Shown: positions 1 to 64,000 of the stretch, piece after piece
How the letters are laid out: each line of letters opens with the position of its first letter
How positions within the stretch are numbered: the first letter of the stretch is position 1
Source: Terriglobia bacterium
GTDB taxonomy: Bacteria; Acidobacteriota; Terriglobia; Terriglobales; Acidobacteriaceae
Assembly (NCBI GenBank): GCA_020073165.1
Contig: JAIQFP010000006.1
Coordinates: 1 to 64,000, forward strand
Direction of reading: 5' to 3'
DNA: 64,000 bases
Position numbers and translations under genes: made by a program
The notes under the pieces: model-generated
Seen by the model: the letters and a program-made list of their open reading frames with translations, nothing else
Database searches by the model: none
Told to the model about the DNA's origin: nothing

Positions 1-1983
1 TACACGCAGACCATCAATCCGACCCTGGTCAACGATTTCCGGTTCGGATTCATGCGCTACCGCGTGAACACGCTGCCCGGCGATGTGGGCACCAGTCCGG
101 CGAAGGACGCCGGCATCCCGGGTCTGAACAACGATGCCTTTTTCACGTCTGGCATTCCCTATTTCCACATCCAGGGCGACGGCGAAACGAAAGTCGGATA
201 CTCGCTCGACGCCAACGGCTGTAACTGCCCGCTCTCCGAGCGCGAGCAACAGTTTCAGTGGACCGACAATCTTACTAAGATCATCGGCAACCACTCGGTA
301 AAGGTGGGCGCGGATCTGCGATGGGCCTGGAACCTGCGGGTGCCGAGCGACACTCACCGTTCCGGCGAGCTGCAATTCGAAAACGGCTACACCGGTAACG
401 TACCCACCGTCGGCGGCGACCCGCAGGGCGGACTGGGACTCGCCAGCTTCCTGCTAGGCGAAGTCACCGACTTCGGGCGCTACGTCAGCACCTCTACGGA
501 CGCCCAGGAGCGGCAGAAGAGGTTCTTCTGGTACGCGCAGGATACCTGGCGGGTCACTCCGAAGTTTCAGCTCAACTACGGAATGCGTTGGGAAATGGTG
601 TTTCCCGAGACCGTCAACGCTCCCGGTAATGGCGCGCAATTGAACCTCGCCACCGGAAAGATCGGGGTGTTCGGTACCGGCAACGTCTCCATCCATGGCT
701 ACCAGAACATGAACTGGAAGAACTTCGCACCGCGGCTGGGCATGACCTACCAGCTAAACCCCAAGACGGTGATCCGGGCCGGGTACGGCTGGGCTTATGA
801 GTTGGGCACCTTCGGGTCGCTTTTCGGTCACAACGTTACACAGAACCTACCGGTTCTCGCCAAACAGCAGATCAATCGTGCCAACAACTGGGACGGCGTG
901 TTCACGCTGGACAAAGGTCCTCCCGCGCCGGTTGCGGTGAAGCCGGATTCGAATGGAGAGTTCCTGCTGCCGGACGGCATCACGGGCAAGGCTCGCCCCA
1001 TGAACGTGGTGCTGCCGAGGGTGATGACATACAATTTCACGGTGCAGCATCAACTGTCGAAGGATCTGGCGATCTCCGTGGGTTATGTCGGAAACACGGG
1101 CCGGCACGTCTTCCTGGGCAACGGCCCTACCGTGAATCCCAATGAGCCTTCGTTCACACCCGGCCTTTCCCAGAACCAGCGCAAGCCGTTCTTCTCGCTC
1201 TACGGCTGGACTCAGGGTATCGACTTCTACTGCAACTGCGCCAACAACCGCTACGACTCGCTCCAAATGCAGGTCGACAAGCGGCTCTCCTACGGCCTGA
1301 CGTTCCACTCGAGCTACACGTACCAGATCGCGCAGCAGGACGGCGCCACTTCGGGCGACGGCAACTGGGCGTTCCTCTACAACCGTTCGCTGGGTTACGG
1401 AACCAACGGCTTCTTCCCGCATCACCAGTTCGCATTCTCTCCGGTCTGGGAGGTTCCCTTTGGGAAGGGCCGGAAATTCGGGAACAGCATGAATCGCGGT
1501 GTGGACCTGGCGCTTGGCGGTTGGAATCTCGACGCAGCGGCGATCGTCTACAGCGGCTTCGGTTTCGATCCGAACTACGATGCCCCGCCCGGATACAGCC
1601 GCCCCGACGTGGGACCGAACAACATCCCCAACCAGGGCACCGGCGATCCCTATGGCGAGTCCAAACACAATCGCGACCAATGGTTTGCAGGCGGGCTCGG
1701 AGGCGCGTTTGTGCTTCCGGCTGCTAACACGTTTGGCACCTATCCCATCAGCTCGTTGCTGGGGCCGAAAGCTTTCGATGTGGACATGTCGCTGTCGAAG
1801 AGCTTCAAGCTGAACGAGAAGGTCGCCGTGAGTTTGCGCGGCGAGGCATACAACCTGTTCAACCACACGAACCTCGGCATGCCGGCCAACAACGTCACGG
1901 CCAGCAATGCCGGACAGATCAGCGGCATCGCATTCGGCTCGAACATGCGCCGCTTGCAGTACGCGTTGCGCTTCCAGTTTTGA
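1..1983 (+). CDS. TonB-dependent receptor (Oar-like), 3' part
   Basis: The gene enters from the left edge in frame 1: codons 1-51 read without a stop into the rest, so the true start lies outside the window. About 660 residues are visible. They look like the beta-barrel half of the large acidobacterial TonB-dependent receptors (carboxypeptidase-regulatory-like/Oar type): alternating aromatic and polar strands, the phrases TDNLTKIIGNHSVKVG and LNYGMRWE, and a final segment ending ALRFQF with the C-terminal Phe that serves as the outer-membrane assembly signal. The N-terminal plug and any CarboxypepD_reg domain are missing. A two-Cys loop (CNCP, residues near 78) is unusual but seen in this group. 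The substrate cannot be told from sequence. The full-length receptor at 32872-36675 has the same architecture. Confidence 0.88.
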   Translation, partial: YTQTINPTLVNDFRFGFMRYRVNTLPGDVGTSPAKDAGIPGLNNDAFFTSGIPYFHIQGDGETKVGYSLDANGCNCPLSEREQQFQWTDNLTKIIGNHSVKVGADLRWAWNLRVPSDTHRSGELQFENGYTGNVPTVGGDPQGGLGLASFLLGEVTDFGRYVSTSTDAQERQKRFFWYAQDTWRVTPKFQLNYGMRWEMVFPETVNAPGNGAQLNLATGKIGVFGTGNVSIHGYQNMNWKNFAPRLGMTYQLNPKTVIRAGYGWAYELGTFGSLFGHNVTQNLPVLAKQQINRANNWDGVFTLDKGPPAPVAVKPDSNGEFLLPDGITGKARPMNVVLPRVMTYNFTVQHQLSKDLAISVGYVGNTGRHVFLGNGPTVNPNEPSFTPGLSQNQRKPFFSLYGWTQGIDFYCNCANNRYDSLQMQVDKRLSYGLTFHSSYTYQIAQQDGATSGDGNWAFLYNRSLGYGTNGFFPHHQFAFSPVWEVPFGKGRKFGNSMNRGVDLALGGWNLDAAAIVYSGFGFDPNYDAPPGYSRPDVGPNNIPNQGTGDPYGESKHNRDQWFAGGLGGAFVLPAANTFGTYPISSLLGPKAFDVDMSLSKSFKLNEKVAVSLRGEAYNLFNHTNLGMPANNVTASNAGQISGIAFGSNMRRLQYALRFQF

Positions 1984-1996
1984 CCGAAGCTAGTGG

Positions 1997-2033
1997 GGCA
2001 GGCAATTTTGCCTGCCGCCGGCTTTCAGCCGGC
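1997..2033. repeat. Two tandem REP-like hairpins
   Basis: Two perfect inverted repeats lie side by side 13 bases after the receptor stop codon: GGCAGGCAA-TT-TTGCCTGCC (1997-2016) and GCCGGCT-TTC-AGCCGGC (2017-2033). Such paired G+C-rich hairpins in intergenic DNA are typical of repetitive extragenic palindromes. They could also end transcription of the receptor gene, although no T-run follows. No second copy was noticed in this window. Confidence 0.6.
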
Positions 2034-2103
2034 GTCAGAGCATAACGGCGGCCACTCCGATGACAACGGAAGACCGCGGCCCTTCAGAGTCAGGTCACTG
2101 GCT

Positions 2104-5100
2104 TTGCCTTGTCTAAGTAAGTCGTCCGCGCTAGTTTTCGCGGTTGAGGCATTCCTGCTTCTTACTGCGCTCGTTTCCGCCTTCGCAGCCACTGGTAACG
2201 AGCGCGGGGAAACTCATTTCTTAGCAGATGTGGCAGCCCTGTATCAGCGTGCGTCGCAAGTAACTCCTCCGGCCGGCGCCGATGTGCTTTTCCTCGATGA
2301 CGAGGAGATTCTTGTCTTCGATACCGAAGGGCGGGCCGTCCGCTCACGGTATTTCCTTTACAAGGTGCTCACGCAGAGGGGGGCAGAAGACTGGGCTACC
2401 GTCTCTTCAGGTTGGGAGCCCTGGAGAGAGGAGCGCCCTAGCCTGCGCGCGCGGGTCATCACTCCAGACAGCGTGGTGCATCTTCTTGATGAAAAGACCA
2501 TCACCGACGCCCCCGCCAAAGAGAATCAAGACAACGTCTTCAGCGATCGCCGCGTGATGAGAGCGCCGCTGCCCGCCATCGCGCCGGGATCACTCGTGGA
2601 GGAGGAGTTGGTCTCCAAGGAAAGCGCATCCCTCTTAGGCGCGGGTTCGGTGGAGCGCTTTTATTTCGGGGGTTCTGTGCCTGTGCGGCACACTCGTTTA
2701 GTCCTGGATGTCCCCACCGCGTTCCCGCTTCGCTTCGATATCCACTTGCTACCTGATCTCAAGCCACAGCGAAACGAAGTTGCGGACCGCGTCCGCATCA
2801 CGTTCGACTACGGACCGATGGACCCGATCGAGGACCCTGAGGCCGAACTGCCCAGCGATGTACCTGCCTATCCCAGCATCACTTTTTCCACCGGAGACTC
2901 GTGGCAGCACGTGGCCGAGGAATATGGGAAGGTCGTGGACAAACAGATTGCTGGTGCGGACCTCAAGGCTCTCGTCGGCAGGCTGATCGCAGGCAAAGAT
3001 TCTCGTGACGAGAAAGCAGCCGCAATCCTCCAATTTCTGGGCCGGGAAATCCGCTATACCGGAGTCGAGTTTGGCGAGTCTGCCTTGGTCCCGCATCTCC
3101 CAAGCGAAACCCTGACCCGGAAATATGGTGACTGCAAAGACAAAGCCTCCTTGCTGGTGGCGATGCTGCGCACTGCGAAGATCCCCGCCCACATTGCTCT
3201 TCTCAACACGGGGAGCCGCGAAGACGTTGCTCTCGACCTGCCTGGCATGGGAATGTTCGATCACGCCATCGTCTATGTTCCCGGCAATCCTGACCTGTGG
3301 ATCGACGCCACCGACGAATTCGCCAGGCTTGGCGAGATTCCCATCGCCGATCAGGGACGTTTGGCTCTCATCGCGCGGCCCGACACCAGTACATTACTGC
3401 GCACTCTGGCCACTTCTTCCTCAGATAACGCGCTGATTGAGAAACGAGAGATTTATCTGGCCGAAAACGGTCCTGCCCGAATTGTTGAGACCTCCCAGCC
3501 TCACGGGAGCAGCGAGTCTTCCTACCGGCGTTCTTATGCTGACAAACAAAACAAAAATGCCAAGGACGAACTGACCAGCTACGTTAAGTCGCAATACTTG
3601 GCGGAGAAGCTCGATCGGATGGATCGCTCCGATCCCGCCGATCTCTCAAAACAGTTCGAACTGGTTCTTGAAAGCGATCGTGCCCGGCGCGGGGTTACTG
3701 ATCTCAACATCGCCGCGGTCGCCATCCGTTTCGATGGTTTAGTCAGCCGTCTTCCTTCCGACCTTCGGCAACGCGAAAAGGAGGACGATAGCAAGACTGA
3801 TAAGGAAAGCGGGCAAAAACCCAAGAAGGAACGCACCTCTGACTATCAGCTGCCCGAAGCGTTCGTAACCGAGTGGAACTATACGATCGTGCCCCCACCA
3901 GGTTTCAGGCCTAAACCTCTTCCGCAAAACGCGGAGCTCTTCCTCGGTCCTTCCATTCTCACCGAGGAGTTTGCGGTTGGTAAAGATGGCGCGGTTCACG
4001 CCACTATACGATTCGACAGCGTGAAACGGCGTATGACAGTTTCCGAAGCCACCGAGCTCCGCAACAAGGTTGCACAACTCATAGCGGGAGAACCCATCCT
4101 TATCTATTTTGAACCCATCGGACAGGCGCTAGTCAGCCAAGGCAAAGTTCGAGACGCGCTGCAGTCCTATCGTGAGTTGATCGCGCTGCACCCCAAGGAG
4201 GCGCTTCACCATCTGCAAATTGCGGGCACTTTCCTCGCTGCCGGGCTGGGCGAGGCAGCTCGCGCCCAGGCTCAGGCTGCAGTCAAACTGGAACCCAATT
4301 CGGCGCTGGCCGAGAAGACGCTCGCTGAGATTCTTGAATACGACTTGGTCGGGCGCAAGTTTCGCCCTGGCAGTGACTATTCAGGGGCGGAAGCCGCGTT
4401 TCGCGCCGCTGAAAACCTCGACCCTGACGACAAGGCTACGGTCGCAAATCTCGCCATTCTCCTCGAGCATAACCGCTGGGGGTTGCGTTATGGACCCGGC
4501 GCCAGGCTGAAGGATGCCGTGTCCGAGTACCGCAAGCTCTCGCCCGAGGAGCTGGCTGAACTGGGCGTGCAGAACAATCTCGCGTTCGCGCTGTTCTACG
4601 CCGGCGAATTCTCTGAGGCTCAGAAAAACGCTCAGACCCTGAACCCCCAGCCCATTGCCTTGATCGTCGCATGCGAGGCTGCCCTCCGCGGGTCCGAAGC
4701 CGCCCTCGCTGAAGCCAGGAAGCGCACTGGTGGGGAAGAACAACTCAAACAGATCGCGGAAGCTGCTGGGGGGATGCTGGTAAATCTTCGCAAGTATCCC
4801 CTTGCCGCTGATCTGGAGGATGCGGGGGCATCCGGGGCCAATGCATCCGAAACGGCAGCCAACGCTGCCTTGTATCGCAAAACTCAGCCTCACGAGCAGC
4901 TTGTCTTGGCTGATGATGCGGCTGGCGTCGCCCTGCGCTTCGAACTTCTGACAAACGATCCCAGCCTGACTCTCGAGCAGTTGCGCTCAATCAGCAGCCG
5001 CAACGGCAAGACAGTCTTGGCTACTTCGGAAGTGCTTGAGCCTATTGTCAAAGACGAAAGGCGTGATCTGAGCCAAAACGCAAAAGAGGGTTCTTTTGCC

Positions 5101-6240
5101 GATGTCGGGGTCGACCTCTCCATCACCAGGGCGCAACCCAAGATCCAGGGCGATGATGTTTCCGGCTACAAGGTCACTCTCTGGGCCTCCGCAAGTTACA
5201 AGAGTGCCACGTATGTGGTCAAAGAGGACGGCGACTATAAGGTACTTGCCACTTCCCGATTCCCGGCCGCGATTGGGTTGGAGGTTCTCGATCGGATAGC
5301 CGCCAACGATCTCTCCGGGGCTCGCGTACTTCTAGACTGGTTGCGGGAGGATCAGCATCTTGCGGGTGGTGACGACCCTCTCTCGGGCACGCCCTTTCCC
5401 AGGTTTTGGACAAAGGGAGGAGACACGGATGTTGCAACGATGAGGCTCGCGGCTGCTTCGATCCTGGCGGTATACAAACAAACGGCCAAGCGCGCCTTGG
5501 CGATCCTCGAGGCGGCCAGGGGCTCTGCTCGCAACGACGCGGAAAAGATAAACATCTTACTCGCCTTGCTCAACGGCTATGACAATCTGAGTGAGTATGA
5601 CAAGGCCCTTGCCGTTTGTGTAGATCTGGCAAGACAATACCCGGAGTCGGAGTCCGTATTCAGCAACCAATCGTACTACCTGCAAGCATTGGGCCGATTC
5701 GAAGAAGCAGACAGACTCGCGGCAGACCGACTGAAGCGCATTCCCGGCGATGTCGATGCGATGCGGTCTCAGGTCTGGGGCGCAGAGAGCCGTGAAGACT
5801 ATGTTAAGGCGCATGCTTTGGGTCAGAAGATTATCGACGAGGGAAAGGCCGAGCCACGAGACTTGAATCGCATCGCCTGGGACTCGCTTTTTATTGGGAA
5901 GGTCGAGGCCTCGGAAATCGAAAACGCCCTCAAGGCCGCTCAGTTGAGCAATAATGCTCCGGGCATTTTGCACACTTTGGGTTCCCTTTACGCTGAAGTA
6001 GGAAAAACCAAGGAAGCCCGCGAAGTGCTGATCCAGGCCATGGATGCGCTCAATCTCGATGAGCCTGATGCCGACTATTGGTATGCCTTCGGCCGGATAG
6101 CGGAGCAATACGGCGAGAGCGATGTCGCAATCGCCGACTATGTCCGAGTCACAAAGCCAAAAACGGCGACCGCAGTTCCCTCCTCCTCTTATCACTTGGC
6201 GCAAGTCCGGCTACAGGCGTTACGCAGTGAAAAGCATTAA
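2104..6240 (+). CDS. DUF3857 / transglutaminase-like / TPR protein
   Basis: A very large protein, about 1378 residues from the TTG chosen here. The frame is open back to a GTG at 1993, but that codon lies in the paired hairpin repeat and would add 37 unlikely residues. From TTG2104 the protein begins with a plausible signal peptide (KSSALVFAVEAFLLL...VSAFA). The order is a DUF3857 domain (about 40-260), then a transglutaminase-like core with the Cys in KYGDCKDKASLL (about residue 344), the His in MFDHAIVYVPG and the Asp in WIDATDEFA, so the Cys-His-Asp triad is complete. Next comes a basic, low-complexity KTDKESGQKPKKE stretch, then TPR-type helical repeats to the end. The family is probably periplasmic; its substrate is unknown. 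No ATG start exists and the exact start is uncertain. Confidence 0.85.
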   Translation: MPCLSKSSALVFAVEAFLLLTALVSAFAATGNERGETHFLADVAALYQRASQVTPPAGADVLFLDDEEILVFDTEGRAVRSRYFLYKVLTQRGAEDWATVSSGWEPWREERPSLRARVITPDSVVHLLDEKTITDAPAKENQDNVFSDRRVMRAPLPAIAPGSLVEEELVSKESASLLGAGSVERFYFGGSVPVRHTRLVLDVPTAFPLRFDIHLLPDLKPQRNEVADRVRITFDYGPMDPIEDPEAELPSDVPAYPSITFSTGDSWQHVAEEYGKVVDKQIAGADLKALVGRLIAGKDSRDEKAAAILQFLGREIRYTGVEFGESALVPHLPSETLTRKYGDCKDKASLLVAMLRTAKIPAHIALLNTGSREDVALDLPGMGMFDHAIVYVPGNPDLWIDATDEFARLGEIPIADQGRLALIARPDTSTLLRTLATSSSDNALIEKREIYLAENGPARIVETSQPHGSSESSYRRSYADKQNKNAKDELTSYVKSQYLAEKLDRMDRSDPADLSKQFELVLESDRARRGVTDLNIAAVAIRFDGLVSRLPSDLRQREKEDDSKTDKESGQKPKKERTSDYQLPEAFVTEWNYTIVPPPGFRPKPLPQNAELFLGPSILTEEFAVGKDGAVHATIRFDSVKRRMTVSEATELRNKVAQLIAGEPILIYFEPIGQALVSQGKVRDALQSYRELIALHPKEALHHLQIAGTFLAAGLGEAARAQAQAAVKLEPNSALAEKTLAEILEYDLVGRKFRPGSDYSGAEAAFRAAENLDPDDKATVANLAILLEHNRWGLRYGPGARLKDAVSEYRKLSPEELAELGVQNNLAFALFYAGEFSEAQKNAQTLNPQPIALIVACEAALRGSEAALAEARKRTGGEEQLKQIAEAAGGMLVNLRKYPLAADLEDAGASGANASETAANAALYRKTQPHEQLVLADDAAGVALRFELLTNDPSLTLEQLRSISSRNGKTVLATSEVLEPIVKDERRDLSQNAKEGSFADVGVDLSITRAQPKIQGDDVSGYKVTLWASASYKSATYVVKEDGDYKVLATSRFPAAIGLEVLDRIAANDLSGARVLLDWLREDQHLAGGDDPLSGTPFPRFWTKGGDTDVATMRLAAASILAVYKQTAKRALAILEAARGSARNDAEKINILLALLNGYDNLSEYDKALAVCVDLARQYPESESVFSNQSYYLQALGRFEEADRLAADRLKRIPGDVDAMRSQVWGAESREDYVKAHALGQKIIDEGKAEPRDLNRIAWDSLFIGKVEASEIENALKAAQLSNNAPGILHTLGSLYAEVGKTKEAREVLIQAMDALNLDEPDADYWYAFGRIAEQYGESDVAIADYVRVTKPKTATAVPSSSYHLAQVRLQALRSEKH

Positions 6241-6358
6241 GGTTAAGGGCAAGGGTATTCGTCGACTTTCTCAGGCAAACACAAGACCAGCGGCTGCCGC
6301 GGAGAGTAACGGTTTGTCGTTCTGGTGGACCGCTAATCGAAATGTACCGAGGGAAATC

Positions 6359-6781
6359 CTACCCAAACCTTGCCTTGTGCTCCTGCAAAATGCAGCGATC
6401 CATCACTACGAAAATTCCTGCCTGGCGCGCCTTCTCTGCGGCTTTTTCGTGAATCACCGACTCCTGCATCCACACCACCGGCACCTTGAGCTGGATGGCC
6501 TGATCAACGACCTCTTCCACCGCGTCGGGACGGCGGAAGATGTTCACGATATCAATCTTCTCCGGCACCTCGAGCAGCGAAGCGTACGACTTCTCGCCCA
6601 GCGCTTCGTCAATCTGAGGGTTGACCGGAATGATGCGGTATCCCTGGGTCTGCATGTAGGCGGAAACCCCGTGGCTGGGGCGCAGCGGGCTGTTGGAGAG
6701 TCCTACGACCGCGATGGTGTGGGAGTGTCTCAGCAGGTCGGTGATTGGGTCTGACCGGGGCACGGAAGCCATAACCGCCAC
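6359..6781 (-). CDS. CoA-binding domain protein (YccU-like)
   Basis: A 140-residue single-domain protein of the CoA_binding_2 family. The N-terminal Rossmann motif is visible as IAVVGLSNSPLRPSHGVSAYMQ, followed by GYRIIPVNPQIDEALGEKSYASL and the PVVWMQESVIHE segment typical of YccU-like proteins. The biochemical role is not established; these proteins bind CoA or a related nucleotide through a fold shared with succinyl-CoA ligase alpha subunits. Its start lies 60 bases downstream of the end of the next minus-strand gene. The 118 bases between the previous gene (ends 6240) and this one show nothing recognisable. Confidence 0.85.
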   Translation of the reverse strand: MAVMASVPRSDPITDLLRHSHTIAVVGLSNSPLRPSHGVSAYMQTQGYRIIPVNPQIDEALGEKSYASLLEVPEKIDIVNIFRRPDAVEEVVDQAIQLKVPVVWMQESVIHEKAAEKARQAGIFVVMDRCILQEHKARFG

Positions 6782-6841
6782 ATTGTAGCCAGCCCCGGCT
6801 CCGGAAGCCAGCTTTGCACCGGCCAGCGTGGAACCGCCTTC

Positions 6842-8086
6842 CTACTCGGTACTCTTCTTGCTGAGGTCCGACTTCTGCTTGAACATCTTCAGCGCCAGCT
6901 TGCGCACCGTATCCGAAACCTCTTTGTTGCTGGACAGGTTCCGCAGGTCGCGTACCAGAATGTGCTTCATCAGGCTGAGCGACACGTCCAGCGGCGTGCG
7001 CGGATTGAACACCAGGTTGCGTACGATGCCATAGTGCTTGGCAAAACGCCGCTTCAGGGGAATGCCGCGCAACAGCGCCTCCAGGACGTTCCTCTGGCTG
7101 GCGAATCGCTCGACTTCGGCATCCCCGATTTTCGGTGACTCCAGCACCGCCAGCGCCACCACCTTGGTGCCATCGCGAACCAGCAGCGAGCGCTCCTCCT
7201 TGTTCCCTTTCATGGCCAGTTGAATGCGCCCTTTGACGTCCAGCTTGGCAATCTTCTGCAGAGCGGTACCCCGCTCATCGTCATGGCTCAGGTAGGTCTT
7301 CTTCAGGACCGGGGCCCGCTTCGGGGCCGCCACGGATGCCGCCTCCGGCGTCGCGCTCTCGGTGAGCGGCTCTTCTCCCTCGGGCTCCTCATAGACCCCG
7401 CCGATCGGCTGAAAGGGCTTGTCCAGCTCGGAAGAAATTTCCCCGGCGTGCTCGGCCAGATACGCGGTGAGGCTCTCATCCAGCACATCTTCCGAGCCGG
7501 CCGCTTCCTCCCCGGCGGATTCCGCCAGCACTTCGTCGGTTGCCGCCGGCGGATCAGGATGCTCCGGCTCCGGCTCGGGCTCCGGTTCTGGCTCCGGCGC
7601 GGGCGCCTCGAAGCCCAACGCGGCCAGCCGGTTTCCGATGTCCGTGGATTCGGTCTCTGTCAGGTTGGGGTTCAAACACAGGGAGTTCAGGATCTGCTGG
7701 GAATGGTTGACCCGCCCGCTCTTCACCATCGCTTCGACCACTTCGCGAGACCCCGATGCCGCCAACTCAATCAGCGCTTCTTCCGCGACCGAGGGATTCT
7801 CGAGCAACACTGGCAGCAGAATGGGACGCAGGTTCCTGGGAGCCAGCAGATATTCCAGCACCTCTTTGGGTGTGTTGGGATCGGCGGCAGCGGCCCGCGA
7901 GGCGGCCTCATCCCATCCCGCCAGCGTAAGCCCGGCCTGCTCCCCAAAAACCTTGTTGTGATTGGCCAGGTGGACCAGGATTTCGATCATCTCGCCCGGG
8001 GGAATGGAAAGCGCGCCTCGGGCAGCGGCTTGCATCAGGTTTGACGGCACAGCCGACGCGCGGATGAGGTCGATCATGCGCGGCAT
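6842..8086 (-). CDS. Conserved hypothetical, helical-repeat-like, with Glu-Pro linker
   Basis: 414 residues, not recognised as a named family. The first 160 residues are helical and Ala/Leu-rich with repeated units such as NPSVAEEALIELAASGSREVVEAMVKSG, which recall HEAT-like or DUF2336-like repeats. A linker of alternating Pro and Glu (about residues 163-178, with an acidic tail to about 200) separates these from a C-terminal half with a basic helical domain (RIQLAMKGNKEERSLLVRDGTKVVALAVLESP). No signal peptide or membrane segment is seen, so the protein is probably cytoplasmic. It starts 13 bases after the HD gene and so probably belongs to the lnt-prfB-HD transcription unit. Acidobacteria carry many such proteins; no function is assigned. 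Confidence 0.75.
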   Translation of the reverse strand: MPRMIDLIRASAVPSNLMQAAARGALSIPPGEMIEILVHLANHNKVFGEQAGLTLAGWDEAASRAAAADPNTPKEVLEYLLAPRNLRPILLPVLLENPSVAEEALIELAASGSREVVEAMVKSGRVNHSQQILNSLCLNPNLTETESTDIGNRLAALGFEAPAPEPEPEPEPEPEHPDPPAATDEVLAESAGEEAAGSEDVLDESLTAYLAEHAGEISSELDKPFQPIGGVYEEPEGEEPLTESATPEAASVAAPKRAPVLKKTYLSHDDERGTALQKIAKLDVKGRIQLAMKGNKEERSLLVRDGTKVVALAVLESPKIGDAEVERFASQRNVLEALLRGIPLKRRFAKHYGIVRNLVFNPRTPLDVSLSLMKHILVRDLRNLSSNKEVSDTVRKLALKMFKQKSDLSKKSTE

Positions 8087-8099
8087 ACTGCGAATCTCC

Positions 8100-8732
8100 C
8101 TACTTATGCCTGCGGCCGGCCCGCGGACCTGAGCTGCGTTTGCCCTGGGCCAGTGCGGTTTCCAGTTCGCTTACCACTCGCCCCAGTTCCCTCCCCAGGC
8201 GGGTGGGTTTCCGGCGGCGAAATTCCTTCGCTAACTCCTGATAGTACCAAAGCGTGCCCTGGCGTTTTCCCTGAAACCGTTCCCAGATTGGTTCCCCGAT
8301 CTCGCGGTAGTCGGTCAGGATAGCCTGGGCATTGTGCACCTTGTCCGCGCCGGAAACCAGGCGCACATCGGCATCCGCAGTGCGCAGATGCTTGAGATAT
8401 TTCTCTTTGCGCGCGCGCCACGGCGGCTTGGGATAGGTGTCGGAATCGGTGCAGCCCGCGACCACATGGGCCACGCGCTTGCCGAAGCGGCGGCGCACTT
8501 CCTTCAGCATGGGGGCACCGCCACAGTCTTCGACCACATCGTGCAGCAGGGCAGCGATGGCCAGGTCTTCGTCTCCGCCTGCCTCCAGGACCAGGCCGGC
8601 GACACCCAGCAGGTGCGAGATGTACGGGACGTCGGTCCCCTTCTTCATCTGGTCGGCGTGCTTACGGCAGGCAAACAGCAGCGCCTGCTCGAAGCGGTGG
8701 CCGATCTTAGGGGCTACACGGCGCGACCTCAC
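8100..8732 (-). CDS. HD-domain phosphohydrolase
   Basis: 210 residues of the SpoT-like HD superfamily. The metal-binding pattern is visible: His in YISHLLGVAGLV, the HD pair in ALLHDVVEDCGG, and the later Asp in SGADKVHNAQAILTDY. The ED of VVED is characteristic of the small (p)ppGpp-hydrolase-like HD_4 group, so hydrolysis of (p)ppGpp or a related nucleotide is the best guess, but no synthetase domain is present. It starts with GTG and overlaps the prfB stop by four bases (GTGA), which indicates translational coupling. The C terminus is basic. Confidence 0.8.
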   Translation of the reverse strand: MRSRRVAPKIGHRFEQALLFACRKHADQMKKGTDVPYISHLLGVAGLVLEAGGDEDLAIAALLHDVVEDCGGAPMLKEVRRRFGKRVAHVVAGCTDSDTYPKPPWRARKEKYLKHLRTADADVRLVSGADKVHNAQAILTDYREIGEPIWERFQGKRQGTLWYYQELAKEFRRRKPTRLGRELGRVVSELETALAQGKRSSGPRAGRRHK

Positions 8733-9833
8733 GCCGACTTCTCTCCTCGCCGCATGCGCAGGTAAGCGCCGATGAATGGCTGCAAATCCCCATCCAGCAC
8801 GCGGTCCACATCGCCGACCTCGACTTTTGTCCGGTGGTCCTTCACCATACGATAGGGCTGCAATACGTAGGACCGGATCTGCGATCCGAAATCAATGTCC
8901 AGCTTCGAGTCTTCGATCTTCTTGGTGGCGGCGCGCTTCTTCTCCAATTCGAATTCGTAGAGCTTGGACCGCAGCATGCTCATGGCGCGTTCGCGGTTCT
9001 TGTGCTGCGAGCGCTCGTTCTGGCAGCTGACGACGATTCCCGTCGGGTTGTGCGTGATGCGCACCGCCGAGTCGGTAGTGTTCACGTGCTGCCCGCCCTT
9101 GCCGCTGGAGCGGTAGGTATCCACGCGCAGGTCTTCCGGCTTGATGTCCACCTCGATGCTCTCGTCAATTTCCGGCGACACGAATACGCTGGCGAAAGAA
9201 GTATGCCGGCGCTTGGCCTGATCGAAGGGCGAAATGCGCACCAGGCGGTGCACCCCGATTTCGCTGGTCAGCAGGCCAAAAGCGTACTCACCGTTTACGC
9301 TGAACGTCGCCGACTTCAGCCCCGCTTCTTCGCCGGGCTGATAATCGTTGAGAATGGTTTGGAAACCCTGGCGCTCAGCCCAGCGCAGGTACATGCGCAG
9401 CAGCATGTCGGCCCAGTCCTGCGACTCGGTCCCACCTGCGCCCGGATGAATGGTCACGATGGCGTTGCGCGCGTCGTTTTCTCCGGAGAGCAGAGTCTCG
9501 GTCTCCAGACGCTCCACTAGTTGCCGCAGGGCATCAATCTCCCGCCGCAACTCGGCGTCGACCTTTTCTCCTTCCTTCGCCAGTTCGAAGTAAGTGGAAA
9601 TGTCATTGTTGCGCCGGACCAGGTCGGTCTCGGTGGCCAACACGTCTTCCAGGCGCTTCTTCTCGCGCATCACCGTCTGGGATTTTTGCGGGTTGGACCA
9701 GAGGTTCGGGTCGGCAGCTTGCTTTTCGATTTCGCTTAATTGTTGACGCAGTTTGTCCGCGTCAAAGGTACTCCCGGAGGTCGTGGACCTTGTCCTTCAA
9801 CAGCGCATATTCCTGTTCCAGCTCTTCAACCAT
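8729..9833 (-). CDS. prfB: Peptide chain release factor 2, programmed +1 frameshift
   Basis: RF2 recognises UGA and UAA stop codons and triggers peptide release. The gene is in two frames. Codons 1-23 run from ATG at 9833 to a TGA at 9764-9762; after a +1 shift that skips the T at 9764, translation continues from GAC (9763-9761) to the stop at 8731-8729. The joined protein is about 367 residues, the usual RF2 length. The anticodon-mimic SPF (RISPFDQAKRRHTS) and the catalytic GGQ (SSGKGGQHVNTTDSAVR) are both present. The gene starts two bases after the lnt stop and overlaps the HD gene by four bases. A caller that ignores the shift would start it too late, at 9673. Confidence 0.96.
9761..9776 (-). 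promoter_or_regulatory. prfB autoregulatory frameshift site
   Basis: On the minus strand the sequence reads CGGGAG-TAC-CTT-TGA-C. CTTTGAC is the classical RF2 slippery heptamer, and the Shine-Dalgarno-like CGGGAG three bases upstream matches the stimulatory element known from E. coli prfB. Low RF2 lets the ribosome pause at UGA and slip +1, producing more RF2. Confidence 0.95.
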
Positions 9834-9835
9834 AA

Positions 9836-11425
9836 CTATCGCTCTATCTTTCTGCGGAATAGAAGACGCGTTAGAAGCGCTCCCAGGGAAATTATCGCAC
9901 ACAGATACGCGAACCAGTCGCCATGTCGGGTATAGAACGTGGTTACGTTCGACAAGGCGTAAGGGGCCTCGAGTGCAGTGCGTATCTTGCGTGGCACGCT
10001 GGCCATCACCCGCCCGTAAGGGTCGATGGAGGCCGTAACCCCGGTGTTGGTGTCACGCAGCAGCCAACGGTTATTTTCCACCGCGCGCATGCGCGCCTGT
10101 TTCAGATGCTGCGCGTAAGCTCCACTGTCGCCATACCAGCCGTCGTTGGAGATGTTCACGAACACCTGCGCGCCTTGCTCGGCGGATTGCCGCACCTCAT
10201 CGGGGAAGATGGATTCGTAACAGATGAAGACCCCCAGCTTGCTCCCGTCCGCCTCCAGCGGCGCCCGCGACGTGCCTCGGGAAAAATCGCCGACCGCTTG
10301 CGTCAGCCCTCCGGCAAAGGCAAAGACGCGCTTGAACGGGACATACTCTCCAAAGGGTACTAAGTGCATCTTGTCATACCGCGCCACCCATTCGCCGCTG
10401 GGATTCACCAGCGCGCCGGAGTTGTACAGCTCGGTGGCTTGCTCGGGCGTCTGGCTGGCATTGCGGACGCCCAGGGTACCGGCCAGCACCCAGGTCTGCT
10501 GCTGGCGCGCAATGTTGCTGACGGTGGCGCGGAAGATAGGATCGGTGGCATAGAAGGGGGCCGGTGATTCCGGCCACACGATCAGGTCCGGATGCCGCCG
10601 CTCGCCGGGTGGATTCAGGCTGAGCGTACTCAACTCCCGCAACGTTTCGTCGAAATACTCTCGGGTCCAGTCGGCGCCTTCGAGAACCGGTACATTCTCC
10701 TGCACCAGGCGCGCACTGTGGTCGGTCAGTACCGCTGGCGGACTGATCAAACGCCCGGATTGCAGCACTACCGCGGCCCCCACCGCTGCGGCCAGCAGCG
10801 CCTTGCGTTTCTCCCTCCCTACCAGGAACGCCGCCGCCACCGCGGTGTTCACCACCATGATCTCGAATGACAAACCGTATACGCCGGTGACTGTCGCGAC
10901 CCGCGCCATGGGAATGTTGTCCACCTGCGCGATCCCCAGCAAATCCCAGGGGAACCCGGTGATGCGGGTGCGGGCCAGTTCCACCGCGACCCACACCACG
11001 GGCGAAAGGAGCAGAGCCCGTCGGCTAAAGGAACTTGGTCCGGCAAGCAGGCTGATCAGCAGCCCGAAAACTCCGTGGTAAAGGGCCAGGTAGAGGCAGA
11101 AGAGAATCAGGATGCCGACCGCGGCGGGCGTATTCACCCCGCCGTACTGGTGCATAACGTTGTAAATCCAATAACAGGTGCCGGCGTACCAGAAGATTCC
11201 GCACACATACCCCAGCACAAAACCTTGCCTGGGCCCGGCCGGCAACAGCTTGATTCCCGCCCGGAGTTGCAAGGTATCCGGCTGCCGCGCTCGCAGCAGC
11301 CCAATCAGGAGCGGCGCGATCGCCGCCCACGACAACATATACAGGTTGGGCAACGGAAAGATCAGGATCTGCAATCCGGCCGAGAGCAGGACCAGCAGCC
11401 AGGCGCTCTTGTGAATCTGCCGCAC
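9836..11425 (-). CDS. lnt: Apolipoprotein N-acyltransferase
   Basis: Transfers an acyl chain from phospholipid to the N-terminal Cys of apolipoproteins in the inner membrane. About 529 residues if started at GTG 11425; a TTG at 11440 is an alternative. The frame stays open further upstream, but that part overlaps the divergent peptidase gene and is not credible. Several membrane helices fill the first 200 residues (for example LLVLLSAGLQILIFPL). The nitrilase-like domain follows with all three catalytic residues in context: Glu in LIVWPESPAPF, Lys in RYDKMHLVPFGEYVPF and Cys in GVFICYESIFPDEVR. A final helix ends at RRKIER. It is first in a minus-strand unit with prfB, two bases away. Confidence 0.93.
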   Translation of the reverse strand: MRQIHKSAWLLVLLSAGLQILIFPLPNLYMLSWAAIAPLLIGLLRARQPDTLQLRAGIKLLPAGPRQGFVLGYVCGIFWYAGTCYWIYNVMHQYGGVNTPAAVGILILFCLYLALYHGVFGLLISLLAGPSSFSRRALLLSPVVWVAVELARTRITGFPWDLLGIAQVDNIPMARVATVTGVYGLSFEIMVVNTAVAAAFLVGREKRKALLAAAVGAAVVLQSGRLISPPAVLTDHSARLVQENVPVLEGADWTREYFDETLRELSTLSLNPPGERRHPDLIVWPESPAPFYATDPIFRATVSNIARQQQTWVLAGTLGVRNASQTPEQATELYNSGALVNPSGEWVARYDKMHLVPFGEYVPFKRVFAFAGGLTQAVGDFSRGTSRAPLEADGSKLGVFICYESIFPDEVRQSAEQGAQVFVNISNDGWYGDSGAYAQHLKQARMRAVENNRWLLRDTNTGVTASIDPYGRVMASVPRKIRTALEAPYALSNVTTFYTRHGDWFAYLCAIISLGALLTRLLFRRKIER

Positions 11426-11509
11426 GCGGTAGGATATCAAACTGCGTTTCGCCTGCCGTGCTTCCCGCTCTGCACTCCCGAGGAACCGCTTCGCTGTAAA
11501 ATCCTCAGC

Positions 11510-12901
11510 ATGAAATCCAAGCTCCTCCTGATCTGTGTCTTGTTCGCACTCACTCCCCTGGCGCTCGGCGCTGCGGCCACCATGCGCCTGGACTACTACC
11601 ACACTGGCAGCGCCACCCAGGAGACGTTCAGCCTGGATCGCACCGTGATTGAGCCACTGCCCTGGCCCGGAGACCCGGCCAAGGCCATCGACGACAGCAA
11701 TCTCGGACTTTATCTGTTCGAGGTTCACGATCAGGCCAGCGGAAAGCTGCTCTACTCGCGCGGATTCAACTCCGTCTATGGCGAGTGGGTGACCACGGCG
11801 GAAGCCAATTCGGCCAGCCGCACGTTCTCCGAATCCTTGCGCTTTCCTGCTCCCTCGGCGCCGGTGAAGATTGTTTTGAAGAAGAGGGAAGAAGAGAAAT
11901 TTGTTGAAGTCTGGACGACCACCATCGACCCGAAAGACAAATTCATCGACACCTCACGCCCGCCTTCTCCCGGCCCGCTGCTCGCAATACAAGAGTCGGG
12001 CGCGCCGGCTACGAAAGTGGACTTGCTGATCCTCGGGGACGGTTACACGGCCTCCGAGCGCGCGAAATTTGAAAAAGACGCTCGTCGCTTCACCAAAATC
12101 CTGTTTGACGCATCGCCCTTTCGCGAGCACCGCCAGGACTTCAACGTCTGGGGGCTCTGTCCCGCGGCGGACGAGTCCGGCGTTTCCCGTCCCTCGGCCG
12201 GACAGCATCGCCGCTCCCCTGTAGGCACGACCTATGACACCTTCGACACGGAACGCTACATCCTGACCACCGAGAACCGCGCGCTACGCGACGTAGCCTC
12301 CTATGCGCCCTACGAGTTCATTGAAATCCTGGTGAACGGAAAAACCTACGGTGGCGGCGGGATCTTCAATCAGTACGCCACGGTCGCCGCCGACAGCGAG
12401 TGGGCTCCGTATGTGTTCGTGCACGAATTCGGCCATCAGTTCGCCGCCCTCGCCGACGAGTATTACACCTCGCAAGTGGCCTACGCTCCGCAGACCAAGA
12501 GAGTCGAGCCTTGGGAGCCGAACGTAACCGCGCTGCTCGATCCGGCGGACCTGAAATGGAAGGACCTGGTTTCCGCTGGTACGCCTTTACCCACTCCGTG
12601 GAGCAAAGAGCAGTTTGAAACCTACGAGCAGCAAATCCAGACGCAACGCCGTGAGCTCCGCGCCCAGAACCGTCCCGAGTCGGAGATGAACGAGCTATTC
12701 AAGAAGGAGCGGCAGCAGGAAGACGCGCTCCTGGCCTCGGAGAAATACGCCGGGAAAGTGGGCGCCTTCGAAGGCGCCGACTACGAGGCCCACGGCTACT
12801 ACCGCCCGGAGGTGAATTGCATCATGTTCACCCGGCATCCCGCCTTCTGCGCTGTCTGCAAGAGGGCAATTGAGCGGATCATTGGGATGTATGCCAACTA
12901 G
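11510..12901 (+). CDS. Secreted M64-family (IgA peptidase-like) metallopeptidase
   Basis: 463 residues starting MKSKLLLICVLFALTPLALGA, a clear signal peptide. The N-terminal 150 residues form the beta-rich M64 N-terminal domain. The peptidase domain begins at DLLILGDGYTASERAKFEKD, a hallmark of peptidase_M64, and carries the zinc site HEFGHQF (His near residues 305 and 309) followed by LADEYY, where the downstream acidic residues are typical. A late Cys pair (INCIMF...FCAVCKRAIE) probably forms a disulfide. The real substrate is unknown; the IgA name comes from gut bacteria and is unlikely to describe a soil organism. It is divergent from lnt with 84 bases between them. Confidence 0.85.
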   Translation: MKSKLLLICVLFALTPLALGAAATMRLDYYHTGSATQETFSLDRTVIEPLPWPGDPAKAIDDSNLGLYLFEVHDQASGKLLYSRGFNSVYGEWVTTAEANSASRTFSESLRFPAPSAPVKIVLKKREEEKFVEVWTTTIDPKDKFIDTSRPPSPGPLLAIQESGAPATKVDLLILGDGYTASERAKFEKDARRFTKILFDASPFREHRQDFNVWGLCPAADESGVSRPSAGQHRRSPVGTTYDTFDTERYILTTENRALRDVASYAPYEFIEILVNGKTYGGGGIFNQYATVAADSEWAPYVFVHEFGHQFAALADEYYTSQVAYAPQTKRVEPWEPNVTALLDPADLKWKDLVSAGTPLPTPWSKEQFETYEQQIQTQRRELRAQNRPESEMNELFKKERQQEDALLASEKYAGKVGAFEGADYEAHGYYRPEVNCIMFTRHPAFCAVCKRAIERIIGMYAN

Positions 12902-12987
12902 AAGTTAAGCTACATCCTTGTGCGATCTGGTTACGCGCTGCCGGATATATACTCTTCCCGGTCGCATACAGGAAGAAGGAGCCTTCC

Positions 12988-13521
12988 ATGTCTGAAGATG
13001 CCACGCTCAGTCACCTAGAAGCACTTCGAGAGGACACACGTGATGAGGTGAAGCGAAGGATTCAGCAGAGGGATCAGTATTCGATGCAGCTGACGGTCGC
13101 TCTCGGTGCCGTAGTAATCGGTGCGTTTTCCACGAAGGGCACTCCACGTCTCTTTGCGCTTGCGCCCCTCATCTCGATTTACTTTACGGCCCTTATCCTC
13201 TATAGCTATCGAATCCATGACGTTCTGGCCACTTATCTTCGACGAGAAATCGAACCTCGTTTTGCAACTTTGTGCGGAATCCCGACCGAAAAAGAATGGG
13301 AAACGTGGTACGTGGGAGGCGGCCGCAAACCGGGAATGAGACGATTGTTTTTCGTGATAGAGATGTGGGCTGTCATCGTTCTCTCATTGGCATACGTTTG
13401 GCACAAAACGTGGAGCGAGCCACGCTCACTGTTTACGTGCGCCCTACTCGTTGGAACCGTCACGTACATATTCCTGGGCGCATGGACATCGCTGTTGGTC
13501 CGGAAGTGGAGAAAAGATTAG
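12988..13521 (+). CDS. Four-helix membrane protein of unknown function
   Basis: 177 residues preceded by an AGGAAGAAGGAG ribosome site. A charged amphipathic N terminus (HLEALREDTRDEVKRRIQQRDQY) is followed by four hydrophobic segments near residues 33-50, 57-75, 120-140 and 150-170, with a soluble stretch after the second that contains WETWYVGGGRKPG. This pairing of an N-terminal charged helix with two helical hairpins is loosely like SLATT-type membrane proteins, but no diagnostic motif was found. Base composition is visibly lower in G+C than its neighbours (bases 13201-13260 are about 47% G+C). The downstream phosphatase frame overlaps its 3' end. Confidence 0.7.
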   Translation: MSEDATLSHLEALREDTRDEVKRRIQQRDQYSMQLTVALGAVVIGAFSTKGTPRLFALAPLISIYFTALILYSYRIHDVLATYLRREIEPRFATLCGIPTEKEWETWYVGGGRKPGMRRLFFVIEMWAVIVLSLAYVWHKTWSEPRSLFTCALLVGTVTYIFLGAWTSLLVRKWRKD

Positions 13522-14110
13522 GGACTGGCCTCAGGACGAGATCAGTGCTCGATATCGCCGGTGTGTCTTCTTAGATAGGGACGGTACAATTAACGCGGAT
13601 ACGCATTATCCACATCGCGTTGAGGATTTCGAATTCATCCCAAAGGCAGTGCAAGGCCTTCGACTCCTGTCGGCTCTGCCTCTAGGTATTGTCGTTGTGT
13701 CCAATCAAGCTGGCATAGCACTTGGACTCTTCACGCGCGAACAGATGTCGCAGTTCAACGCCGAGCTTCGCTCACGAGTTCTAGCGATCGGGGGACGGAT
13801 AGACGCGTTCTACTATTGTCCTCACCTGGAACCAAAGGACCTGAAACCTGGATCGGTCCCATGCGAATGCTCTAAGCCGGCTCCAGGCATGCTTCTTGAG
13901 GCCGCGGCGGACTTCGACATCGACTTAGCTTCAAGTTTTGTTGTGGGGGACAAGAGCTCAGACGTTGCAGCTGGACAGGCAGCAGGGTGTGTAACGATAC
14001 TGGTCAGAACCGGACAAGCAGGTCGCGAAGCTGGGGCCGTGCCTGTTCAGCCGACGCATAGGGCGGCCGACCTGTACGAAGCTGCCCTAATCGTGAAAAG
14101 CCATGTTTAA
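13451..14110 (+). CDS. GmhB-like HAD phosphatase (heptose-bisphosphate/histidinol-phosphate type)
   Basis: A HAD-IIIA phosphatase with motif I CVFLDRDGTIN, motif II VVVSNQAG and motif III/IV KPAPGMLLEAA...FVVGDKSSDVAAG. It also has the GmhB zinc loop (YYCPHLEPKDLKPGSVPCECSKPAPG). GmhB removes the 7-phosphate of D-glycero-D-manno-heptose 1,7-bisphosphate in lipopolysaccharide core synthesis; other sugar-phosphate substrates are possible. The start is unclear: the only standard in-frame start is TTG at 13451, inside the upstream gene and without a good ribosome site, while homology begins near 13545. An ATT at 13517, five bases after GGAG, is another option. Its 3' end overlaps the opposing NTPase gene by 24 bases. 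Codon use resembles the A/T-richer gene before it. Confidence 0.78.
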   Translation: MEPSRTYSWAHGHRCWSGSGEKIRDWPQDEISARYRRCVFLDRDGTINADTHYPHRVEDFEFIPKAVQGLRLLSALPLGIVVVSNQAGIALGLFTREQMSQFNAELRSRVLAIGGRIDAFYYCPHLEPKDLKPGSVPCECSKPAPGMLLEAAADFDIDLASSFVVGDKSSDVAAGQAAGCVTILVRTGQAGREAGAVPVQPTHRAADLYEAALIVKSHV

Positions 14111-14710
14111 CCTCTGCCTCACAAAAGCCACAATTTCCTCGGTGACATACTCCGGCGGCCAGATGTGAAAGATCGGCCGCCCGGCCACCGGCTTGAGCGA
14201 AACTCCCTGCCAGGCAGCTTTGTTCGGGCCTTCCTTGGGCTCGTGCAATATCACGCCGTCAGCCAGATCAAGAAACTGTTGCGCTGAGTTCTTGAAATCC
14301 GCTGTAGCCGGATCAAGCACCGTCAGATAAATGTCCGGACGCAGGAATTTCAAGATACTGTTCGATTCCAAAATCACATTCTCAGCCTCGGCCAGCCTGT
14401 GACGAATCGTGGGCATCGCCTCCGCCAGCCGGCCTTGCTCCGTGCGCACCCACCACGCACGCGCCGCACCTGCCACCAGAAAGCGCGAGGTGTCAGACTC
14501 CCCTGTGCGATCCTTTTCTTCCGACATGGCCCAGGTGTGGTCATCGGTCGCGCAGTCGCACGGTTTGCCGTCGGCCGAGCAGACTCCGTGGCCGTACTGC
14601 GTGATCTTCAACGCAGTCCAGTGGTATTCCCGCAGAGCGGCGATCAGCCCTGCGACCACACTGGTCTTGCCCACGCTCCGCGAGTGTCCGCCAACGACAA
14701 CGATGGCCAT
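14087..14710 (-). CDS. MobB-like P-loop NTPase
   Basis: 207 residues with an N-terminal Walker A, VVVGGHSRSVGKTSVVAGLIAAL, and the pattern of SIMIBI-class NTPases related to MobB and CooC: TALKITQYGHGVC, a Cys-rich loop (CSADGKPCDCATDDHTW), and ILESNSILKFLRPDIYLTVLDP in place of Walker B. The Cys cluster could bind metal. MobB binds GTP and assists molybdenum cofactor maturation, but no molybdopterin gene is nearby, so the target is open. The start codon follows the lpxD stop directly, suggesting co-transcription with lpxD. Confidence 0.75.
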   Translation of the reverse strand: MAIVVVGGHSRSVGKTSVVAGLIAALREYHWTALKITQYGHGVCSADGKPCDCATDDHTWAMSEEKDRTGESDTSRFLVAGAARAWWVRTEQGRLAEAMPTIRHRLAEAENVILESNSILKFLRPDIYLTVLDPATADFKNSAQQFLDLADGVILHEPKEGPNKAAWQGVSLKPVAGRPIFHIWPPEYVTEEIVAFVRQRLNMAFHD

Positions 14711-15706
14711 CTATTCCTTCCTTGCCAGACGCGCCAGCACGGCCAGTTCCTTCAGATATTCACGAATCGGCCGTGCCGGTGTCCCCCAGAACACCACGCC
14801 TTTGCCGCGGATCACCTTCTTGCTGGGAATGCCGCTCTGCGCACCCAGGATGGCGCCTTCTTCGATGCGCACGTGGTCGGCGATGCCCACCTGCCCACCA
14901 ATCACCACATTCTTCTCCACCACCGCGCTGCCGGAGAGCCCGGTTTGCGCCGCGATCACCACGTCCTCGCCGATCTGCACGTTATGTCCCACGTGCACCA
15001 GGTTGTCAATCTTCGTCCCGCGGCCAATGCGGGTCACATCCAGCGCGCCCCGGTCCACGGTCGCGTTCGCTCCAATTTCCACGTCATCCCCGATCTCCAG
15101 CCGCCCTACCTGGGGAAACTTCTCATAGTGGCCCGTCGCCTGATCGCATACATAACCGAAGCCGTCGCTGCCCAGCACCGCACCCGCGTGGACGATCACG
15201 CGCTCACCCAACCGCGCCCCGTCATACACCGTAACGTTCGGGTACAGCTGGCAATCGCTTCCGATCTTTACCCGGGCCCCAATCACGCAGCCTCCGCCAA
15301 TCCGTGTCCCGTCGCCAACCTCCACGTTTTCACCGATCACTACTCGCTCTCCGACCGAAACGTTCTTCCCCAACCGTGCCGAAGAATGCACGATCGCGCT
15401 GGGGTGAATGCCTTCCACGTGTGCCGCCCCTGCCGAAAGCATTTGGGCCGCCCGCGCAAACGCCAGGCGAGGCTGCGCGCACACCAGCAATGGTTTGGCG
15501 CTCGCCTTTCCCGCTGCAAACTCTCCCGTGATCACCGCGCCCGCCTTGGATTCGAGCGCCGCGCCGAGTTCCTTCTCGTCCTCAACAAACACCAGGTCTC
15601 CGGCCATGGCCGATTGCATGCTCGCAATCCCTGTGACCTCCACGTTGCCATCTCCCAGCACATGGCCCTGCACCAACTTGGCTATCTCTTTGAGTGAGCG
15701 CTTCAT
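14711..15706 (-). CDS. lpxD: UDP-3-O-acylglucosamine N-acyltransferase
   Basis: Third step of lipid A synthesis: adds the N-linked 3-hydroxyacyl chain to UDP-3-O-acylglucosamine. 331 residues from the ATG at 15706, chosen because AAAGGTG lies just upstream and [14 protein letters not shown] fits the family start. An N-terminal uridine-binding domain (about 1-100) precedes a left-handed beta helix of hexapeptide repeats ([17 protein letters not shown] and onward). The catalytic His lies in [22 protein letters not shown]. The C-terminal helix ends [17 protein letters not shown]. The immediately following P-loop gene is an unusual neighbour, since lpxD more often sits beside fabZ and lpxA. Confidence 0.95.
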
Positions 15707-15762
15707 GGCACCTTTGTATACGTTCACCGAGGGAAAGAAAAGCACGGGACTAGAATGCTGCT

Positions 15763-15906
15763 ATGGAACGCAAGATCTTCTGGATCGTGTTTATCGCCCT
15801 GGGGCTGGTAGCAGATTTCATCCTGCCGCTCTGGTGGGCCCTGGCCGCTACCATCCCGATCGCGTTTGTAAGCTGGTGGATCGCCTACCGCAGTGATTGG
15901 TTCTGA
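15763..15906 (+). CDS. 47-residue two-helix membrane protein
   Basis: A short complete frame (ATG to TGA) between two minus-strand lipid A genes. It encodes two hydrophobic segments, IFWIVFIALGLVADFILPL and WALAATIPIAFVSWWIAY, ending RSDWF. A short loop separates them, and Trp and aromatic residues sit at the predicted membrane borders. The ribosome site is weak. It is divergent from lpxD (56 bases) and ends 18 bases before the end of the acyltransferase gene. Function unknown; its hairpin design and lack of rare codons suggest it is real. Confidence 0.6.
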   Translation: MERKIFWIVFIALGLVADFILPLWWALAATIPIAFVSWWIAYRSDWF

Positions 15907-15924
15907 GCAAAGGAGTTCGTAGCC

Positions 15925-16824
15925 TCAGTACAACCCCGCCTCGCCCTCCGGCCGCGTCTTCCACCGCCGATGTACCCACAGCCACTGGGCGGGATAGCGC
16001 CGCACGTACTCCTCGATAATCTTCGTAAACAGCGCCGTGTTCGTCACCACATCGTCCTCGTCGTTACCGGTTCGCACCAACTTCACCGCCGGGTCAAAGC
16101 GCAGCCGGTATTTGCGCAGAACGGAATCCCAGATGGTGAAGGTGGGCACCACCGCGGCATCGGTGCGCAGGGCGATCCTGGCCAGCCCGCTTGCGGTACA
16201 CGCCGGGACCCCAAAAAAATCCACAAAAACGCCCTGCGGCGGGGTCATGTTGGTGTCCATCAAAATCCCCACCACCTCGCCTGCCTTCATGGCCGCCAGC
16301 AGGCCACGCACGAAATTGTCTTTGTCTACGGTAGTGTTGCCGTGCAGGGTGCGGTAGCGGCGGATCAGCACGTCCAGGTAGATGTTGTCCATAGGACGCA
16401 TCACCACGTGCATCCAATGGCCGTGCAGGGAGTGGGTGAAGGCGGAGAGTTCCCATCCCCCCAAGTGCGCGGTGAGATACAGCACTCCCTTGCCGCGCGC
16501 GAAGGCCCGCTCGAAGTTCTCGAAGCCGTCGTACACCACAACTTGATTGACGTTTTCGCGAGTGTAGCGGGGAAACAGGCAGACTTCGGCCAGCTGACGG
16601 CCCAGCGAGGTGAACACACCGCGCAGGATTCGCGCGCGTTCCCGCCGGCTCTTCTCTGGCAGCGCCATGGCCAGGTTGCGCATGCCCACCCGGCGCAGGC
16701 GCGCGTGCAGCAGGTAAACCACCCATGCCAGGGAAATGCCCACCGCCTGGGCCAGCGGGCGCGGCAGGACGCCTACTGCCTTGACGATCAGCCAGACCGG
16801 CGCATACTCGAGTCGCTGACGCAT
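15925..16824 (-). CDS. LpxL/HtrB-type lysophospholipid acyltransferase
   Basis: 299 residues if started at ATG 16824 (MRQRLEYAPVWLIVKAVGVLPR); an upstream frame to 16920 reads a non-family extension. It contains an N-terminal membrane helix and the HX4E catalytic motif in YLTAHLGGWELSAF, followed by MRPMDN and GNTTVDKDNFVRGLLAAMKAGEVVGILMDTN, which match the lipid A secondary acyltransferases. It probably adds a secondary acyl chain to lipid A or a related glycolipid at the inner membrane. The C terminus has the WLWVHRRWKTRPEGE motif common in the LpxL family. It lies 68 bases downstream of the SYLF gene on the same strand. Confidence 0.87.
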   Translation of the reverse strand: MRQRLEYAPVWLIVKAVGVLPRPLAQAVGISLAWVVYLLHARLRRVGMRNLAMALPEKSRRERARILRGVFTSLGRQLAEVCLFPRYTRENVNQVVVYDGFENFERAFARGKGVLYLTAHLGGWELSAFTHSLHGHWMHVVMRPMDNIYLDVLIRRYRTLHGNTTVDKDNFVRGLLAAMKAGEVVGILMDTNMTPPQGVFVDFFGVPACTASGLARIALRTDAAVVPTFTIWDSVLRKYRLRFDPAVKLVRTGNDEDDVVTNTALFTKIIEEYVRRYPAQWLWVHRRWKTRPEGEAGLY

Positions 16825-16892
16825 AGACGAAGTTGCGAGGGTAGCATCGGGGCTCACCCGCTGAAAAGCCGCGTCCGCAAAACGCCGGCCAG

Positions 16893-17582
16893 CTACTTGT
16901 CCGCTGCCGACTTGGCCCACTTGGCCAACGTATTCAGGAAAGGATACGCGTTGGCGGGCGCATCGATCATGCCCTTCAGCGATGTCTTGAACGGCACCAT
17001 ACGTCCGTAGAAATCCTTGGTACTGCTCTTGTCCTGCTTGACCACTGCTCCGGTCAGCTCCAGGCCGGCGAAGGCGCCGCGGGAGCGGGAGTAGCTCAGC
17101 ACCTGGGCGCGCAGCTTCCAGTCGGTGTTGGCGGAAGCATTACGCCCTACCGGACCCGCGGCCACGCTGGCATCGGCGCCCAACTTAAACTTGCTGGAAA
17201 GCAGGTTTTTCATGCCCTCGTTGTTCATGATCAGCATCACCAGGTCAACCGCCTGGCCGCCGATCTGCAACCCGAAGCTGCCACCGGTGACGACAAAAAA
17301 TGCCGGCGCGCTCCAGCCCTTGGGGGTGCGGCAACTGGCTACTCCGCGGCCATAGCGGGCGCCCACGATGAAGCCGCCATTTAGCATGGTGGGTACCACC
17401 GCCACGCATTCGGCCGAGGCCAGTACATCCTCGGGAATGCCTTGGTCCGGCGCGCTCTGGATCTCATCCAGCACCGTTCCTGCGGCCTTGACCCGGTCTT
17501 CCGCCTTGCTTTCGTTCTCCTCAGCCGCGCACGCCGCCACGGCCAGACAGATCACTACCCACAGAACCAGAACTCTTCTCAT
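16893..17582 (-). CDS. SYLF/Ysc84 lipid-binding domain protein, secreted
   Basis: 229 residues with an N-terminal signal sequence (MRRVLVLWVVICLAVAACA); the Cys in VAAC could be a lipobox, so it may be a lipoprotein. The SYLF domain fills the rest: IPEDVLASAECVAVVPTMLNGGFIVGARYGRG, ASCRTPKGWSAPAFFVVTGGSFGLQIGGQ, VDLVMLIMNNEGMKNLL and the GPVGR segment. The family binds anionic phospholipids. Its position next to lipid A genes suggests an envelope role, which is an inference. The 284 bases between this gene and the regulator that follows hold only an ATTACC/GGTAAC pair at 17824-17851. Confidence 0.85.
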   Translation of the reverse strand: MRRVLVLWVVICLAVAACAAEENESKAEDRVKAAGTVLDEIQSAPDQGIPEDVLASAECVAVVPTMLNGGFIVGARYGRGVASCRTPKGWSAPAFFVVTGGSFGLQIGGQAVDLVMLIMNNEGMKNLLSSKFKLGADASVAAGPVGRNASANTDWKLRAQVLSYSRSRGAFAGLELTGAVVKQDKSSTKDFYGRMVPFKTSLKGMIDAPANAYPFLNTLAKWAKSAADK

Positions 17583-17866
17583 TTCTCCTCAACTTTCTGG
17601 AAGCAAAAGATGCCTGGGAATTCGATGCTCCTGATTCTAAAGGATTCCCCTGAGGAAAAAAGAGTTGTTCGTCGGCCGGTGTTTTCGGTGGCTGACAATC
17701 CGGGCTTGTAGAGGACAAAAAATCGGGGTCGGCAATGGCGACCTAAGTCCCCACTCCCAACCCCGTCTCCCAGGTTCTGTGGTAGGTGAGCGCAGTATGC
17801 GTTAGGGGTGGAAAAGGGACAAGATTACCCAGGTCACTGTACTAAGGTAACCAGTGGGGATATGGG

Positions 17867-18529
17867 CTACTTCGCCGTCACCAGCGAGTGGGTGATGGCG
17901 TGGACCGAGAGGGCGATGCGGTTCTGCACCCCGACCTTACGCATCAACTTGGCCACGTGGGCTTTCACAGTACGCTCTTCGATGCCCAAGGCTGCGCCAA
18001 TCTCCTTGTTGGAGCGGCCCGCCACCAGCATTTCCAATACTTCTTTCTCACGATCGGTAAAGGTCACCCGACCCGCAGGGAAGATGCGGCCCGGCGCTGA
18101 ACTCACCCGTTCAATGAACATGGAGAGCACGCGCCGCGGCGCCCAAACTGAACCCTGGTTCACCACACGGATGGCTTGCACAAACTCGGCTGGCGAAGCG
18201 GCTTCGTCCACATAGCCTTTGGCGCCCGAGGCAATGGCCTTGAGAATGGTTTCTTCGTCCATACCCGAGCCGGTCACGATGATGCGCAGATCGGGCCGCG
18301 TGGCCTTCAGGCTGGCCATCACATCAAACAGGTTCTGGCCGTTGCGGTTGCCCAGCAGGATCAAATCAACGTTCTGCTGGGTGCCGATGTCGGGAAGTGA
18401 GGCGGAGATGAGTTCGAAGTCTGACTCCGAGTCGAACAGCGCTCGGAATCCCACGAATCGCAGGGGATCGCTTTCCACCACTGCTATGCGGATGACTGGC
18501 TTTCTTGCCGGTGCAGTTCCTGTTTTCAT
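17867..18529 (-). CDS. LuxR-type response regulator with degenerate receiver
   Basis: 220 residues from ATG 18529, chosen for its AGGAAAG ribosome site; a longer frame to 18655 is not credible. The receiver half has the acidic pair (VVESDP) and the conserved Lys (SGAKGYVDE), but the expected phosphorylated Asp is Gly: VDLILLGNRNGQN, residue 60. The C-terminal GerE/LuxR DNA-binding domain is intact (FTDREKEVLEMLVAGRSNKEIGAALGIEERTVKAHVAKLMRKVGVQNRIALSVHAI). Phosphorylation control is therefore unlikely, and the protein may be constitutive or sense something else. No histidine kinase is adjacent. GGTAAC/ATTACC motifs flank both ends of the gene. Confidence 0.88.
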   Translation of the reverse strand: MKTGTAPARKPVIRIAVVESDPLRFVGFRALFDSESDFELISASLPDIGTQQNVDLILLGNRNGQNLFDVMASLKATRPDLRIIVTGSGMDEETILKAIASGAKGYVDEAASPAEFVQAIRVVNQGSVWAPRRVLSMFIERVSSAPGRIFPAGRVTFTDREKEVLEMLVAGRSNKEIGAALGIEERTVKAHVAKLMRKVGVQNRIALSVHAITHSLVTAK

Positions 18530-18590
18530 AGCTTTCCTATGGGTGAACCTGCCGTTAGCATAGCTGCAATCCCCCGGGTTGCAAAGACTT

Positions 18591-18618
18591 GGTAACGAAT
18601 GGGAATTACCGCGGTAAC
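18591..18618. promoter_or_regulatory. GGTAAC-ATTACC-GGTAAC motif cluster
   Basis: GGTAAC (18591-18596), ATTACC (18605-18610) and GGTAAC (18613-18618) lie in the divergent region between the regulator (starts 18529) and the secreted protein at 18654. The first two form an inverted pair. This is a candidate operator, with no experimental support. Confidence 0.35.
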
Positions 18619-18653
18619 ATGGCAAAATGCAGTTGGAGGGGGACAGGAAGCTC

Positions 18654-19082
18654 ATGAAAATGCATGTTAGGGCGGTAATCAGTGTCGTGGCAGTCCTGCT
18701 CGCGGGCGCATGCCTTGCCCCGGCCCAGACCGCCTACCAGCCGAAGTTTCCCGGGGACCCGGCGCACTCCGATTCGGAAGCCGCCGCCCTGGGCTACATG
18801 CGCACCGTGTTGCGGGCCCAGCGCGAGTACAAGAAGAAGCACGACCACTACGCTCCCACCCTCGCCGACCTGGTCCACACCGGCTCCTTTACCCGCCGGA
18901 TGGTGAATACCGACCGCGGCGATTACACCGTCGGTTTCCGCTCCCACAAGGACGGTTTCGATCTCACCTTGACGCCCAAGCAGCTGGATGCTGAGCATCG
19001 CTCTTTTTATGCTGACGAAGATGGAGTGATTCACGCCGATGAGGAGAAAGCCGCCACCGAGAGTTCACCCCCGGTGAAGTGA
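18654..19082 (+). CDS. Small secreted protein of unknown function
   Basis: 142 residues from the ATG at 18654, three bases after AGGAAGCTC with GGACAGGAAG as ribosome site. Begins MKMHVRAVISVVAVLLAGACLAPAQT, a signal peptide with a possible lipobox (LAGAC). The mature part contains SDSEAAALGYMRTVLRAQREYKKKHDHYAPTLADLV, which resembles the conserved N-terminal region of acidobacterial pilin-like or DUF-type secreted proteins, but without a prepilin cleavage motif. Function not known. Divergent from the LuxR-type regulator and sharing its motif cluster, so it is a possible target. Confidence 0.7.
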   Translation: MKMHVRAVISVVAVLLAGACLAPAQTAYQPKFPGDPAHSDSEAAALGYMRTVLRAQREYKKKHDHYAPTLADLVHTGSFTRRMVNTDRGDYTVGFRSHKDGFDLTLTPKQLDAEHRSFYADEDGVIHADEEKAATESSPPVK

Positions 19083-19099
19083 CCTGACCCATTTCTTGT

Positions 19100-19117
19100 C
19101 GAGGACCGACGTCCTCG
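19100..19117. terminator. Bidirectional hairpin between convergent genes
   Basis: CGAGGAC-CGAC-GTCCTCG, a perfect seven-pair stem in the 47 bases between the ends of two convergent genes. No long T-run follows, so intrinsic termination would be weak. Confidence 0.45.
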
Positions 19118-19129
19118 CCCGTCCCATCG

Positions 19130-19849
19130 CTATTGCCCCGGCTCGATTTCCGCCGCTCTCCCATCGCGATACGTAACCCTGAGCGGCTTCCCTCCGTTCG
19201 GATAGTTTACCGTCTTCACCGCTGGATCGCTCTGCCGCTCCGGCACCCCCATGCCAATCGCAAAGTCCGCTTGCAGTTCATTCATCCCCGGCTTGACTTC
19301 GTGTTTCTCGATCGCCTCCCAAATGTCCGCCGGCCAGTGTTTGTAAAGCTCGTGCGGGTCCTGGATATAGAGGATTTCGTCGGAGTAAATGCGGTAATCG
19401 CTCCCCTGCGCCGAGCCGATGGAGAAGGCATAGCTGCTCCCATCTTTCGCGAACACCGCCATGACCTGCCGCTGCTCTGGGGCGGACGGCGCCACGTTTG
19501 TAATCACGTCCTTGATCTCCAGCTTCTCGATGGGCAGAAGCTGTCCGGCCTCGTGCGCAAAGTCAACCCGATGGCGCGCTTGGTCGTAGCGATAGTAGGT
19601 GTAGCGGTAGCCTTCCTTCACCCAAACCGGCTGCTTGGTAAGTTGCCGCGCCGATTTCAGGTCGTAGGGATGAAGCTTCTTGGGAATCACGTAGTAGTCG
19701 GGATTGAGTGGCGGCGGCTGGTTCTTGGCTTGTTCAATTTTGCTGACCCGACGCTCGTACAGAATGTACGCGGCCCGTACGACGGCGATCCCAATGGCCA
19801 GCGCCAGCACCAACTGGACGGTCTGCTTCACTCCAGGGCTGATCTGCAT
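19130..19849 (-). CDS. Membrane-anchored protein of unknown function
   Basis: 239 residues from ATG 19849 (MQISPGVKQTVQLVLALAIGIAVVRAAYILYERRVSK), giving one N-terminal membrane anchor with the rest probably periplasmic. The soluble part includes PDYYVIPKKLHPYDLKSARQLTKQPVWVKEGYRYTYYRYD and DEILYIQDPHELYKHWPADIWEAIEKHEVKPGMNELQADFAIGMG. The last phrase resembles SmpA/OmlA-type folds, where a lipoprotein domain has GMNE/GMTxxQV followed by a small beta sheet, but this is only a faint likeness. No catalytic motif was seen. The longer upstream frame to 19981 overlaps the intergenic promoter region and is rejected. Confidence 0.65.
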   Translation of the reverse strand: MQISPGVKQTVQLVLALAIGIAVVRAAYILYERRVSKIEQAKNQPPPLNPDYYVIPKKLHPYDLKSARQLTKQPVWVKEGYRYTYYRYDQARHRVDFAHEAGQLLPIEKLEIKDVITNVAPSAPEQRQVMAVFAKDGSSYAFSIGSAQGSDYRIYSDEILYIQDPHELYKHWPADIWEAIEKHEVKPGMNELQADFAIGMGVPERQSDPAVKTVNYPNGGKPLRVTYRDGRAAEIEPGQ

Positions 19850-19999
19850 CCGTTTAACCTTAGCAGAAGCCCGGACCCGCAGGACACCGGATCCACACCT
19901 GAGTTCCGTGCGCTTTTCCCGTTGCCTGTGAGGTAAACTTAGGAGTGGGTTGAGGTACGGCGTGCCCGCTGCTGTCGGCAATTATCTTGAGGAGATACC

Positions 20000-20320
20000 A
20001 TGCCAGCCGTCACTGAGGACGAAGTCTTAACCGCCCTGAAGCAGTGCTACGACCCGGAGATTCCGGTGAATATCGTGGACCTGGGGCTGATTTACGGCGT
20101 CCGCTTCGAATCAACCGCCGACGACAAGCAGGACGTTACCATCGATATGACCTTGACCGCCCAGGGCTGCCCCGCCCACGTCATGATTGGAGAACAGGTG
20201 AAATCTCGCGTGGAACAGTTGCCCGGCGTTCGCAACGCGACGGTCAACGTGGTCTGGAATCCGCCCTGGACTCCCGAGCGTCTGAGCGCGGATGCCAGGA
20301 AGCAACTGGGCATAGACTAA
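20000..20320 (+). CDS. SufT/MIP18-family iron-sulfur assembly factor (DUF59)
   Basis: 106 residues, preceded by GAGGAGA. It carries the DUF59 core: LTALKQCYDPEIPVNIVDLGLIYGV, then TAQGCPAHVMIGEQVKSRVEQLPGVRNATVNVVWNPPW with the conserved Cys in QGCP and the WNPPWTPERLS tail. Bacterial SufT helps mature Fe-S proteins, often when iron is limiting. No other suf gene lies nearby, so it is a stand-alone copy. Convergent with the next minus-strand gene, 51 bases apart. Confidence 0.9.
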   Translation: MPAVTEDEVLTALKQCYDPEIPVNIVDLGLIYGVRFESTADDKQDVTIDMTLTAQGCPAHVMIGEQVKSRVEQLPGVRNATVNVVWNPPWTPERLSADARKQLGID

Positions 20321-20371
20321 CCGCCCGTGTGGCCGGGCACGTCCACCCCCTAGCGTCCTCTGTGGCTTTCG

Positions 20372-20653
20372 TTACCAGGAACCCATTTCATCCAGCGCCG
20401 CCCGTCCCCGCTGCTCGGCGTACCTCGCTAGACGCTCCCCGGCGCGGGACGCGACGTCCACAAATCGCGTGCCCCGCTCCACATACTCCGGCAAGCTCTC
20501 CCGGAACCTGGCAAACTCCTCCGGATACTCCGACGCCAGCGTCGCCAGCCCGACCCCGGCAAAAATGATACCCGCAGGCCACTTGCGCTTCAGAAACAGC
20601 ACAGCGCTCGCTCCCACCGAAGCCGCGAGCAGCACCCGTTTCCAGTTTTCCAT
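20372..20653 (-). CDS. Small membrane protein of unknown function
   Basis: 93 residues. A hydrophobic N-terminal half (VLLAASVGASAVLFLKRKWPAGIIFAGVGLATLASEYPEEF) forms one or two membrane helices, and the C-terminal half is amphipathic and charged (RFRESLPEYVERGTRFVDVASRAGERLARYAEQRGRAALDE). It could be a short coiled membrane-associated helix. No family recognised. Start ATG at 20653. Confidence 0.6.
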   Translation of the reverse strand: MENWKRVLLAASVGASAVLFLKRKWPAGIIFAGVGLATLASEYPEEFARFRESLPEYVERGTRFVDVASRAGERLARYAEQRGRAALDEMGSW

Positions 20654-20736
20654 TCCCAGCCTCCGCTCACAGGAATTATAAAAGAGTGCTCAAGCTCCCT
20701 GGCTGTTACCATCGCGGATTCTCGTCGGAGGCCTTA

Positions 20737-21894
20737 ATGCTGAAGTCTCGCTATGCTGCGTTATTTTCTGTCGTGATCCTGTTCCTCAGCCTGGCACCCG
20801 CCCAGACCAAACCCCGCGCCCGCGACCTCGGAGTTCCCTTCGATGGCACCCCAGGCCCGCTTAACGCAATCACCGACGTAAAAGGGGTGGAGGTCGGGCA
20901 CACCACGCTGATATCAGGCGAAGGTCCGCTCAAAGTCGGCGTTGGCCCGGTGCGCACCGGCGTGACCGCCGTCCTCCCCCGGGGCAAAGACTCTCACGAC
21001 GCCGTATTCGCCGCCTGGTTCACCCTGAACGGCAATGGCGAGATGACCGGAACCACCTGGGTGGAGGATTCGGGATTCCTGGACGGGCCAGTAATGATCA
21101 CCAATACCCACAGCGTCGGTGTGGTGCGTGACGCGATCATTGCCTGGAAGGTGAAGCGCGGCACGCAAGATATGGAGGGCTACTGGTGGTCGCTGCCGGT
21201 GGTCGCCGAGACCTGGGACGGGTGGCTGAACGACATCAACGGTTTCCACGTCAAACCCGAGCACGTGTTCCACGCCCTTGACTCCGCGCATGCCGGGCCG
21301 GTCGAGGAAGGCAGCGTCGGCGGCGGTACCGGCATGGTCTGCAACGAATTCAAGGGCGGGATCGGGACCGCCTCGCGGGTGCTCAATGCCCGCCAGGGTG
21401 GCTACACTGTTGGCGTCCTGGTGCAGTGCAACTATGGAGAGCGCTCGCAGTTGCGCATTGCTGGCGTGCCCGTGGGCAAAGAGATTCCGGAACACCCGGC
21501 CTACGGAACGGACACCGGGTCCATCATTGTGGTCGTCGCCACCGATGCTCCTCTGATCCCCACCCAGCTCAAACGGGTGGCCAGACGCGTGTCGCTAGGA
21601 TTGGGCCGGAATGGCAGCTATTCGGGCGACGGCTCGGGAGACATATTTATCGCTTTTTCCACTGCAAACCCCGGCGCCATCAGCGCCAAAGGTCCACATC
21701 CCATCAGCATGCTGCCCAACGATGACCTCGACCCCATCTTCCTGGCCACTGTGCAAGCAACCGAAGAAGCTGTGGTGAATGCGATGATCGCCGCCGAAAC
21801 CATGACCGGAGCCAATAACCGGACTGTCATCGCCCTGCCCCATGACCGCCTGCGCGAGGTGTTGAAGAAATACAACCGGCTCAGCGCGCCGTAG
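20737..21894 (+). CDS. DmpA/P1-family (S58) aminopeptidase, secreted
   Basis: 385 residues from ATG 20737 with CGGAG seven bases upstream; begins MLKSRYAALFSVVILFLSLAPAQT, a signal peptide. Family S58 enzymes self-cleave before a Ser that becomes the N-terminal nucleophile; here the likely site is the Gly-Ser in GPVEEGSVGGGTGMVCNEFKGGIGT. Other family signatures are RARDLGVPFDGTPGPLNAITDVKGVEVGHTTL, GNGEMTGTTWVEDSG, ITNTHSVGVVRDAII and the NGSYSGDGSGDIFIAFST segment. DmpA releases N-terminal L- or D-residues and beta-peptides. Periplasmic or extracellular peptide use is inferred. Confidence 0.92.
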   Translation: MLKSRYAALFSVVILFLSLAPAQTKPRARDLGVPFDGTPGPLNAITDVKGVEVGHTTLISGEGPLKVGVGPVRTGVTAVLPRGKDSHDAVFAAWFTLNGNGEMTGTTWVEDSGFLDGPVMITNTHSVGVVRDAIIAWKVKRGTQDMEGYWWSLPVVAETWDGWLNDINGFHVKPEHVFHALDSAHAGPVEEGSVGGGTGMVCNEFKGGIGTASRVLNARQGGYTVGVLVQCNYGERSQLRIAGVPVGKEIPEHPAYGTDTGSIIVVVATDAPLIPTQLKRVARRVSLGLGRNGSYSGDGSGDIFIAFSTANPGAISAKGPHPISMLPNDDLDPIFLATVQATEEAVVNAMIAAETMTGANNRTVIALPHDRLREVLKKYNRLSAP

Positions 21895-21934
21895 GCGGCC
21901 TCGCTGTCCGGGTTGGCCTGTCCCCGAATATGAA

Positions 21935-21962
21935 GCGGCCAGGGAGCCCTCTCCCTGGCCGC
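21935..21962. terminator. Strong hairpin between convergent genes
   Basis: GCGGCCAGGGAG-CCCT-CTCCCTGGCCGC, a perfect 12-pair stem between the ends of the DmpA-type peptidase and the large secreted protein. It is placed as a shared bidirectional terminator, although neither side has a T-run. Confidence 0.6.
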
Positions 21963-21989
21963 CAGCCGGACTATGTTAGGAGTTGCAGC

Positions 21990-23840
21990 CTACTGCAGCG
22001 CCGACTGCGTCAGCTTGACCGCGCAGCGCGCGTTATTGCAGGTACCCACTGTTACCGTGGTGAGCGTGCTGAAGTACACGCTGGAGGCTTGCGCCGCTGC
22101 GCTGTTGTTATCAATGATCGTGCCGCTGACCCCACCTGGGTAGTTCACGAAATTCAGCGCCGCCGTCACCACACCCGTGCTGATGTCGTTGGTAATGATG
22201 TAGCCGTTGGCGGGATCCACCAGACCACTGATCAAAAGGTCATGGTGCCCCACAATCCCTCCCAGGTTGAGGTTCGGATTGTAAAACTCGTTATACGGAG
22301 TACAGGCCACACCCGCCGTGGCAATACGCTGCAGCGCCCCACTCGGAGTCGAATTCATCTCCGGGTACGAGGTAAAACCAATCCAGTAGTGATACGGGGT
22401 CGTGTCCGCGGGCCCGGTGCCGCACAAGAACAAGTGGCCAGTGGTCGGCGTAGTCCCCCAATAGTTGTTGTCAAACGCGCCGCTATGGAGATCAACGCTG
22501 CCAGCGCCGAGGCCCACCCCGCCTCGTCCCACATGCACGCGTACCAGGCCCGTCAGGTCCTGGTTCATCTGGGCCACCACCGCGCTGGCGCCGGCCGTCC
22601 CGTCATTGCCGGAAAAAACGAAGACTTTCTGGCTGGTGCCGCTGGCATCCAGGATTATCGAATCGGGTATGCCAAACGCGCCTCCGCTGGCGGTGCACGG
22701 ACTTGGGGTGCCCGTGCGTCCGGGGGGATTCGTAGTGGTGCAACCGCCACCGCCGATCATGATTGGCCCGGCAAACAGGGTGGGGGGCGATGTGTTCGCC
22801 TGAATCACCCACACCTCACCCAATTGGTCGCCCACGAACAGCCTTCCGTAGGGGCTGTTGTAGACTGGGCCGTTCGGCCTGGGGGTGGCTCCACCGGTGC
22901 CCGCAACCGGAAGCGTGAATGTCCAATCCACGGTGGGATTGGCGTTCAGCGCACATTTGAATACACAACTGATACGGTAGATCTTGCCGTCATCGCTGGC
23001 AACGAATCCCTTGTCGGTAGCATAGTCCACCCAGGGAGAAGCGAAGGTTGCTGTGGCTGTAGGGGAGAAGATTAGCGTCTTCAAGCAGTTACTGGCAGCG
23101 GTGCAGCCTGGGGGTGCGATGGGAGTCCTGGCCCGGTTCACTGTCCCCTGTGCCGCCACCCAGGTCAGCACGTGAAACCGCGCCGAGGTGGCTCCACTCT
23201 CCACATACGCGATTTTCTTGCCATCCAGCGAAATCACGGCTGCCGTCAACACCGCGCCACCCGCTACCGTCGTCCCGTTGTATGCCCAGTTGACGGCGGG
23301 CGCGGCGCCGCATAGGCCCGGGGGGTTGCCGCTGTAAAGCCGGTTGATTCCAACCAGATTGGCTTGGCCATTGTTGACGCCCGCCACATTCAAAGGGAAC
23401 ACTACGAAGTCGTTAGTGCAATCCGGCGCGCCGTTCACATCGAAGCTGTACTTGGCAGGAAACATGTTCCTGGCCACGTTGCCGTTGCCCAGGTTCACAC
23501 TCCAATCAATCTTGATGTTCTTTCGATCCGTGCCACCCCCGCCATCGATGCGTTGTCGGGTAAGCGGCCCCAGTGGCCCCGACGGCGGTCCATTCGGGTC
23601 GTCGCGGCGAATGTTGACCAGGTTACGGTCCGCCAATTGGAAAAGAATGCGCGGCTCCGCTTGGGCGGCGCGCAAGTTCTCCGCATCCACCCCGCCACTG
23701 ATGATGACATGGTTGGAGGTCCAGTCCAGAACTCGCCCCACGTGCCCCTGCGGAAGCTGGCGCGGTTGCTGGGCCGCGGCAGCTACCATCCAACTCAACA
23801 CGAAAACTACCATTTGCACGTGACGTACCCCAAAGAACAT
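21990..23840 (-). CDS. Large secreted protein, probable beta-propeller-like
   Basis: 616 residues from ATG 23840, preceded by GAGGT. Signal peptide MFFGVRHVQMVVFVLSWMVAAAAQ. The remainder is rich in Gly, Asn and Thr with repeated blocks: ISLDGKKIAYVESGA, SPWVDYATDKGFVASDDGKIYRI, GPVYNSPYGRLFVGDQLGEVWVI and GYIITNDISTGVVTAAL. These recall PQQ/WD-like propeller blades, but no firm assignment can be made. About ten Cys residues suggest extracytoplasmic disulfides. No catalytic residues recognised. Downstream (minus-strand sense) is the 12-pair hairpin; upstream lies a GTTACC/GGTAAC pair. Confidence 0.72.
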   Translation of the reverse strand: MFFGVRHVQMVVFVLSWMVAAAAQQPRQLPQGHVGRVLDWTSNHVIISGGVDAENLRAAQAEPRILFQLADRNLVNIRRDDPNGPPSGPLGPLTRQRIDGGGGTDRKNIKIDWSVNLGNGNVARNMFPAKYSFDVNGAPDCTNDFVVFPLNVAGVNNGQANLVGINRLYSGNPPGLCGAAPAVNWAYNGTTVAGGAVLTAAVISLDGKKIAYVESGATSARFHVLTWVAAQGTVNRARTPIAPPGCTAASNCLKTLIFSPTATATFASPWVDYATDKGFVASDDGKIYRISCVFKCALNANPTVDWTFTLPVAGTGGATPRPNGPVYNSPYGRLFVGDQLGEVWVIQANTSPPTLFAGPIMIGGGGCTTTNPPGRTGTPSPCTASGGAFGIPDSIILDASGTSQKVFVFSGNDGTAGASAVVAQMNQDLTGLVRVHVGRGGVGLGAGSVDLHSGAFDNNYWGTTPTTGHLFLCGTGPADTTPYHYWIGFTSYPEMNSTPSGALQRIATAGVACTPYNEFYNPNLNLGGIVGHHDLLISGLVDPANGYIITNDISTGVVTAALNFVNYPGGVSGTIIDNNSAAAQASSVYFSTLTTVTVGTCNNARCAVKLTQSALQ

Positions 23841-23914
23841 AGGACCTCGCTGGACCACAAGGATTTGCTATTCCAATATTAGATAATTCTAAGGCGGGTC
23901 GCGTGCGGGTCTTC

Positions 23915-23949
23915 GTTACCAAAAGGCGGCACGTATTCACTTAGGTAAC
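23915..23949. promoter_or_regulatory. GTTACC...GGTAAC inverted pair
   Basis: GTTACC (23915-23920) and GGTAAC (23944-23949) form an inverted pair about 75-110 bases upstream of the secreted protein starting at 23840. Same motif family as at 18591, 50020 and 51223. Candidate operator only. Confidence 0.3.
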
Positions 23950-24041
23950 TGCCCCCATGGTACGTCTGTACCCGCAGGGTTCATGGCGAGACTGAGAACA
24001 GAGCGGTTCCCAAGTGCTGGGTGCAGGGTACTCGCCCCCTG

Positions 24042-25337
24042 CTAGACGTGCGCTGGTTGTGCCACTTCCTGCAGCGCCACGGCGAAGGCGCCGAGCGCTT
24101 GATCGATCTGCTGACGGGTGATGATCAATGGCGGCTGAAAGCGGATCACGTTTCCGTAAACCCCGCCCACTCCCACCAGCACTCCTTGGCGAAGCAAGGC
24201 ATCGCGAATCGCTTCCGCTTCTGACGTTGCCGGCGTGAGCTGCTCATCTTTCACCAACTCGACGCCGATCATCAGGCCCGTGCCACGCACCTCTCCGATG
24301 AGCGAGTTGTGCCTTTGCAGTTCGCGCAGCTTGGCCATGGCGTAGTTGCCGGTCTCCGCTGCGCGTGCCGGGAGATGCTCCTTCTCCAGAAACTCGATGT
24401 TGGCCAGCGCCGCTGCGCAGGAGATAGGATTGCCACCGAACGTTGATAGATGGTCGCCGGGTTTGAATGCCGCCGCGATCTCCAGCCTGGTGGTAAACGC
24501 GCTCAGCGGGAAACCGTCGGCAATCCCCTTCGCGGTAACCAGGATGTCGGGTTCCACTCCGTAGTACTCGATGGCAAACATCTTGCCGCAGCGTCCAAAG
24601 CCGGACTGTACCTCATCGGCGATGAAGAGAATCCCGTGCTGGTCGAGGATCTTCTTGACCTCTTTGAAGTAGTTCGGCGGCGGAACGATGATGCCGCCCT
24701 CACCCATCACCGGCTCAGCAATGAACGCAGCTACATCCCCGGACGTAGTGAAACGGATGACGTCTTCGATTGCCCGGGCGCACTGCCGGCCGCATTCTTC
24801 TGGATCGCTCCGCCATTGCGAGCGGTAAGCGTACGGCGCCGGAGCAAAGGTCACACCCGAAGCATAGGGACCGCCGCGCTTCTTGCGTCCCATGTTGCCG
24901 GTCACGCTGAGCGCGCCCCAGGAGCGTCCATGAAAGCTGGCGTGCAGCGCGATGAATTCGTGCTTGCCGGTGTACAGGCGTGCGAGCTTCAGTGCGCCTT
25001 CAATGGCTTCCGCACCGCCGTTGCCGAAGAAAGTCTTGGTCAAACCGCGCGGGGCAATGTGTGCCAACTTCTCTGCCAGGTCCGCCACCGGTTGCACGTG
25101 ATAGATGTACGAGGAGCAGTGGACCAACTTCTCCATCTGCGCCTTGGCGGCGGCGATGACCTGCGGGTTGCAGTGACCGGCGTTCACGACCGAAATGCCA
25201 GCGAAGCAGTCGAGGTATTCACGGCCGTTGACGTCGGTGACAGTCACCCCGCTGGCGTGATCGATGACGATCGGTACCACTGACTTCATGAAGCCCGTCA
25301 TCACGTAGTCTTTGTACTTCTGAATCGTATCCGCCAT
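24042..25337 (-). CDS. Class-III PLP aminotransferase (GABA/beta-alanine type)
   Basis: 431 residues of the ornithine/GABA aminotransferase family. The PLP Lys lies in ILVTAKGIADGFPLSAF, with the cofactor Asp in ILFIADEVQSGFGR, the phosphate-binding FFGNGGAEAIEGALKLAR and FHGRSWGALSVTGN. The family moves an omega-amino group from GABA, 5-aminovalerate, beta-alanine or ornithine to a keto acid. It is the last minus-strand gene of the polyamine block and lies close to a CoA-acylating malonate-semialdehyde-type dehydrogenase. A beta-alanine or omega-amino-acid:pyruvate role is therefore plausible but unproven. Second of three class-III aminotransferases here when counted from the permease. Confidence 0.87.
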   Translation of the reverse strand: MADTIQKYKDYVMTGFMKSVVPIVIDHASGVTVTDVNGREYLDCFAGISVVNAGHCNPQVIAAAKAQMEKLVHCSSYIYHVQPVADLAEKLAHIAPRGLTKTFFGNGGAEAIEGALKLARLYTGKHEFIALHASFHGRSWGALSVTGNMGRKKRGGPYASGVTFAPAPYAYRSQWRSDPEECGRQCARAIEDVIRFTTSGDVAAFIAEPVMGEGGIIVPPPNYFKEVKKILDQHGILFIADEVQSGFGRCGKMFAIEYYGVEPDILVTAKGIADGFPLSAFTTRLEIAAAFKPGDHLSTFGGNPISCAAALANIEFLEKEHLPARAAETGNYAMAKLRELQRHNSLIGEVRGTGLMIGVELVKDEQLTPATSEAEAIRDALLRQGVLVGVGGVYGNVIRFQPPLIITRQQIDQALGAFAVALQEVAQPAHV

Positions 25338-25355
25338 GAGTAACCTTCCCCTTTT

Positions 25356-25420
25356 GTCATCCTGAGCGGAGCGTGAAGTCCAGCGAAGCGGACTTCATGC
25401 GGAGTCGAAGGACCCCGACG
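25356..25420. repeat. GTCATCC...CGAAGGACC dispersed hairpin repeat, copy 1
   Basis: Starts GTCATCCTGAGCG and ends GTCGAAGGACCCC. Inside is a perfect stem GAAGTCC-AGCGAAGC-GGACTTC. Related copies at 52057 and 54443 keep the outer sequence but have different inner stems. It lies in the gap between two minus-strand genes. Confidence 0.6.
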
Positions 25421-25470
25421 CTGCCCGTATCCACCGGTGCCGTACTAAGGCATTCTCCCTGAAATGTCGC

Positions 25471-26961
25471 TCAGAACTTCCGCGAGTGCTCCTTCGCCCA
25501 GCGCTCGATCACAACTTTCTTCTCGGTGTAGAACTCGACCGCGTCGCGTCCCTGCCCATGCATGATGCCGAAAAAGCTGTCTTTCCATCCGCTGAACGGA
25601 AAGTACGCCATGGGAGCCGCCACGCCGATGTTGATACCGATATTCCCTGCCGGTGCCTCGTAGCGGAAGCGCCGCGCCGCTGAGCCACTCGAAGTAAACA
25701 GCGAAGCCTGGTTGCCGTATGCGCTGCGTTCGAGAAACGCCATCGCTTCGTCCATGTCGCTCGCGTGCACCAGGCTTAGGACGGGGCCGAAGATTTCGGT
25801 ATCGGCCAATTCGCTCGCAGCCGACACGCCGTCCAGCACCGTCGGCTTCACGAAGTTGCCGGCCTCGTGTCTCGAAATCCGGGCGCCGCGCCCGTCGAGC
25901 AGCACCTTGGCTCCCTGTTTCTCGCCGACGCCAATCAGCGACTCGATCCGCGACTTGCTCTGCGGAGTAATCACTGGCCCCATCTGCACACCTTCGTCAA
26001 GACCGTTGCCCACGGGGAGTTTGGCCGCCGCGTCGGTGATGGAGTCGCGAAATGTCTTCTGTGCCGCTCCCACCGTAACCGCCACTGACACCGCGAGGCA
26101 GCGCTGGCCTGCACACCCAAATGCGCTATCCGAGATGATCTGGGTCGCCATCTGCATGTCGGCGTCGGGGAGAATGATGACGTGGTTCTTGGCGCCGCCC
26201 TGGCACTGTGCCCGCTTGCCATTGGCTCCAGCCCGCGCGTACACGTACTTGGCCACTGGGGTTGAGCCTACGAAGCTGATGGCTCGCACTTTGGGATGAT
26301 CCAACAACGCGTCCACCGCAGCTTTGCCGCCATTCACCAGGTTCACTACGCCTTTGGGCAGCCCACATTGTTCAAGCAACTCAAACGCCCGTCGCATGGT
26401 GAGCGGCACGCGCTCCGATGGCTTCAGGATGAAGGTGTTGCCGCAGGCAATGGCGTAAGGCAGAAACCAGAACGGAATCATCCCCGGAAAATTGAACGGC
26501 GTGATCGCCGCCACCACACCCAGCGGCTGGCGAATCATGGTCTCGTCAATGCCGCGCGCCACATCTTCCAGGTTGTAGCCCTGCATCATCATCGGCATGC
26601 CGCATGCGACCTCAACATTCTCAATCGCCCGGCGCAACTCAGCCTTGCCCTCAACAAAAGTCTTGCCGTTTTCCTGGGTGATAATGCGGCCCAACTCGTC
26701 AACGTGCTCTTCGAGAAGCTGCTTCAGCTTGAACAGCGGCTGGATACGGTCTTCAGGAGGCGTGCGCCGCCAATCGGGATAAGCGGCCGCAGCAGCCTCG
26801 ATGGCCCGACCGACTTCGGCGCCGTCAGCCAGCGGTACCCGTGCCAGGACCTCGCCCGTGGCGGGATTGACGACGTCCTGCCAGTCCGCGGCGCGCGACT
26901 CGGCCCATTGTCCGTTGATGTAATTCGTGAGCTTGGTAGCGGCTGGAGTAGCGACGGTCAT
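25471..26961 (-). CDS. mmsA: CoA-acylating (methyl)malonate-semialdehyde dehydrogenase
   Basis: Converts malonate or methylmalonate semialdehyde with CoA and NAD to acetyl- or propionyl-CoA and CO2. 496 residues from ATG 26961 ([19 protein letters not shown]), with AGGAG just upstream; the longer frame to 27087 has a non-family extension. MMSDH features are visible: [44 protein letters not shown] and the catalytic Cys in [15 protein letters not shown]. Also [27 protein letters not shown]. Beside omega-aminotransferases it is the likely exit for beta-alanine carbon into acetyl-CoA, analogous to IolA and Bauc. A small CGCCCC/GGGGCG hairpin lies upstream at 26982-26997. Confidence 0.92.
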
Positions 26962-27007
26962 TTGGCTCCTTAGAATTCTCAGACGCCCCTCCGGGGCGGG
27001 AGACGAG

Positions 27008-28372
27008 TTACGCTGGTTGAGCGGCCAGCGCGCCTTTCTTCTCTGCCACTTGCGCCAGCGCCGCTTCCAGCACAGCCAGCCCTTCATCCATCTGCGCGTC
27101 CGTGATCACCAGCGGTACCAACAGACGAATCACGTTCCCGTACGATCCCGCCGTGATGGTCACCAGCCCGTGCTCATAGCAATACTGCGAGACCTGCTTG
27201 GTCTCTTCGTCCGCCGGCTGCCGCGTCTCCCGCGAGCGCACCAGTTCGAGCGCCTGCATCGCGCCCAGGCCGCGCACTTCCCCCACGAGCTCCCAACGGC
27301 TCTGCCACTGCTCCGCGCGTTCGCGGAAGCGGTCGCCCAACTCGTTAGCACGAGCCGCCAGATTGTCCCTCTGGATCATGTCAATCACTGCCAGCGCTGC
27401 TTCGCACGCCAGCGGATTGCCACCGAAGGTTCCGCCTAGGCCGCCCACCCCCGGCGCATCCATGATCTCGGCCCGTCCGGTCACCGCCGCCAGCGGCAGG
27501 CCACCGCTTAGCGACTTGGCGGTGACGATGATGTCCGGGGTAAACGCGAAGCGATCACAGGCAAACATCGCACCGGCACGCCCGAATCCGGTCTGCACCT
27601 CGTCGGCGATCAGCAGGATGCGGTGCTTATGGCAGATCTCAGCCAAAATGGTGAAGAACTCCGCCGGCGGCGTGATGAAGCCGCCCTCACCCATGATCGG
27701 CTCGACAATGACCGCTGCCACCGACTCCGCCGCCACCACCCGCTTGAAGGCATCCTCGATGTGCTTGGCGCAGTGCATCTGGCACGCCGGATACTCCAGC
27801 TTGTACGAACACCGAAAGCAATAGGCAAAAGGGACGCGATACACATCGCCCGGAAACGGCTCAAACCCCGCCTTGTAGGGATGCGTTTTGCTGGTCACCG
27901 CCATCGCCATGTAGGTGCGGCCGTGAAAAGCATCTTCGAAGCAGAGAATCGCCGGCCGCTTGGTGTAACAGCGCGCAATCTTGATGGCGTTCTCCACGGC
28001 CTCCGCGCCCGAGTTGACCAAGAGCGTCTTCTTGGCAAACCGTCCCGGCGTGAGCATGTTCAGGCGCTCGGCCAGATGCACGTAGCTCTCGTACGGCAGC
28101 ACGTTGAAGCTGGTATGCAGAAAGCGGTCGAGCTGGCGCCGCACCGCGTCGACTACGTCGGGCGCGCGATGCCCGGTGTTAACGCAGCCGATACCGCCGG
28201 CAAAGTCGATCAGGCGGTTGCCGTCCACGTCTTCGACCACCGCGCCTTCGGCTTTGGCGACAAACACCGGTGTGGCGTGGAACGCACCCTGCACCACGGC
28301 TGCATTGCGCCGCTGCATCAGTTCCTGCGAGCGCGGTCCGGGAATGGAAGTGCGAAGTTGAATCGTTGCCAT
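27008..28372 (-). CDS. 4-aminobutyrate aminotransferase (GabT-like)
   Basis: 454 residues from ATG 28372, one base after the stop of the dehydrogenase upstream, so tightly coupled. Class-III fold signatures are complete: [56 protein letters not shown], the PLP Lys in [18 protein letters not shown] and [16 protein letters not shown] four-Cys insertion, [17 protein letters not shown] (about residues 188-204), is a feature of one GABA/5-aminovalerate aminotransferase group and may bind metal. The expected reaction is GABA plus 2-oxoglutarate to succinate semialdehyde plus glutamate. Confidence 0.9.
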
Positions 28373-28373
28373 C

Positions 28374-29855
28374 TCAGTACCACCCGATGGGTGCCTCATT
28401 CAGGTTGATGTGAACCTGCTTGGTCTCGAGATACTCCTCAATTCCCCACGGACCCAGCTCGCGGCCGAAGCCGGACTGTTTGTACCCGCCCCACGGCGCT
28501 TCCACGTACGTCGGCTGCATGTGGTTCACCCACACAATTCCGGCACGCAACGCCTTGACCGCGCGGAACGCCTTGAAGATGTCACGGGTCCACACCGCCG
28601 CCGCCAGGCCGTAGGGCGAGTCGTTGGCGATTTTCACTGCGTCTTTTTCATCCTCAAACGGGATCACGGACGCGACCGGCCCGAAAATTTCTTCCCGCGC
28701 AATGCGCGCGCTGTTCGACACGTCATAAAAAATCGTCGGCTCGACGTAATATCCCTTGGCGAACTTCTCCGCGCGACCGCCTCCGATAGCCACCTTGGCT
28801 TCCTTCTTGCCGATTTCCTGATAGGAGCGCACGCGCTCGAACTGCTCCTTGCTGACCAGCGGGCCCATCTTGGTGTCGCGGTCGAGCGGCGCACCCAGCT
28901 TGATCTTCTTCGCCTTCTCGGCCATGGCGTCGACAAACTTCTTGTATATCGCTTTCTGCACCAGGATGCGGCTGCCCGCCGAGCAGACTTCGCCCTGATT
29001 GATGAACACCCCGAAAAGTGCCCCGTCGATGGCCGCCTCAAAATCGGCGTCGGCAAAGAAAATGTTCGGTGATTTGCCGCCCAGTTCGAGCGTCACCCGC
29101 TTCACCGTGTCTGCCGCCATCTTGACGATCACCTTGCCCACGGCGGCGCTGCCCGTGAAGGCAATTTTGTTGACGTCGGGATGCTGCACCAGCGGAGCAC
29201 CGCAAGTCTCGCCGAAGCCGGTTATGACGTTGACCACCCCCGGGGGGAGGCCGATGTCTGACAACCATTGCGCCATCTCGAGCGCGGTGATCGGCGTCTG
29301 CTCGGCGGGTTTCAGTACGCAGGTGCATCCCGCCGCCAGCGCCGGCGCCAGCTTCCAAGCCCCCATCAGCAGCGGATAGTTCCAGGGAATGATCTGCCCC
29401 GCTACGCCGATTGGTTCCTTGAGCGTCAGACTCATGGCGTTGTCCGGCACCGGGTTCACATAGCCCAGGATCTTCGTCGCCAACCCGCCGTAGTACTCAA
29501 AACATGTGGCCACATCGGCAATGTCATACTCCGCCTCGACAATCGGCTTGCCGCAATTGCGCGCCTCGAGTTCGGCCAGCTTGGCGGCATTCTGGCGAAT
29601 CTTCTCAGCCAGGCGGAACAGCACCCGTCCCCGCTCCTGCGCGGTGGTGGAGGCCCAGGGCCCATCCTCAAACGCCGACTTGGCCGCCGCCACGGCGCGG
29701 TTCACGTCGTCCGCATTCGCGTCGGGAACCTGCGCGATCACCTCTTCGGACGCCGGTTCGATCACGGCAAAGGTCTTGGTCGACTTGCTGTCCACCCACT
29801 CGCCGTTGATGTACATCTGATATGTCTTCACGTCCGCCTTCACTCCACCGGGCAT
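28374..29855 (-). CDS. Aldehyde dehydrogenase (aminobutyraldehyde/betaine-aldehyde type)
   Basis: 493 residues from ATG 29855 with a GGAGGTG ribosome site. NAD(P)-dependent aldehyde dehydrogenase: PWNYPLLMGAWKLAPALAAGCTCVLKPAEQTP, FTGSAAVGKVI, catalytic Glu in TLELGGKSPNI, catalytic Cys in NQGEVCSAGSRILV. The closest family look is gamma-aminobutyraldehyde/betaine-aldehyde dehydrogenases. In this setting oxidation of 4-aminobutanal or 3-aminopropanal, the aldehydes made from putrescine and spermidine, is the likely job. Only one base separates it from gabT, its logical next step. Confidence 0.87.
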   Translation of the reverse strand: MPGGVKADVKTYQMYINGEWVDSKSTKTFAVIEPASEEVIAQVPDANADDVNRAVAAAKSAFEDGPWASTTAQERGRVLFRLAEKIRQNAAKLAELEARNCGKPIVEAEYDIADVATCFEYYGGLATKILGYVNPVPDNAMSLTLKEPIGVAGQIIPWNYPLLMGAWKLAPALAAGCTCVLKPAEQTPITALEMAQWLSDIGLPPGVVNVITGFGETCGAPLVQHPDVNKIAFTGSAAVGKVIVKMAADTVKRVTLELGGKSPNIFFADADFEAAIDGALFGVFINQGEVCSAGSRILVQKAIYKKFVDAMAEKAKKIKLGAPLDRDTKMGPLVSKEQFERVRSYQEIGKKEAKVAIGGGRAEKFAKGYYVEPTIFYDVSNSARIAREEIFGPVASVIPFEDEKDAVKIANDSPYGLAAAVWTRDIFKAFRAVKALRAGIVWVNHMQPTYVEAPWGGYKQSGFGRELGPWGIEEYLETKQVHINLNEAPIGWY

Positions 29856-29877
29856 AGACACCTCCACGGTCCAATGG

Positions 29878-31314
29878 CTAACGCACTTCCGCGCCTACGT
29901 TCTCCAACGCGGCGCGGTGCGTCGCCTTCATGCGGCCATACACAAAAAAGAAAAACATCGCCAGCGCGATGAACCCCAGGGTGATGCCAAACATAGTGAC
30001 TTCGTACTTCCACAACGAAGTGATCTGCTTGGCGGGAAAAAACGCGACAATGATCGCCAGCGTCGTCGTGACCAGTCCGGCAATGCCTGCAAACAGCAGC
30101 GTTCCCCGCCCATAGCGTCCATCCGCCAGCGAGCCGCGCCAGGCAAACTTCACCAGTGCGGCAAAGACATACAGGAACGGGATGAGCTGCAGCACGACTG
30201 CGGCGGAGAGCATCTTCTGGAAGGCCTCTTGGACACCGCCGGAAAGAGTGAAGTTCAGAACGATCAAAACCAGCGAGACTAACCCTTGCACGATCAGCGC
30301 CACGTGCGGCGTCGCGTATTTGGGATGCACTTTCCCCATCGCCGAGGGCATGTAGGAATCAAGGCCGGCGACAAATGGAATCCGCGCCGAGCCGCCCATC
30401 CAAGCCGACCCGATTCCGGCAATGGACAAACTCAGCATTACGGCAAACGGAGCGACGACCCAGCCGACGCCCACTTCCGACGCCATGTGGCTCACGCCCT
30501 GCACAATGCCCTGGAGCACGCTGATATCGTTCTTGCCGATCGCCACCAGCAGCGTCAGCGTTGCGCCGATGTAGAGCGCACCGGAGATCACGCCACCCCA
30601 GGCGACCGCGCCGGGCAAAGTTTTCCGGGGATCGCGAATCTCGTCGCCCATCACCGAAGCCAGTTCCAGTCCCACCAGGCCGAAGCAAATCACGCCGAAA
30701 GAATTCAGCACGAACTTCGGGTCTGCGGGAATCTGAAACTCGGCTGCGGTCACCGTCGTGCCGAAGCGTCCCCAGACGGTTGCGCCCAGAACAATCAGGA
30801 CCGCGGCGGCCACAAACGTCCCAATCCCTCCGACGTTGTTCAACCACTTGCCCACGCCCAAGCCAACAATGTTCAGCACGGTCAGGAACGCAAGCAGCGC
30901 GACCGAGGCTAGCATGGCGAAATTCTTGCTGTCGGCCAGGTCCGCGTGTCGAGGCCCGAGCGCAAACACCGACACGCCCACGAAATAAAGCATCACGGTC
31001 GGCACGTACAGCATGTTGTTCGTCCAATAACACCAACCGGAGAGAAAGCCGTGGAAGTCTCCGAAGACTTCCTTGGCCCATAGATAGACGCCGCCTTCTC
31101 CGGGATAACGGTGGGCCAACTCAATGACAGCAATCCCCTGCGGCCAGAAAAACAGGACGAGCGCGATGATCCACAGCCAGACGGTGACGCCGCCGTTGGC
31201 TGCAATCGACGGCACCACGTTCAGGTTGAACACCGCCACCACAAACAGCAACACCAGGTCCCCGCGTCCGAGGACGCGCTTGAGGTGCGGCTGGTTGTGT
31301 TCGTCGGTCGACAA
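29878..31314 (-). CDS. APC-superfamily amino acid/polyamine permease
   Basis: A 478-residue, 12-helix transporter. Started here at TTG 31314, six bases after CCGGAG, giving an N terminus (STDEHNQPHLKRVLGRGDL) that fits the family; a TTG at 31338 is an alternative. Helix 1 and its unwound motif are visible in VVPSIAANGGVTVWLWII, followed by IAVIELAHRYPGEGGVYLWAKEVFG (the conserved YPxxGGxYxW segment) and WCYWTNNMLYVP. The family exchanges or imports amino acids, GABA or polyamines across the inner membrane. It is followed after 22 bases by the aldehyde dehydrogenase gene. Confidence 0.86.
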   Translation of the reverse strand: MSTDEHNQPHLKRVLGRGDLVLLFVVAVFNLNVVPSIAANGGVTVWLWIIALVLFFWPQGIAVIELAHRYPGEGGVYLWAKEVFGDFHGFLSGWCYWTNNMLYVPTVMLYFVGVSVFALGPRHADLADSKNFAMLASVALLAFLTVLNIVGLGVGKWLNNVGGIGTFVAAAVLIVLGATVWGRFGTTVTAAEFQIPADPKFVLNSFGVICFGLVGLELASVMGDEIRDPRKTLPGAVAWGGVISGALYIGATLTLLVAIGKNDISVLQGIVQGVSHMASEVGVGWVVAPFAVMLSLSIAGIGSAWMGGSARIPFVAGLDSYMPSAMGKVHPKYATPHVALIVQGLVSLVLIVLNFTLSGGVQEAFQKMLSAAVVLQLIPFLYVFAALVKFAWRGSLADGRYGRGTLLFAGIAGLVTTTLAIIVAFFPAKQITSLWKYEVTMFGITLGFIALAMFFFFVYGRMKATHRAALENVGAEVR

Positions 31315-31351
31315 GGATGCTCCGGAGAAAGGTTTCAAGACTCAAGGCCAG

Positions 31352-31395
31352 AGGTTTCAGAGGTTTCACTGCTGAACCTTGAAACCCTGAAACCT
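31352..31395. repeat. Large imperfect hairpin built of GTTTCA units
   Basis: AGGTTTCAGAGGTTTCA (31352-31368), an 11-base loop, then TGAAACCCTGAAACCT (31380-31395). The arms pair over 16 positions with one unpaired base. More TGAAAC/TTGAAAC units extend to about 31405. It lies between the aminotransferase (ends 31417) and the permease (starts 31314), both minus strand, where it could attenuate or protect the transcript. Confidence 0.55.
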
Positions 31396-31416
31396 TGAAA
31401 CTTTGCAACCTTGCTT

Positions 31417-32793
31417 CTAATGCACTGCCACCGCCGGTGCCTCCCGCTCCTGCTGCGCTTTAGCGAGAGCGGGGGCGACATCCGCGAAAGCGGCCAGGTG
31501 CTTGTCGATATCGGCCTCGGTGTGCTGCACGGAAATAGTCCACTGTTCGTCCCACCAGTAAGGCTGGGCCATCACGCCGCGATTGACCATGCCAAACCAG
31601 TAATGCCGCCACAGGTCGATGTCGATGGCCTCCCAATCGCGATAGCAGCGAATTTCCTTCGGATAGAGCATCAGCGCGCCATTGGCGCCGGCGCTGGCAA
31701 TGTAAGCTTGCAAGCCGACCTTCGCGATCGTCTTGCGGTAGCCCTCCACCAGCTTCTTCCCGAGCTTGTCCACGTGCGCGTAGTTCTCGCGGGTCAGGAC
31801 TTCGCGGAACGTAGCCAGGCCCGCCGCCATGGACACCGGATTGGTGTTGTAGGTGCCGCCATGGAAAACTTTGTGCTGCGAGATCAGGTCCATGACCGAC
31901 CTGTGCGCGCCAAACGCCGCCAGCGGCAGGCCGCCGCCGATCGACTTTGCCAGGCAGATCATGTCGGGAGTCACCCCGAAGTATTCCGACGCCCCGCCCC
32001 AGCCCAGTTTGGCGCCGGTCTTGACTTCGTCGAAGATCAGCAGCGCGCCCTCTCGCGTGCAGATCTCGCGCAATCCCTTGAGGAAACCAGGCTGCGGCAG
32101 GCAGAGCCCGACGTTCATCATGATCGGCTCGAGGATGATGGCGGCGATCTGCCCGGGATTCTCGTTGAAGCGGCGCTCGACCGTACCGAGATCGTTGAAG
32201 GTCGCGACCGGCACGTTGGCAAGGCTGGCCTTGGGCACACCTAGTCCGCCTGGAACTGAGGTCGGTGCATTGACGTCCCCATAGTCCGGGGCATGCGGTT
32301 TTACGCTGACCAGCGCGGTGTCGTGCAGGCCGTGGTACCCGCCTTCGAACTTCAGGATCTTGTCCCGGCCCGTGGCCGCCCGCGCCAGCCGGCAGGCATG
32401 CATGGTAGCTTCGGTACCGCTGTTTCCGAACCGCACCATCTCCACCGGAAAGCGCTGGCAGATTTCCTCCGCCAGTTGCCATTCCATATCGTGAGGCATG
32501 CCGAACATCGTCCCGGTGGAAAGCCGATGCTGCACCGCTTTCATCACCGCCGGATGGCAGTGTCCCGCCATCAGCGCGCCGAAACACAGGTTGTGATCGA
32601 TGTAGTCGTTGCCGTCGAGATCGCGGAAATGCGATCCCTGTCCTTCTTTCACGAAAATGGGATAAGGATCATAAGCGCGGTAATTGCTGGCCACGCCCAA
32701 CGGGATACGTTTCAGGTTCTTCTTATGCGCTTCGGCGGACTTCGGCGTGCGCCGCTCGAAGGTTTCGAGTTCCTTCTGCAGGTCGGGGTACAT
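31417..32793 (-). CDS. Class-III aminotransferase, glutamate-1-semialdehyde-aminomutase-like
   Basis: 458 residues, ribosome site GGAG seven bases before ATG 32793. It follows the HemL-like subgroup of class-III enzymes: MVRFGNSGTEATMHACRLARAATGR, FEGGYHGLHDTALVS, LLIFDEVKTGAKLGWGG, PLP Lys in DMICLAKSIGGGLPLAAFG, and HGGTYNTNPVSMAAGLATF. A true glutamate-1-semialdehyde 2,1-aminomutase for haem synthesis is unlikely here: the neighbours are polyamine genes, no hem genes are seen, and the protein has an extra N-terminal segment (EAHKKNLKRIPLGVASNYRAYDPYPIFV). A transaminase for a diamine or amino acid is more likely. Confidence 0.85.
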   Translation of the reverse strand: MYPDLQKELETFERRTPKSAEAHKKNLKRIPLGVASNYRAYDPYPIFVKEGQGSHFRDLDGNDYIDHNLCFGALMAGHCHPAVMKAVQHRLSTGTMFGMPHDMEWQLAEEICQRFPVEMVRFGNSGTEATMHACRLARAATGRDKILKFEGGYHGLHDTALVSVKPHAPDYGDVNAPTSVPGGLGVPKASLANVPVATFNDLGTVERRFNENPGQIAAIILEPIMMNVGLCLPQPGFLKGLREICTREGALLIFDEVKTGAKLGWGGASEYFGVTPDMICLAKSIGGGLPLAAFGAHRSVMDLISQHKVFHGGTYNTNPVSMAAGLATFREVLTRENYAHVDKLGKKLVEGYRKTIAKVGLQAYIASAGANGALMLYPKEIRCYRDWEAIDIDLWRHYWFGMVNRGVMAQPYWWDEQWTISVQHTEADIDKHLAAFADVAPALAKAQQEREAPAVAVH

Positions 32794-32839
32794 CGGGGAT
32801 CTCCATGAATGCTCAGGCCGTCCAGGCCATTAGATTAGT

Positions 32840-32863
32840 CCCGGGCAGCCGGAGCTGCCCGGG
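32840..32863. terminator. Ten-pair hairpin after the TonB receptor gene
   Basis: CCCGGGCAGC-CGGA-GCTGCCCGGG, a perfect stem nine bases beyond the receptor stop on the minus strand. No T-run follows, so it may end transcription weakly or protect the 3' end, setting the receptor apart from the aminotransferase that follows. Confidence 0.55.
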
Positions 32864-32871
32864 ATTTGCGC

Positions 32872-35800
32872 TCAGAATGCGAACTTCAATGCGAACTGAA
32901 TCTGGCGTGGATCGCGGGTGCGCTTCACCTTGCCGAAATCGGTTCCGTCACTGATATTGCCGTCCGGGTTCAGGAACTGGGTGTGGTTAAAGATGTTAAA
33001 GAAATCGGCACGGAACTCGAAGTGTTTTCCCTCCGCCACGGGAATGATTTTCTGAACCGAGAAATCAACATTAACGATTCCCGGCCCGCAGCAGATGGTA
33101 CGGGGCGAATCTCCCAACAGTTGCAGCGGCGTCGAAGTTGCGGTCTGCTCCGGGAGGGCGAACGAATTGGGATTGAAGTACAGGCCACCGTGGGTTCTCG
33201 GGTCCTGGGTGTGGAAGGGTGCGATCAGGTCCGGCTTGCCCGGTAATTCGAAGTCAAAACTGTTTTGCAATTCTGAATCGTTGCTCGACTTGATGCTGAT
33301 CGGGAACCCAGTCTGGAAAGTCGTGATCCCGGAAACTGCCCATCCATTCAGCAGTTTGCTCTTGGCTCCCTGATACTGCGGAACGGGAATTTCCCAAAGG
33401 TAGCTGAAGACGAAACGGTGACGTGCGTCGAACAGGGAAAGCGAACGGTTGCAGCGGTCGCAGATGGGCCGCAGAATGTTCTCGAAGCTGGAGGCACTGT
33501 CAATCGACTTGCTCCACGTGTACGCCACCTCGAACTGCAGGCCGTGACTGAGTCGCTTTTCCAATGACGCTTGCAGCGAGTTGTAATTGGAGGCAGCGAT
33601 GGTGTCCTGCGCGAAGATGCTGGAGAAGACGGGAACCCCGTCGGGGGGACAGCCCACCCCCGTTGTCGGCTCACAGCTCGGCGAACTGTAGCGGCGCAGG
33701 CCAACTAGCGTCACGTCGGGATTGCCGGTTCCGACCGTCGGTACCGAGCCGTAGGGCAAGTGAACCGTGAATCCCGCGGGAATCGAGCCTGCGGGAAGGA
33801 AGTACGGACTATCCGCAAAGAACGGACCACATTGGTACGCGGATGCTAAGTCCGCGTTCGGCACGACATTCGTGTAGTAGTCGGAAATGTTCTGCAGGTC
33901 AATGCAGGTTTGTGCGTTGCCGAAATTCAGGTCTTTGGTGGCCAGCAGTCGGTGGCCCTGGGATCCGACATAGCTGAGCGAGAGCACCGTGTCCTTGGCG
34001 ATCTCGCGGGTAATGCCGAAGTTGTATTGGGTGGTGTACTGCGCCCGCAGGTTGGGTTGAAGCTCTCCGAACAGCAGAATCGGACGGAACGCCGACCAAT
34101 CGACCGCCGATCCCCGCGCGGGATTGAGAACTCCGTTAAAGGGATTGGGAGAAATCGTAAGATTGTCAGGACCGGAGCCGCTCTGGCTTACAAAGGGTGT
34201 GTTAAACAGACCTTCCGAAAGCAGCGAACTGCCTCCGAACGGAGGCTCAGCCTGGAACTGCTCCAGCACCAGTTGTTCGATGGGATTGTAGAAAATCCCG
34301 AAGCCGGCGCGAACCGTCATTTTGCCGTCGCCCTTCGGGTCCCAGGCGATTCCGATTCGAGGAGCGAAGGCATTGTAGTAACTCTTGGTCAGTCCCTGGG
34401 GAACCCCTTTGTCGCCGGGGATCACCAAGCCCACGGGCGTGGTCCCTGTGTTGTTGCAGTCCGGGTTGACCACCCCAAGGTCTTCGAACTTCGTCACGCT
34501 AGCAGCCGAAAGTTGGCAAGGAAATACGGTCGTCGTCTGGCCCGGACGGAACGTCTGGTAGCGCAGGCCGGCATCATAGATGGGCTGGTTGAACTCCCAC
34601 CGCAATCCGTAATTGAGCGTCAGGTTCGACCGGATCTTCCAGCTATCCTGGGCAAACAGGTAGATGGAGTTCCCGCGCACATCCTCGGTCTGCGCCGAAC
34701 CTTGCAAGTAGGAATCAGGAAGTCCCAGCAGGTAGTTGGGGAACAGGTTCTGGTTTCCGTTGGCATCCAGGGCAAGCGGGTCGTTGAATCCGCCGCCGAA
34801 ATAGCTGTAATCGCCGTTCGGATCGAAGAACAAGGTCTGTAGAAAGCGTTGATTCCTGAAGTCAACGCCAAACTTCACCGTATGGTTTCCGATGACCTTC
34901 GTCAGGTTGTCGCTGAATTGATAGGTATTCCCGATCTGCGGCAACTCGCCTTCATAGTCATTGCCGATGGTGAAACCGCCCGAAATGCTGATAAAGGGTA
35001 CCCCTTCTCGGCCCGGTCCAAGGCCGGGAGTGATTCCGATCCCCCCGACACCCGGCGCGGCGGGTATCACTCCGGCGGCGGACACCTCGCTTGTGCCGGT
35101 AAAGCAGAACGGGGCGCCATCCGTTCCATTGCAGGAATCAATCACGTTATTGGTGCGCTGCGGGTGCAGGAACGTTCCCTGCGCCTCGCGGAAATAAGTA
35201 ATCCGGAATTCGTTCACCGTGCTGGGGCTGATCGTCCAGGTGTGCGAGAGATTCGCCTGCTGCGCGCGAGTGGCGTTGTTGTTGCCGAATCCCGGCAAAA
35301 GATTTGGCGTCGCCGCCTGGAATCGGGTAAACGGTTGCGCGTCAAAGGCGTCATTGAAGTAGTAATAGAAGTTCAGGTTTTGCTTGTCGTTGATCCTGTG
35401 GTCGATCTTGACCGTGAACTGGTTGGCGTGAGAATCGTCGTTCGGAATGGCACGAAAAACGTTCGTGCCTGAATTCGCGGGTGGTACGTAGAGCTGCATA
35501 ATCCCGTAAGCTGCGGGGTCGAAGCACGCAGTTGGAATTTGGTCTCCAGGAAAGATCTGTGAGTAGGGAACAAACCCGCCTTGGCCGGAAGGCAGAGGAT
35601 TGATGTTCACACCACATCCTGGACGGTTATTCAGGATTTGCGCGACCAGATCGTCGCTAACTCCTCCCGTGAGGGGCGTAGCCGAGAAGTCTCCCCCACG
35701 TTCGGCTGCGGTCGGAACTACCACAGGGTCTGAGGTTATGCCATGCACGACCCTGCGCCCTTCGTACGAGGCAAAGAAGAACGTCCGGTCCTTCTTGATG

Positions 35801-36675
35801 GGCCCGCCAAACGTTCCTCCAAACTGGTTCTGCTTGTCGTCGGGCCGGCGCAGGTCCAGGTAGCCTTTCGCATTAAACAGCTGGTTGCGCAAGAACTCGT
35901 AGACGCTGCCATGCCAATCGTTGCTCCCGGACTTGGTCACCACATTGATGACCGCTCCGGAGTTGCGTCCATACTCCGCATCAAAGGTATTGGAAAGCAC
36001 GCGGAACTCCGCGATGCTGTCGGGCGTGGGCTGAATGGCTGGAGAGTTCACGAACAGGTCGTTGCCATCGCCGCCATTGACATTGAAGTTGTTGGAACGC
36101 CCCCGGCCGCCATTGACCGAAACCGCACCGGATTGGTTGCTTCCATAAAAGAGATCAGACCCGCCGACGCCCTGCACGCCGGGCTGCAACTGCAAGAGCT
36201 GGTACGTGTCGCGGGAGTTAAGCGGCAGCTGCGAAACCTGCTTGGAGTCCATCACCGCGCCCAACTGTGTGCTGGTGGTATCCACCAACGGAGCTTCCGA
36301 GGTGACCTCGACGGTTTCCTTGGTCTCGCCGATCTGCATGACCATATTCACGGTCAGCACCTGGTTGAGATCCAGGTTGACGCCGCGCTGCACATTTTTC
36401 TTGAAACCCGTCAGGTCAAACTCCAGCCGGTAAGTTCCTACCGGAACCTGCGGAAACCCGTAATCGCCGGTGCTGTTGGTCTGGGCGTTGGTGCTCACCC
36501 CGGTGGCCTCGTTCACCAGCGTGACTCTCACCCCGGCCAGGACTGCCCCCGTGGGGTCGGCCACGCGGCCCAGAATTCTGCCGCCGGTGCTTTGGGCGAA
36601 CATCAGCGTGGAACTGGCAAGACAAACCAGGGCAACCAGCCAGCGGGTCGCCCAGCGTGCTGTCGTCGACGGCAT
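32872..36675 (-). CDS. TonB-dependent receptor with carboxypeptidase-regulatory-like domain
   Basis: A full-length 1267-residue Oar-like receptor. After a signal peptide (ARWATRWLVALVCLASSTLMFA) comes a CarboxypepD_reg domain (about 30-115: GRILGRVADPTGAVLAGVRVTLVNEATGVST). A TonB plug follows (VDTTSTQLGAVMDSKQVSQLPLNSRD, then GGRGRSNNFNVNGGDGNDLF), and then a beta barrel ending QIQFALKFAF with the terminal Phe. It should bring a large or scarce nutrient across the outer membrane with TonB/ExbB/ExbD, none of which is in this block. The gene is divergent from the MerR-XRE-cupin regulator and flanked by polyamine genes, so a polyamine or polyamine-containing compound is the best guess for substrate. 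ATG has CGGAGG upstream. Confidence 0.92.
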   Translation of the reverse strand: MPSTTARWATRWLVALVCLASSTLMFAQSTGGRILGRVADPTGAVLAGVRVTLVNEATGVSTNAQTNSTGDYGFPQVPVGTYRLEFDLTGFKKNVQRGVNLDLNQVLTVNMVMQIGETKETVEVTSEAPLVDTTSTQLGAVMDSKQVSQLPLNSRDTYQLLQLQPGVQGVGGSDLFYGSNQSGAVSVNGGRGRSNNFNVNGGDGNDLFVNSPAIQPTPDSIAEFRVLSNTFDAEYGRNSGAVINVVTKSGSNDWHGSVYEFLRNQLFNAKGYLDLRRPDDKQNQFGGTFGGPIKKDRTFFFASYEGRRVVHGITSDPVVVPTAAERGGDFSATPLTGGVSDDLVAQILNNRPGCGVNINPLPSGQGGFVPYSQIFPGDQIPTACFDPAAYGIMQLYVPPANSGTNVFRAIPNDDSHANQFTVKIDHRINDKQNLNFYYYFNDAFDAQPFTRFQAATPNLLPGFGNNNATRAQQANLSHTWTISPSTVNEFRITYFREAQGTFLHPQRTNNVIDSCNGTDGAPFCFTGTSEVSAAGVIPAAPGVGGIGITPGLGPGREGVPFISISGGFTIGNDYEGELPQIGNTYQFSDNLTKVIGNHTVKFGVDFRNQRFLQTLFFDPNGDYSYFGGGFNDPLALDANGNQNLFPNYLLGLPDSYLQGSAQTEDVRGNSIYLFAQDSWKIRSNLTLNYGLRWEFNQPIYDAGLRYQTFRPGQTTTVFPCQLSAASVTKFEDLGVVNPDCNNTGTTPVGLVIPGDKGVPQGLTKSYYNAFAPRIGIAWDPKGDGKMTVRAGFGIFYNPIEQLVLEQFQAEPPFGGSSLLSEGLFNTPFVSQSGSGPDNLTISPNPFNGVLNPARGSAVDWSAFRPILLFGELQPNLRAQYTTQYNFGITREIAKDTVLSLSYVGSQGHRLLATKDLNFGNAQTCIDLQNISDYYTNVVPNADLASAYQCGPFFADSPYFLPAGSIPAGFTVHLPYGSVPTVGTGNPDVTLVGLRRYSSPSCEPTTGVGCPPDGVPVFSSIFAQDTIAASNYNSLQASLEKRLSHGLQFEVAYTWSKSIDSASSFENILRPICDRCNRSLSLFDARHRFVFSYLWEIPVPQYQGAKSKLLNGWAVSGITTFQTGFPISIKSSNDSELQNSFDFELPGKPDLIAPFHTQDPRTHGGLYFNPNSFALPEQTATSTPLQLLGDSPRTICCGPGIVNVDFSVQKIIPVAEGKHFEFRADFFNIFNHTQFLNPDGNISDGTDFGKVKRTRDPRQIQFALKFAF

Positions 36676-36722
36676 GGAGACCTCCGAGAACGAGTGGAAG
36701 TTTTAATTTGAAAACTGACGGC

Positions 36723-36759
36723 TTGCGCGCAACCTGAACCTTGCTATAATCGCGCAAGG
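36723..36759. promoter_or_regulatory. Divergent promoter with overlapping dyads (operator candidate)
   Basis: On the plus strand TTGCGC (36723-36728) and TATAAT (36745-36750), 16 bases apart, form a good sigma-70 promoter for the regulator at 36841. The palindrome TTGCGCGCAA (36723-36732) covers the -35, and a dyad CCTTGC...GCAAGG (36739-36744 and 36754-36759) brackets the -10. Read on the minus strand, the same TTGCGC can act as -35 for the receptor. Two TTGC/GCAA dyads over a shared promoter fit a repressor site for the adjacent regulator. Confidence 0.6.
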
Positions 36760-36840
36760 TTAGAGAACCCGCCGCACCGTGTCAAGAGAAAAATAGACAT
36801 TGCCAAAGCTGGAAACCGTTCCTGGAGTTCAGTTTCAGAG

Positions 36841-37641
36841 ATGAAGCCCAGCGACTCCAAACCTTACTTGAAGATCGGAGATGTGGCCCGCCTGGTGGGC
36901 GTCTCCCCTTCTGCCATCCGCTCGTGGGAGAGTCTGGGCCTGACCCGCCCGCGCCGCACCCCCAGCAAGTACCGCCTGTATTCCCCAAGCGATGTGAAAT
37001 TGCTCAAACGCGCCCGCTTTCTGCGCCGGGTCCGCGGCCTGAATGCCCCTGCCATCGTCCAGATGTTGAAGCGGGAAGGGTTGGTGCAACCTAAACTCGA
37101 CGGTGCCTCTGCCGCCATCGGCCCCCGCCTTCGCCAGTTGCGGGTCAAGCGCGGACTGTCCCTCGGTCATGTTGCCAAGGCCGTGGGAATATCGCTGGGA
37201 TTTCTCAGCGCCCTGGAACGCTCCCACATGAGCGCCTCCGTGGGCACGCTGCGCAAGCTGGCACGCTTCTACCAGACCAATATCCTTGATTTTTTCAATC
37301 CGTCGGCATCCAATAGCGCCCTTGTGCCTCCCCAACGGCGCAAGGTGCTGGAGGCAGGCCCGGGAGTCCGCATGGAATTGCTGGCTTGGGGCAATACCGT
37401 CATGGAGCCGCACCTGTTCCGCATCGCTCCCCACGCCGGCAGTGGCGACTCCTATACACACGAGGGTGAGGAGTTTTTGTATATGCTGCGCGGCGAATTG
37501 CAAATCTCGCTGCAGGATGAAGAGTACCGGCTCAAGCCAGGCGACAGTTTCTACTTCGAGAGCGCCACCCCACATCGTTGGAAAAATCCGGGCCGCACCG
37601 AGACCTGGGTGCTGTGGGTCAACACTCCGCCGACCTTCTAG
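36841..37641 (+). CDS. Three-domain regulator: MerR HTH + XRE HTH + cupin
   Basis: 266 residues. Domain 1 (about 9-75) is MerR-like: YLKIGDVARLVGVSPSAIRSWESLGLTRPRRTPSKYRLYS. Domain 2 (about 93-150) is an XRE helix-turn-helix: RLRQLRVKRGLSLGHVAKAVGISLGFLSALERSHMSASVGTLRKLARFY. Domain 3 (about 180-264) is a cupin: APHAGSGDSYTHEGEEFLYMLRGELQI and LKPGDSFYFESATPHRWKNPG, with His and Glu ligands of the usual cupin site. XRE+cupin is the layout of PuuR, the E. coli putrescine repressor; the added N-terminal MerR domain is unusual. It is divergent from the TonB receptor and precedes the amidohydrolase/Pot genes, so it probably controls this block in response to a polyamine or breakdown product. Confidence 0.88.
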   Translation: MKPSDSKPYLKIGDVARLVGVSPSAIRSWESLGLTRPRRTPSKYRLYSPSDVKLLKRARFLRRVRGLNAPAIVQMLKREGLVQPKLDGASAAIGPRLRQLRVKRGLSLGHVAKAVGISLGFLSALERSHMSASVGTLRKLARFYQTNILDFFNPSASNSALVPPQRRKVLEAGPGVRMELLAWGNTVMEPHLFRIAPHAGSGDSYTHEGEEFLYMLRGELQISLQDEEYRLKPGDSFYFESATPHRWKNPGRTETWVLWVNTPPTF

Positions 37642-37688
37642 TAAGGAAGCTCGCGAGGAGCGGAGACAGCATTTAAGGAGAGTGATCC

Positions 37689-39461
37689 TTGCCAAAGGCC
37701 GCGAACTCACGCCTTCGGGTGTGCCAGTGGGTTTTATTGCTCGCCATATTCTCTTTGCTATCGAACGGTGCCTGGGCTCAGGCACAACCGGTGGCGGATA
37801 CTGTCGTGGTCAATGCCCGCATCTACACCGTCAATTCACAGCAGCCCTGGGCGGAAGGCCTCGCCGTCGGCGGAGACAAGATTCTCGCCGTGGGCAGCGC
37901 CAAAGACATCGCCGCCTATCGCGGTCTGTCGACCAAGGTGATCGACGCGGGCGGACGTCTCGTCTTGCCTGGATTTACGGACGCCCACATTCATTTTCTT
38001 GAGGGCTCAGTCACCTTGCTGCGAGTCCACATGGAGAATGCCAAGACCGTTGCCGACATTCAAAGGCTGGTGAAGGATTTTGCGGACAAGCATCCCGACA
38101 GCCCATGGATTCTCGGCCGGGGATGGACGTATCCCACGTTCGGGGCCGCCGCCCTGCCTGACAAGAAGTATCTCGATGAGATCGTCCCCGATCGGCCGGT
38201 GTATCTGACGGCGTTTGACGGCCACACCGCCTGGGCCAACAGCAAGGCCCTGGCCCTGGCCGGGATCACCAAGAACACACCCGATCCACCGAACGGCAGT
38301 TTCGTGCGGGATCCGGTCACCGGCCAGCCCACCGGGGCCGTCAAGGAAGATGCCGACCTCGTATTCCAGCGTGTCATCCCACTTCCCCCTCGAGCGGAAC
38401 GTCTGCAGGCGCTGCGCGCGGGGATGCTGGAGGCAAACCGGGTGGGATTGGTGCGGGCGATCTGCGCCGGCAACGACGGTCTCGCCGCCAGCGATTTCGA
38501 GAACTTTGATCTGTACGACGAACTCAGAAGGAGGGGAGAGCTCTCGCTCCGGATGACGATAGCCTATGAACTGGATCCGCCTGGCTTGACAGAGAAAAAC
38601 TTGCCTCTGATCGAACAGGCGCGTGAGCGATATCACGACGAGTGGATTTCCGGTGGGGTGGTCAAGTTCTTCCTGGATGGTGTGATCGAGTCTCATACCG
38701 CCGCCATGGTCGCCCCTTACAGCGATGATCCCTCCGTCAGTGGGAGCCTGTTCTGGGATCCCGCGAAGTACAAGCAGACCGTCACCGAACTGGACCGCCG
38801 CGGATTCCAGATCTTTACCCACGCCATCGGCGACAAGGCCGTCCGGCTGGCCCTTGACGCCTACGAAGGCGCCGCGGAGGCCAATCACACCCATGATGCC
38901 CGTCCGCGCGTCGAGCACATCGAAACCATCTCGGCGCAAGACATCCCGCGTTTCGGCCAACTGGGCGTGATTGCCAGCTTCCAGCCGCTGCATGCCTATC
39001 CCGATGACGACACGCTCAAAATCTGGGCACGTAACGTGGGGCCGGAACGCGCGCAACGTGCCTGGGTGTGGAACAGCATCGAGAAAACCGACGGACGCCT
39101 CGCGTTCGGCAGCGATTGGCCGGTGGTCACACTCAATCCCTGGCCGGGAGTACAGAATGCCCTGACGCGTCAGACCACCGAAGGCGAGCCTCTCGGCGGC
39201 TTTGTGCCCAAAGAACGCATCAGCTTGCAGGACACGATCAAGGCTTACACTTTGGGCGCGGCCTTTGCCGGACATCGCGAGAAGTCGGAAGGCTCGCTCG
39301 AACCCGGCAAGCTCGCCGACCTGATCGTGATCTCACAGGACTTGTTCAAGATTGAGCCCAGCGACATCGCCAAGACGGAAGTGCTGCTAACCATGGTTGG
39401 CGGGAAAGTCGTGTATCAATCCCCGAACTGGCCCGCAACCTCAGCCGCGGAGGCCAAGTGA
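37689..39461 (+). CDS. Secreted amidohydrolase family 3 (YtcJ-like)
   Basis: 590 residues beginning at TTG 37689 with AAGGAG eight bases upstream; there is a signal peptide (LRVCQWVLLLAIFSLLSNGAWAQ). It is a metal-dependent amidohydrolase: the first metal motif is LPGFTDAHIHF, and later ligands lie in FTHAIGDKAVR, PRVEHIETIS and the Asp in LAFGSDWPVV. The YtcJ-type insert is present (GRGWTYPTFGAAALPDKKYLDEIVPDRPVYL...DGHTAWANSKALALAGI). It probably hydrolyses an N-substituted amide in the periplasm. Its place directly before potD (four-base overlap) suggests it releases an importable amine from an amide such as an acylated polyamine; this is inference. No start other than TTG fits the ribosome site. 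Confidence 0.85.
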   Translation: MPKAANSRLRVCQWVLLLAIFSLLSNGAWAQAQPVADTVVVNARIYTVNSQQPWAEGLAVGGDKILAVGSAKDIAAYRGLSTKVIDAGGRLVLPGFTDAHIHFLEGSVTLLRVHMENAKTVADIQRLVKDFADKHPDSPWILGRGWTYPTFGAAALPDKKYLDEIVPDRPVYLTAFDGHTAWANSKALALAGITKNTPDPPNGSFVRDPVTGQPTGAVKEDADLVFQRVIPLPPRAERLQALRAGMLEANRVGLVRAICAGNDGLAASDFENFDLYDELRRRGELSLRMTIAYELDPPGLTEKNLPLIEQARERYHDEWISGGVVKFFLDGVIESHTAAMVAPYSDDPSVSGSLFWDPAKYKQTVTELDRRGFQIFTHAIGDKAVRLALDAYEGAAEANHTHDARPRVEHIETISAQDIPRFGQLGVIASFQPLHAYPDDDTLKIWARNVGPERAQRAWVWNSIEKTDGRLAFGSDWPVVTLNPWPGVQNALTRQTTEGEPLGGFVPKERISLQDTIKAYTLGAAFAGHREKSEGSLEPGKLADLIVISQDLFKIEPSDIAKTEVLLTMVGGKVVYQSPNWPATSAAEAK

Positions 39462-40525
39462 TCACCCGCCGCTCCCTGTTCTTGTTTCCGCTCGCGGCAG
39501 CCCTTCTCCTGCTGGGCTCTTGCGGCAAGAAAACTCCCACGCTGAACCTTCTGGTCTGGGAAGGTTACGCCGATCCGTCCTTCGTCCGCGGCTTCGAGGA
39601 GCAATATCACTGCAAGGTTTCGGCGTCCTACATGGGGTCGAGCGACGAACTGGTCACCAAGCTGCGCGGCGGCAGCGCCGGCACCTACGATGTCATCTCG
39701 CCCTCGAGCGACGTCGCCACCTCGATCGCCTCCGCTGGACTCGCTCAACCCCTTGACCTTGCTAAGATCCCTTCCTACAGCCAGCTTTCTCCCCAGCTGG
39801 TTTCCCTGCCCCTGGTGCGCGTTCGCGGCCAGGTTTACGGCGTGCCTTTCATGTGGGGACCCGACCCCCTGATCTACGACACTACCGCGTTCGCGCAGCC
39901 GCCCGACACCTGGAACCTGTTCTGGGATCCCAAGTACCGCGGCAAGATTTCTGTCTGGGATGACCTTTCCACCGTCTATATGGCGGCACAAGTCCTGGGC
40001 TTCGACAAGCCCGACCCCACCCAGCTTTACAACCTCACCGATGAACAACTGGAGGCAGTGAAGAAGAAGCTGCTGGAATTGAAACCCAACATCCGCAAGA
40101 TGTGGTCCACCGGCGGTGAGCTGACCAACCTTTTTCAGAATCACGAGATCGTCGCTGCCATGGGCTGGCCGCTGAACACCGCCGATTTGCGGAAGCTCAA
40201 TTTCCCCGTCGGCGAGACGATTCCCAAAGAAAATACCACCGGTTGGATTGACCACCTGATGATCACGGCTGGTAGCGAGAACAAAGACCTAGCCTACAAA
40301 TTCCTGGAGTACATGGTCCAGGCCAAAACTCAGAAGCTGGTGACCGACAAGACGCACTACGTCCCTGCCAATCCGCAAGCCGCACAATACATGACACCGG
40401 ACGAGGTGAAAATCCTCCATCTGGATGACGTGGACAACTACCAGAAACGCCTCTATTTCTGGCAGAATGTGCCGCGCCGCGCCAAGTACAACGAGATCTG
40501 GAATGAAGTAAAAGCAGCCCAGTAA
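39458..40525 (+). CDS. potD: Spermidine/putrescine-binding lipoprotein
   Basis: 355 residues. The GTG start overlaps the previous stop as GTGA, implying coupling. It is a lipoprotein with signal ITRRSLFLFPLAAALLLLGSC and lipobox LGSC. The PotD-family pattern follows: LNLLVWEGYADPSFVRGFEEQYHCKVSASYMGSSDELVTKLRGG, YDVISPSSDVATSIASAGLAQPLDLAKIP and YGVPFMWGPDPLIYDTTAF. The mature protein would capture polyamines in the periplasm for the PotABC complex. The family also contains binders of other organic cations, so the exact ligand is an inference. Confidence 0.88.
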   Translation: MITRRSLFLFPLAAALLLLGSCGKKTPTLNLLVWEGYADPSFVRGFEEQYHCKVSASYMGSSDELVTKLRGGSAGTYDVISPSSDVATSIASAGLAQPLDLAKIPSYSQLSPQLVSLPLVRVRGQVYGVPFMWGPDPLIYDTTAFAQPPDTWNLFWDPKYRGKISVWDDLSTVYMAAQVLGFDKPDPTQLYNLTDEQLEAVKKKLLELKPNIRKMWSTGGELTNLFQNHEIVAAMGWPLNTADLRKLNFPVGETIPKENTTGWIDHLMITAGSENKDLAYKFLEYMVQAKTQKLVTDKTHYVPANPQAAQYMTPDEVKILHLDDVDNYQKRLYFWQNVPRRAKYNEIWNEVKAAQ

Positions 40526-40636
40526 GCGCCTGCGCTGAGAACTGAGAACCACGAACCGATAACTGGTTCTTGTGCAAGAAATCGGGCGCAAGATGCCGGA
40601 GCCGTGCACACACTCTTAAACAGCACCTAAGCTTCC

Positions 40637-41731
40637 GTGGCCACCTCTACCGAATCCGCGATCACCAACGCCGCCCGGCCGGGCACGGAACCGTTGCTCA
40701 CCATCCGCAATGTCGCGAAATCCTTCGGCCGCAACGCGGTGCTCCGCGATATTTCTCTGCAGGTGGCCGAAGGCGAGTTCCTCACCATTCTCGGCGAGAG
40801 CGGCTCGGGCAAGACCACGCTGCTGCGGATCATCGCTGGCTTCGAGAGCGCAGACTCTGGTGAGATTTGGATGGGCGGCGAGCGCCTGGATCCCCTACCT
40901 CCGTACCGCCGTCGCGTCAACACGGTCTTTCAGCACTACGCTCTGTTCCCCCACCTCACCGTTGAAGAGAACGTCGGCTACGGGCTCAGGGTCGCCAAGC
41001 GACCAAAAGAGGAAATCGCCTCCCGCGTCGAACAAGCGCTCGCCATGGTCAAGATGACAGACTACGCCCGTTCCAAGCCGGCGAGAATCAGCGGCGGGCA
41101 GCAACAGCGCATTGCTCTGGCTCGCGCCCTGGTGAACCGGCCCCGCCTGCTGCTCCTCGACGAACCGCTCTCCGCGCTGGACGCCAACCTCCGCCGACAG
41201 ATGCAGGTCGAACTGAAATCGCTGCAGCGCGAGGTCGGCATCTCCTTTGTGTTTGTCACCCACGACCAGGAAGAAGCCATGGTCATGTCGGACCGCATCG
41301 CACTGCTGCGTACGGGCGAACTGGAGCAGGTTGCCTCGCCGCGCGAAATCTACAGCCGCCCCGCGACTGCCTACACCGCGCAATTCATCGGTCACACCAA
41401 CCTGCTGCATGCCGAGGTCAAAGACGGGGTCGCGCGGTGCCACTCGCTTTCCTGGCGCACCGGGTTCCGCGATGGTTCTGCGCTGTTCTCCCTGCGGCCC
41501 GAGAACATTCGACTGGCCAGCGCCACCGCCGCCCACGACGTGGTTCGTTTCCGCGCCAAGGTTCGCCACCAGGCTTTTCACGGTGCCACAGAGTTGCTGC
41601 AAATCGAGTGTGCGGATGGACTGGCGCTCTCCATCCGGACTGCCAGCCGGGAAAATCGCCAGGGCGAACTGGAACTGGAATTTTCAGCCGCCGACGCAGT
41701 GCCCGTTCGCGAGTCTCCGGAGAGGAACTGA
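40637..41731 (+). CDS. potA: Polyamine ABC transporter ATP-binding protein
   Basis: 364 residues from GTG 40637. ATPase motifs are complete: Walker A LGESGSGKTTLL, Q-loop FQHYALFPHLTVEENV, signature ISGGQQQRIALARAL (Ile in place of the usual Leu), Walker B LLLLDEPLSALDANLR and switch His VTHDQEEAM. A C-terminal TOBE-type domain (about 245-350) contains SLRPENIRLA, as in PotA. It lies 111 bases after potD, with a small leader between, and overlaps potB by one base, so it powers the PotBC pore. Confidence 0.92.
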   Translation: MATSTESAITNAARPGTEPLLTIRNVAKSFGRNAVLRDISLQVAEGEFLTILGESGSGKTTLLRIIAGFESADSGEIWMGGERLDPLPPYRRRVNTVFQHYALFPHLTVEENVGYGLRVAKRPKEEIASRVEQALAMVKMTDYARSKPARISGGQQQRIALARALVNRPRLLLLDEPLSALDANLRRQMQVELKSLQREVGISFVFVTHDQEEAMVMSDRIALLRTGELEQVASPREIYSRPATAYTAQFIGHTNLLHAEVKDGVARCHSLSWRTGFRDGSALFSLRPENIRLASATAAHDVVRFRAKVRHQAFHGATELLQIECADGLALSIRTASRENRQGELELEFSAADAVPVRESPERN

Positions 41732-42579
41732 TGTTTTCCCGCGCCTATCGCGCCGTCATCACGCTGCCGCCGCTGCTGTGGGTGGCTGCCTTTCTGCTGA
41801 TCCCCTACGCGCTGCTTTTCTGCTACAGCTTCTGGTCAGTTTCCCCTGACCAGGTGATTGTTCACTCCTGGAGTCTCGACAACTACCGCGAGCTGTTCCG
41901 GGTGGACGTGTACCTGCAAACCCTGTTTCGCTCCATGTGGATCGCGGCCCGCGTGACCATCTTCGCGCTGCTGCTGGGATATCCCCTGGCCTACTTCCTC
42001 TCCTTCCACGCCGGCAAGAGAAAAGATCTGCTGTACCAATTGGTGATCATTCCGTTATGGGTGAGCTATCTGGTCCGCGCCTACGCGTGGAAAACCATCC
42101 TCGGCAGTGACGGTGTGCTCAATACTCTCTTGCAGTACGTGCACCTGACTAAACACCCGCTGGAGTTCCTCCTCTACAGCCCGTTCGCGGTGGTGCTGAC
42201 GCTCACCCACATCTACACGCCCTTTACGTTTCTCCCCATCTACGCCTCTCTGGAACACATCCCCCGCAACCTGGTGGAGGCTTCGCACGACCTGGGCGCA
42301 TCGCCGTTTCAGACTTTCTGGAGAGTGATTTTCCCCTTGTCGATCCCTGGCGTGCTGGCAGGGGCAACCTTCGCATTCGTGCTCAGCCTGGGCGACTTCC
42401 TGGCGCCGTTGCTGCTCGGAGGCCCGAGCGGCATCATGATCTCCAACATCGTGGTCAGCTTGTTCGGCGCGGCTTACAACTGGCCTCTGGGCGCGGCCAT
42501 CTCGCTTTGCATGCTGGTCCTGGTCATCGCCCTCCTGTTCTTGTCGGAAAATCTGGAGAAGAAATGGAGCTTCCGATGA
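41731..42579 (+). CDS. potB: Polyamine ABC transporter permease
   Basis: 282 residues from ATG 41731, overlapping the potA stop (TGATG) with GGAGAGG upstream; a longer frame upstream overlaps potA and is rejected. About six membrane helices. The EAA loop that contacts the ATPase is HIPRNLVEASHDLGASPFQTFWRVIFPLSIPGVLAG, matching the PotB family. PotB forms half of the membrane channel with PotC. The stop overlaps the potC start as ATGA. Confidence 0.9.
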   Translation: MFSRAYRAVITLPPLLWVAAFLLIPYALLFCYSFWSVSPDQVIVHSWSLDNYRELFRVDVYLQTLFRSMWIAARVTIFALLLGYPLAYFLSFHAGKRKDLLYQLVIIPLWVSYLVRAYAWKTILGSDGVLNTLLQYVHLTKHPLEFLLYSPFAVVLTLTHIYTPFTFLPIYASLEHIPRNLVEASHDLGASPFQTFWRVIFPLSIPGVLAGATFAFVLSLGDFLAPLLLGGPSGIMISNIVVSLFGAAYNWPLGAAISLCMLVLVIALLFLSENLEKKWSFR

Positions 42580-43403
42580 GCGCCGGAAAGCGCACCGCTC
42601 GCGAATCTCGCTGGCTGCCCTGGCACGCCATCGCGGTCTTCGGTTTTCTGTATCTGCCCATCGTCACGCTGATCGTGTATTCGTTCAACGGCCAGGGTGT
42701 AGGCGGCTTCCCGCCGCGCAATCTGACCCTGGACTGGTATCGCATGCTTTTCGCGGACGACGCCATCTGGACATCGGTGCTGAACAGCCTGCTGGTGGCG
42801 CTGGTCGCTGTGGGGATCGCGCTGGCGTTTGGCATTCCCGCCGCGCTCGCCCTGGACCGCGCGAACTTTCCCGGCAAGGCTGTTTTTCGCCGCCTCGTAC
42901 TGCTCCCCCTGATCCTGCCCGGCATCATTACCGGGCTTTCCTTGCTGATGTTGTTCCGCCAAACGGACGTTAAGCTCAGCCTGGTCACCATCGTGCTCGG
43001 CCACGGCACGGCCTTAATTTCGGTCGCTACCACCGAGGTTTTCGCCGGCTTGCAGAAACTCGACCGCGCCCAGGAGGAAGCCTCCCTCGACCTCGGCGCC
43101 AACTATTGGCACACCTTCTGGCGGGTGACCATTCCTAACCTGCGCTTGTCCATCATCGGCGCGGCACTGCTGATCTTCACGCTCTCCATGGACGAGATTG
43201 CGGTCAGCTTCTTCCTGATCGGCCGCGACAATACACTGCCGCTGGAAATCTGGGGACGGCTGCGCCGCGGCATCACCCCGGAGATCAATGCCATCTCCAG
43301 CATCATCTTTATTTTTTCGCTGATAGCCATCGTGACCTGGTACCGCCTTCGCGTCGGCGCCGAGGGTCAGCCGCAGATCACCGGCGAACTGCTGGAAACA
43401 TGA
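42576..43403 (+). CDS. potC: Polyamine ABC transporter permease
   Basis: 275 residues from ATG 42576, ATGA overlap with potB and GGAG six bases upstream. Six membrane helices, with the EAA loop LQKLDRAQEEASLDLGANYWHTFWRVTIPNLRLSIIGA. The N-terminal WLPWHAIAVFGFLYLPIVTLIVYSFNGQ is typical of PotC. It completes the four-gene potDABC importer. The following oxidoreductase starts 21 bases later, probably in the same transcript. Confidence 0.9.
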   Translation: MSAGKRTARESRWLPWHAIAVFGFLYLPIVTLIVYSFNGQGVGGFPPRNLTLDWYRMLFADDAIWTSVLNSLLVALVAVGIALAFGIPAALALDRANFPGKAVFRRLVLLPLILPGIITGLSLLMLFRQTDVKLSLVTIVLGHGTALISVATTEVFAGLQKLDRAQEEASLDLGANYWHTFWRVTIPNLRLSIIGAALLIFTLSMDEIAVSFFLIGRDNTLPLEIWGRLRRGITPEINAISSIIFIFSLIAIVTWYRLRVGAEGQPQITGELLET

Positions 43404-43424
43404 GGTTTTGAGCAAAGGACGATT

Positions 43425-44945
43425 ATGGGCACGAATCGTAGGGACTTCATCAAATATGTCGTGATGGGATCAATCGCCGCCGGCTGCCCGGTGGAACTTT
43501 CCCTCGCCGAACCAGCCGACAACAAGCCTGTGGTTGACGGCGAAGACAACCGCATCTGCCACCAGGTGCGCGACGGCAGAGTCTTCACCCGCCCCCCGGT
43601 TTCCGCGCACCACGACGTAGTCATCGTGGGCGGTGGCGTCAGCGGACTCACCGCCGCTTACCTCCTCCGTCACCTCGACTTTCTGCTTTTGGAGAAAGAG
43701 CCCCACCTGGGTGGCAACGCCTACGTGATGGACTACAACGGTACGCCGTATGCCACGGGAGCAGCTTTCATTTGGAGCGGCGACTCCGCCTATCCCTTTG
43801 CCAAGGAAATTGGCCTGAATCCCCTGCCAATCAGCGACTGGGATGGGACCATCCTCAACGGCGAGTTCGTCCCTGACACCTGGGGAGACGGAGTCAACAA
43901 GCTCCCCTACCCCGCGTCAGTGCGCGACAGCTTCAAGAAATTCAAGAAGGAAATACTGGCCATCAACCTCGACAAACGCGGTCGGGAACTTTTTGCAGTT
44001 CCCTTCTCTGACTTCATGAAAGGGCACGCGGACGAGGTCAAACTGTGGTGGGACACGTACGGCCCTTCCAACTGGGGCGCCACCAGCGAAGAGACCGCTG
44101 CCGCCGTGGGAATTCTAGAGTTGCAAGGCTTCGCCGGCGACAAACGCGAAGACGTCCGCTATACCTGGCCGGGGGGAAATGGCGCCATCACCAAGCGGCT
44201 GGGGGAGATTCTTCAAGAGAAATTCGCCGACCGCATGCAGACCGCAGCCACCACCGTAGCCGTGGTCTCGGGCAAAACAGACGTGCAGGTCACTTACATG
44301 CAGGGTGCTGAACTGAAGACAGTCGTAGCCAAGGCGGTCATCATGGCGACTCCCAAGTTCATTACCCGCCGCATCGTCGAGGGCTTGCCCGACAAGCAGA
44401 GCGAAGCCATGCACCAGATCCGCTACATCCCTTATCCGGTCGTGAACCTCATCTTCGACAGGCCCGTTTACAACAAGGGATACGACACCTGGTGTCCGGG
44501 CAACCGCTTTACCGACTTCGTGGTGGCCGATTGGGTGGTGCGCAATCAGCCCGGCTATCAGCAGAAATACAACATCCTCAGCTGTTACACACCTATGACG
44601 GAGGATGACCGGGGCTATCTGCTCACCGAACTGAGCTCGCGCAAGGTCGCGCAGAACGTATTGCACGACTTTCAGAAGCTGTTTCCCGGATCGAATGTCG
44701 ATCCGGTGGAAGTGCACATCTACCGCCGGGGACATCCTCTTTATATGTCCACGCCGAAACTGTTCACCGAGGTGCAGCCCCTGGTGCGCCAGCCGCTGGA
44801 CCGCGTGTTCTTTGCCAATACCGACTGCGAAGGTCCGGAGTCCACGAGCAGCGGTGCAATTAGCGCCGCCCAGCGCGCGGCAAAAGAAGTGGAGCATCGT
44901 CTGGCGGGGAAGCTCGCACCCAAGCAAACTGCGGTGGCGGGGTAG
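43425..44945 (+). CDS. Tat-exported FAD-dependent amine-oxidase-like protein
   Basis: 506 residues with a twin-arginine signal ([18 protein letters not shown]), so it is exported folded with its cofactor. The FAD-binding dinucleotide fold is [37 protein letters not shown], followed by the amine-oxidase-type [22 protein letters not shown]. The C-terminal FAD contact is [28 protein letters not shown]. It belongs to the NAD(P)-binding/flavin amine oxidase group. As the last gene of the pot unit it may oxidise a polyamine in the periplasm, but no substrate residue can be named. A link to Pot proteins in such clusters is an inference from position. Confidence 0.82.
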
Positions 44946-45067
44946 AGTCTGCGCGCAAAACTTGCATTTCCAACTCCAGTCTCTCAGCGTAGCGGAGCCC
45001 GATTCCGTGCCGCCCGACCCCACCGCATAGTAAAGTAGAGATACACCTCCGAAAGGAATCAGCAATC

Positions 45068-46893
<1,826 letters not shown>

Positions 46894-46894
<1 letters not shown>

Positions 46895-47127
46895 TGTCCC
46901 GCCGGGGGAGCAAGCAAACGCCGAGTACACGGACTCCGCTGAGGATGTACCTCGTCCCTTGCAGCTGCGGCACCACCTTCGCCGTCCCCGAGAACTACGA
47001 TCACCAGGGCACGGCCTGGAGCCGGTACCTCAAGTGCCCCAATTGCGGCAAGCGCCACGACCCCAAGAACCGCCTCTTGCAGATCGGCTACCACCTCGAG
47101 GGCTATTGGAAGGTCGACGAGTGCTAG
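46894..47127 (+). CDS. Small zinc-ribbon protein
   Basis: 77 residues, ATG 46894 shares a base with the typA stop, so it is translated by coupling. Two CxC/CxxC knuckles (VPCSCGTTFAVPEN and LKCPNCGKRHDP) make a zinc ribbon. A basic N terminus (RRGSKQTPSTRTPLR) and an aromatic tail (GYHLEGYWKVDEC) complete it. Function unknown; nucleic-acid or ribosome binding is a reasonable guess given the typA linkage. Confidence 0.7.
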
Positions 47128-47281
47128 CCCACCTCTCGCTGGATTCCCTTCCCAAAACCCACCGACCTGCTATACTTTTCCCCGCATTTGACTGTTCGCA
47201 ACTCCGGCTTTCCAGGATGGCCAACCAGCCCCTCCCGCCGAAGTCCGCCACACTCAGATAGCTCACTCAGAGGCAATCCGC

Positions 47282-47599
47282 TTGAAGAACATTTTCGTTG
47301 GAAACCTCGACTTCAACACCTCCGAAGACGAACTGCGTCAGATGTTCGGGGCGTACGGGCAGGTGGACCGCGTCAGCATCATGACCGACCGGGAGACCGG
47401 CCGTTCACGCGGTTTCGGTTTTGTGGAGATGGCCAACGCCGAAGACGGAGAGAAGGCCATCGCCGCCCTCAACGGCACGCAAGTCGGAGGACGCACGCTG
47501 AACGTGAACGAGGCGCGGCCCAAGGTGGAGCGCGGCGGCGGAGGCGGCCGGGACCGCGGCGGCCGCGGCGGCGGCGGCGGTGGCCGCAACCGCTGGTAA
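47282..47599 (+). CDS. RRM RNA-binding protein with Gly-Arg tail
   Basis: 105 residues from TTG 47282, AGAGG upstream. A single RRM fills residues 1-80 with both RNP motifs: RNP2 NIFVGNLDF and RNP1 RSRGFGFVEM. The tail is Gly-rich with Arg (VERGGGGGRDRGGRGGGGG). This is the layout of cyanobacterial Rbp and similar bacterial RRM proteins, thought to bind RNA and act in cold response. A TATACT box at 47171-47176 may drive it. Confidence 0.92.
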   Translation: MKNIFVGNLDFNTSEDELRQMFGAYGQVDRVSIMTDRETGRSRGFGFVEMANAEDGEKAIAALNGTQVGGRTLNVNEARPKVERGGGGGRDRGGRGGGGGGRNRW

Positions 47600-47791
47600 G
47601 CGGTGTTCCGCTTCGCATCCTCAAGACTCTGCTTTCGGCCCCTCGTAACACACTGCCCGTGATCGGTGGACGGTCTATCCAGCCTCTGCGATCGGCAGCG
47701 ATTCTTGGATGGCAAACCCGGCTGGCAACAAAGCCAGCACTGTGAAGCCTCGTCTTCGATAAGAGGCCTTTCCCTCTCGGCCCGCACCCAA

Positions 47792-47820
47792 TTGATGGGC
47801 CAAAGCGGCAGATGTACACT
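47792..47820 (+). promoter_or_regulatory. Promoter of tRNA-Arg
   Basis: TTGATG (47792-47797), 17 bases, TACACT (47815-47820). The tRNA begins nine bases after the -10, the right place for initiation close to the mature 5' end. Confidence 0.6.
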
Positions 47821-47828
47821 GAAAGCGC

Positions 47829-47905
47829 GCGCCCGTAGCTCAGCTGGATAGAGCGATTGCCTCCGGAGCAATAGGTCGGGAGTTCGAATCTCTCCGGGCG
47901 CGCCA
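47829..47905 (+). tRNA. tRNA-Arg (anticodon CCG)
   Basis: 77 bases with encoded CCA. Acceptor GCGCCCG pairs with CGGGCGC, followed by discriminator G and CCA. D stem GCTC/GAGC, anticodon stem ATTGC/GCAAT around loop CTCCGGA (anticodon CCG, reading the Arg codon CGG), T arm GGGAG-TTCGAAT-CTCTC with one G-T pair. All conserved positions are present. Confidence 0.96.
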
Positions 47906-47914
47906 GCGTTTCCT

Positions 47915-49963
47915 CTACCCCTTTAGCACCGTGACTTGCCCGCCGTAGCTTTTGGCCAGCAATTCCCCTATCGCCTCCGCATTCGCCGGCCTGGAAAAGA
48001 AGTACCCTTGCGCCAGCTCGCAGTCTAGCTGTTTCAACTGGCTTATCTGCTCTTCCGTTTCTGTCCCCTCGGCAACCACTGTCAGGTCAAGGTTGTGGGC
48101 GAGCACAATAATGGTCCGCACAATCTCCCGTCCCTCAGCGTCCTTATCCATATTGGAAATGAAGCTGCGATCGATCTTCAAGGTATCGAACGGAAACCTC
48201 TGTAAGCGGCTGAGCGATGAATATCCTGTACCAAAATCATCGATACTCAGCCGGACTCCAAGCGCTTTCAATTCCGAGAGCACGCGGCCTGCCCTCTCCG
48301 GGTCTCCCATGGCGATGGTTTCCGTGATCTCCAACTGCAAGCTTGATGCGGGCAGTCCCGCTTGCTCGAGGATGAGTCCGATCTCGCTGGCCAACTCCGG
48401 CTGTGCGAACTGCTTGGGAGTGATGTTCACACTCATGGTGAGAGGTGGCTCCGACGAGAATCGGGAATGCCAGGAGCGCAGCAGTTCGCAGGCTTCGCGC
48501 AGCAGCGCCCGATTGACTGGGAGAATCAGTCCGGTCTCGTCTAGGACCTTGATAAACTCGCCCGGCAGAACCACGCCTTCCGGACGCTGCCAGCGCGACA
48601 GGGCCTCGAACCCAACGATCTTGCCGCTTCGTAAAGACACGACGGGCTGGTAGTGGACTCTGAATTCCCCCAGTTCCAGTGCCTTGCGGAGTTCCGTCTC
48701 CAGCTTCAAACGATGGACGGCGCCGGAGTGCATCGCTGTGTCAAACACCTCGCAGCAGGCTTTTCCCGCCCGCTTGGCCCGATACATCGCGATCTCAGCA
48801 TCGCGCAGCAGATCTTCCGACTGCGTATAGTGTGCAGTGCGCAGCGCGATCCCGATGCTGGCCGAAATAACCATTTCCTGTCCGTTCACCTGGAATGGCG
48901 CCTTCAACTTCTCCTGAATGCGCTCCGCAACGCGTATTCCATCGCTGGGGTCCTGAACGTCATCCAGAAGCACCGCGAATTCATCGCCTCCCAGCCTGGC
49001 CAGGGTGTCAGCGGCCGTCGACGCCTCGAGCTCTTTGGCAGCCACCTGGCGGGAAATCGTATCGAACCCTCGTAGCGAAGTGGCCAATCTTTGACCGATT
49101 TGAATCAGCAGTTCATCTCCGACCCCGTGTCCCAGACTGTCGTTATAGACTTTGAATTGGTCCACATCAATGAACAGGACTGCCAGCTTGTAGGGGCTGG
49201 TGTGCCGTTCCGAGCGGGCAAATGCATGCTGCAGACGGTCCAGAAAAAGGGCCCGGTTGGGTAGACCGGTTAAGCCGTCGTGCAGCGCGTTGTGCGCCAG
49301 CATTTCTTCTGCCCGCTTCCGCTCCGTAATGTCGCGGTTCACGATTACCAGCCTGGTGGTCTCTCCTTTCGCGTTTCGGATGGCGCTGGCGGTCGATTCC
49401 AGGATGCGCCAGGATCCGTCCTTATGGCGGATCCGGTACTCGAGCCTCTCCCCACGGCCGGTGCGTCGTGCCTTCTCGGCTGCCTCCAACACCCTTGGGC
49501 GGTCGTCCGCATGAATTTGCTCGATCGATGAGGTCGCCTTCAATTCCTCCGCCGAGTACCCCAGGACCTTTTCGTAGGCGGGGCTGTTGTACAGCCGGTG
49601 GCCCTCGGTGTCGACCACCGCAATCATGTCAGCGGCATTTTCACTGATCAGTTGAAAGAGTTGATCGCGCTGAGCCAACTGCCGCCGGATACGGTGCAAC
49701 TGCAGGTGCTGATAGATGGTGTAAAGGTCGAAGAGGAGAACGAGTGCCGCCAAACCGCGAACCCAGTCCCGGAGGTCGGACCAATAAACGCTGTCTTCCT
49801 CCACTCGGAACGCAGGAAAAGTCAGTGCTACGATCCCGAAGGTCAGAACTAATGTTACGGTGATCGCAAATCCCCACAGCCACCACTCGCGGCCGTCGAT
49901 CCGCCGTACCTCGATGGGAACGACCATCTGGTCACTGCGGGGACTCTGTTGGCCTTGACTCAT
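47915..49963 (-). CDS. Membrane PAS-GGDEF-EAL cyclic-di-GMP enzyme
   Basis: 682 residues. Two N-terminal membrane helices (about 27-50 and 66-84), a PAS domain (about 100-215: LISENAADMIAVVDTEGHRLYNSPAYEKVLGYSAEEL), a GGDEF domain (about 228-400) and an EAL domain (about 418-672). The active-site loop is intact (ARLGGDEFAVLLDD), but the usual RxxD inhibitory site just before it reads TAAD, and about 20 extra residues (SRQVAAKELEASTAADT) lie ahead. The EAL half has all expected motifs: FEALSRW, VNITPKQF, EITET, DDFGTGYSS, KIDRSFI and VAEGTETEEQ. Both synthesis and breakdown of cyclic-di-GMP are possible. A GTTACC motif lies at 50020, upstream of the start. Confidence 0.93.
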   Translation of the reverse strand: MSQGQQSPRSDQMVVPIEVRRIDGREWWLWGFAITVTLVLTFGIVALTFPAFRVEEDSVYWSDLRDWVRGLAALVLLFDLYTIYQHLQLHRIRRQLAQRDQLFQLISENAADMIAVVDTEGHRLYNSPAYEKVLGYSAEELKATSSIEQIHADDRPRVLEAAEKARRTGRGERLEYRIRHKDGSWRILESTASAIRNAKGETTRLVIVNRDITERKRAEEMLAHNALHDGLTGLPNRALFLDRLQHAFARSERHTSPYKLAVLFIDVDQFKVYNDSLGHGVGDELLIQIGQRLATSLRGFDTISRQVAAKELEASTAADTLARLGGDEFAVLLDDVQDPSDGIRVAERIQEKLKAPFQVNGQEMVISASIGIALRTAHYTQSEDLLRDAEIAMYRAKRAGKACCEVFDTAMHSGAVHRLKLETELRKALELGEFRVHYQPVVSLRSGKIVGFEALSRWQRPEGVVLPGEFIKVLDETGLILPVNRALLREACELLRSWHSRFSSEPPLTMSVNITPKQFAQPELASEIGLILEQAGLPASSLQLEITETIAMGDPERAGRVLSELKALGVRLSIDDFGTGYSSLSRLQRFPFDTLKIDRSFISNMDKDAEGREIVRTIIVLAHNLDLTVVAEGTETEEQISQLKQLDCELAQGYFFSRPANAEAIGELLAKSYGGQVTVLKG

Positions 49964-50179
49964 GCGACCCGTTTGCCTTCGGACTACACGAATTCTAGCC
50001 CGCCAAAAACGTGGGGAAAGTTACCAAAGTTAAGTCCAGTGGATTGTGAGCAAAGCACCCCACGCCTTGCCGCGTCCGCTACTCCCGGATGGACCAAAGA
50101 AACTTGCCCTGTCCGCAACAGCCATTGTGGCCAGCGAATGAGGCTGCCTCGGCGTCGGACAGTTTAGAATCTTGCGATC

Positions 50180-50776
50180 ATGGACAAGTTCCAGGCGTGG
50201 GCACAGCCCTGGTGGGTCAACCTGCTGCTCGTGATTCCCTTCCTCACTTATTTTCTGTGGCAACGCAGGGGTCTCTTACTCACGACCACCCAACTCACTC
50301 TCACTACGGTCTTCGGCGCGGCGTTCGGTTTTGTCGAGGCTGCGGTGGTGGTCTATCTCCGCGCTGCAGTGGGATTGCTGCCCGGCTACAAAGGTACCCT
50401 CGCCGATGTCGCCCGCATGTCGGCGGATGTCTATCAGCAAGCTCAGTCCGTCGAACTCCCGCAGAGCCTGCTCACCGTCGAGTTGTTCCGGGAAGCGGCC
50501 ACCATCGTGATGTTGATCACGCTGGCGTTGCTGGCCGCACCGAGAATCCGCGAGCGCTGGGCCATCTTTCTATGGGCATTCGCCGTCTGGGACATGACCT
50601 ACTATGCAGGTTTGTGGGCGACCGTGAGGTGGCCGGCCTCGATGACGGACTGGGACGTGTTGTTCCTGATCCCCGTGCCTTGGTTGTCCCAGGTTTGGTT
50701 TCCCGTGCTCGTGAGTCTGCTGACGTTACTCGCCGTCGCTCTCTCTCGGAACGGCCACCCACGCCCCATCCGGTGA
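50180..50776 (+). CDS. Multi-pass membrane protein of unknown function
   Basis: 198 residues with about five hydrophobic segments (for example WVNLLLVIPFLTYFLW, TTVFGAAFGFVEAAVVVYLRAAVGLL, REAATIVMLITLALLAAP, FLWAFAVWDMTYYAGLWATV and WFPVLVSLLTLLAVALS). A polar loop between the second and third holds ADVARMSADVYQQAQSVELPQSLLTVE. Trp-rich and without catalytic motifs. No family recognised. The 216 bases upstream contain a GTTACC motif but nothing else obvious. Confidence 0.65.
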   Translation: MDKFQAWAQPWWVNLLLVIPFLTYFLWQRRGLLLTTTQLTLTTVFGAAFGFVEAAVVVYLRAAVGLLPGYKGTLADVARMSADVYQQAQSVELPQSLLTVELFREAATIVMLITLALLAAPRIRERWAIFLWAFAVWDMTYYAGLWATVRWPASMTDWDVLFLIPVPWLSQVWFPVLVSLLTLLAVALSRNGHPRPIR

Positions 50777-50873
50777 CCAGAGTGGGTAACTCCTGTGCCC
50801 CCGCGATTACCTTTGTGATCTTCAATCGCCAGACTCCCCGCGGCTAACCTGTGGAGTGAGCGCAGGAGTATCC

Positions 50874-51209
50874 ATGCCCCGACGGATCACAGTTGCGCTT
50901 CTGGCCTTTGCATTCCTTGGCGCCTTTCCCTGGTCGGTTTCCGCCCAGCAAAACGACCCGACCGCCGGGCGAAAAGCCATCGTCAAGGTAAAGCCGGACT
51001 ATCCCGAACTCGCACGGCGGCTGAATATTTCCGGCACCGTCAAGGTCGGAATCGTCATCGCCCCCGACGGCAGCGTGAAATCCACCAAGGTGGTCGGGGG
51101 CAACCCTGTTCTCGTCGTGGCCGCTGAAACAGCGGTCCGAAAATGGAAGTACGCGCCCGCCTCAGGGGAAAGCACGGAACTGGTGGAACTGAAGTTCGGA
51201 GGTCGCTAG
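50874..51209 (+). CDS. TonB C-terminal-domain protein, secreted
   Basis: 111 residues from ATG 50874 with AGGAG five bases upstream. Signal peptide MPRRITVALLAFAFLGAFPWSVSA. The mature part is a TonB-C domain: IVKVKPDYPELARRLNISGTVKVGIVIAPDGSVKSTKVVGGNPVLVVAAETAVRKWKYAP. It lacks the transmembrane anchor and Pro-rich spacer of true TonB, so it cannot transmit energy in the normal way; the signal peptide suggests it acts free in the periplasm. Such stand-alone domains are common in acidobacteria. Confidence 0.85.
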   Translation: MPRRITVALLAFAFLGAFPWSVSAQQNDPTAGRKAIVKVKPDYPELARRLNISGTVKVGIVIAPDGSVKSTKVVGGNPVLVVAAETAVRKWKYAPASGESTELVELKFGGR

Positions 51210-51222
51210 CCGGTGCGTCAAA

Positions 51223-51256
51223 GTAACCGGGGCGCTGGTTACCAACGACAGTAACC
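51223..51256. promoter_or_regulatory. GTAACC-N8-GGTTAC palindrome plus extra GTAACC
   Basis: GTAACC (51223-51228), eight bases, GGTTAC (51237-51242), then a further GTAACC (51251-51256), about 85-115 bases upstream of the PilZ gene. Matches the motif family near the LuxR-type regulator. Candidate operator. Confidence 0.35.
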
Positions 51257-51339
51257 ATAGTCATCTTGTTCCTCGCGCCGCCTTCGTTCACCCTGATGTA
51301 TGTCCCTTATGACCAGGGGCGCAGGGTCGGTTCGAATCT

Positions 51340-52005
51340 ATGAGTAGCTCCAAAACCTCTCCAGCCATCGGTGCGGATTGGACACAACTGCTGACCGATC
51401 CCGACTTGGTGCGCCACCTCGGAAAGCTGCTGCAAATCTATCGCGATGCTCCGCCGGACAAGCGTGACCAGGCCCTGCGCGATGCTTTGCGGGAAATCAA
51501 GAGCGGTTCGGCAACCGTGACGGAGGCCGTCGCTGCCACACCGGGCCCTGTCCCGATGGCTCAGCCCGTCTCCACTTCTCCAGAGGCTTCGCCGCCCTTC
51601 GAGCCGGACATTTTCACCCCCTCCTGGGGTCAGGATCGCCGCCGCTACCCCCGCATGAAATGCTTCGTCGCGGTCGAGTTGCGCCTCGGCGGTTCGTCAA
51701 CCCCGATCTGGGGCAATCTGTCCAACACCAGTCTGGGCGGATGCTTCGTGGAAACTGCTTCTCCCGTTCCCACCGGCGTCAATGTCGAACTCGGACTCTG
51801 GGTCGCGAACGGAAAGATCTGGGTCAAAGGCATCATCCTGAACGGCATCGTCACCAAGAGTAATCCCTGCTTTGGAGTACGTATCAAGTTTGGCCAACTG
51901 GAGCCTCCCGAACGCGAAAGCCTGCGGGAGTTCCTCAGGTTTGTCGAAAGCACCACCAAGGGCTACCAGACCCAGCACGGATACCTTGCGCAAATGAAGC
52001 ACTAG
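51340..52005 (+). CDS. PilZ-domain protein
   Basis: 221 residues. The N-terminal 95 residues (DWTQLLTDPDLVRHLGKLLQIYRDAPPDKRDQALRDAL) are helical with a Pro-rich linker. The C-terminal PilZ domain has both cyclic-di-GMP contacts: RRRYPR (RxxxR, about residue 101) and NTSLGGCF (N/DxSxxG). It should bind cyclic-di-GMP and act as an effector. The PAS-GGDEF-EAL gene lies less than 2 kb away, giving a possible enzyme/receptor pair. No signal peptide, so cytoplasmic. Confidence 0.87.
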   Translation: MSSSKTSPAIGADWTQLLTDPDLVRHLGKLLQIYRDAPPDKRDQALRDALREIKSGSATVTEAVAATPGPVPMAQPVSTSPEASPPFEPDIFTPSWGQDRRRYPRMKCFVAVELRLGGSSTPIWGNLSNTSLGGCFVETASPVPTGVNVELGLWVANGKIWVKGIILNGIVTKSNPCFGVRIKFGQLEPPERESLREFLRFVESTTKGYQTQHGYLAQMKH

Positions 52006-52056
52006 CCTGTTCTTCTCCAGGCGGCAGTGCAGTCTGCCCCAATCTTTGTTAATGAC

Positions 52057-52110
52057 GTCATCCCGAAGTCCGGCGCAGTTCAGCCGGACGAGGGATCTTG
52101 CGCGCAGCGG
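52057..52110. repeat. GTCATCC... dispersed hairpin repeat, copy 2
   Basis: Begins GTCATCCCGAAG, inner stem GTCCGGC-GCAGTTCA-GCCGGAC, then GAGGGATCTTGCGCGCAGCGGC. The end matches copy 3 at 54443 almost exactly. It occupies part of the 320-base gap (52006-52325) before tkt; the rest of that gap shows only a possible promoter near 52220-52250 (TTGATA and AATAAC). Confidence 0.6.
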
Positions 52111-52325
52111 CAAGGCCCTCATATACGGCAAGCAGACATCACCCGCAGGGTTTCCTGCCACTGCAGCCTCCTCACGCCTCATCCCGAACATTCTTTTCCC
52201 ACAACCCACACCACCCCAGAACTTGATAAACTGTCAGTTCCAATAACGCAATTCTTCCGGCGAGTCACCACCTGGGAACGGGGAGATTTTTCAAGTCCAG
52301 TAAGCCGTCAAATGGAGGCGCATTC

Positions 52326-54407
52326 ATGGTCGCGAGTGACACCTTGCTCACCGGCAAGCAACTGGAAACCCTGAGCATCAACACCATTCGCACCCTGGCC
52401 ATCGATGCCGTGCAGCAGGCCAACTCCGGGCATCCCGGCGCTCCCATGGCGCTGGCCCCAGTCGCATATTGTCTGTGGCAACAGTTCCTCCGCTTCGATC
52501 CCGAAGATCCCATCTGGCCGAATCGCGACCGCTTCATTCTCTCCAACGGCCACGCCTCTATGCTCCTGTACGCCTTGTTGCACCTGACCGGTGTCCGTGC
52601 CGTCAATCCCAAGTACGAGCGCCTGGGCGAATACGCCGTCACGCTTGAGGACATCAAGCACTTCCGCCAGATTGACAGCAAGACTCCCGGACATCCCGAA
52701 TATCACGTGACCTCTGGCGTGGAAACCACCACCGGGCCGCTGGGACAGGGCGTAGGCAACAGCGTGGGCATGGCCATTGCCGGCGTATGGATGGCCGCGC
52801 ACTTCAACCGCCCCGGCTTCCCGATGTTCGACTACAACGTCTACGCGTTCTGCGGAGACGGCGATGTCATGGAAGGCGTGGCTTGCGAGGCCGCTTCCCT
52901 GGCCGGTCATTTGAAGCTTCCCAACCTGTGCTGGATTTACGACAACAACCGAATCACACTCGACGGTCCTGCCGATGAATCCTTCACGGAAGATGTGACC
53001 GCACGCTTTAAGGCTTACGGCTGGAACGTCACGCACGTAGCCGACGCCAATGATCTCGCTGCGTTAGGTTCGGCCTACGATCAATTCCTGCAGACCAAAG
53101 ATCGTCCTACGCTGATGGTTGTGGACAGCCACATCGGCTACGGTTCCCCCCACAAGCAGGACAGCAGCGCTGCGCATGGCGAACCCCTGGGCGAAGAGGA
53201 AGTCCGGCTCGCTAAGAAATCTTACGGTTGGCCCGAAGACGCCAAGTTCCTGGTGCCGGATGGAGTCCGCGAACACTTCCGCGACGGCCTCGGCAAGCGC
53301 GGGCACGATCTGCGTGAAAAGTGGATGGCTCTGTTCGGCGAATACGAGAAGAAATATCCCGACCTGGCTGACCATCTTTATCGCATGCAGCACCGCGACC
53401 TCCCCGAGGGCTGGAACAAGAACCTGCCCACCTTTCCCGCTGACGCCAAAGGCGTGGCCACGCGCGATAGTTCGGGCAAGGTGCTCAATGTGCTGGCCCA
53501 GAACGTGCCCTGGCTGGTGGGGGGCTCGGCCGATCTGGGAGGCTCCAATAAGACCACCCTCAAGTTCGACGGCGCTGGAGACTTTCAGGCCGGCAGTTAC
53601 GCTGGACGCAACCTGCATTTCGGCGTCCGCGAGCATGCTATGGGCGCGATTCTCAGCGGCATGTCTCTGTGCAAGATCCGGCCCTTTGGCGGAACGTTTT
53701 TCAACTTCAGCGACTACATGCGTCCCACTATCCGTCTGGCCGCGCTCATGGAGATCCCGGCCACCTACATCTTCACCCACGATTCGATCGGCTTGGGAGA
53801 AGACGGCCCCACCCACCAACCCGTCGAGCAACTGGCGTCGTTACGCGCCATGCCCGGATTGATGGTCATGCGCCCGGCCGATGCTAACGAAGTGGTGGAA
53901 GCCTGGAAGGTCATCATGCAACTCCGCCACGAGCCGGTAGCGTTGGTGCTCACGCGGCAAGCGATCCCGACGTTTGATCGCTCCAAGTACGCGCCCGCTT
54001 CTGGAGTGGCCAAGGGAGCCTACATCCTCGCCGACGCCCCCGGCGGCCATCCCGACGTGATCCTCATGGGCAGCGGCAGTGAAGTTCAGTGGTGTGTAGC
54101 CGCCTACGAGCAACTACAGTCGGAGGGCATCAAGGCGCGCGTGGTCAGCATGCCATCGTGGGATCTCTTCGAGCACCAGAGCGACGACTATAAAGAAGAG
54201 GTCCTGCCACCCGAAGTCAAGGCCCGAGTTGCAGTCGAGCAGGCTGCCACCTTTGGCTGGTCCCGCTACGTGGGCCCGACGGGCAAAGTGATTGGCATGC
54301 AGACCTTTGGGGCTTCCGCCCCGCTGAAGGATCTGCTGAAGAAATTTGGCTTCAGTCGCGAGCACGTGGTCGAGGCAGCTAGGGAAGCCATCGCCCGCTC
54401 GAAGTGA
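52326..54407 (+). CDS. tkt: Transketolase
   Basis: 693 residues. Thiamine-diphosphate enzyme moving two-carbon units in the pentose phosphate pathway. Seen motifs: NSGHPGAPMALAP, the cofactor-binding GDGDVMEG (FCGDGDVMEGVACEAASLAG) ending at IYDNNRITLDG, the pyrimidine-domain Glu in VREHAMGAILSGM, and THDSIGLGEDGPTHQPVEQLASLRAMPGL. Full length. First of five sugar-phosphate genes on this strand; copy 3 of the hairpin repeat lies between it and tal. Confidence 0.96.
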   Translation: MVASDTLLTGKQLETLSINTIRTLAIDAVQQANSGHPGAPMALAPVAYCLWQQFLRFDPEDPIWPNRDRFILSNGHASMLLYALLHLTGVRAVNPKYERLGEYAVTLEDIKHFRQIDSKTPGHPEYHVTSGVETTTGPLGQGVGNSVGMAIAGVWMAAHFNRPGFPMFDYNVYAFCGDGDVMEGVACEAASLAGHLKLPNLCWIYDNNRITLDGPADESFTEDVTARFKAYGWNVTHVADANDLAALGSAYDQFLQTKDRPTLMVVDSHIGYGSPHKQDSSAAHGEPLGEEEVRLAKKSYGWPEDAKFLVPDGVREHFRDGLGKRGHDLREKWMALFGEYEKKYPDLADHLYRMQHRDLPEGWNKNLPTFPADAKGVATRDSSGKVLNVLAQNVPWLVGGSADLGGSNKTTLKFDGAGDFQAGSYAGRNLHFGVREHAMGAILSGMSLCKIRPFGGTFFNFSDYMRPTIRLAALMEIPATYIFTHDSIGLGEDGPTHQPVEQLASLRAMPGLMVMRPADANEVVEAWKVIMQLRHEPVALVLTRQAIPTFDRSKYAPASGVAKGAYILADAPGGHPDVILMGSGSEVQWCVAAYEQLQSEGIKARVVSMPSWDLFEHQSDDYKEEVLPPEVKARVAVEQAATFGWSRYVGPTGKVIGMQTFGASAPLKDLLKKFGFSREHVVEAAREAIARSK

Positions 54408-54442
54408 GTGCCGGGGTGGCGTTCGCCACTGTTCAATGATGG

Positions 54443-54483
54443 CGTCATCCTGCGGGGCCGCGAAGGACCTTGCGCGCAGCGGC
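54443..54483. repeat. GTCATCC... dispersed hairpin repeat, copy 3
   Basis: GTCATCCT, short inner stem GCGG-GG-CCGC, then GAAGGACCTTGCGCGCAGCGGC. Lies in the 99-base gap between tkt and tal. Confidence 0.6.
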
Positions 54484-54506
54484 AATAATCTTGAGGGAGG
54501 GTCTTC

Positions 54507-55667
54507 ATGCAGCCGACTGGAATTCTCGAAACCGCCAAAGCCGTCAACCCGCTCAAAGATCTTCTCAGGTTCGGTCAATCCGTCTGGCTGGACTACATCC
54601 GCCGCAATCTCATCACCAGCGGCGAACTGAAGCGCCTGATGGACGAAGACGGCGTGCGCGGCGTCACCTCGAACCCTTCCATCTTCGAGAAAGCGATTTC
54701 CGGCAGCACTGACTACGCGGACCTGTTGCAGTCTCTGCAATCGAAACCCCAGCTCGACGCTACCGCCCGCTACGAAATCCTCGCCATCCGCGACATCCAG
54801 GATGCCGCCGACATTCTGCGCCCGGTCTATGACAGCAGCAAGCGGCGTGATGGCTACATCAGCCTGGAGGTCTCGCCTTACCTGGCCCGCGACACCCAGG
54901 CCACTCTCCAGGAAGCCAGAAGGTTGTGGAAAACCGTCGCCCGTGAAAACGTGATGATCAAAGTCCCGGGCACCGCGGAGGGCATCCCCGCGTTCCAGCA
55001 GTTGATCAGCGAAGGCATCAACATCAATGTCACCCTGCTGTTCTCGCAGAAGGTCTACGAAAAAGTTGCCGAAGCTTACATCGCCGGGGTCGAGCAACTC
55101 GCGGCCCGCGGAGGCGATGTCAGCAAGATTGCCAGCGTGGCCAGCTTCTTCATCAGCCGCATCGACAATTCCATCGATTCAATCGTCGCCGCGCGCCTGA
55201 AAACCGCCAAGGATCCGCGCCAGCAGGAGCAACTCAAGAGCATCCTTGGCAAGGTCGCAGTCGCGAACGGCAAGCAGACCTACCGGCGCTATCTCGCGAT
55301 CTTCGGAACCGACCGCTGGCAGAAGCTGGCGGCCAAAGGAGCCCAGACGCAGCGCGTGCTCTGGGCCAGCACCAGCACCAAGAATCCCAACTACAGCGAC
55401 ATCCTGTACGTGGAACACCTGATCGGACAGGACACGGTCAACACTCTACCACCCACGACCGTAGACGCTTTCCGCGATCATGGACACGCACACGCCACCT
55501 TGACCGAAGGCCTGGAATCCGCCGACCAGATCATGGACACCGTCGCCCAGCTCGGCATCTCCATGGACGAAGTCACTGACCAACTCACCGACGATGGAGT
55601 CAAGCTCTTCGCGGACGCTTTCGACAAGCTCCTCGAGGCGGTCAAGAAAAGCATGACAACGCGTTAA
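54507..55667 (+). CDS. tal: Transaldolase
   Basis: 386 residues, the long bacterial form. It moves a three-carbon dihydroxyacetone unit between sugar phosphates by a Schiff base; the Lys is in ENVMIKVPGTAEGIPAFQQLI. Further family marks: GVTSNPSIFEKAISGS near the N terminus, SLEVSPYLARDTQATLQEARRL, VASFFISRIDNSIDS and LWASTSTKNPNYSD. GAGGGAG precedes the start. Follows tkt, so both non-oxidative steps are coded together. Confidence 0.94.
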   Translation: MQPTGILETAKAVNPLKDLLRFGQSVWLDYIRRNLITSGELKRLMDEDGVRGVTSNPSIFEKAISGSTDYADLLQSLQSKPQLDATARYEILAIRDIQDAADILRPVYDSSKRRDGYISLEVSPYLARDTQATLQEARRLWKTVARENVMIKVPGTAEGIPAFQQLISEGININVTLLFSQKVYEKVAEAYIAGVEQLAARGGDVSKIASVASFFISRIDNSIDSIVAARLKTAKDPRQQEQLKSILGKVAVANGKQTYRRYLAIFGTDRWQKLAAKGAQTQRVLWASTSTKNPNYSDILYVEHLIGQDTVNTLPPTTVDAFRDHGHAHATLTEGLESADQIMDTVAQLGISMDEVTDQLTDDGVKLFADAFDKLLEAVKKSMTTR

Positions 55668-55815
55668 CTCGCCTTCGTCCTTCGCGTCCCCTGTGGTGAA
55701 GAATCGAAACCACCTGAGACACGGAGAACCATTCCCCCCAACCTCCCCACGGTGCGCCCGCGCCCAAAACAGCGTAAAATTCCCCGGCAGACTTTCGACA
55801 CGAGGTTAAGGGTAA

Positions 55816-57357
55816 ATGGCTCAAACAGAGGTGATGCCGGTCGCGCAAGAACCGCTCATCGGCCGCCCCGGCGATCCCTGCGTGATGGTGATCTTCGGGG
55901 CCGCGGGCGACTTGACGCGGCGCAAGCTCTTTCCCGCGCTCTATAACTTGGCCCGCCAGAATCTGCTCTCCCGCGAGTTCGCCGTCGTCGGACTGGCCCG
56001 CAACCCCATGTCCACCGACGAATTCCGCCAGAAGGTGGCTCAAGACATGAAAGAGTTCGCCACCGGTGATGTGGACCCCAGCCTGTCGGACTGGTTTGTC
56101 CGCCACACCCATTACCTCACCGGCGATTTCGGCGACCCGCAGGTCTACTCCCAGCTGAAAGCTCTCCTGCAGCAGGTGGACAACGACCACTGCACCCACG
56201 GCAATTATTTCTACTACCTCGCCACCGCTCCGGATTTCTTCGGTTCGATTGTGGAGCAACTAGCAGCGGCCGGACTGATGGAAGAAAACAAGGAACAGTG
56301 GCGCCGCGTCATCATCGAGAAGCCCTTCGGCCGCGACCTGGAGTCCGCCAGGGCGCTCAACCAGCAACTCTTGCGTGTCGCCCGCGAACAGCAGATCTAC
56401 CGCATCGACCACTACCTGGGCAAGGAAACCGTCCAGAACATTTTGGCCTTTCGCTTCGCCAACGGCATCTTCGAACCCATCTGGAACCGCCGCTACATTG
56501 ACAACATACAAATCTCCGTCGCCGAAACCGTGGGCGTCGAGAAGCGCGGCGGCTACTACGACCGTTCCGGCGCCCTGCGCGACATGGTGCCCAACCACAT
56601 CATGCAACTCATCAGCCTGACCGCTATGGAGCCGCCCATCTCCTTCCAGGCCGATGCCGTTCGCGATGAGCAGGCCAAAATCCTGCACGCCATCCAGCCC
56701 CTCAGCTCTGAAGATGTGCTCAGCCGCACCGTGCGCGGACAATACGGCGAGGGCGTGGTCGACGGCCATCGCGTGCCCGCCTACCGCGCCGAGCAGGACG
56801 TCCCCCCGGATTCCCGCACCGAGACCTACGTCGCCATGAAGTTGCAGATCGACAACTGGCGCTGGGCCGATGTCCCCTTCTACCTCCGCACCGGAAAAAG
56901 CATGCCCGTCCGCAACACGCACATCGTGATTCAGTTCCGCCGCGCTCCCTTCGTTCTCTTCCGCGGCACCCAGGTCGGCGACCTAACGCCCAACCAACTC
57001 GTGTTGCACATCCAGCCCGAGGAAGGCATTTCCCTGCATTTCGCCGCCAAGGTTCCCGGACCCGTCATGCATCTGGGTGGCGTCAATATGAATTTTGAAT
57101 ACGCCGACTACTTCGGAAAGCTGCCCAGCACTGGCTACGAACGCCTGCTGCACGATTGCATGATCGGCGACGCCACTCTGTTTCAGCGCGCCGACATGGT
57201 CGAAGCCGGCTGGAGCGTGGTCAGCCCGGTTCTGGATGTCTGGAAGGCTCTGCCACCCCGTAATTTCCCGAACTACGCGGCCGGCACCTGGGGTCCAAGG
57301 GAAGCGGATGATCTGCTCGCCCGCGACGGCCGCCATTGGAGGAACTTCGAGAAATGA
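55816..57357 (+). CDS. zwf: Glucose-6-phosphate 1-dehydrogenase
   Basis: 513 residues. First oxidative step of the pentose phosphate pathway. Coenzyme-binding [21 protein letters not shown] and the active site [15 protein letters not shown] are intact, as is [15 protein letters not shown]. The stop codon overlaps the glk start as ATGA, so the two are translationally coupled. Upstream are 148 bases without a recognised feature. Confidence 0.95.
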
Positions 57358-58346
57358 TCCTTGCCGGCGACATCGGAGGCACCAACACCAGGCTCGCGTT
57401 CTTTGATGTTTCGGGCGGACGCTTGCAGTTGGTCACCATCAACGTCTTCCCCAGCCGCCAGCATGCCGGCTTGGCTGAGATCGTGGCCAAATTTGTCGCT
57501 GCCAACAACAACCTGCAGCCCGAAGCCGCTTGTTTCGGAATCGCCGGCCCGGTCCGCAATGGCCGCGTCACCGCCTCCAACCTCCCCTGGATCGTCGAGT
57601 CCAAACGCCTCGCCGATGAGCTGAAGTTAAAGGAAGCGGTGCTCATCAATGATCTCGAAGCCAATGCCTGGGGCATTCCCGCTCTCGCTCCCGGCGACGT
57701 CGTGGCGTTGAACAAAGTCGAAGGCAACCCCGCCGGCAATCAAGCCGTAATTGCCGCTGGCACGGGTCTGGGCGAAGCCGGAATGTACTGGGACGGCCGC
57801 CAGCATCACATCTTCGCCTCCGAGGGTGGCCACGGTGACTTCGCGCCCCGTAACGATCTGGAGATGGAGCTGTTCCGCTATCTCGAGAGCCGCTTCGGAC
57901 ACGTCAGCTACGAGCGCATCGTTTCCGGCCCCGGCTTGGTCAACGTCTATCACTTCCTGCGCGACACCGGCCGCGGGCAGGAGCCCGCGTGGCTGGCCGA
58001 AGAGATGGCAAAATCCGATCCCGGCGCCGCTATTTCAAAAGCCGCCGTCGGAGGCAAGTGCCCGCTGTGTGAACAGGCGGTTGACCTGTTTGTCTCCATT
58101 TACGGCGCTGAGGCCGGCAACCTGGCCTTGAAACTGATGTCCATCGGCGGGGTCTACCTCGGAGGCGGCATCGCTCCCAAGATGCTGGCCAAGCTGTCCG
58201 GACCTTTGTTCATGCAGGCTTTCGTTGGCAAGGGCCGTATGCAGGCCCTGCTGGAGTCCATCCCGGTGCGAGTGATTACCAATGACAAGGCGGCTCTGCT
58301 GGGAGCTGCCCGTTGCGCCGCGACCAAACTAGCTGCGGCAAAGTGA
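57354..58346 (+). CDS. glk: Glucokinase
   Basis: 330 residues from ATG 57354, four-base overlap with zwf and GGAGGAA upstream. ATP-binding N terminus [16 protein letters not shown], catalytic Asp in [17 protein letters not shown] site [16 protein letters not shown], and the sugar-binding Glu in [12 protein letters not shown]. The later [14 protein letters not shown] completes the fold. It supplies the substrate of Zwf directly. Confidence 0.94.
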
Positions 58347-58353
58347 GACCCTC

Positions 58354-59121
58354 ATGGCGTCGGAGACTGAAGTTCGCATCCTCAACGCTCCTGCCGATCT
58401 GTTTCAGGCCGCGGCCACGGAATTCGTCCGCCTGGCCAACGAAGCGGTGCGCGCCCGCGGACGCTTCTGCGTCGCCCTCTCCGGCGGTTCCACTCCCAAG
58501 AGTCTTTTCTCGCTGCTCGCCAGCGGCTCCGTGCCCTCCATCCCCTGGGACAAGATCTGCTTCTTTTTCGGCGACGAGCGCCATGTCCCGCCCGATCACC
58601 CCGACAGCAACTACCGCATGGCCGACGAAGCTATGCTGTCCAAGGTTCCGCTACGCCCGGAGAATGTGTTTCGCGTCCGCGGCGAAGAGAAAGACGCGGC
58701 AGTCGCCGCCCAGGCCTACGAGCAAGTCTTAGTCACATTTTTCCGCCTCAAGCCGGCTGAGTTTCCCCGGTTTGACCTGATCCTGCTCGGCATGGGTCCC
58801 GATGGCCACACCGCTTCCCTGTTTCCCGGCTCGCCCGCTCTCCAGGAGAGGGATCGCCTGGTAGTTTCGAACTGGGTGGAGAAGTTCAAGACCGACCGGA
58901 TTACGATGACCTTCCCCGTCATCAATCATGCCGCCTTCATCATGTTCATGGTCAGCGGACCAGACAAAGCCCAGCCTTTGCACGAAGTCCTGGAGAACCC
59001 CGCATCCGATCTGCCTTCGCGCAAAATCCAACCGCTGGATGGCAGCTTGCTGTGGTTGGTAGATCGGGCAGCGGCCGCCGCCCTGTCAGCCCAGGCAAGA
59101 GAGAAAGCCCGCACCGCCTAG
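58354..59121 (+). CDS. pgl: 6-Phosphogluconolactonase
   Basis: 255 residues starting seven bases after glk. Hydrolyses the lactone made by Zwf. DevB/Pgl signatures: CVALSGGSTPKSLFSLLA, CFFFGDERHVPPDHPDSNYRMADEAML and LILLGMGPDGHTASLFPGSPAL. Last gene of the unit; no gnd (6-phosphogluconate dehydrogenase) lies nearby, so the oxidative branch is completed elsewhere or feeds an Entner-Doudoroff route. Confidence 0.93.
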   Translation: MASETEVRILNAPADLFQAAATEFVRLANEAVRARGRFCVALSGGSTPKSLFSLLASGSVPSIPWDKICFFFGDERHVPPDHPDSNYRMADEAMLSKVPLRPENVFRVRGEEKDAAVAAQAYEQVLVTFFRLKPAEFPRFDLILLGMGPDGHTASLFPGSPALQERDRLVVSNWVEKFKTDRITMTFPVINHAAFIMFMVSGPDKAQPLHEVLENPASDLPSRKIQPLDGSLLWLVDRAAAAALSAQAREKARTA

Positions 59122-59739
59122 GTCACGTGTCTTCCTAGTTGCGCAAGATGCTGGACAGCCACACTGGTCTGCCAATTGCTATTGAAACATTGCCATTTCA
59201 CCGCCATCGCCAACCAGTTCAAGATGACAACACCACGCGCTGTCCAGAACAGACGCCTCATAGCTCATTGCCGACGCAGCACTATACCGGACTCAGGGCA
59301 CAGATGGAATGCTGCTGGTTCGCGTACGGTCCGCTCGGCGGTTGTGGAAGAAGCGCAGGGATTATTGGCGTAACATCCCCATTACACTCATGACCAATCG
59401 GTTCTGAGTGTAAGCGCTGATTACGACAACAATCAATTCCGACCCGGTAAGTTCCTCACAAAGAAGTGACCTCCGATTGGCCGTCACTCGGGCACAACCC
59501 CTGGATCTTTTACAAATCATCTACAAGCTGCTGACAAACGCGTGACAATCCTCGGGCCATTGCGCGGTACTTTAATTTTGCACCTGAGCCCACGCTCTGG
59601 GCCGCGGCTAGGCGAGATTCTTAGTGGAAAGCGGTGAGACTCCACAAGAGTCTGCACGGAGGTAGAAGCAGCCGATACTGAGCCACGTCAGATTTTCCAT
59701 CCTGGCAGCAGGTGATCCGTAACCTTCGAAGGAGAAGAC
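59122..59739. other. Intergenic stretch with repeat copy A and a structured leader candidate
   Basis: No convincing gene in these 618 bases. It holds palindromic repeat copy A (59369-59425) and, just ahead of the methyltransferase gene, a G+C-rich leader with a perfect hairpin AGACTC-CACAA-GAGTCT (59637-59653). The surrounding bases GGAAA...GGTGAGACTCC and GAGCCAC faintly resemble cobalamin-riboswitch core words, but the paired layout was not established. Confidence 0.5.
59369..59425. repeat. Cassette-type palindromic repeat, copy A
   Basis: Outer CGTAAC...TTACG enclose TTACACTCATGACC (59382-59395), loop AATC, and GGTTCTGAGTGTAA (59400-59413). Complete palindrome of 57 bases. Related to copies B-E downstream. 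Confidence 0.75.
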
Positions 59740-60522
59740 ATGTTGAGCCGAATTACAGCGTTCTTGTATGGTGTCGTCTGCTATCTGGTGTTTTTTATAA
59801 CTTTCTTGTATGCCATGGGTTTTCTCGGGAATTTTGGCGTTCCGAAGTCCATCGACTCCGGAGCGCAGTTGCCATTCCTCCAGGCATTGGCGATCAATGC
59901 CGCATTGCTGGGGCTATTCGCAGTTCAGCACAGCGTCATGGCGCGGCAATGGTTCAAACGCGCCTGGACGCGAATCGTGCCCGCGTCGGTCGAACGCAGC
60001 ACCTATGTGCTGTTCTCCAGTCTCGCTTTGCTCCTGCTGTTCTGGAAGTGGGAACCGATGGGTGGTGTGGTCTGGAATGTGGGGAACGACTTTGGACGGT
60101 TCGCGCTCTACAGTCTGTACGCTTTGGGCTGGGTGACGGTGCTCGCCGCCACCTTTCTCATCAACCATTTTGACCTGTTTGGACTGCGCCAGGTATGGCT
60201 GAATCTGCTGGGGCGCCCCTACACGGCCCTCGAGTTCCGCACTCCCGGCCTCTACCGTTTCGTCCGGCACCCCTTATATGTGGGATGGCTGCTCGTGTTC
60301 TGGTCGGCCCCGGTGATGACATCTGCGCATCTGGTCTTCGCAATCGCCACCACCGCGTACATTCTCGTAGCAATTCAGTTCGAGGAACGAGACCTCGTTC
60401 GAATTCATGGAGAATACGCCGAGTATCGCCGCCGGGTGCCAATGATTCTGCCCATTGGGTCCCCTCTGCAAAGAGAAAGCGCTGAAGTGCCCGGAAGCCC
60501 CGCGCCTGAAATGGAAACGTAG
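59740..60522 (+). CDS. Methanethiol S-methyltransferase-like (MddA/NnrU family) membrane enzyme
   Basis: 260 residues, about six membrane helices, ribosome site AAGGAG. C-terminal isoprenylcysteine-methyltransferase-like motif: [19 protein letters not shown], then [24 protein letters not shown], which bind S-adenosylmethionine. The N-terminal part ([27 protein letters not shown], then [45 protein letters not shown]) resembles MddA, which methylates methanethiol to dimethyl sulfide. That name is probable rather than proven, since the family is broad. It is the first gene of the repeat-bounded series. Confidence 0.78.
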
Positions 60523-60675
60523 GTTGTCTCGACAATTGAGTCACCTCGCATCGTACGAGTCAGAGCCAATTGGCTGCAAAACGCCATCGGTAAAGCTGGA
60601 CACCTTGGCTTTAGGTTCGAACATCATGCGACTACCCCGAATTGTCGGCAACTCGGAAGCCACGCGGTTGTTGTT

Positions 60676-60731
60676 GTAACATCGCCATTACACTCATAAC
60701 CAATCGGTTATAAGTGTAATCGCCTGTTTAC
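60676..60731. repeat. Cassette-type palindromic repeat, copy B
   Basis: GTAAC...GTTTAC enclose TTACACTCATAACC (60688-60701), loop AATC, and GGTTATAAGTGTAA (60706-60719). The 14-base arms pair at all but one position. It follows the methyltransferase gene by about 150 bases. Confidence 0.8.
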
Positions 60732-60872
60732 GCCAGTTGGGATCAATGTACAATGGGCAGCCGAGACGAGAGGCTCTATGTTTCCGCGCCTTCGCACTGT
60801 GCTCTGTCTGCCTTCTCCGATCCAGCAGGTTTCTCTTGCCGAGCAACCAGGGATGAGACTCCCTTTTCACCC

Positions 60873-61574
60873 GTGAAGGTAAAGGATCCCAACCAAAGAC
60901 TCGTGGCGCCTTTGTGGCACACGGCACTGCTCCTGCTGATTCTATTTATGCTCGCCGTGGGGGGAGCAAGGTTGCAGAGCCACGCGAACCCAAGTGATTC
61001 AATCGCACCACGACACGAAGGAATCGTGCCCTTGTATTTCTCGGTGATCATCCTAGAGTGGGCCTTGGTCTGTTTTGTCTGGTTCGGTCTGCGGCGGAGC
61101 GGAATGCGGTTACGTGAACTGATTGGGGGCCGATGGAACAGCGGCAAAGCTGTTCTGCTCGACGTTGCCATAGCTTTCGCTTTCTGGATTGTCTGGGAGG
61201 GCGCGGGGAAGTTGGTGCACCTCTTGCTCGGGCCCAGCCACGCCAAGACGATTGACGCGCTTCTGCCACAGGGTGCTCTCGAGGTTGGGCTTTGGATCGC
61301 GGTGTCTATGTCGGCGGGATTCGGCGAAGAGGTCGTCTATCGAGGGTATTTGCAGAAGCAGATTTTAGCGCTGAGCACTAGCGTCACGGCCGCAGTTCTC
61401 GGCCAAGCCATACTCTTCGGACTTTCACACGCCTATCAAGGAGCGAAGCAGGTAATTGTGATCACTGCCTTGGGAGTCGTTTATGGTGTCCTGCCGCTTT
61501 GGCGCAAAAGTCTGCGCCCCAACATCATGGCACATGCTTGGTCGGACGTATTCAGCGGCCTCCTTTCTCGATAA
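60873..61574 (+). CDS. CPBP-family intramembrane glutamic endopeptidase
   Basis: 233 residues from GTG 60873; an ATG at 60753 would add 40 residues that do not look like the family. Multi-pass membrane protein with all three catalytic motifs: EEVVYRGYLQ (EExxxR), FGLSHAYQG (FxxxH) and MAHAWSD (HxxxD/N type). The family (Abi/Rce1-like) cleaves within membranes; in bacteria, roles range from bacteriocin immunity to unknown. No bacteriocin gene is evident. Second gene of the repeat-bounded series. Confidence 0.82.
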   Translation: MKVKDPNQRLVAPLWHTALLLLILFMLAVGGARLQSHANPSDSIAPRHEGIVPLYFSVIILEWALVCFVWFGLRRSGMRLRELIGGRWNSGKAVLLDVAIAFAFWIVWEGAGKLVHLLLGPSHAKTIDALLPQGALEVGLWIAVSMSAGFGEEVVYRGYLQKQILALSTSVTAAVLGQAILFGLSHAYQGAKQVIVITALGVVYGVLPLWRKSLRPNIMAHAWSDVFSGLLSR

Positions 61575-61629
61575 AGGGCCGCAGGGCGATGCACTGGGGG
61601 GGGACCGACAGGCCCGACGCCTAAGACGG

Positions 61630-61655
61630 GGTTATGAGTGTAATCGCCTGGTTAC
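61630..61655. repeat. Cassette-type repeat, copy C (right half)
   Basis: GGTTATGAGTGTAATCGCC followed by TGGTTAC. Only the right arm of the palindrome is recognisable. It starts 55 bases after the CPBP stop and 39 bases before the next reading frame. Confidence 0.7.
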
Positions 61656-61693
61656 AACAATCAGGCGCCCACGAGGGCAGGTAGAATGCTGCG

Positions 61694-61978
61694 GTGACCG
61701 AACCCAAGCGCATTCACTATCGCGGCGTGCCGATGATTGAAGGCTGGCCCGAGAAGATTCAGGCGGCACAGCGGGTTGTCTCGTACACACTCAACGGGAA
61801 GGCTGTCCCTCGCGTTCGCTAAGGCGGCGAACAAGACGATTGGCATGCCGAGCGCGTTCCTTGTCACGACTGTCCAGTTCTAAAGGGCGAGTTCCATGTT
61901 CCAAGTTGTGACGTTGAGGAATGCCCAGTCTGCGGGGGGCAACTAATCTCCTGTGATTGCGCCCTTCGAGGAACGTGA
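61694..61978 (+). pseudogene. Cys-rich conserved hypothetical, broken by an in-frame TAA
   Basis: From GTG 61694 one frame reads TEPKRIHYRGVPMIEGWPEK... to VPRVR, then TAA (61820-61822), and continues in the same frame as GGEQDDWHAERVPCHDCPVLKGEFH...ECPVCGGQLISCDCALRGT to TGA at 61976-61978. A Tyr codon at the stop would restore a 94-residue protein with a zinc-binding-type Cys pattern (CHDC, CDVEECPVC, CDC). Codon structure is good on both sides, so this is a recent nonsense change, or less likely a sequencing error or a readthrough case. Function unknown. Third member of the repeat-bounded series. Confidence 0.7.
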
Positions 61979-61985
61979 GCACGTA

Positions 61986-62010
61986 TTCTGAGTGTAATCG
62001 CCTGTTTTCG
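61986..62010. repeat. Cassette-type repeat, copy D (right half)
   Basis: TTCTGAGTGTAATCGCC followed by TGTTTTCG. Right arm only; starts seven bases after the pseudogene stop. Confidence 0.7.
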
Positions 62011-62102
62011 TCAATTACCTCCCTTAATACCATTCGTGTTAGATTTCCGCCCGTATGCTCACACGGTTTGGAGGCTTCATGCTTTTAACCGGAGCGAACA
62101 AA

Positions 62103-62660
62103 ATGAAGATAATGCAAGTACTTCTTGTGATCGCTATTCTCAGTGCGCTCGCGAATGCACAGCAACAGCTCCCGTCCGCTCCCGCTCCGTCGTCCACAAC
62201 CGAGACTGCGCTGGTTCCAGTGCAGATGCGCGCCATCGTGGACACCTTAGCAGGCACATGGTCAATCACATGGACCGACAAGGATGGACACGTAATCGGA
62301 AAGGGCAAAGAAGTGTGGAAGATCGCGCCCGGCGGTATCCCCTTTATCGAGGAAAACCGCTCGACCGTGAATGGGAAGCCGGCTGAAGACTATGCCGCAA
62401 TGTGGTGGGACAATAAAGCGCAAACGATCCACGGGATCTGGTGCGACGCTACCATCAACGACGAGGGTTGCAGTGGATTCAACGTAACTCTCGACGGCAA
62501 GGACGTGGTCCTGACTGGCGAGTGGGAATACCTAGGCAAGCGGCAGAGCTGGCGAGAAGTTTTTAGCGCCACAAGGACGGCCATGACCCAAACGCTCTCC
62601 ACTGGCGAGCCCGGAAAAGAATTGAAGCCTGCCCCAACGATCCGCGGTACGAAGCGATGA
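62103..62660 (+). CDS. Secreted DUF1579-like protein
   Basis: 185 residues from ATG 62103, eight bases after GGAG. Signal peptide MKIMQVLLVIAILSALANAQ. The mature part is a small beta-barrel-like domain: IVDTLAGTWSITWTDKDGHVIGKGKEVWKIAPGGIPFIEENRSTVNG, AAMWWDNKAQTIHGIWCDATINDEGCSGF and GEWEYLGKRQSWREVFS. It resembles the lipocalin-like DUF1579 group, whose members have no confirmed function. Two Cys probably pair. Fourth member of the repeat-bounded series. Confidence 0.7.
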   Translation: MKIMQVLLVIAILSALANAQQQLPSAPAPSSTTETALVPVQMRAIVDTLAGTWSITWTDKDGHVIGKGKEVWKIAPGGIPFIEENRSTVNGKPAEDYAAMWWDNKAQTIHGIWCDATINDEGCSGFNVTLDGKDVVLTGEWEYLGKRQSWREVFSATRTAMTQTLSTGEPGKELKPAPTIRGTKR

Positions 62661-62696
62661 CGCGAGGGTTTGCTTAAGCAGCAGTTGGCGAAAAAT

Positions 62697-62742
62697 CGCG
62701 ATTACACCAACAACCGAGTTGTGAGTGTAAACGCCTGTCAAC
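62697..62742. repeat. Cassette-type palindromic repeat, copy E
   Basis: CGCGATTACACCAACAACC (62697-62715), two to three loop bases, GTTGTGAGTGTAAACGCC (62718-62735). Complete palindrome whose inner arm (ACAAC/GTTGT) differs from copy B (ATAACC/GGTTAT) but still pairs. Confidence 0.7.
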
Positions 62743-62901
62743 AACGGTTAGCTTCGACCAAACTCGGAGGCGGGAGGAGACTCTTGCGCTGGTTTGGCAC
62801 CAATTTGGAAACCAGCTGTTGTAGCGGGCCGGTTTCTTGTCGATTCCTTAACGCCGATGACCTAGAATGGGCGTGTGAGGTGGGGGAAGGAGTTCTTCCC
62901 C

Positions 62902-64000
62902 ATGGCGAGCCGGGCGCTGCACCGGGATTCTCTGGTAGGGCTCGAACTCGGCCATTACCTCGTCGCCGAGAAGATCGGCGCGGGGGGGATGGGTGAGGTT
63001 TTCCGCGCCCGCGATGAGCACCTCGACCGCGATGTCGCCATCAAGGTCCTGCCCCCCAAGACGTTCACCGACGACTCCGCTCGTAAACATTTTCGCAAGG
63101 AAGCCCTGGCCCTTTCCCGCCTGAACCATCCCAACATCGCCACCATCTACGATTTCGACACGCAGCAGGGGGTCGACTTTCTGGTGATGGAGTACATCAC
63201 CGGAGTGACACTAAGTGAGAAGCTGGCGGCGCCATTGCCGGAGACAGAAGCAGCTCGCCTGGGCGTGCAACTAGCCGAAGGACTGGCCGCTGCACACGAG
63301 CAAGGCGTCATTCACCGTGACCTGAAACCCGGGAACTTGCGGCTCACGCCCGACGAGCGTTTGAAGATTCTCGACTTCGGGCTGGCCAGACTGGTGCAGC
63401 CTGTGCGTGGAGAGGCTGAGACTGAGAGTCTGAGCGAGACGCGCTCAGCGGCAGGCACGCCCCCCTACATGGCCCCGGAACAACTGAAAGGTGAGACCGT
63501 GGACGCCCGCAGCGACATCTGGGCCGCGGGCGTGGTGCTCTACGAGATGGTGACCGGCCAGCGGCCGTTCGGGGGGAAGACGCCCGCTGCGGTGGTGGAC
63601 CAGATTCTTCACGCCGACATCGAGACCTCGCAGGACTTGCAGAAGCGGGTTTCCTTGCGCCTGGCGGACATCATTCTGAAGTGCCTGGAGAAGGAGCCGG
63701 AGAACCGGTACCAGTCCGCCAAGGAGCTTCAGGTGGACCTGCGGCGGCTCACATCGTCCACGGCCACGGGAAGCGTGGCGGTGGCGGCCAGGCGCAAGCG
63801 AACCGGCGCGAAACGCATTCGCTCCGTAGCGGTGCTGCCGCTCAGCAATTTTTCCCGCGATCCCGAGCAGGAGTACTTTGCTGATGGGATGACCGAGGCC
63901 TTGATCTGCGATCTGGCCAAGCTCCGGGCGGTGAAAATCACCTCCCGCACTTCGGTGATGCGCTACAAGGGAAAAGACACGCCGTTGGCGCAGATTGCCG
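62902..64000 (+). CDS. Ser/Thr protein kinase with TolB-like extension, 5' part
   Basis: Runs off the right edge; 366 codons visible. ATG 62902 has AAGGAG eight bases upstream. A complete Hanks-type kinase domain (about 16-280): Gly loop KIGAGGMGEVFRAR, Lys in DVAIKVLPP, catalytic VIHRDLKPGNL, DFG in KILDFGLARL, activation segment end GTPPYMAPEQL, and RSDIWAAGVVLYEM. After a basic linker (ARRKRTGAKRIRS) comes SVAVLPLSNFSRDPEQEYFADGMTEALICDLAKL, the TolB/FlgO-like domain usually followed by TPRs in acidobacterial kinases. No membrane helix is visible yet. Confidence 0.92.
   Translation, partial: MASRALHRDSLVGLELGHYLVAEKIGAGGMGEVFRARDEHLDRDVAIKVLPPKTFTDDSARKHFRKEALALSRLNHPNIATIYDFDTQQGVDFLVMEYITGVTLSEKLAAPLPETEAARLGVQLAEGLAAAHEQGVIHRDLKPGNLRLTPDERLKILDFGLARLVQPVRGEAETESLSETRSAAGTPPYMAPEQLKGETVDARSDIWAAGVVLYEMVTGQRPFGGKTPAAVVDQILHADIETSQDLQKRVSLRLADIILKCLEKEPENRYQSAKELQVDLRRLTSSTATGSVAVAARRKRTGAKRIRSVAVLPLSNFSRDPEQEYFADGMTEALICDLAKLRAVKITSRTSVMRYKGKDTPLAQIA

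Follow-up and report, generated by a model that had tools for sequence, protein, structure and literature searches.

A cassette-like gene array in an Acidobacteriota genome, probably part of a separate site-specific cassette system

Known cassette systems and the array in the window

Cassettes that are gained, lost and swapped singly are known from IntI integrons and from dif modules on Acinetobacter plasmids. Integrons, as well as attC clusters without integrase (CALINs), hold their cassettes, most of which have a single gene, in arrays. Two simple sites in dyad make up a full site, with a variable loop between them, and the attC consensus comprises the core GTTRRRY and the inverse core RYYYAAC. 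In recombination, attC acts as a folded single strand. A tyrosine recombinase gene lies by the primary site, and arrays without a nearby recombinase are common. In mobile insertion cassettes or passenger elements, the passenger gene is enclosed by terminal inverted repeats and no transposase is encoded inside. Xer dif modules, finally, are gene modules between inverted dif-like sites, which are moved by host XerC/XerD. For Acinetobacter, PMC13141974 describes alternating modules with two kinds of arms around a short core, and the exchange of one module for another at a fixed place between relatives; insertion elements that hunt dif-module sites are described in PMC10132070.

Here, we analyse a gene array in a 64-kb window, i.e., the whole stretch of DNA under study. 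With a probability of roughly 0.7, we read this array as a stretch of site-specific gene cassettes that belong to a separate system of Acidobacteriota, with a clade of tyrosine recombinases as the likely enzyme. If this is true, the existence of a separate system would point to more than one origin of cassette shuffling, and part of the large variable gene pool in soil genomes, where Acidobacteriota are common, would be explained. The minimal needs of a cassette system could then be tested with a new enzyme and site pair. Search tools for IntI and attC would probably miss such a system.

An earlier note on this sequence had reported five copies (A to E) of a palindromic repeat, and all five were found at their reported positions (Table 1). 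Full copies pair two unlike half-sites, LH and RH. Copies A, B and E, which had been called full, are each such a pair, while C and D have an RH without any LH of at least 10 bits. A PWM trained on other genomes only (206 RH and 233 LH) yielded seven half-sites of at least 36 bits in the window, namely LH A, LH B, RH B, RH C, RH D, LH E and RH E, all on the plus strand within 59,364-62,750. The only further hit reached 11.4 bits. In 60 first-order Markov control windows, the mean was 0.07 hits of at least 10 bits and the top hit had 11.2 bits. RH A, with GCGCTG instead of CGCCTG in its core, is still recognisable; we attribute its absence among the PWM hits to the deleted core base.

The statement that each interval holds exactly one gene was confirmed for three of the four intervals, all on the plus strand, and failed for C-D. 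The longest ORF there has 68 aa and lies on the minus strand, and the interval is probably a decayed cassette. The relative G085 carries a stretch 81% identical to cassette gene 1. It also shows homology (88% identity) from RH to LH of the D-E cassette, within a differently composed array. Rfam gave zero matches in the array region and three other loci.

Table 1. Half-sites, genes and intervals of the array, in positions of the window.
Feature	Position	Strand	Evidence
LH half-site, copy A (Y'-core-X)	59364..59397	+	PWM 41.7 bits, model from other genomes
RH half-site, copy A; core short by one base	59399..59431	+	sequence; absent from PWM hits
Cassette gene 1, small membrane methyltransferase-like protein (PEMT/ICMT)	59740..60522	+	Pfam PF04191, E 3e-6
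LH half-site, copy B; core CGCC 60683-60686	60670..60703	+	PWM 46.9 bits
RH half-site, copy B; core CGCC 60721-60724	60706..60739	+	PWM 44.1 bits
Cassette gene 2, CPBP (Rce1-like) protease	60753..61574	+	Pfam PF02517, E 5e-18
RH half-site, copy C; LH not recognisable	61630..61663	+	PWM 49.8 bits
C-D interval, no internal plus-strand ORF of at least 40 aa	61664..61983	+	ORF scan
RH half-site, copy D; LH not recognisable	61984..62017	+	PWM 46.1 bits
Cassette gene 3, no Pfam match; N terminus signal-like by eye	62055..62660	+	ORF
LH half-site, copy E	62684..62717	+	PWM 41.4 bits
RH half-site, copy E	62717..62750	+	PWM 36.4 bits

Half-sites across the family

Soil Acidobacteriota carry many cassettes, mostly with a single gene, between one pair of half-sites. 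At E 0.05, RH occurs in 55 of 120 family genomes, about six of which could be single chance hits, and LH also in 55. At least three RH copies are present in 37 genomes, and G085 holds at least 58 RH and at least 58 LH. In the genome of the window, the RH word allowing up to two mismatches has 29 matches, compared to one for the reversed control word. Genome-wide scatter without any link to genes had been named as an argument against cassettes; the copies are indeed spread, but as arrays and units around genes. Units from RH to LH (n = 133) have a median length of 957 nt, and 88 of them contain one ORF of at least 100 aa. LH.RH pairs with a spacer below 80 nt (n = 93) have a median spacer of 9 nt, and the loop is often merely 0-45 nt. 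Many half-sites are solitary (LH or RH) or decayed, above all at array ends.

LH and RH are mutual inverted repeats outside the core. The four core positions C, G, C and C are kept at 188, 210, 211 and 211 of 217 RH, respectively, and the arms around the core follow the consensus GTAA-8-TTAC. The site counts used here (217 RH and 253 LH at a threshold of 20 bits) exclude L066, L121, L105 and L106 as duplicates and also, without need, L107; they are not independent, because some loci may be one genome under two names. The CGCC spot is a target of IS and MITE copies, too.

The common orientation of the genes in the window is not a general property, as the longest ORF runs along RH to LH in 64 of 114 units, which is near random. 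The inner arms of B and E pair, as described earlier. The further idea that structure is kept rather than sequence was rejected: tried on 49 and then on 94 LH.RH sites, local inner arms did not pair above shuffled partners (2.87 of 6 versus 3.12 for the 94 sites). Complementarity between the start of a cassette and its own end, another candidate, looked convincing in A-B, D-E and G012. It was rejected after failing on 59 and then on 134 units (6.16 of 10 versus 6.35 in shuffled units).

The 93 LH.RH pairs are built like a 59-base element, each joining two simple sites in dyad around a variable terminal loop, so that the repeats might be debris of a canonical IntI integron whose cassettes and attC sites now form a CALIN. 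Integrons have been reported in Acidobacteriota (PMC8618304). The cores argue against this origin: GTTRRRY is found in 0 of 217 RH and RYYYAAC in 2 of 253 LH, and CGCCTG is followed by G in only 29 of 217 RH. The description of the array as cassette-like and at most attC-like has held. The near-random gene orientation also disagrees with integron cassettes. In favour of an integron origin, an IntI search gave matches in 28 of 120 genomes, with up to 120 bits under a cut-off of 265. No family genome (0 of 120) lies above the cut-off of TIGR02249, a result without a positive control, as 0 of 14 control genomes pass too.

Cassette boundaries and content in relatives

In the sister species G000 and G001, cassette content differs at six of seven loci compared. 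This is in good agreement with the expectation of strain-variable single genes, and speaks against a gene order kept without gain or loss in relatives. The seven loci exclude C19 (L065), whose flanks were not matched in G001, and other G000 units (C3, C18 and more) were left out of the comparison; a flank search with four G000 loci against G001 matched three.

At one locus, flanks of 88% identity enclose different cassettes: G001 has a single gene with a beta-lactamase fold where G000 has two other units. The left homology runs up to ..GAGTGCTAACGCCTG, with a few consensus Y-arm bases still matching, and the right homology starts again inside LH at ATCGCCATTACACC.., such that the break falls at the CGCC core in both RH and LH. 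This is the one locus where both cassette boundaries are visible together. In G085, two cassette copies are 99% identical and have different upstream DNA, and their identity starts at AACGCCTG. Cassettes are joined at the CGCC core within the half-sites and not, as proposed before, at TTAC/GTTTAC as such. A nearly identical tract in G000 and G001 (C31/C59) had initially been taken to end at RH; it actually starts 80-90 bp upstream of RH and was therefore dropped as evidence on the joint.

For the exchange, we propose that a cassette is bounded by hybrid core sites, where the start would be RH, X'-(A/T)CGCC-Y, and the end LH, Y'-ATCGCC-X. The X arms (TGAGTGTAA / TTACACTCA) would remain with the flank and the Y arms (TTACGACAG / CTGTCGTAA) would move with the cassette. 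Strand exchange would take place inside the common CGCC core, which has direct orientation in RH and LH; RH and LH would consequently act like attL and attR, leaving X'-CGCC-X as the empty site and Y'-CGCC-Y on the circle. We infer a circular intermediate, and the acting DNA may be double- or single-stranded. X'-CGCC-X was absent at two places in G001 which lack units present in G000 (C34 and C27). A scan for empty sites over the loci examined picked up LH sites for the most part; the one good candidate was G000 C19:9488.

CGCC at both cassette ends fits a 4-bp duplication as well as a recombination core. In the former case, the cassettes would be passengers similar to mobile insertion cassettes, with the Y arms as terminal inverted repeats, CGCC as a 4-bp target duplication in the palindromic hotspot X'-CGCC-X, and an unknown transposase acting in trans. 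The mutual inversion of LH and RH outside the core fits well, as does the preference of IS and MITE copies for the same spot. However, a target duplication should differ from site to site unless the target itself is constant, whereas the core is nearly fixed at both ends. Moreover, no transposase-bearing element with such ends was met in passing, and a tyrosine recombinase is bounded by the same sites. We consider this explanation quite unlikely.

A tyrosine recombinase clade linked to the half-sites

A linked tyrosine recombinase, which the earlier note had regarded as support for cassettes, is found elsewhere in this genome beside the same sites: a frameshifted member of a recombinase clade lies on another contig (C18). 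The clade recombinase matches PF00589 and qualifies as a tyrosine recombinase, its sequence being closer to XerC/XerD than to IntI. With respect to the catalytic residues R-K-H-R-H-Y in 83 recombinases, the first R and K are present in 83, the first H in 77 (6 gapped), the second R in 76 (6 gapped, 1 other), the second H in 75 (8 gapped) and Y in 70 (10 gapped, 3 other).

An outward RH lies within 1.8 kb of 18 out of 24 clade recombinases and of 0 out of 59 outside the clade; some of the contigs end before a site could appear, and the L118 recombinase, which is truncated, falls below the length limit. None of 1000 random sets of equal size was as compact on the tree as the site-linked recombinases. 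Among 22 close loci (at least 79% identity), 16 have a site beside the recombinase. RH is located 80-278 bp upstream of the start in nine of them, the gene reading away from the cassettes, and an outward RH lies 3' of the gene in 11. For recombinases of 59-71% identity, 0 of 22 loci have an outward RH in range. The recombinase module is flanked by outward-facing RH on both sides where the contig allows, and cassettes can thus stand on either side of it. On side 1, 32 of 63 pairwise alignments of modules from different genomes lose homology within -3 to +4 of the G of CGCCTG, 24 do so farther out (mainly inside the conserved Y arm) and seven earlier. On side 2, 31 of 74 end at 0 to +5 of this G, nine farther out, again mainly inside the conserved Y arm, and 34 earlier. 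Alignments were counted in both directions, and L201 and L227 were left out, being the same as L105 and L106.

The clade recombinase is the likely enzyme of the exchange. For the array in the window, it would work in trans; as the copy in this genome is frameshifted, the array may have become a relic or be served from elsewhere. At E<=1e-30, no relative of the recombinase turned up in G085 and G045, two genomes rich in sites, and the 30 compared out of 115 PF00589 matches in seven site-rich genomes are at most 38% identical to it.

A recombinase gene adjoining a site and reading away from the cassettes is what an integron would show. Yet the clade recombinase scores 19 bits against the IntI model (cut-off 265), exchange would take place at LH also, and sites can lie at both ends of the module; an outward site 3' of the integrase gene is not known from integrons. 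Membership of these sites in IntI integrons is refuted, and an origin as integron debris is very improbable.

Alternatively, the cassettes could be Xer dif modules, with the linked recombinase as a mere passenger. They follow the same logic of alternating modules between inversely oriented sites with two different arms (RH X'-core-Y, LH Y'-core-X), with single modules replaced and sites hunted by insertion elements. The host has two adjacent PF00589 genes, the first of which, the one scanned, passes the XerD model. The arms and their spacing differ, GTAA-8-TTAC as opposed to ..ATAA-6-TTAT.. in the pdif table of PMC13141974, which refers to Acinetobacter and may not equal the host dif. The recombinases linked to the sites belong to one clade, and a site often marks the end of their module. 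Furthermore, one module kind is often reduced to a mere loop, and the arrays lie among chromosomal genes instead of on plasmids. We regard dif modules as an unlikely explanation.

Cassettes between half-sites, together with a non-integron recombinase between the same half-sites, look like integron-like gene shuffling by other parts. Chances are about even that this is a third, independent bacterial cassette system beside IntI integrons and Xer dif modules. It would be characterised by a dedicated tyrosine recombinase, a module with an outward attachment site at each end, large chromosomal cassette sets, hybrid attL/attR-like sites with a CGCC core and possibly an FRP-like helper encoded beside the recombinase. 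In viral contigs, one relative of the recombinase (62% identity) was found, which groups among the recombinases without a site.

Half-sites and the units they delimit

The earlier note described five copies of one palindromic repeat near the end of the window, and all five, A to E, were confirmed. Rather than forming a single palindrome, a full copy pairs two different half-sites, LH (approximately GTTGGCGTAACATCGCCATTACACTCATTGACC) and RH (approximately GGTTNTGAGTGTAATCGCCTGNTTACGACAGTTA), which are inverted repeats of one another outside an eight-base centre. In arm and core notation, RH reads X'-ATCGCC-Y and LH reads Y'-ATCGCC-X, with the X arms on the flank side and the Y arms on the cassette side. 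A model built from other genomes only finds seven half-sites of at least 36 bits in the window plus one match of 11.4 bits, the best score in sixty Markov windows being 11.2 bits.

In the genome of the window (G000), the RH word with up to two mismatches has 29 matches, versus one for the reversed word. The RH model and the LH model each match 55 of 120 genomes (E 0.05, at which about six matching genomes may arise by chance). At least three RH are present in 37 of the 120 (sequence model, E 0.05), and one genome, G085, carries at least 58 RH and at least 58 LH (sequence models). The regions fetched at such places are arrays of RH-gene-LH units. Units whose sites are 100-6000 nt apart (n = 133) have a median length of 957 nt; one ORF of at least 100 aa is present in 88 of them, two to five in 26 and none in 19, and the longest ORF is oriented from RH to LH in 64 of 114. 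Where RH comes straight after LH, the spacer measures -2 to 45 nt (first 49 sites). Lone LH and lone RH are also frequent, some beside a decayed partner. Pfam searches with eight cassette proteins gave a cation P-type ATPase, a Ser/Thr kinase with TPR repeats, an epimerase, a cupin protein, a beta-lactamase-fold protein, an aldo/keto reductase and an IS1595 transposase; one had no match.

Coordinates of the sites, cassettes and associated features (L, fetched locus; C, contig)
Feature	Position	Remarks
Window	G000:C20:1-64000	genome 4.6 Mb, 35 contigs
Repeat copies A-E	window, 59,364-62,750	
Near-identical tract	G000 C31, ~216,900-221,800	4.9 kb; counterpart on G001 C59
CPBP-like gene after LH	L069:2131-3066	G000 C27; by eye
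CPBP-like gene after LH	L319:3603-4539	G001 C91; by eye
Common post-CGCCT sequence	L144:7280-7443	
Common post-CGCCT sequence	L065, RH at 4522	minus strand
Similar sequence	L210:10570-10761	
Similar sequence	L347:7389-7590	
Array leader	L138:8340	G085
Array leader	L139:10684	G085, minus strand
FRP-like gene	L212:5814-6191	PF18032, E 5e-21
PRiA4_ORF3 gene	L105:1724-2281	Pfam
Similar ORF	L059:10465-11001	by eye
Recombinase-like ORFs	L106:2369-5584	G089; by eye

Cassette content and the position of the joints

Whether the genes between the sites differ between relatives was asked in the earlier note, and they do. Seven loci, (a) to (g), were compared between G000 and a sister species labelled as the same genus (G001); since (a) to (f) each differ and (g), on C31/C59, is shared, content differs at six of seven. 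At the window array (a), the flanks lie 2.5 kb apart on one G001 contig without a site; array and kinase are missing there, and the G001 kinase gene sits on another contig. The G000 units on C34 (b) and C27 (c) are missing in G001. Opposite C29 of G000 (d), G001 has other DNA without sites; conversely, a unit on C110 is found in G001 only (e), G000 having other DNA without sites. Cassettes differ between G001 C55 and G000 C13 (f). The flanks of an eighth locus, C19 of G000, gave no match in G001. The window's D-E cassette recurs in G085 at 88% identity among other neighbours, the match spanning RH to LH.

Locus (f) is the only one at which both joints are visible. On its left, 88% identity extends through the flank to ..TTGAGTGCTAACGCCTG and a few consensus Y-arm bases, where it breaks off; on its right, homology restarts within LH at ATCGCCATTACACCAACAGCCC. 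The interior holds one unit in G001 and two other units in G000, whose middle sites are weak (29 and 25 bits). The X arms are therefore part of the resident flank, the Y arms go with the cassette, and each joint falls within or next to CGCC. In G085, two cassette copies that are 99% identical have different upstream DNA, identity starting at AACGCCTG. In recombinase modules of different genomes, homology often extends to CGCCTG and is lost after it. On the first side, 32 of 63 alignments end at -3 to +4 of the G in CGCCTG and 7 earlier; the remaining 24 end at +8 to +19, mainly within the conserved Y arm. On the second, 31 of 74 end at 0 to +5 and 9 at +9 to +15; the other 34 stop earlier, many of them at -20 to -37, in a region where the modules differ in their 3' part. 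No attB-like site was seen at the two empty G001 places corresponding to the C34 and C27 units.

The C31/C59 tract, which holds cassette sites and further genes, is about 99.8% identical between the two species, while the DNA beside it is 86-91% identical; it is probably a recent homologous exchange. A second CPBP-like protease gene directly after LH is 97% identical between two apparently different loci.

A linked tyrosine recombinase and the proposed exchange

The search for a linked tyrosine recombinase, also proposed earlier, was positive. G000 has ten matches, two of them adjacent, the first of which passes the XerD model. The member on C18 is frameshifted and sits between two RH sites facing away from it; intact relatives were found. 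Scanning public genomes with one of these gave 80 loci, by title from Acidobacteriota groups and one 'Proteobacteria' MAG. In a tree of 83 recombinases, 18 have an outward RH no more than 1.8 kb away. These 18 all belong to a single 24-member clade (support 0.85), and none of the 59 recombinases outside it has such a site; none of 1000 random sets was equally compact. Of 22 loci of at least 79% identity, 9 have RH 80-278 bp upstream of the start, 11 have an outward RH up to 3.5 kb downstream, and 16 have one or the other. Catalytic R-K-H-R-H-Y is retained in all ungapped positions save four exceptions. The recombinase has its best PDB hits in XerC-like and XerD chains (E 2e-15 and 7e-15), with IntI4 at E 6e-5; against the IntI model it scores 19 bits (cut-off 265). 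G085 and G045, the genomes with most sites, have no relative at E 1e-30; of 115 PF00589 matches in seven site-rich genomes, the 30 compared are each at most 38% identical to the recombinase.

Whereas the data show the boundaries, the variable content and the link between recombinase and sites, we infer that the clade recombinase is the enzyme, that a circular form exists and in which direction the exchange runs. Since the ATCGCC core has one orientation in RH and LH alike, mutual exchange would excise a circle carrying Y'-core-Y and leave X'-core-X behind; integration would be the reverse. Alternatively, RH x RH or LH x LH exchange between adjacent cassettes would move a unit including the loop, as in integrons. 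The data fit both routes. Having X' at either end, the recombinase module would offer a platform to cassettes on either side of it. Against this reading stand the site-rich genomes in which no close relative of the recombinase was found, the frameshift in the local copy, the single locus with both joints and the two empty G001 places. A less probable alternative is a transposon that duplicates 4 bp, CGCC, on insertion.

Such cassettes resemble integrons in site anatomy and in the cassette idea, but differ in enzyme and consensus. No sequence in 120 genomes passes the IntI model, which control genomes also fail, leaving it without a positive control; 28 of the 120 contain weaker matches, the highest at 120 bits. 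According to PMC8352920 and PMC8618304, integron carriers include Acidobacteria. The dif modules of Acinetobacter (PMC13141974) follow a similar logic, with alternating modules and module swaps, but differ in arms and spacing and use XerCD. Among the literature matches listed, where subscription journals are thinly covered, no such Acidobacteriota cassette system appeared in titles or abstract beginnings. The chances that it warrants a separate class are about even.

The FRP-like and PRiA4_ORF3 genes in recombinase modules are possible helper genes. Three or four more tyrosine-recombinase-like ORFs follow a truncated cassette recombinase in G089, perhaps a RIT element, described as recombinases in trio in PMC3414803.

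Insertions and shared sequences at the sites

IS elements (PF05598, DUF772, by a piece of the transposase) and a 150-bp MITE related to them, whose ends are GTGGSTGTTGAAAAASTC, have inserted repeatedly at one position within RH (L053, L025, L045, L057, L042, L046; at contig ends L002, L003, L012, L015, L021). Such inserts are present in 21 of 358 RH-like contexts. In five of the six MITE cases shown, (C)GCCTG or GTCTG is repeated past the MITE and RH then continues; several G000 contigs terminate at this spot. A common sequence with TCCATGAGAAGGCCGGTCGGAGTCAAGTGGG follows the CGCCT core in L144 and L065, where it has no Rfam match; two further loci align with it at about 90%. Two G085 arrays have a common leader ahead of the first RH, possibly another attI-like region; it is unlike the leader adjoining the recombinase, and one of the arrays has a C-terminal recombinase fragment nearby.
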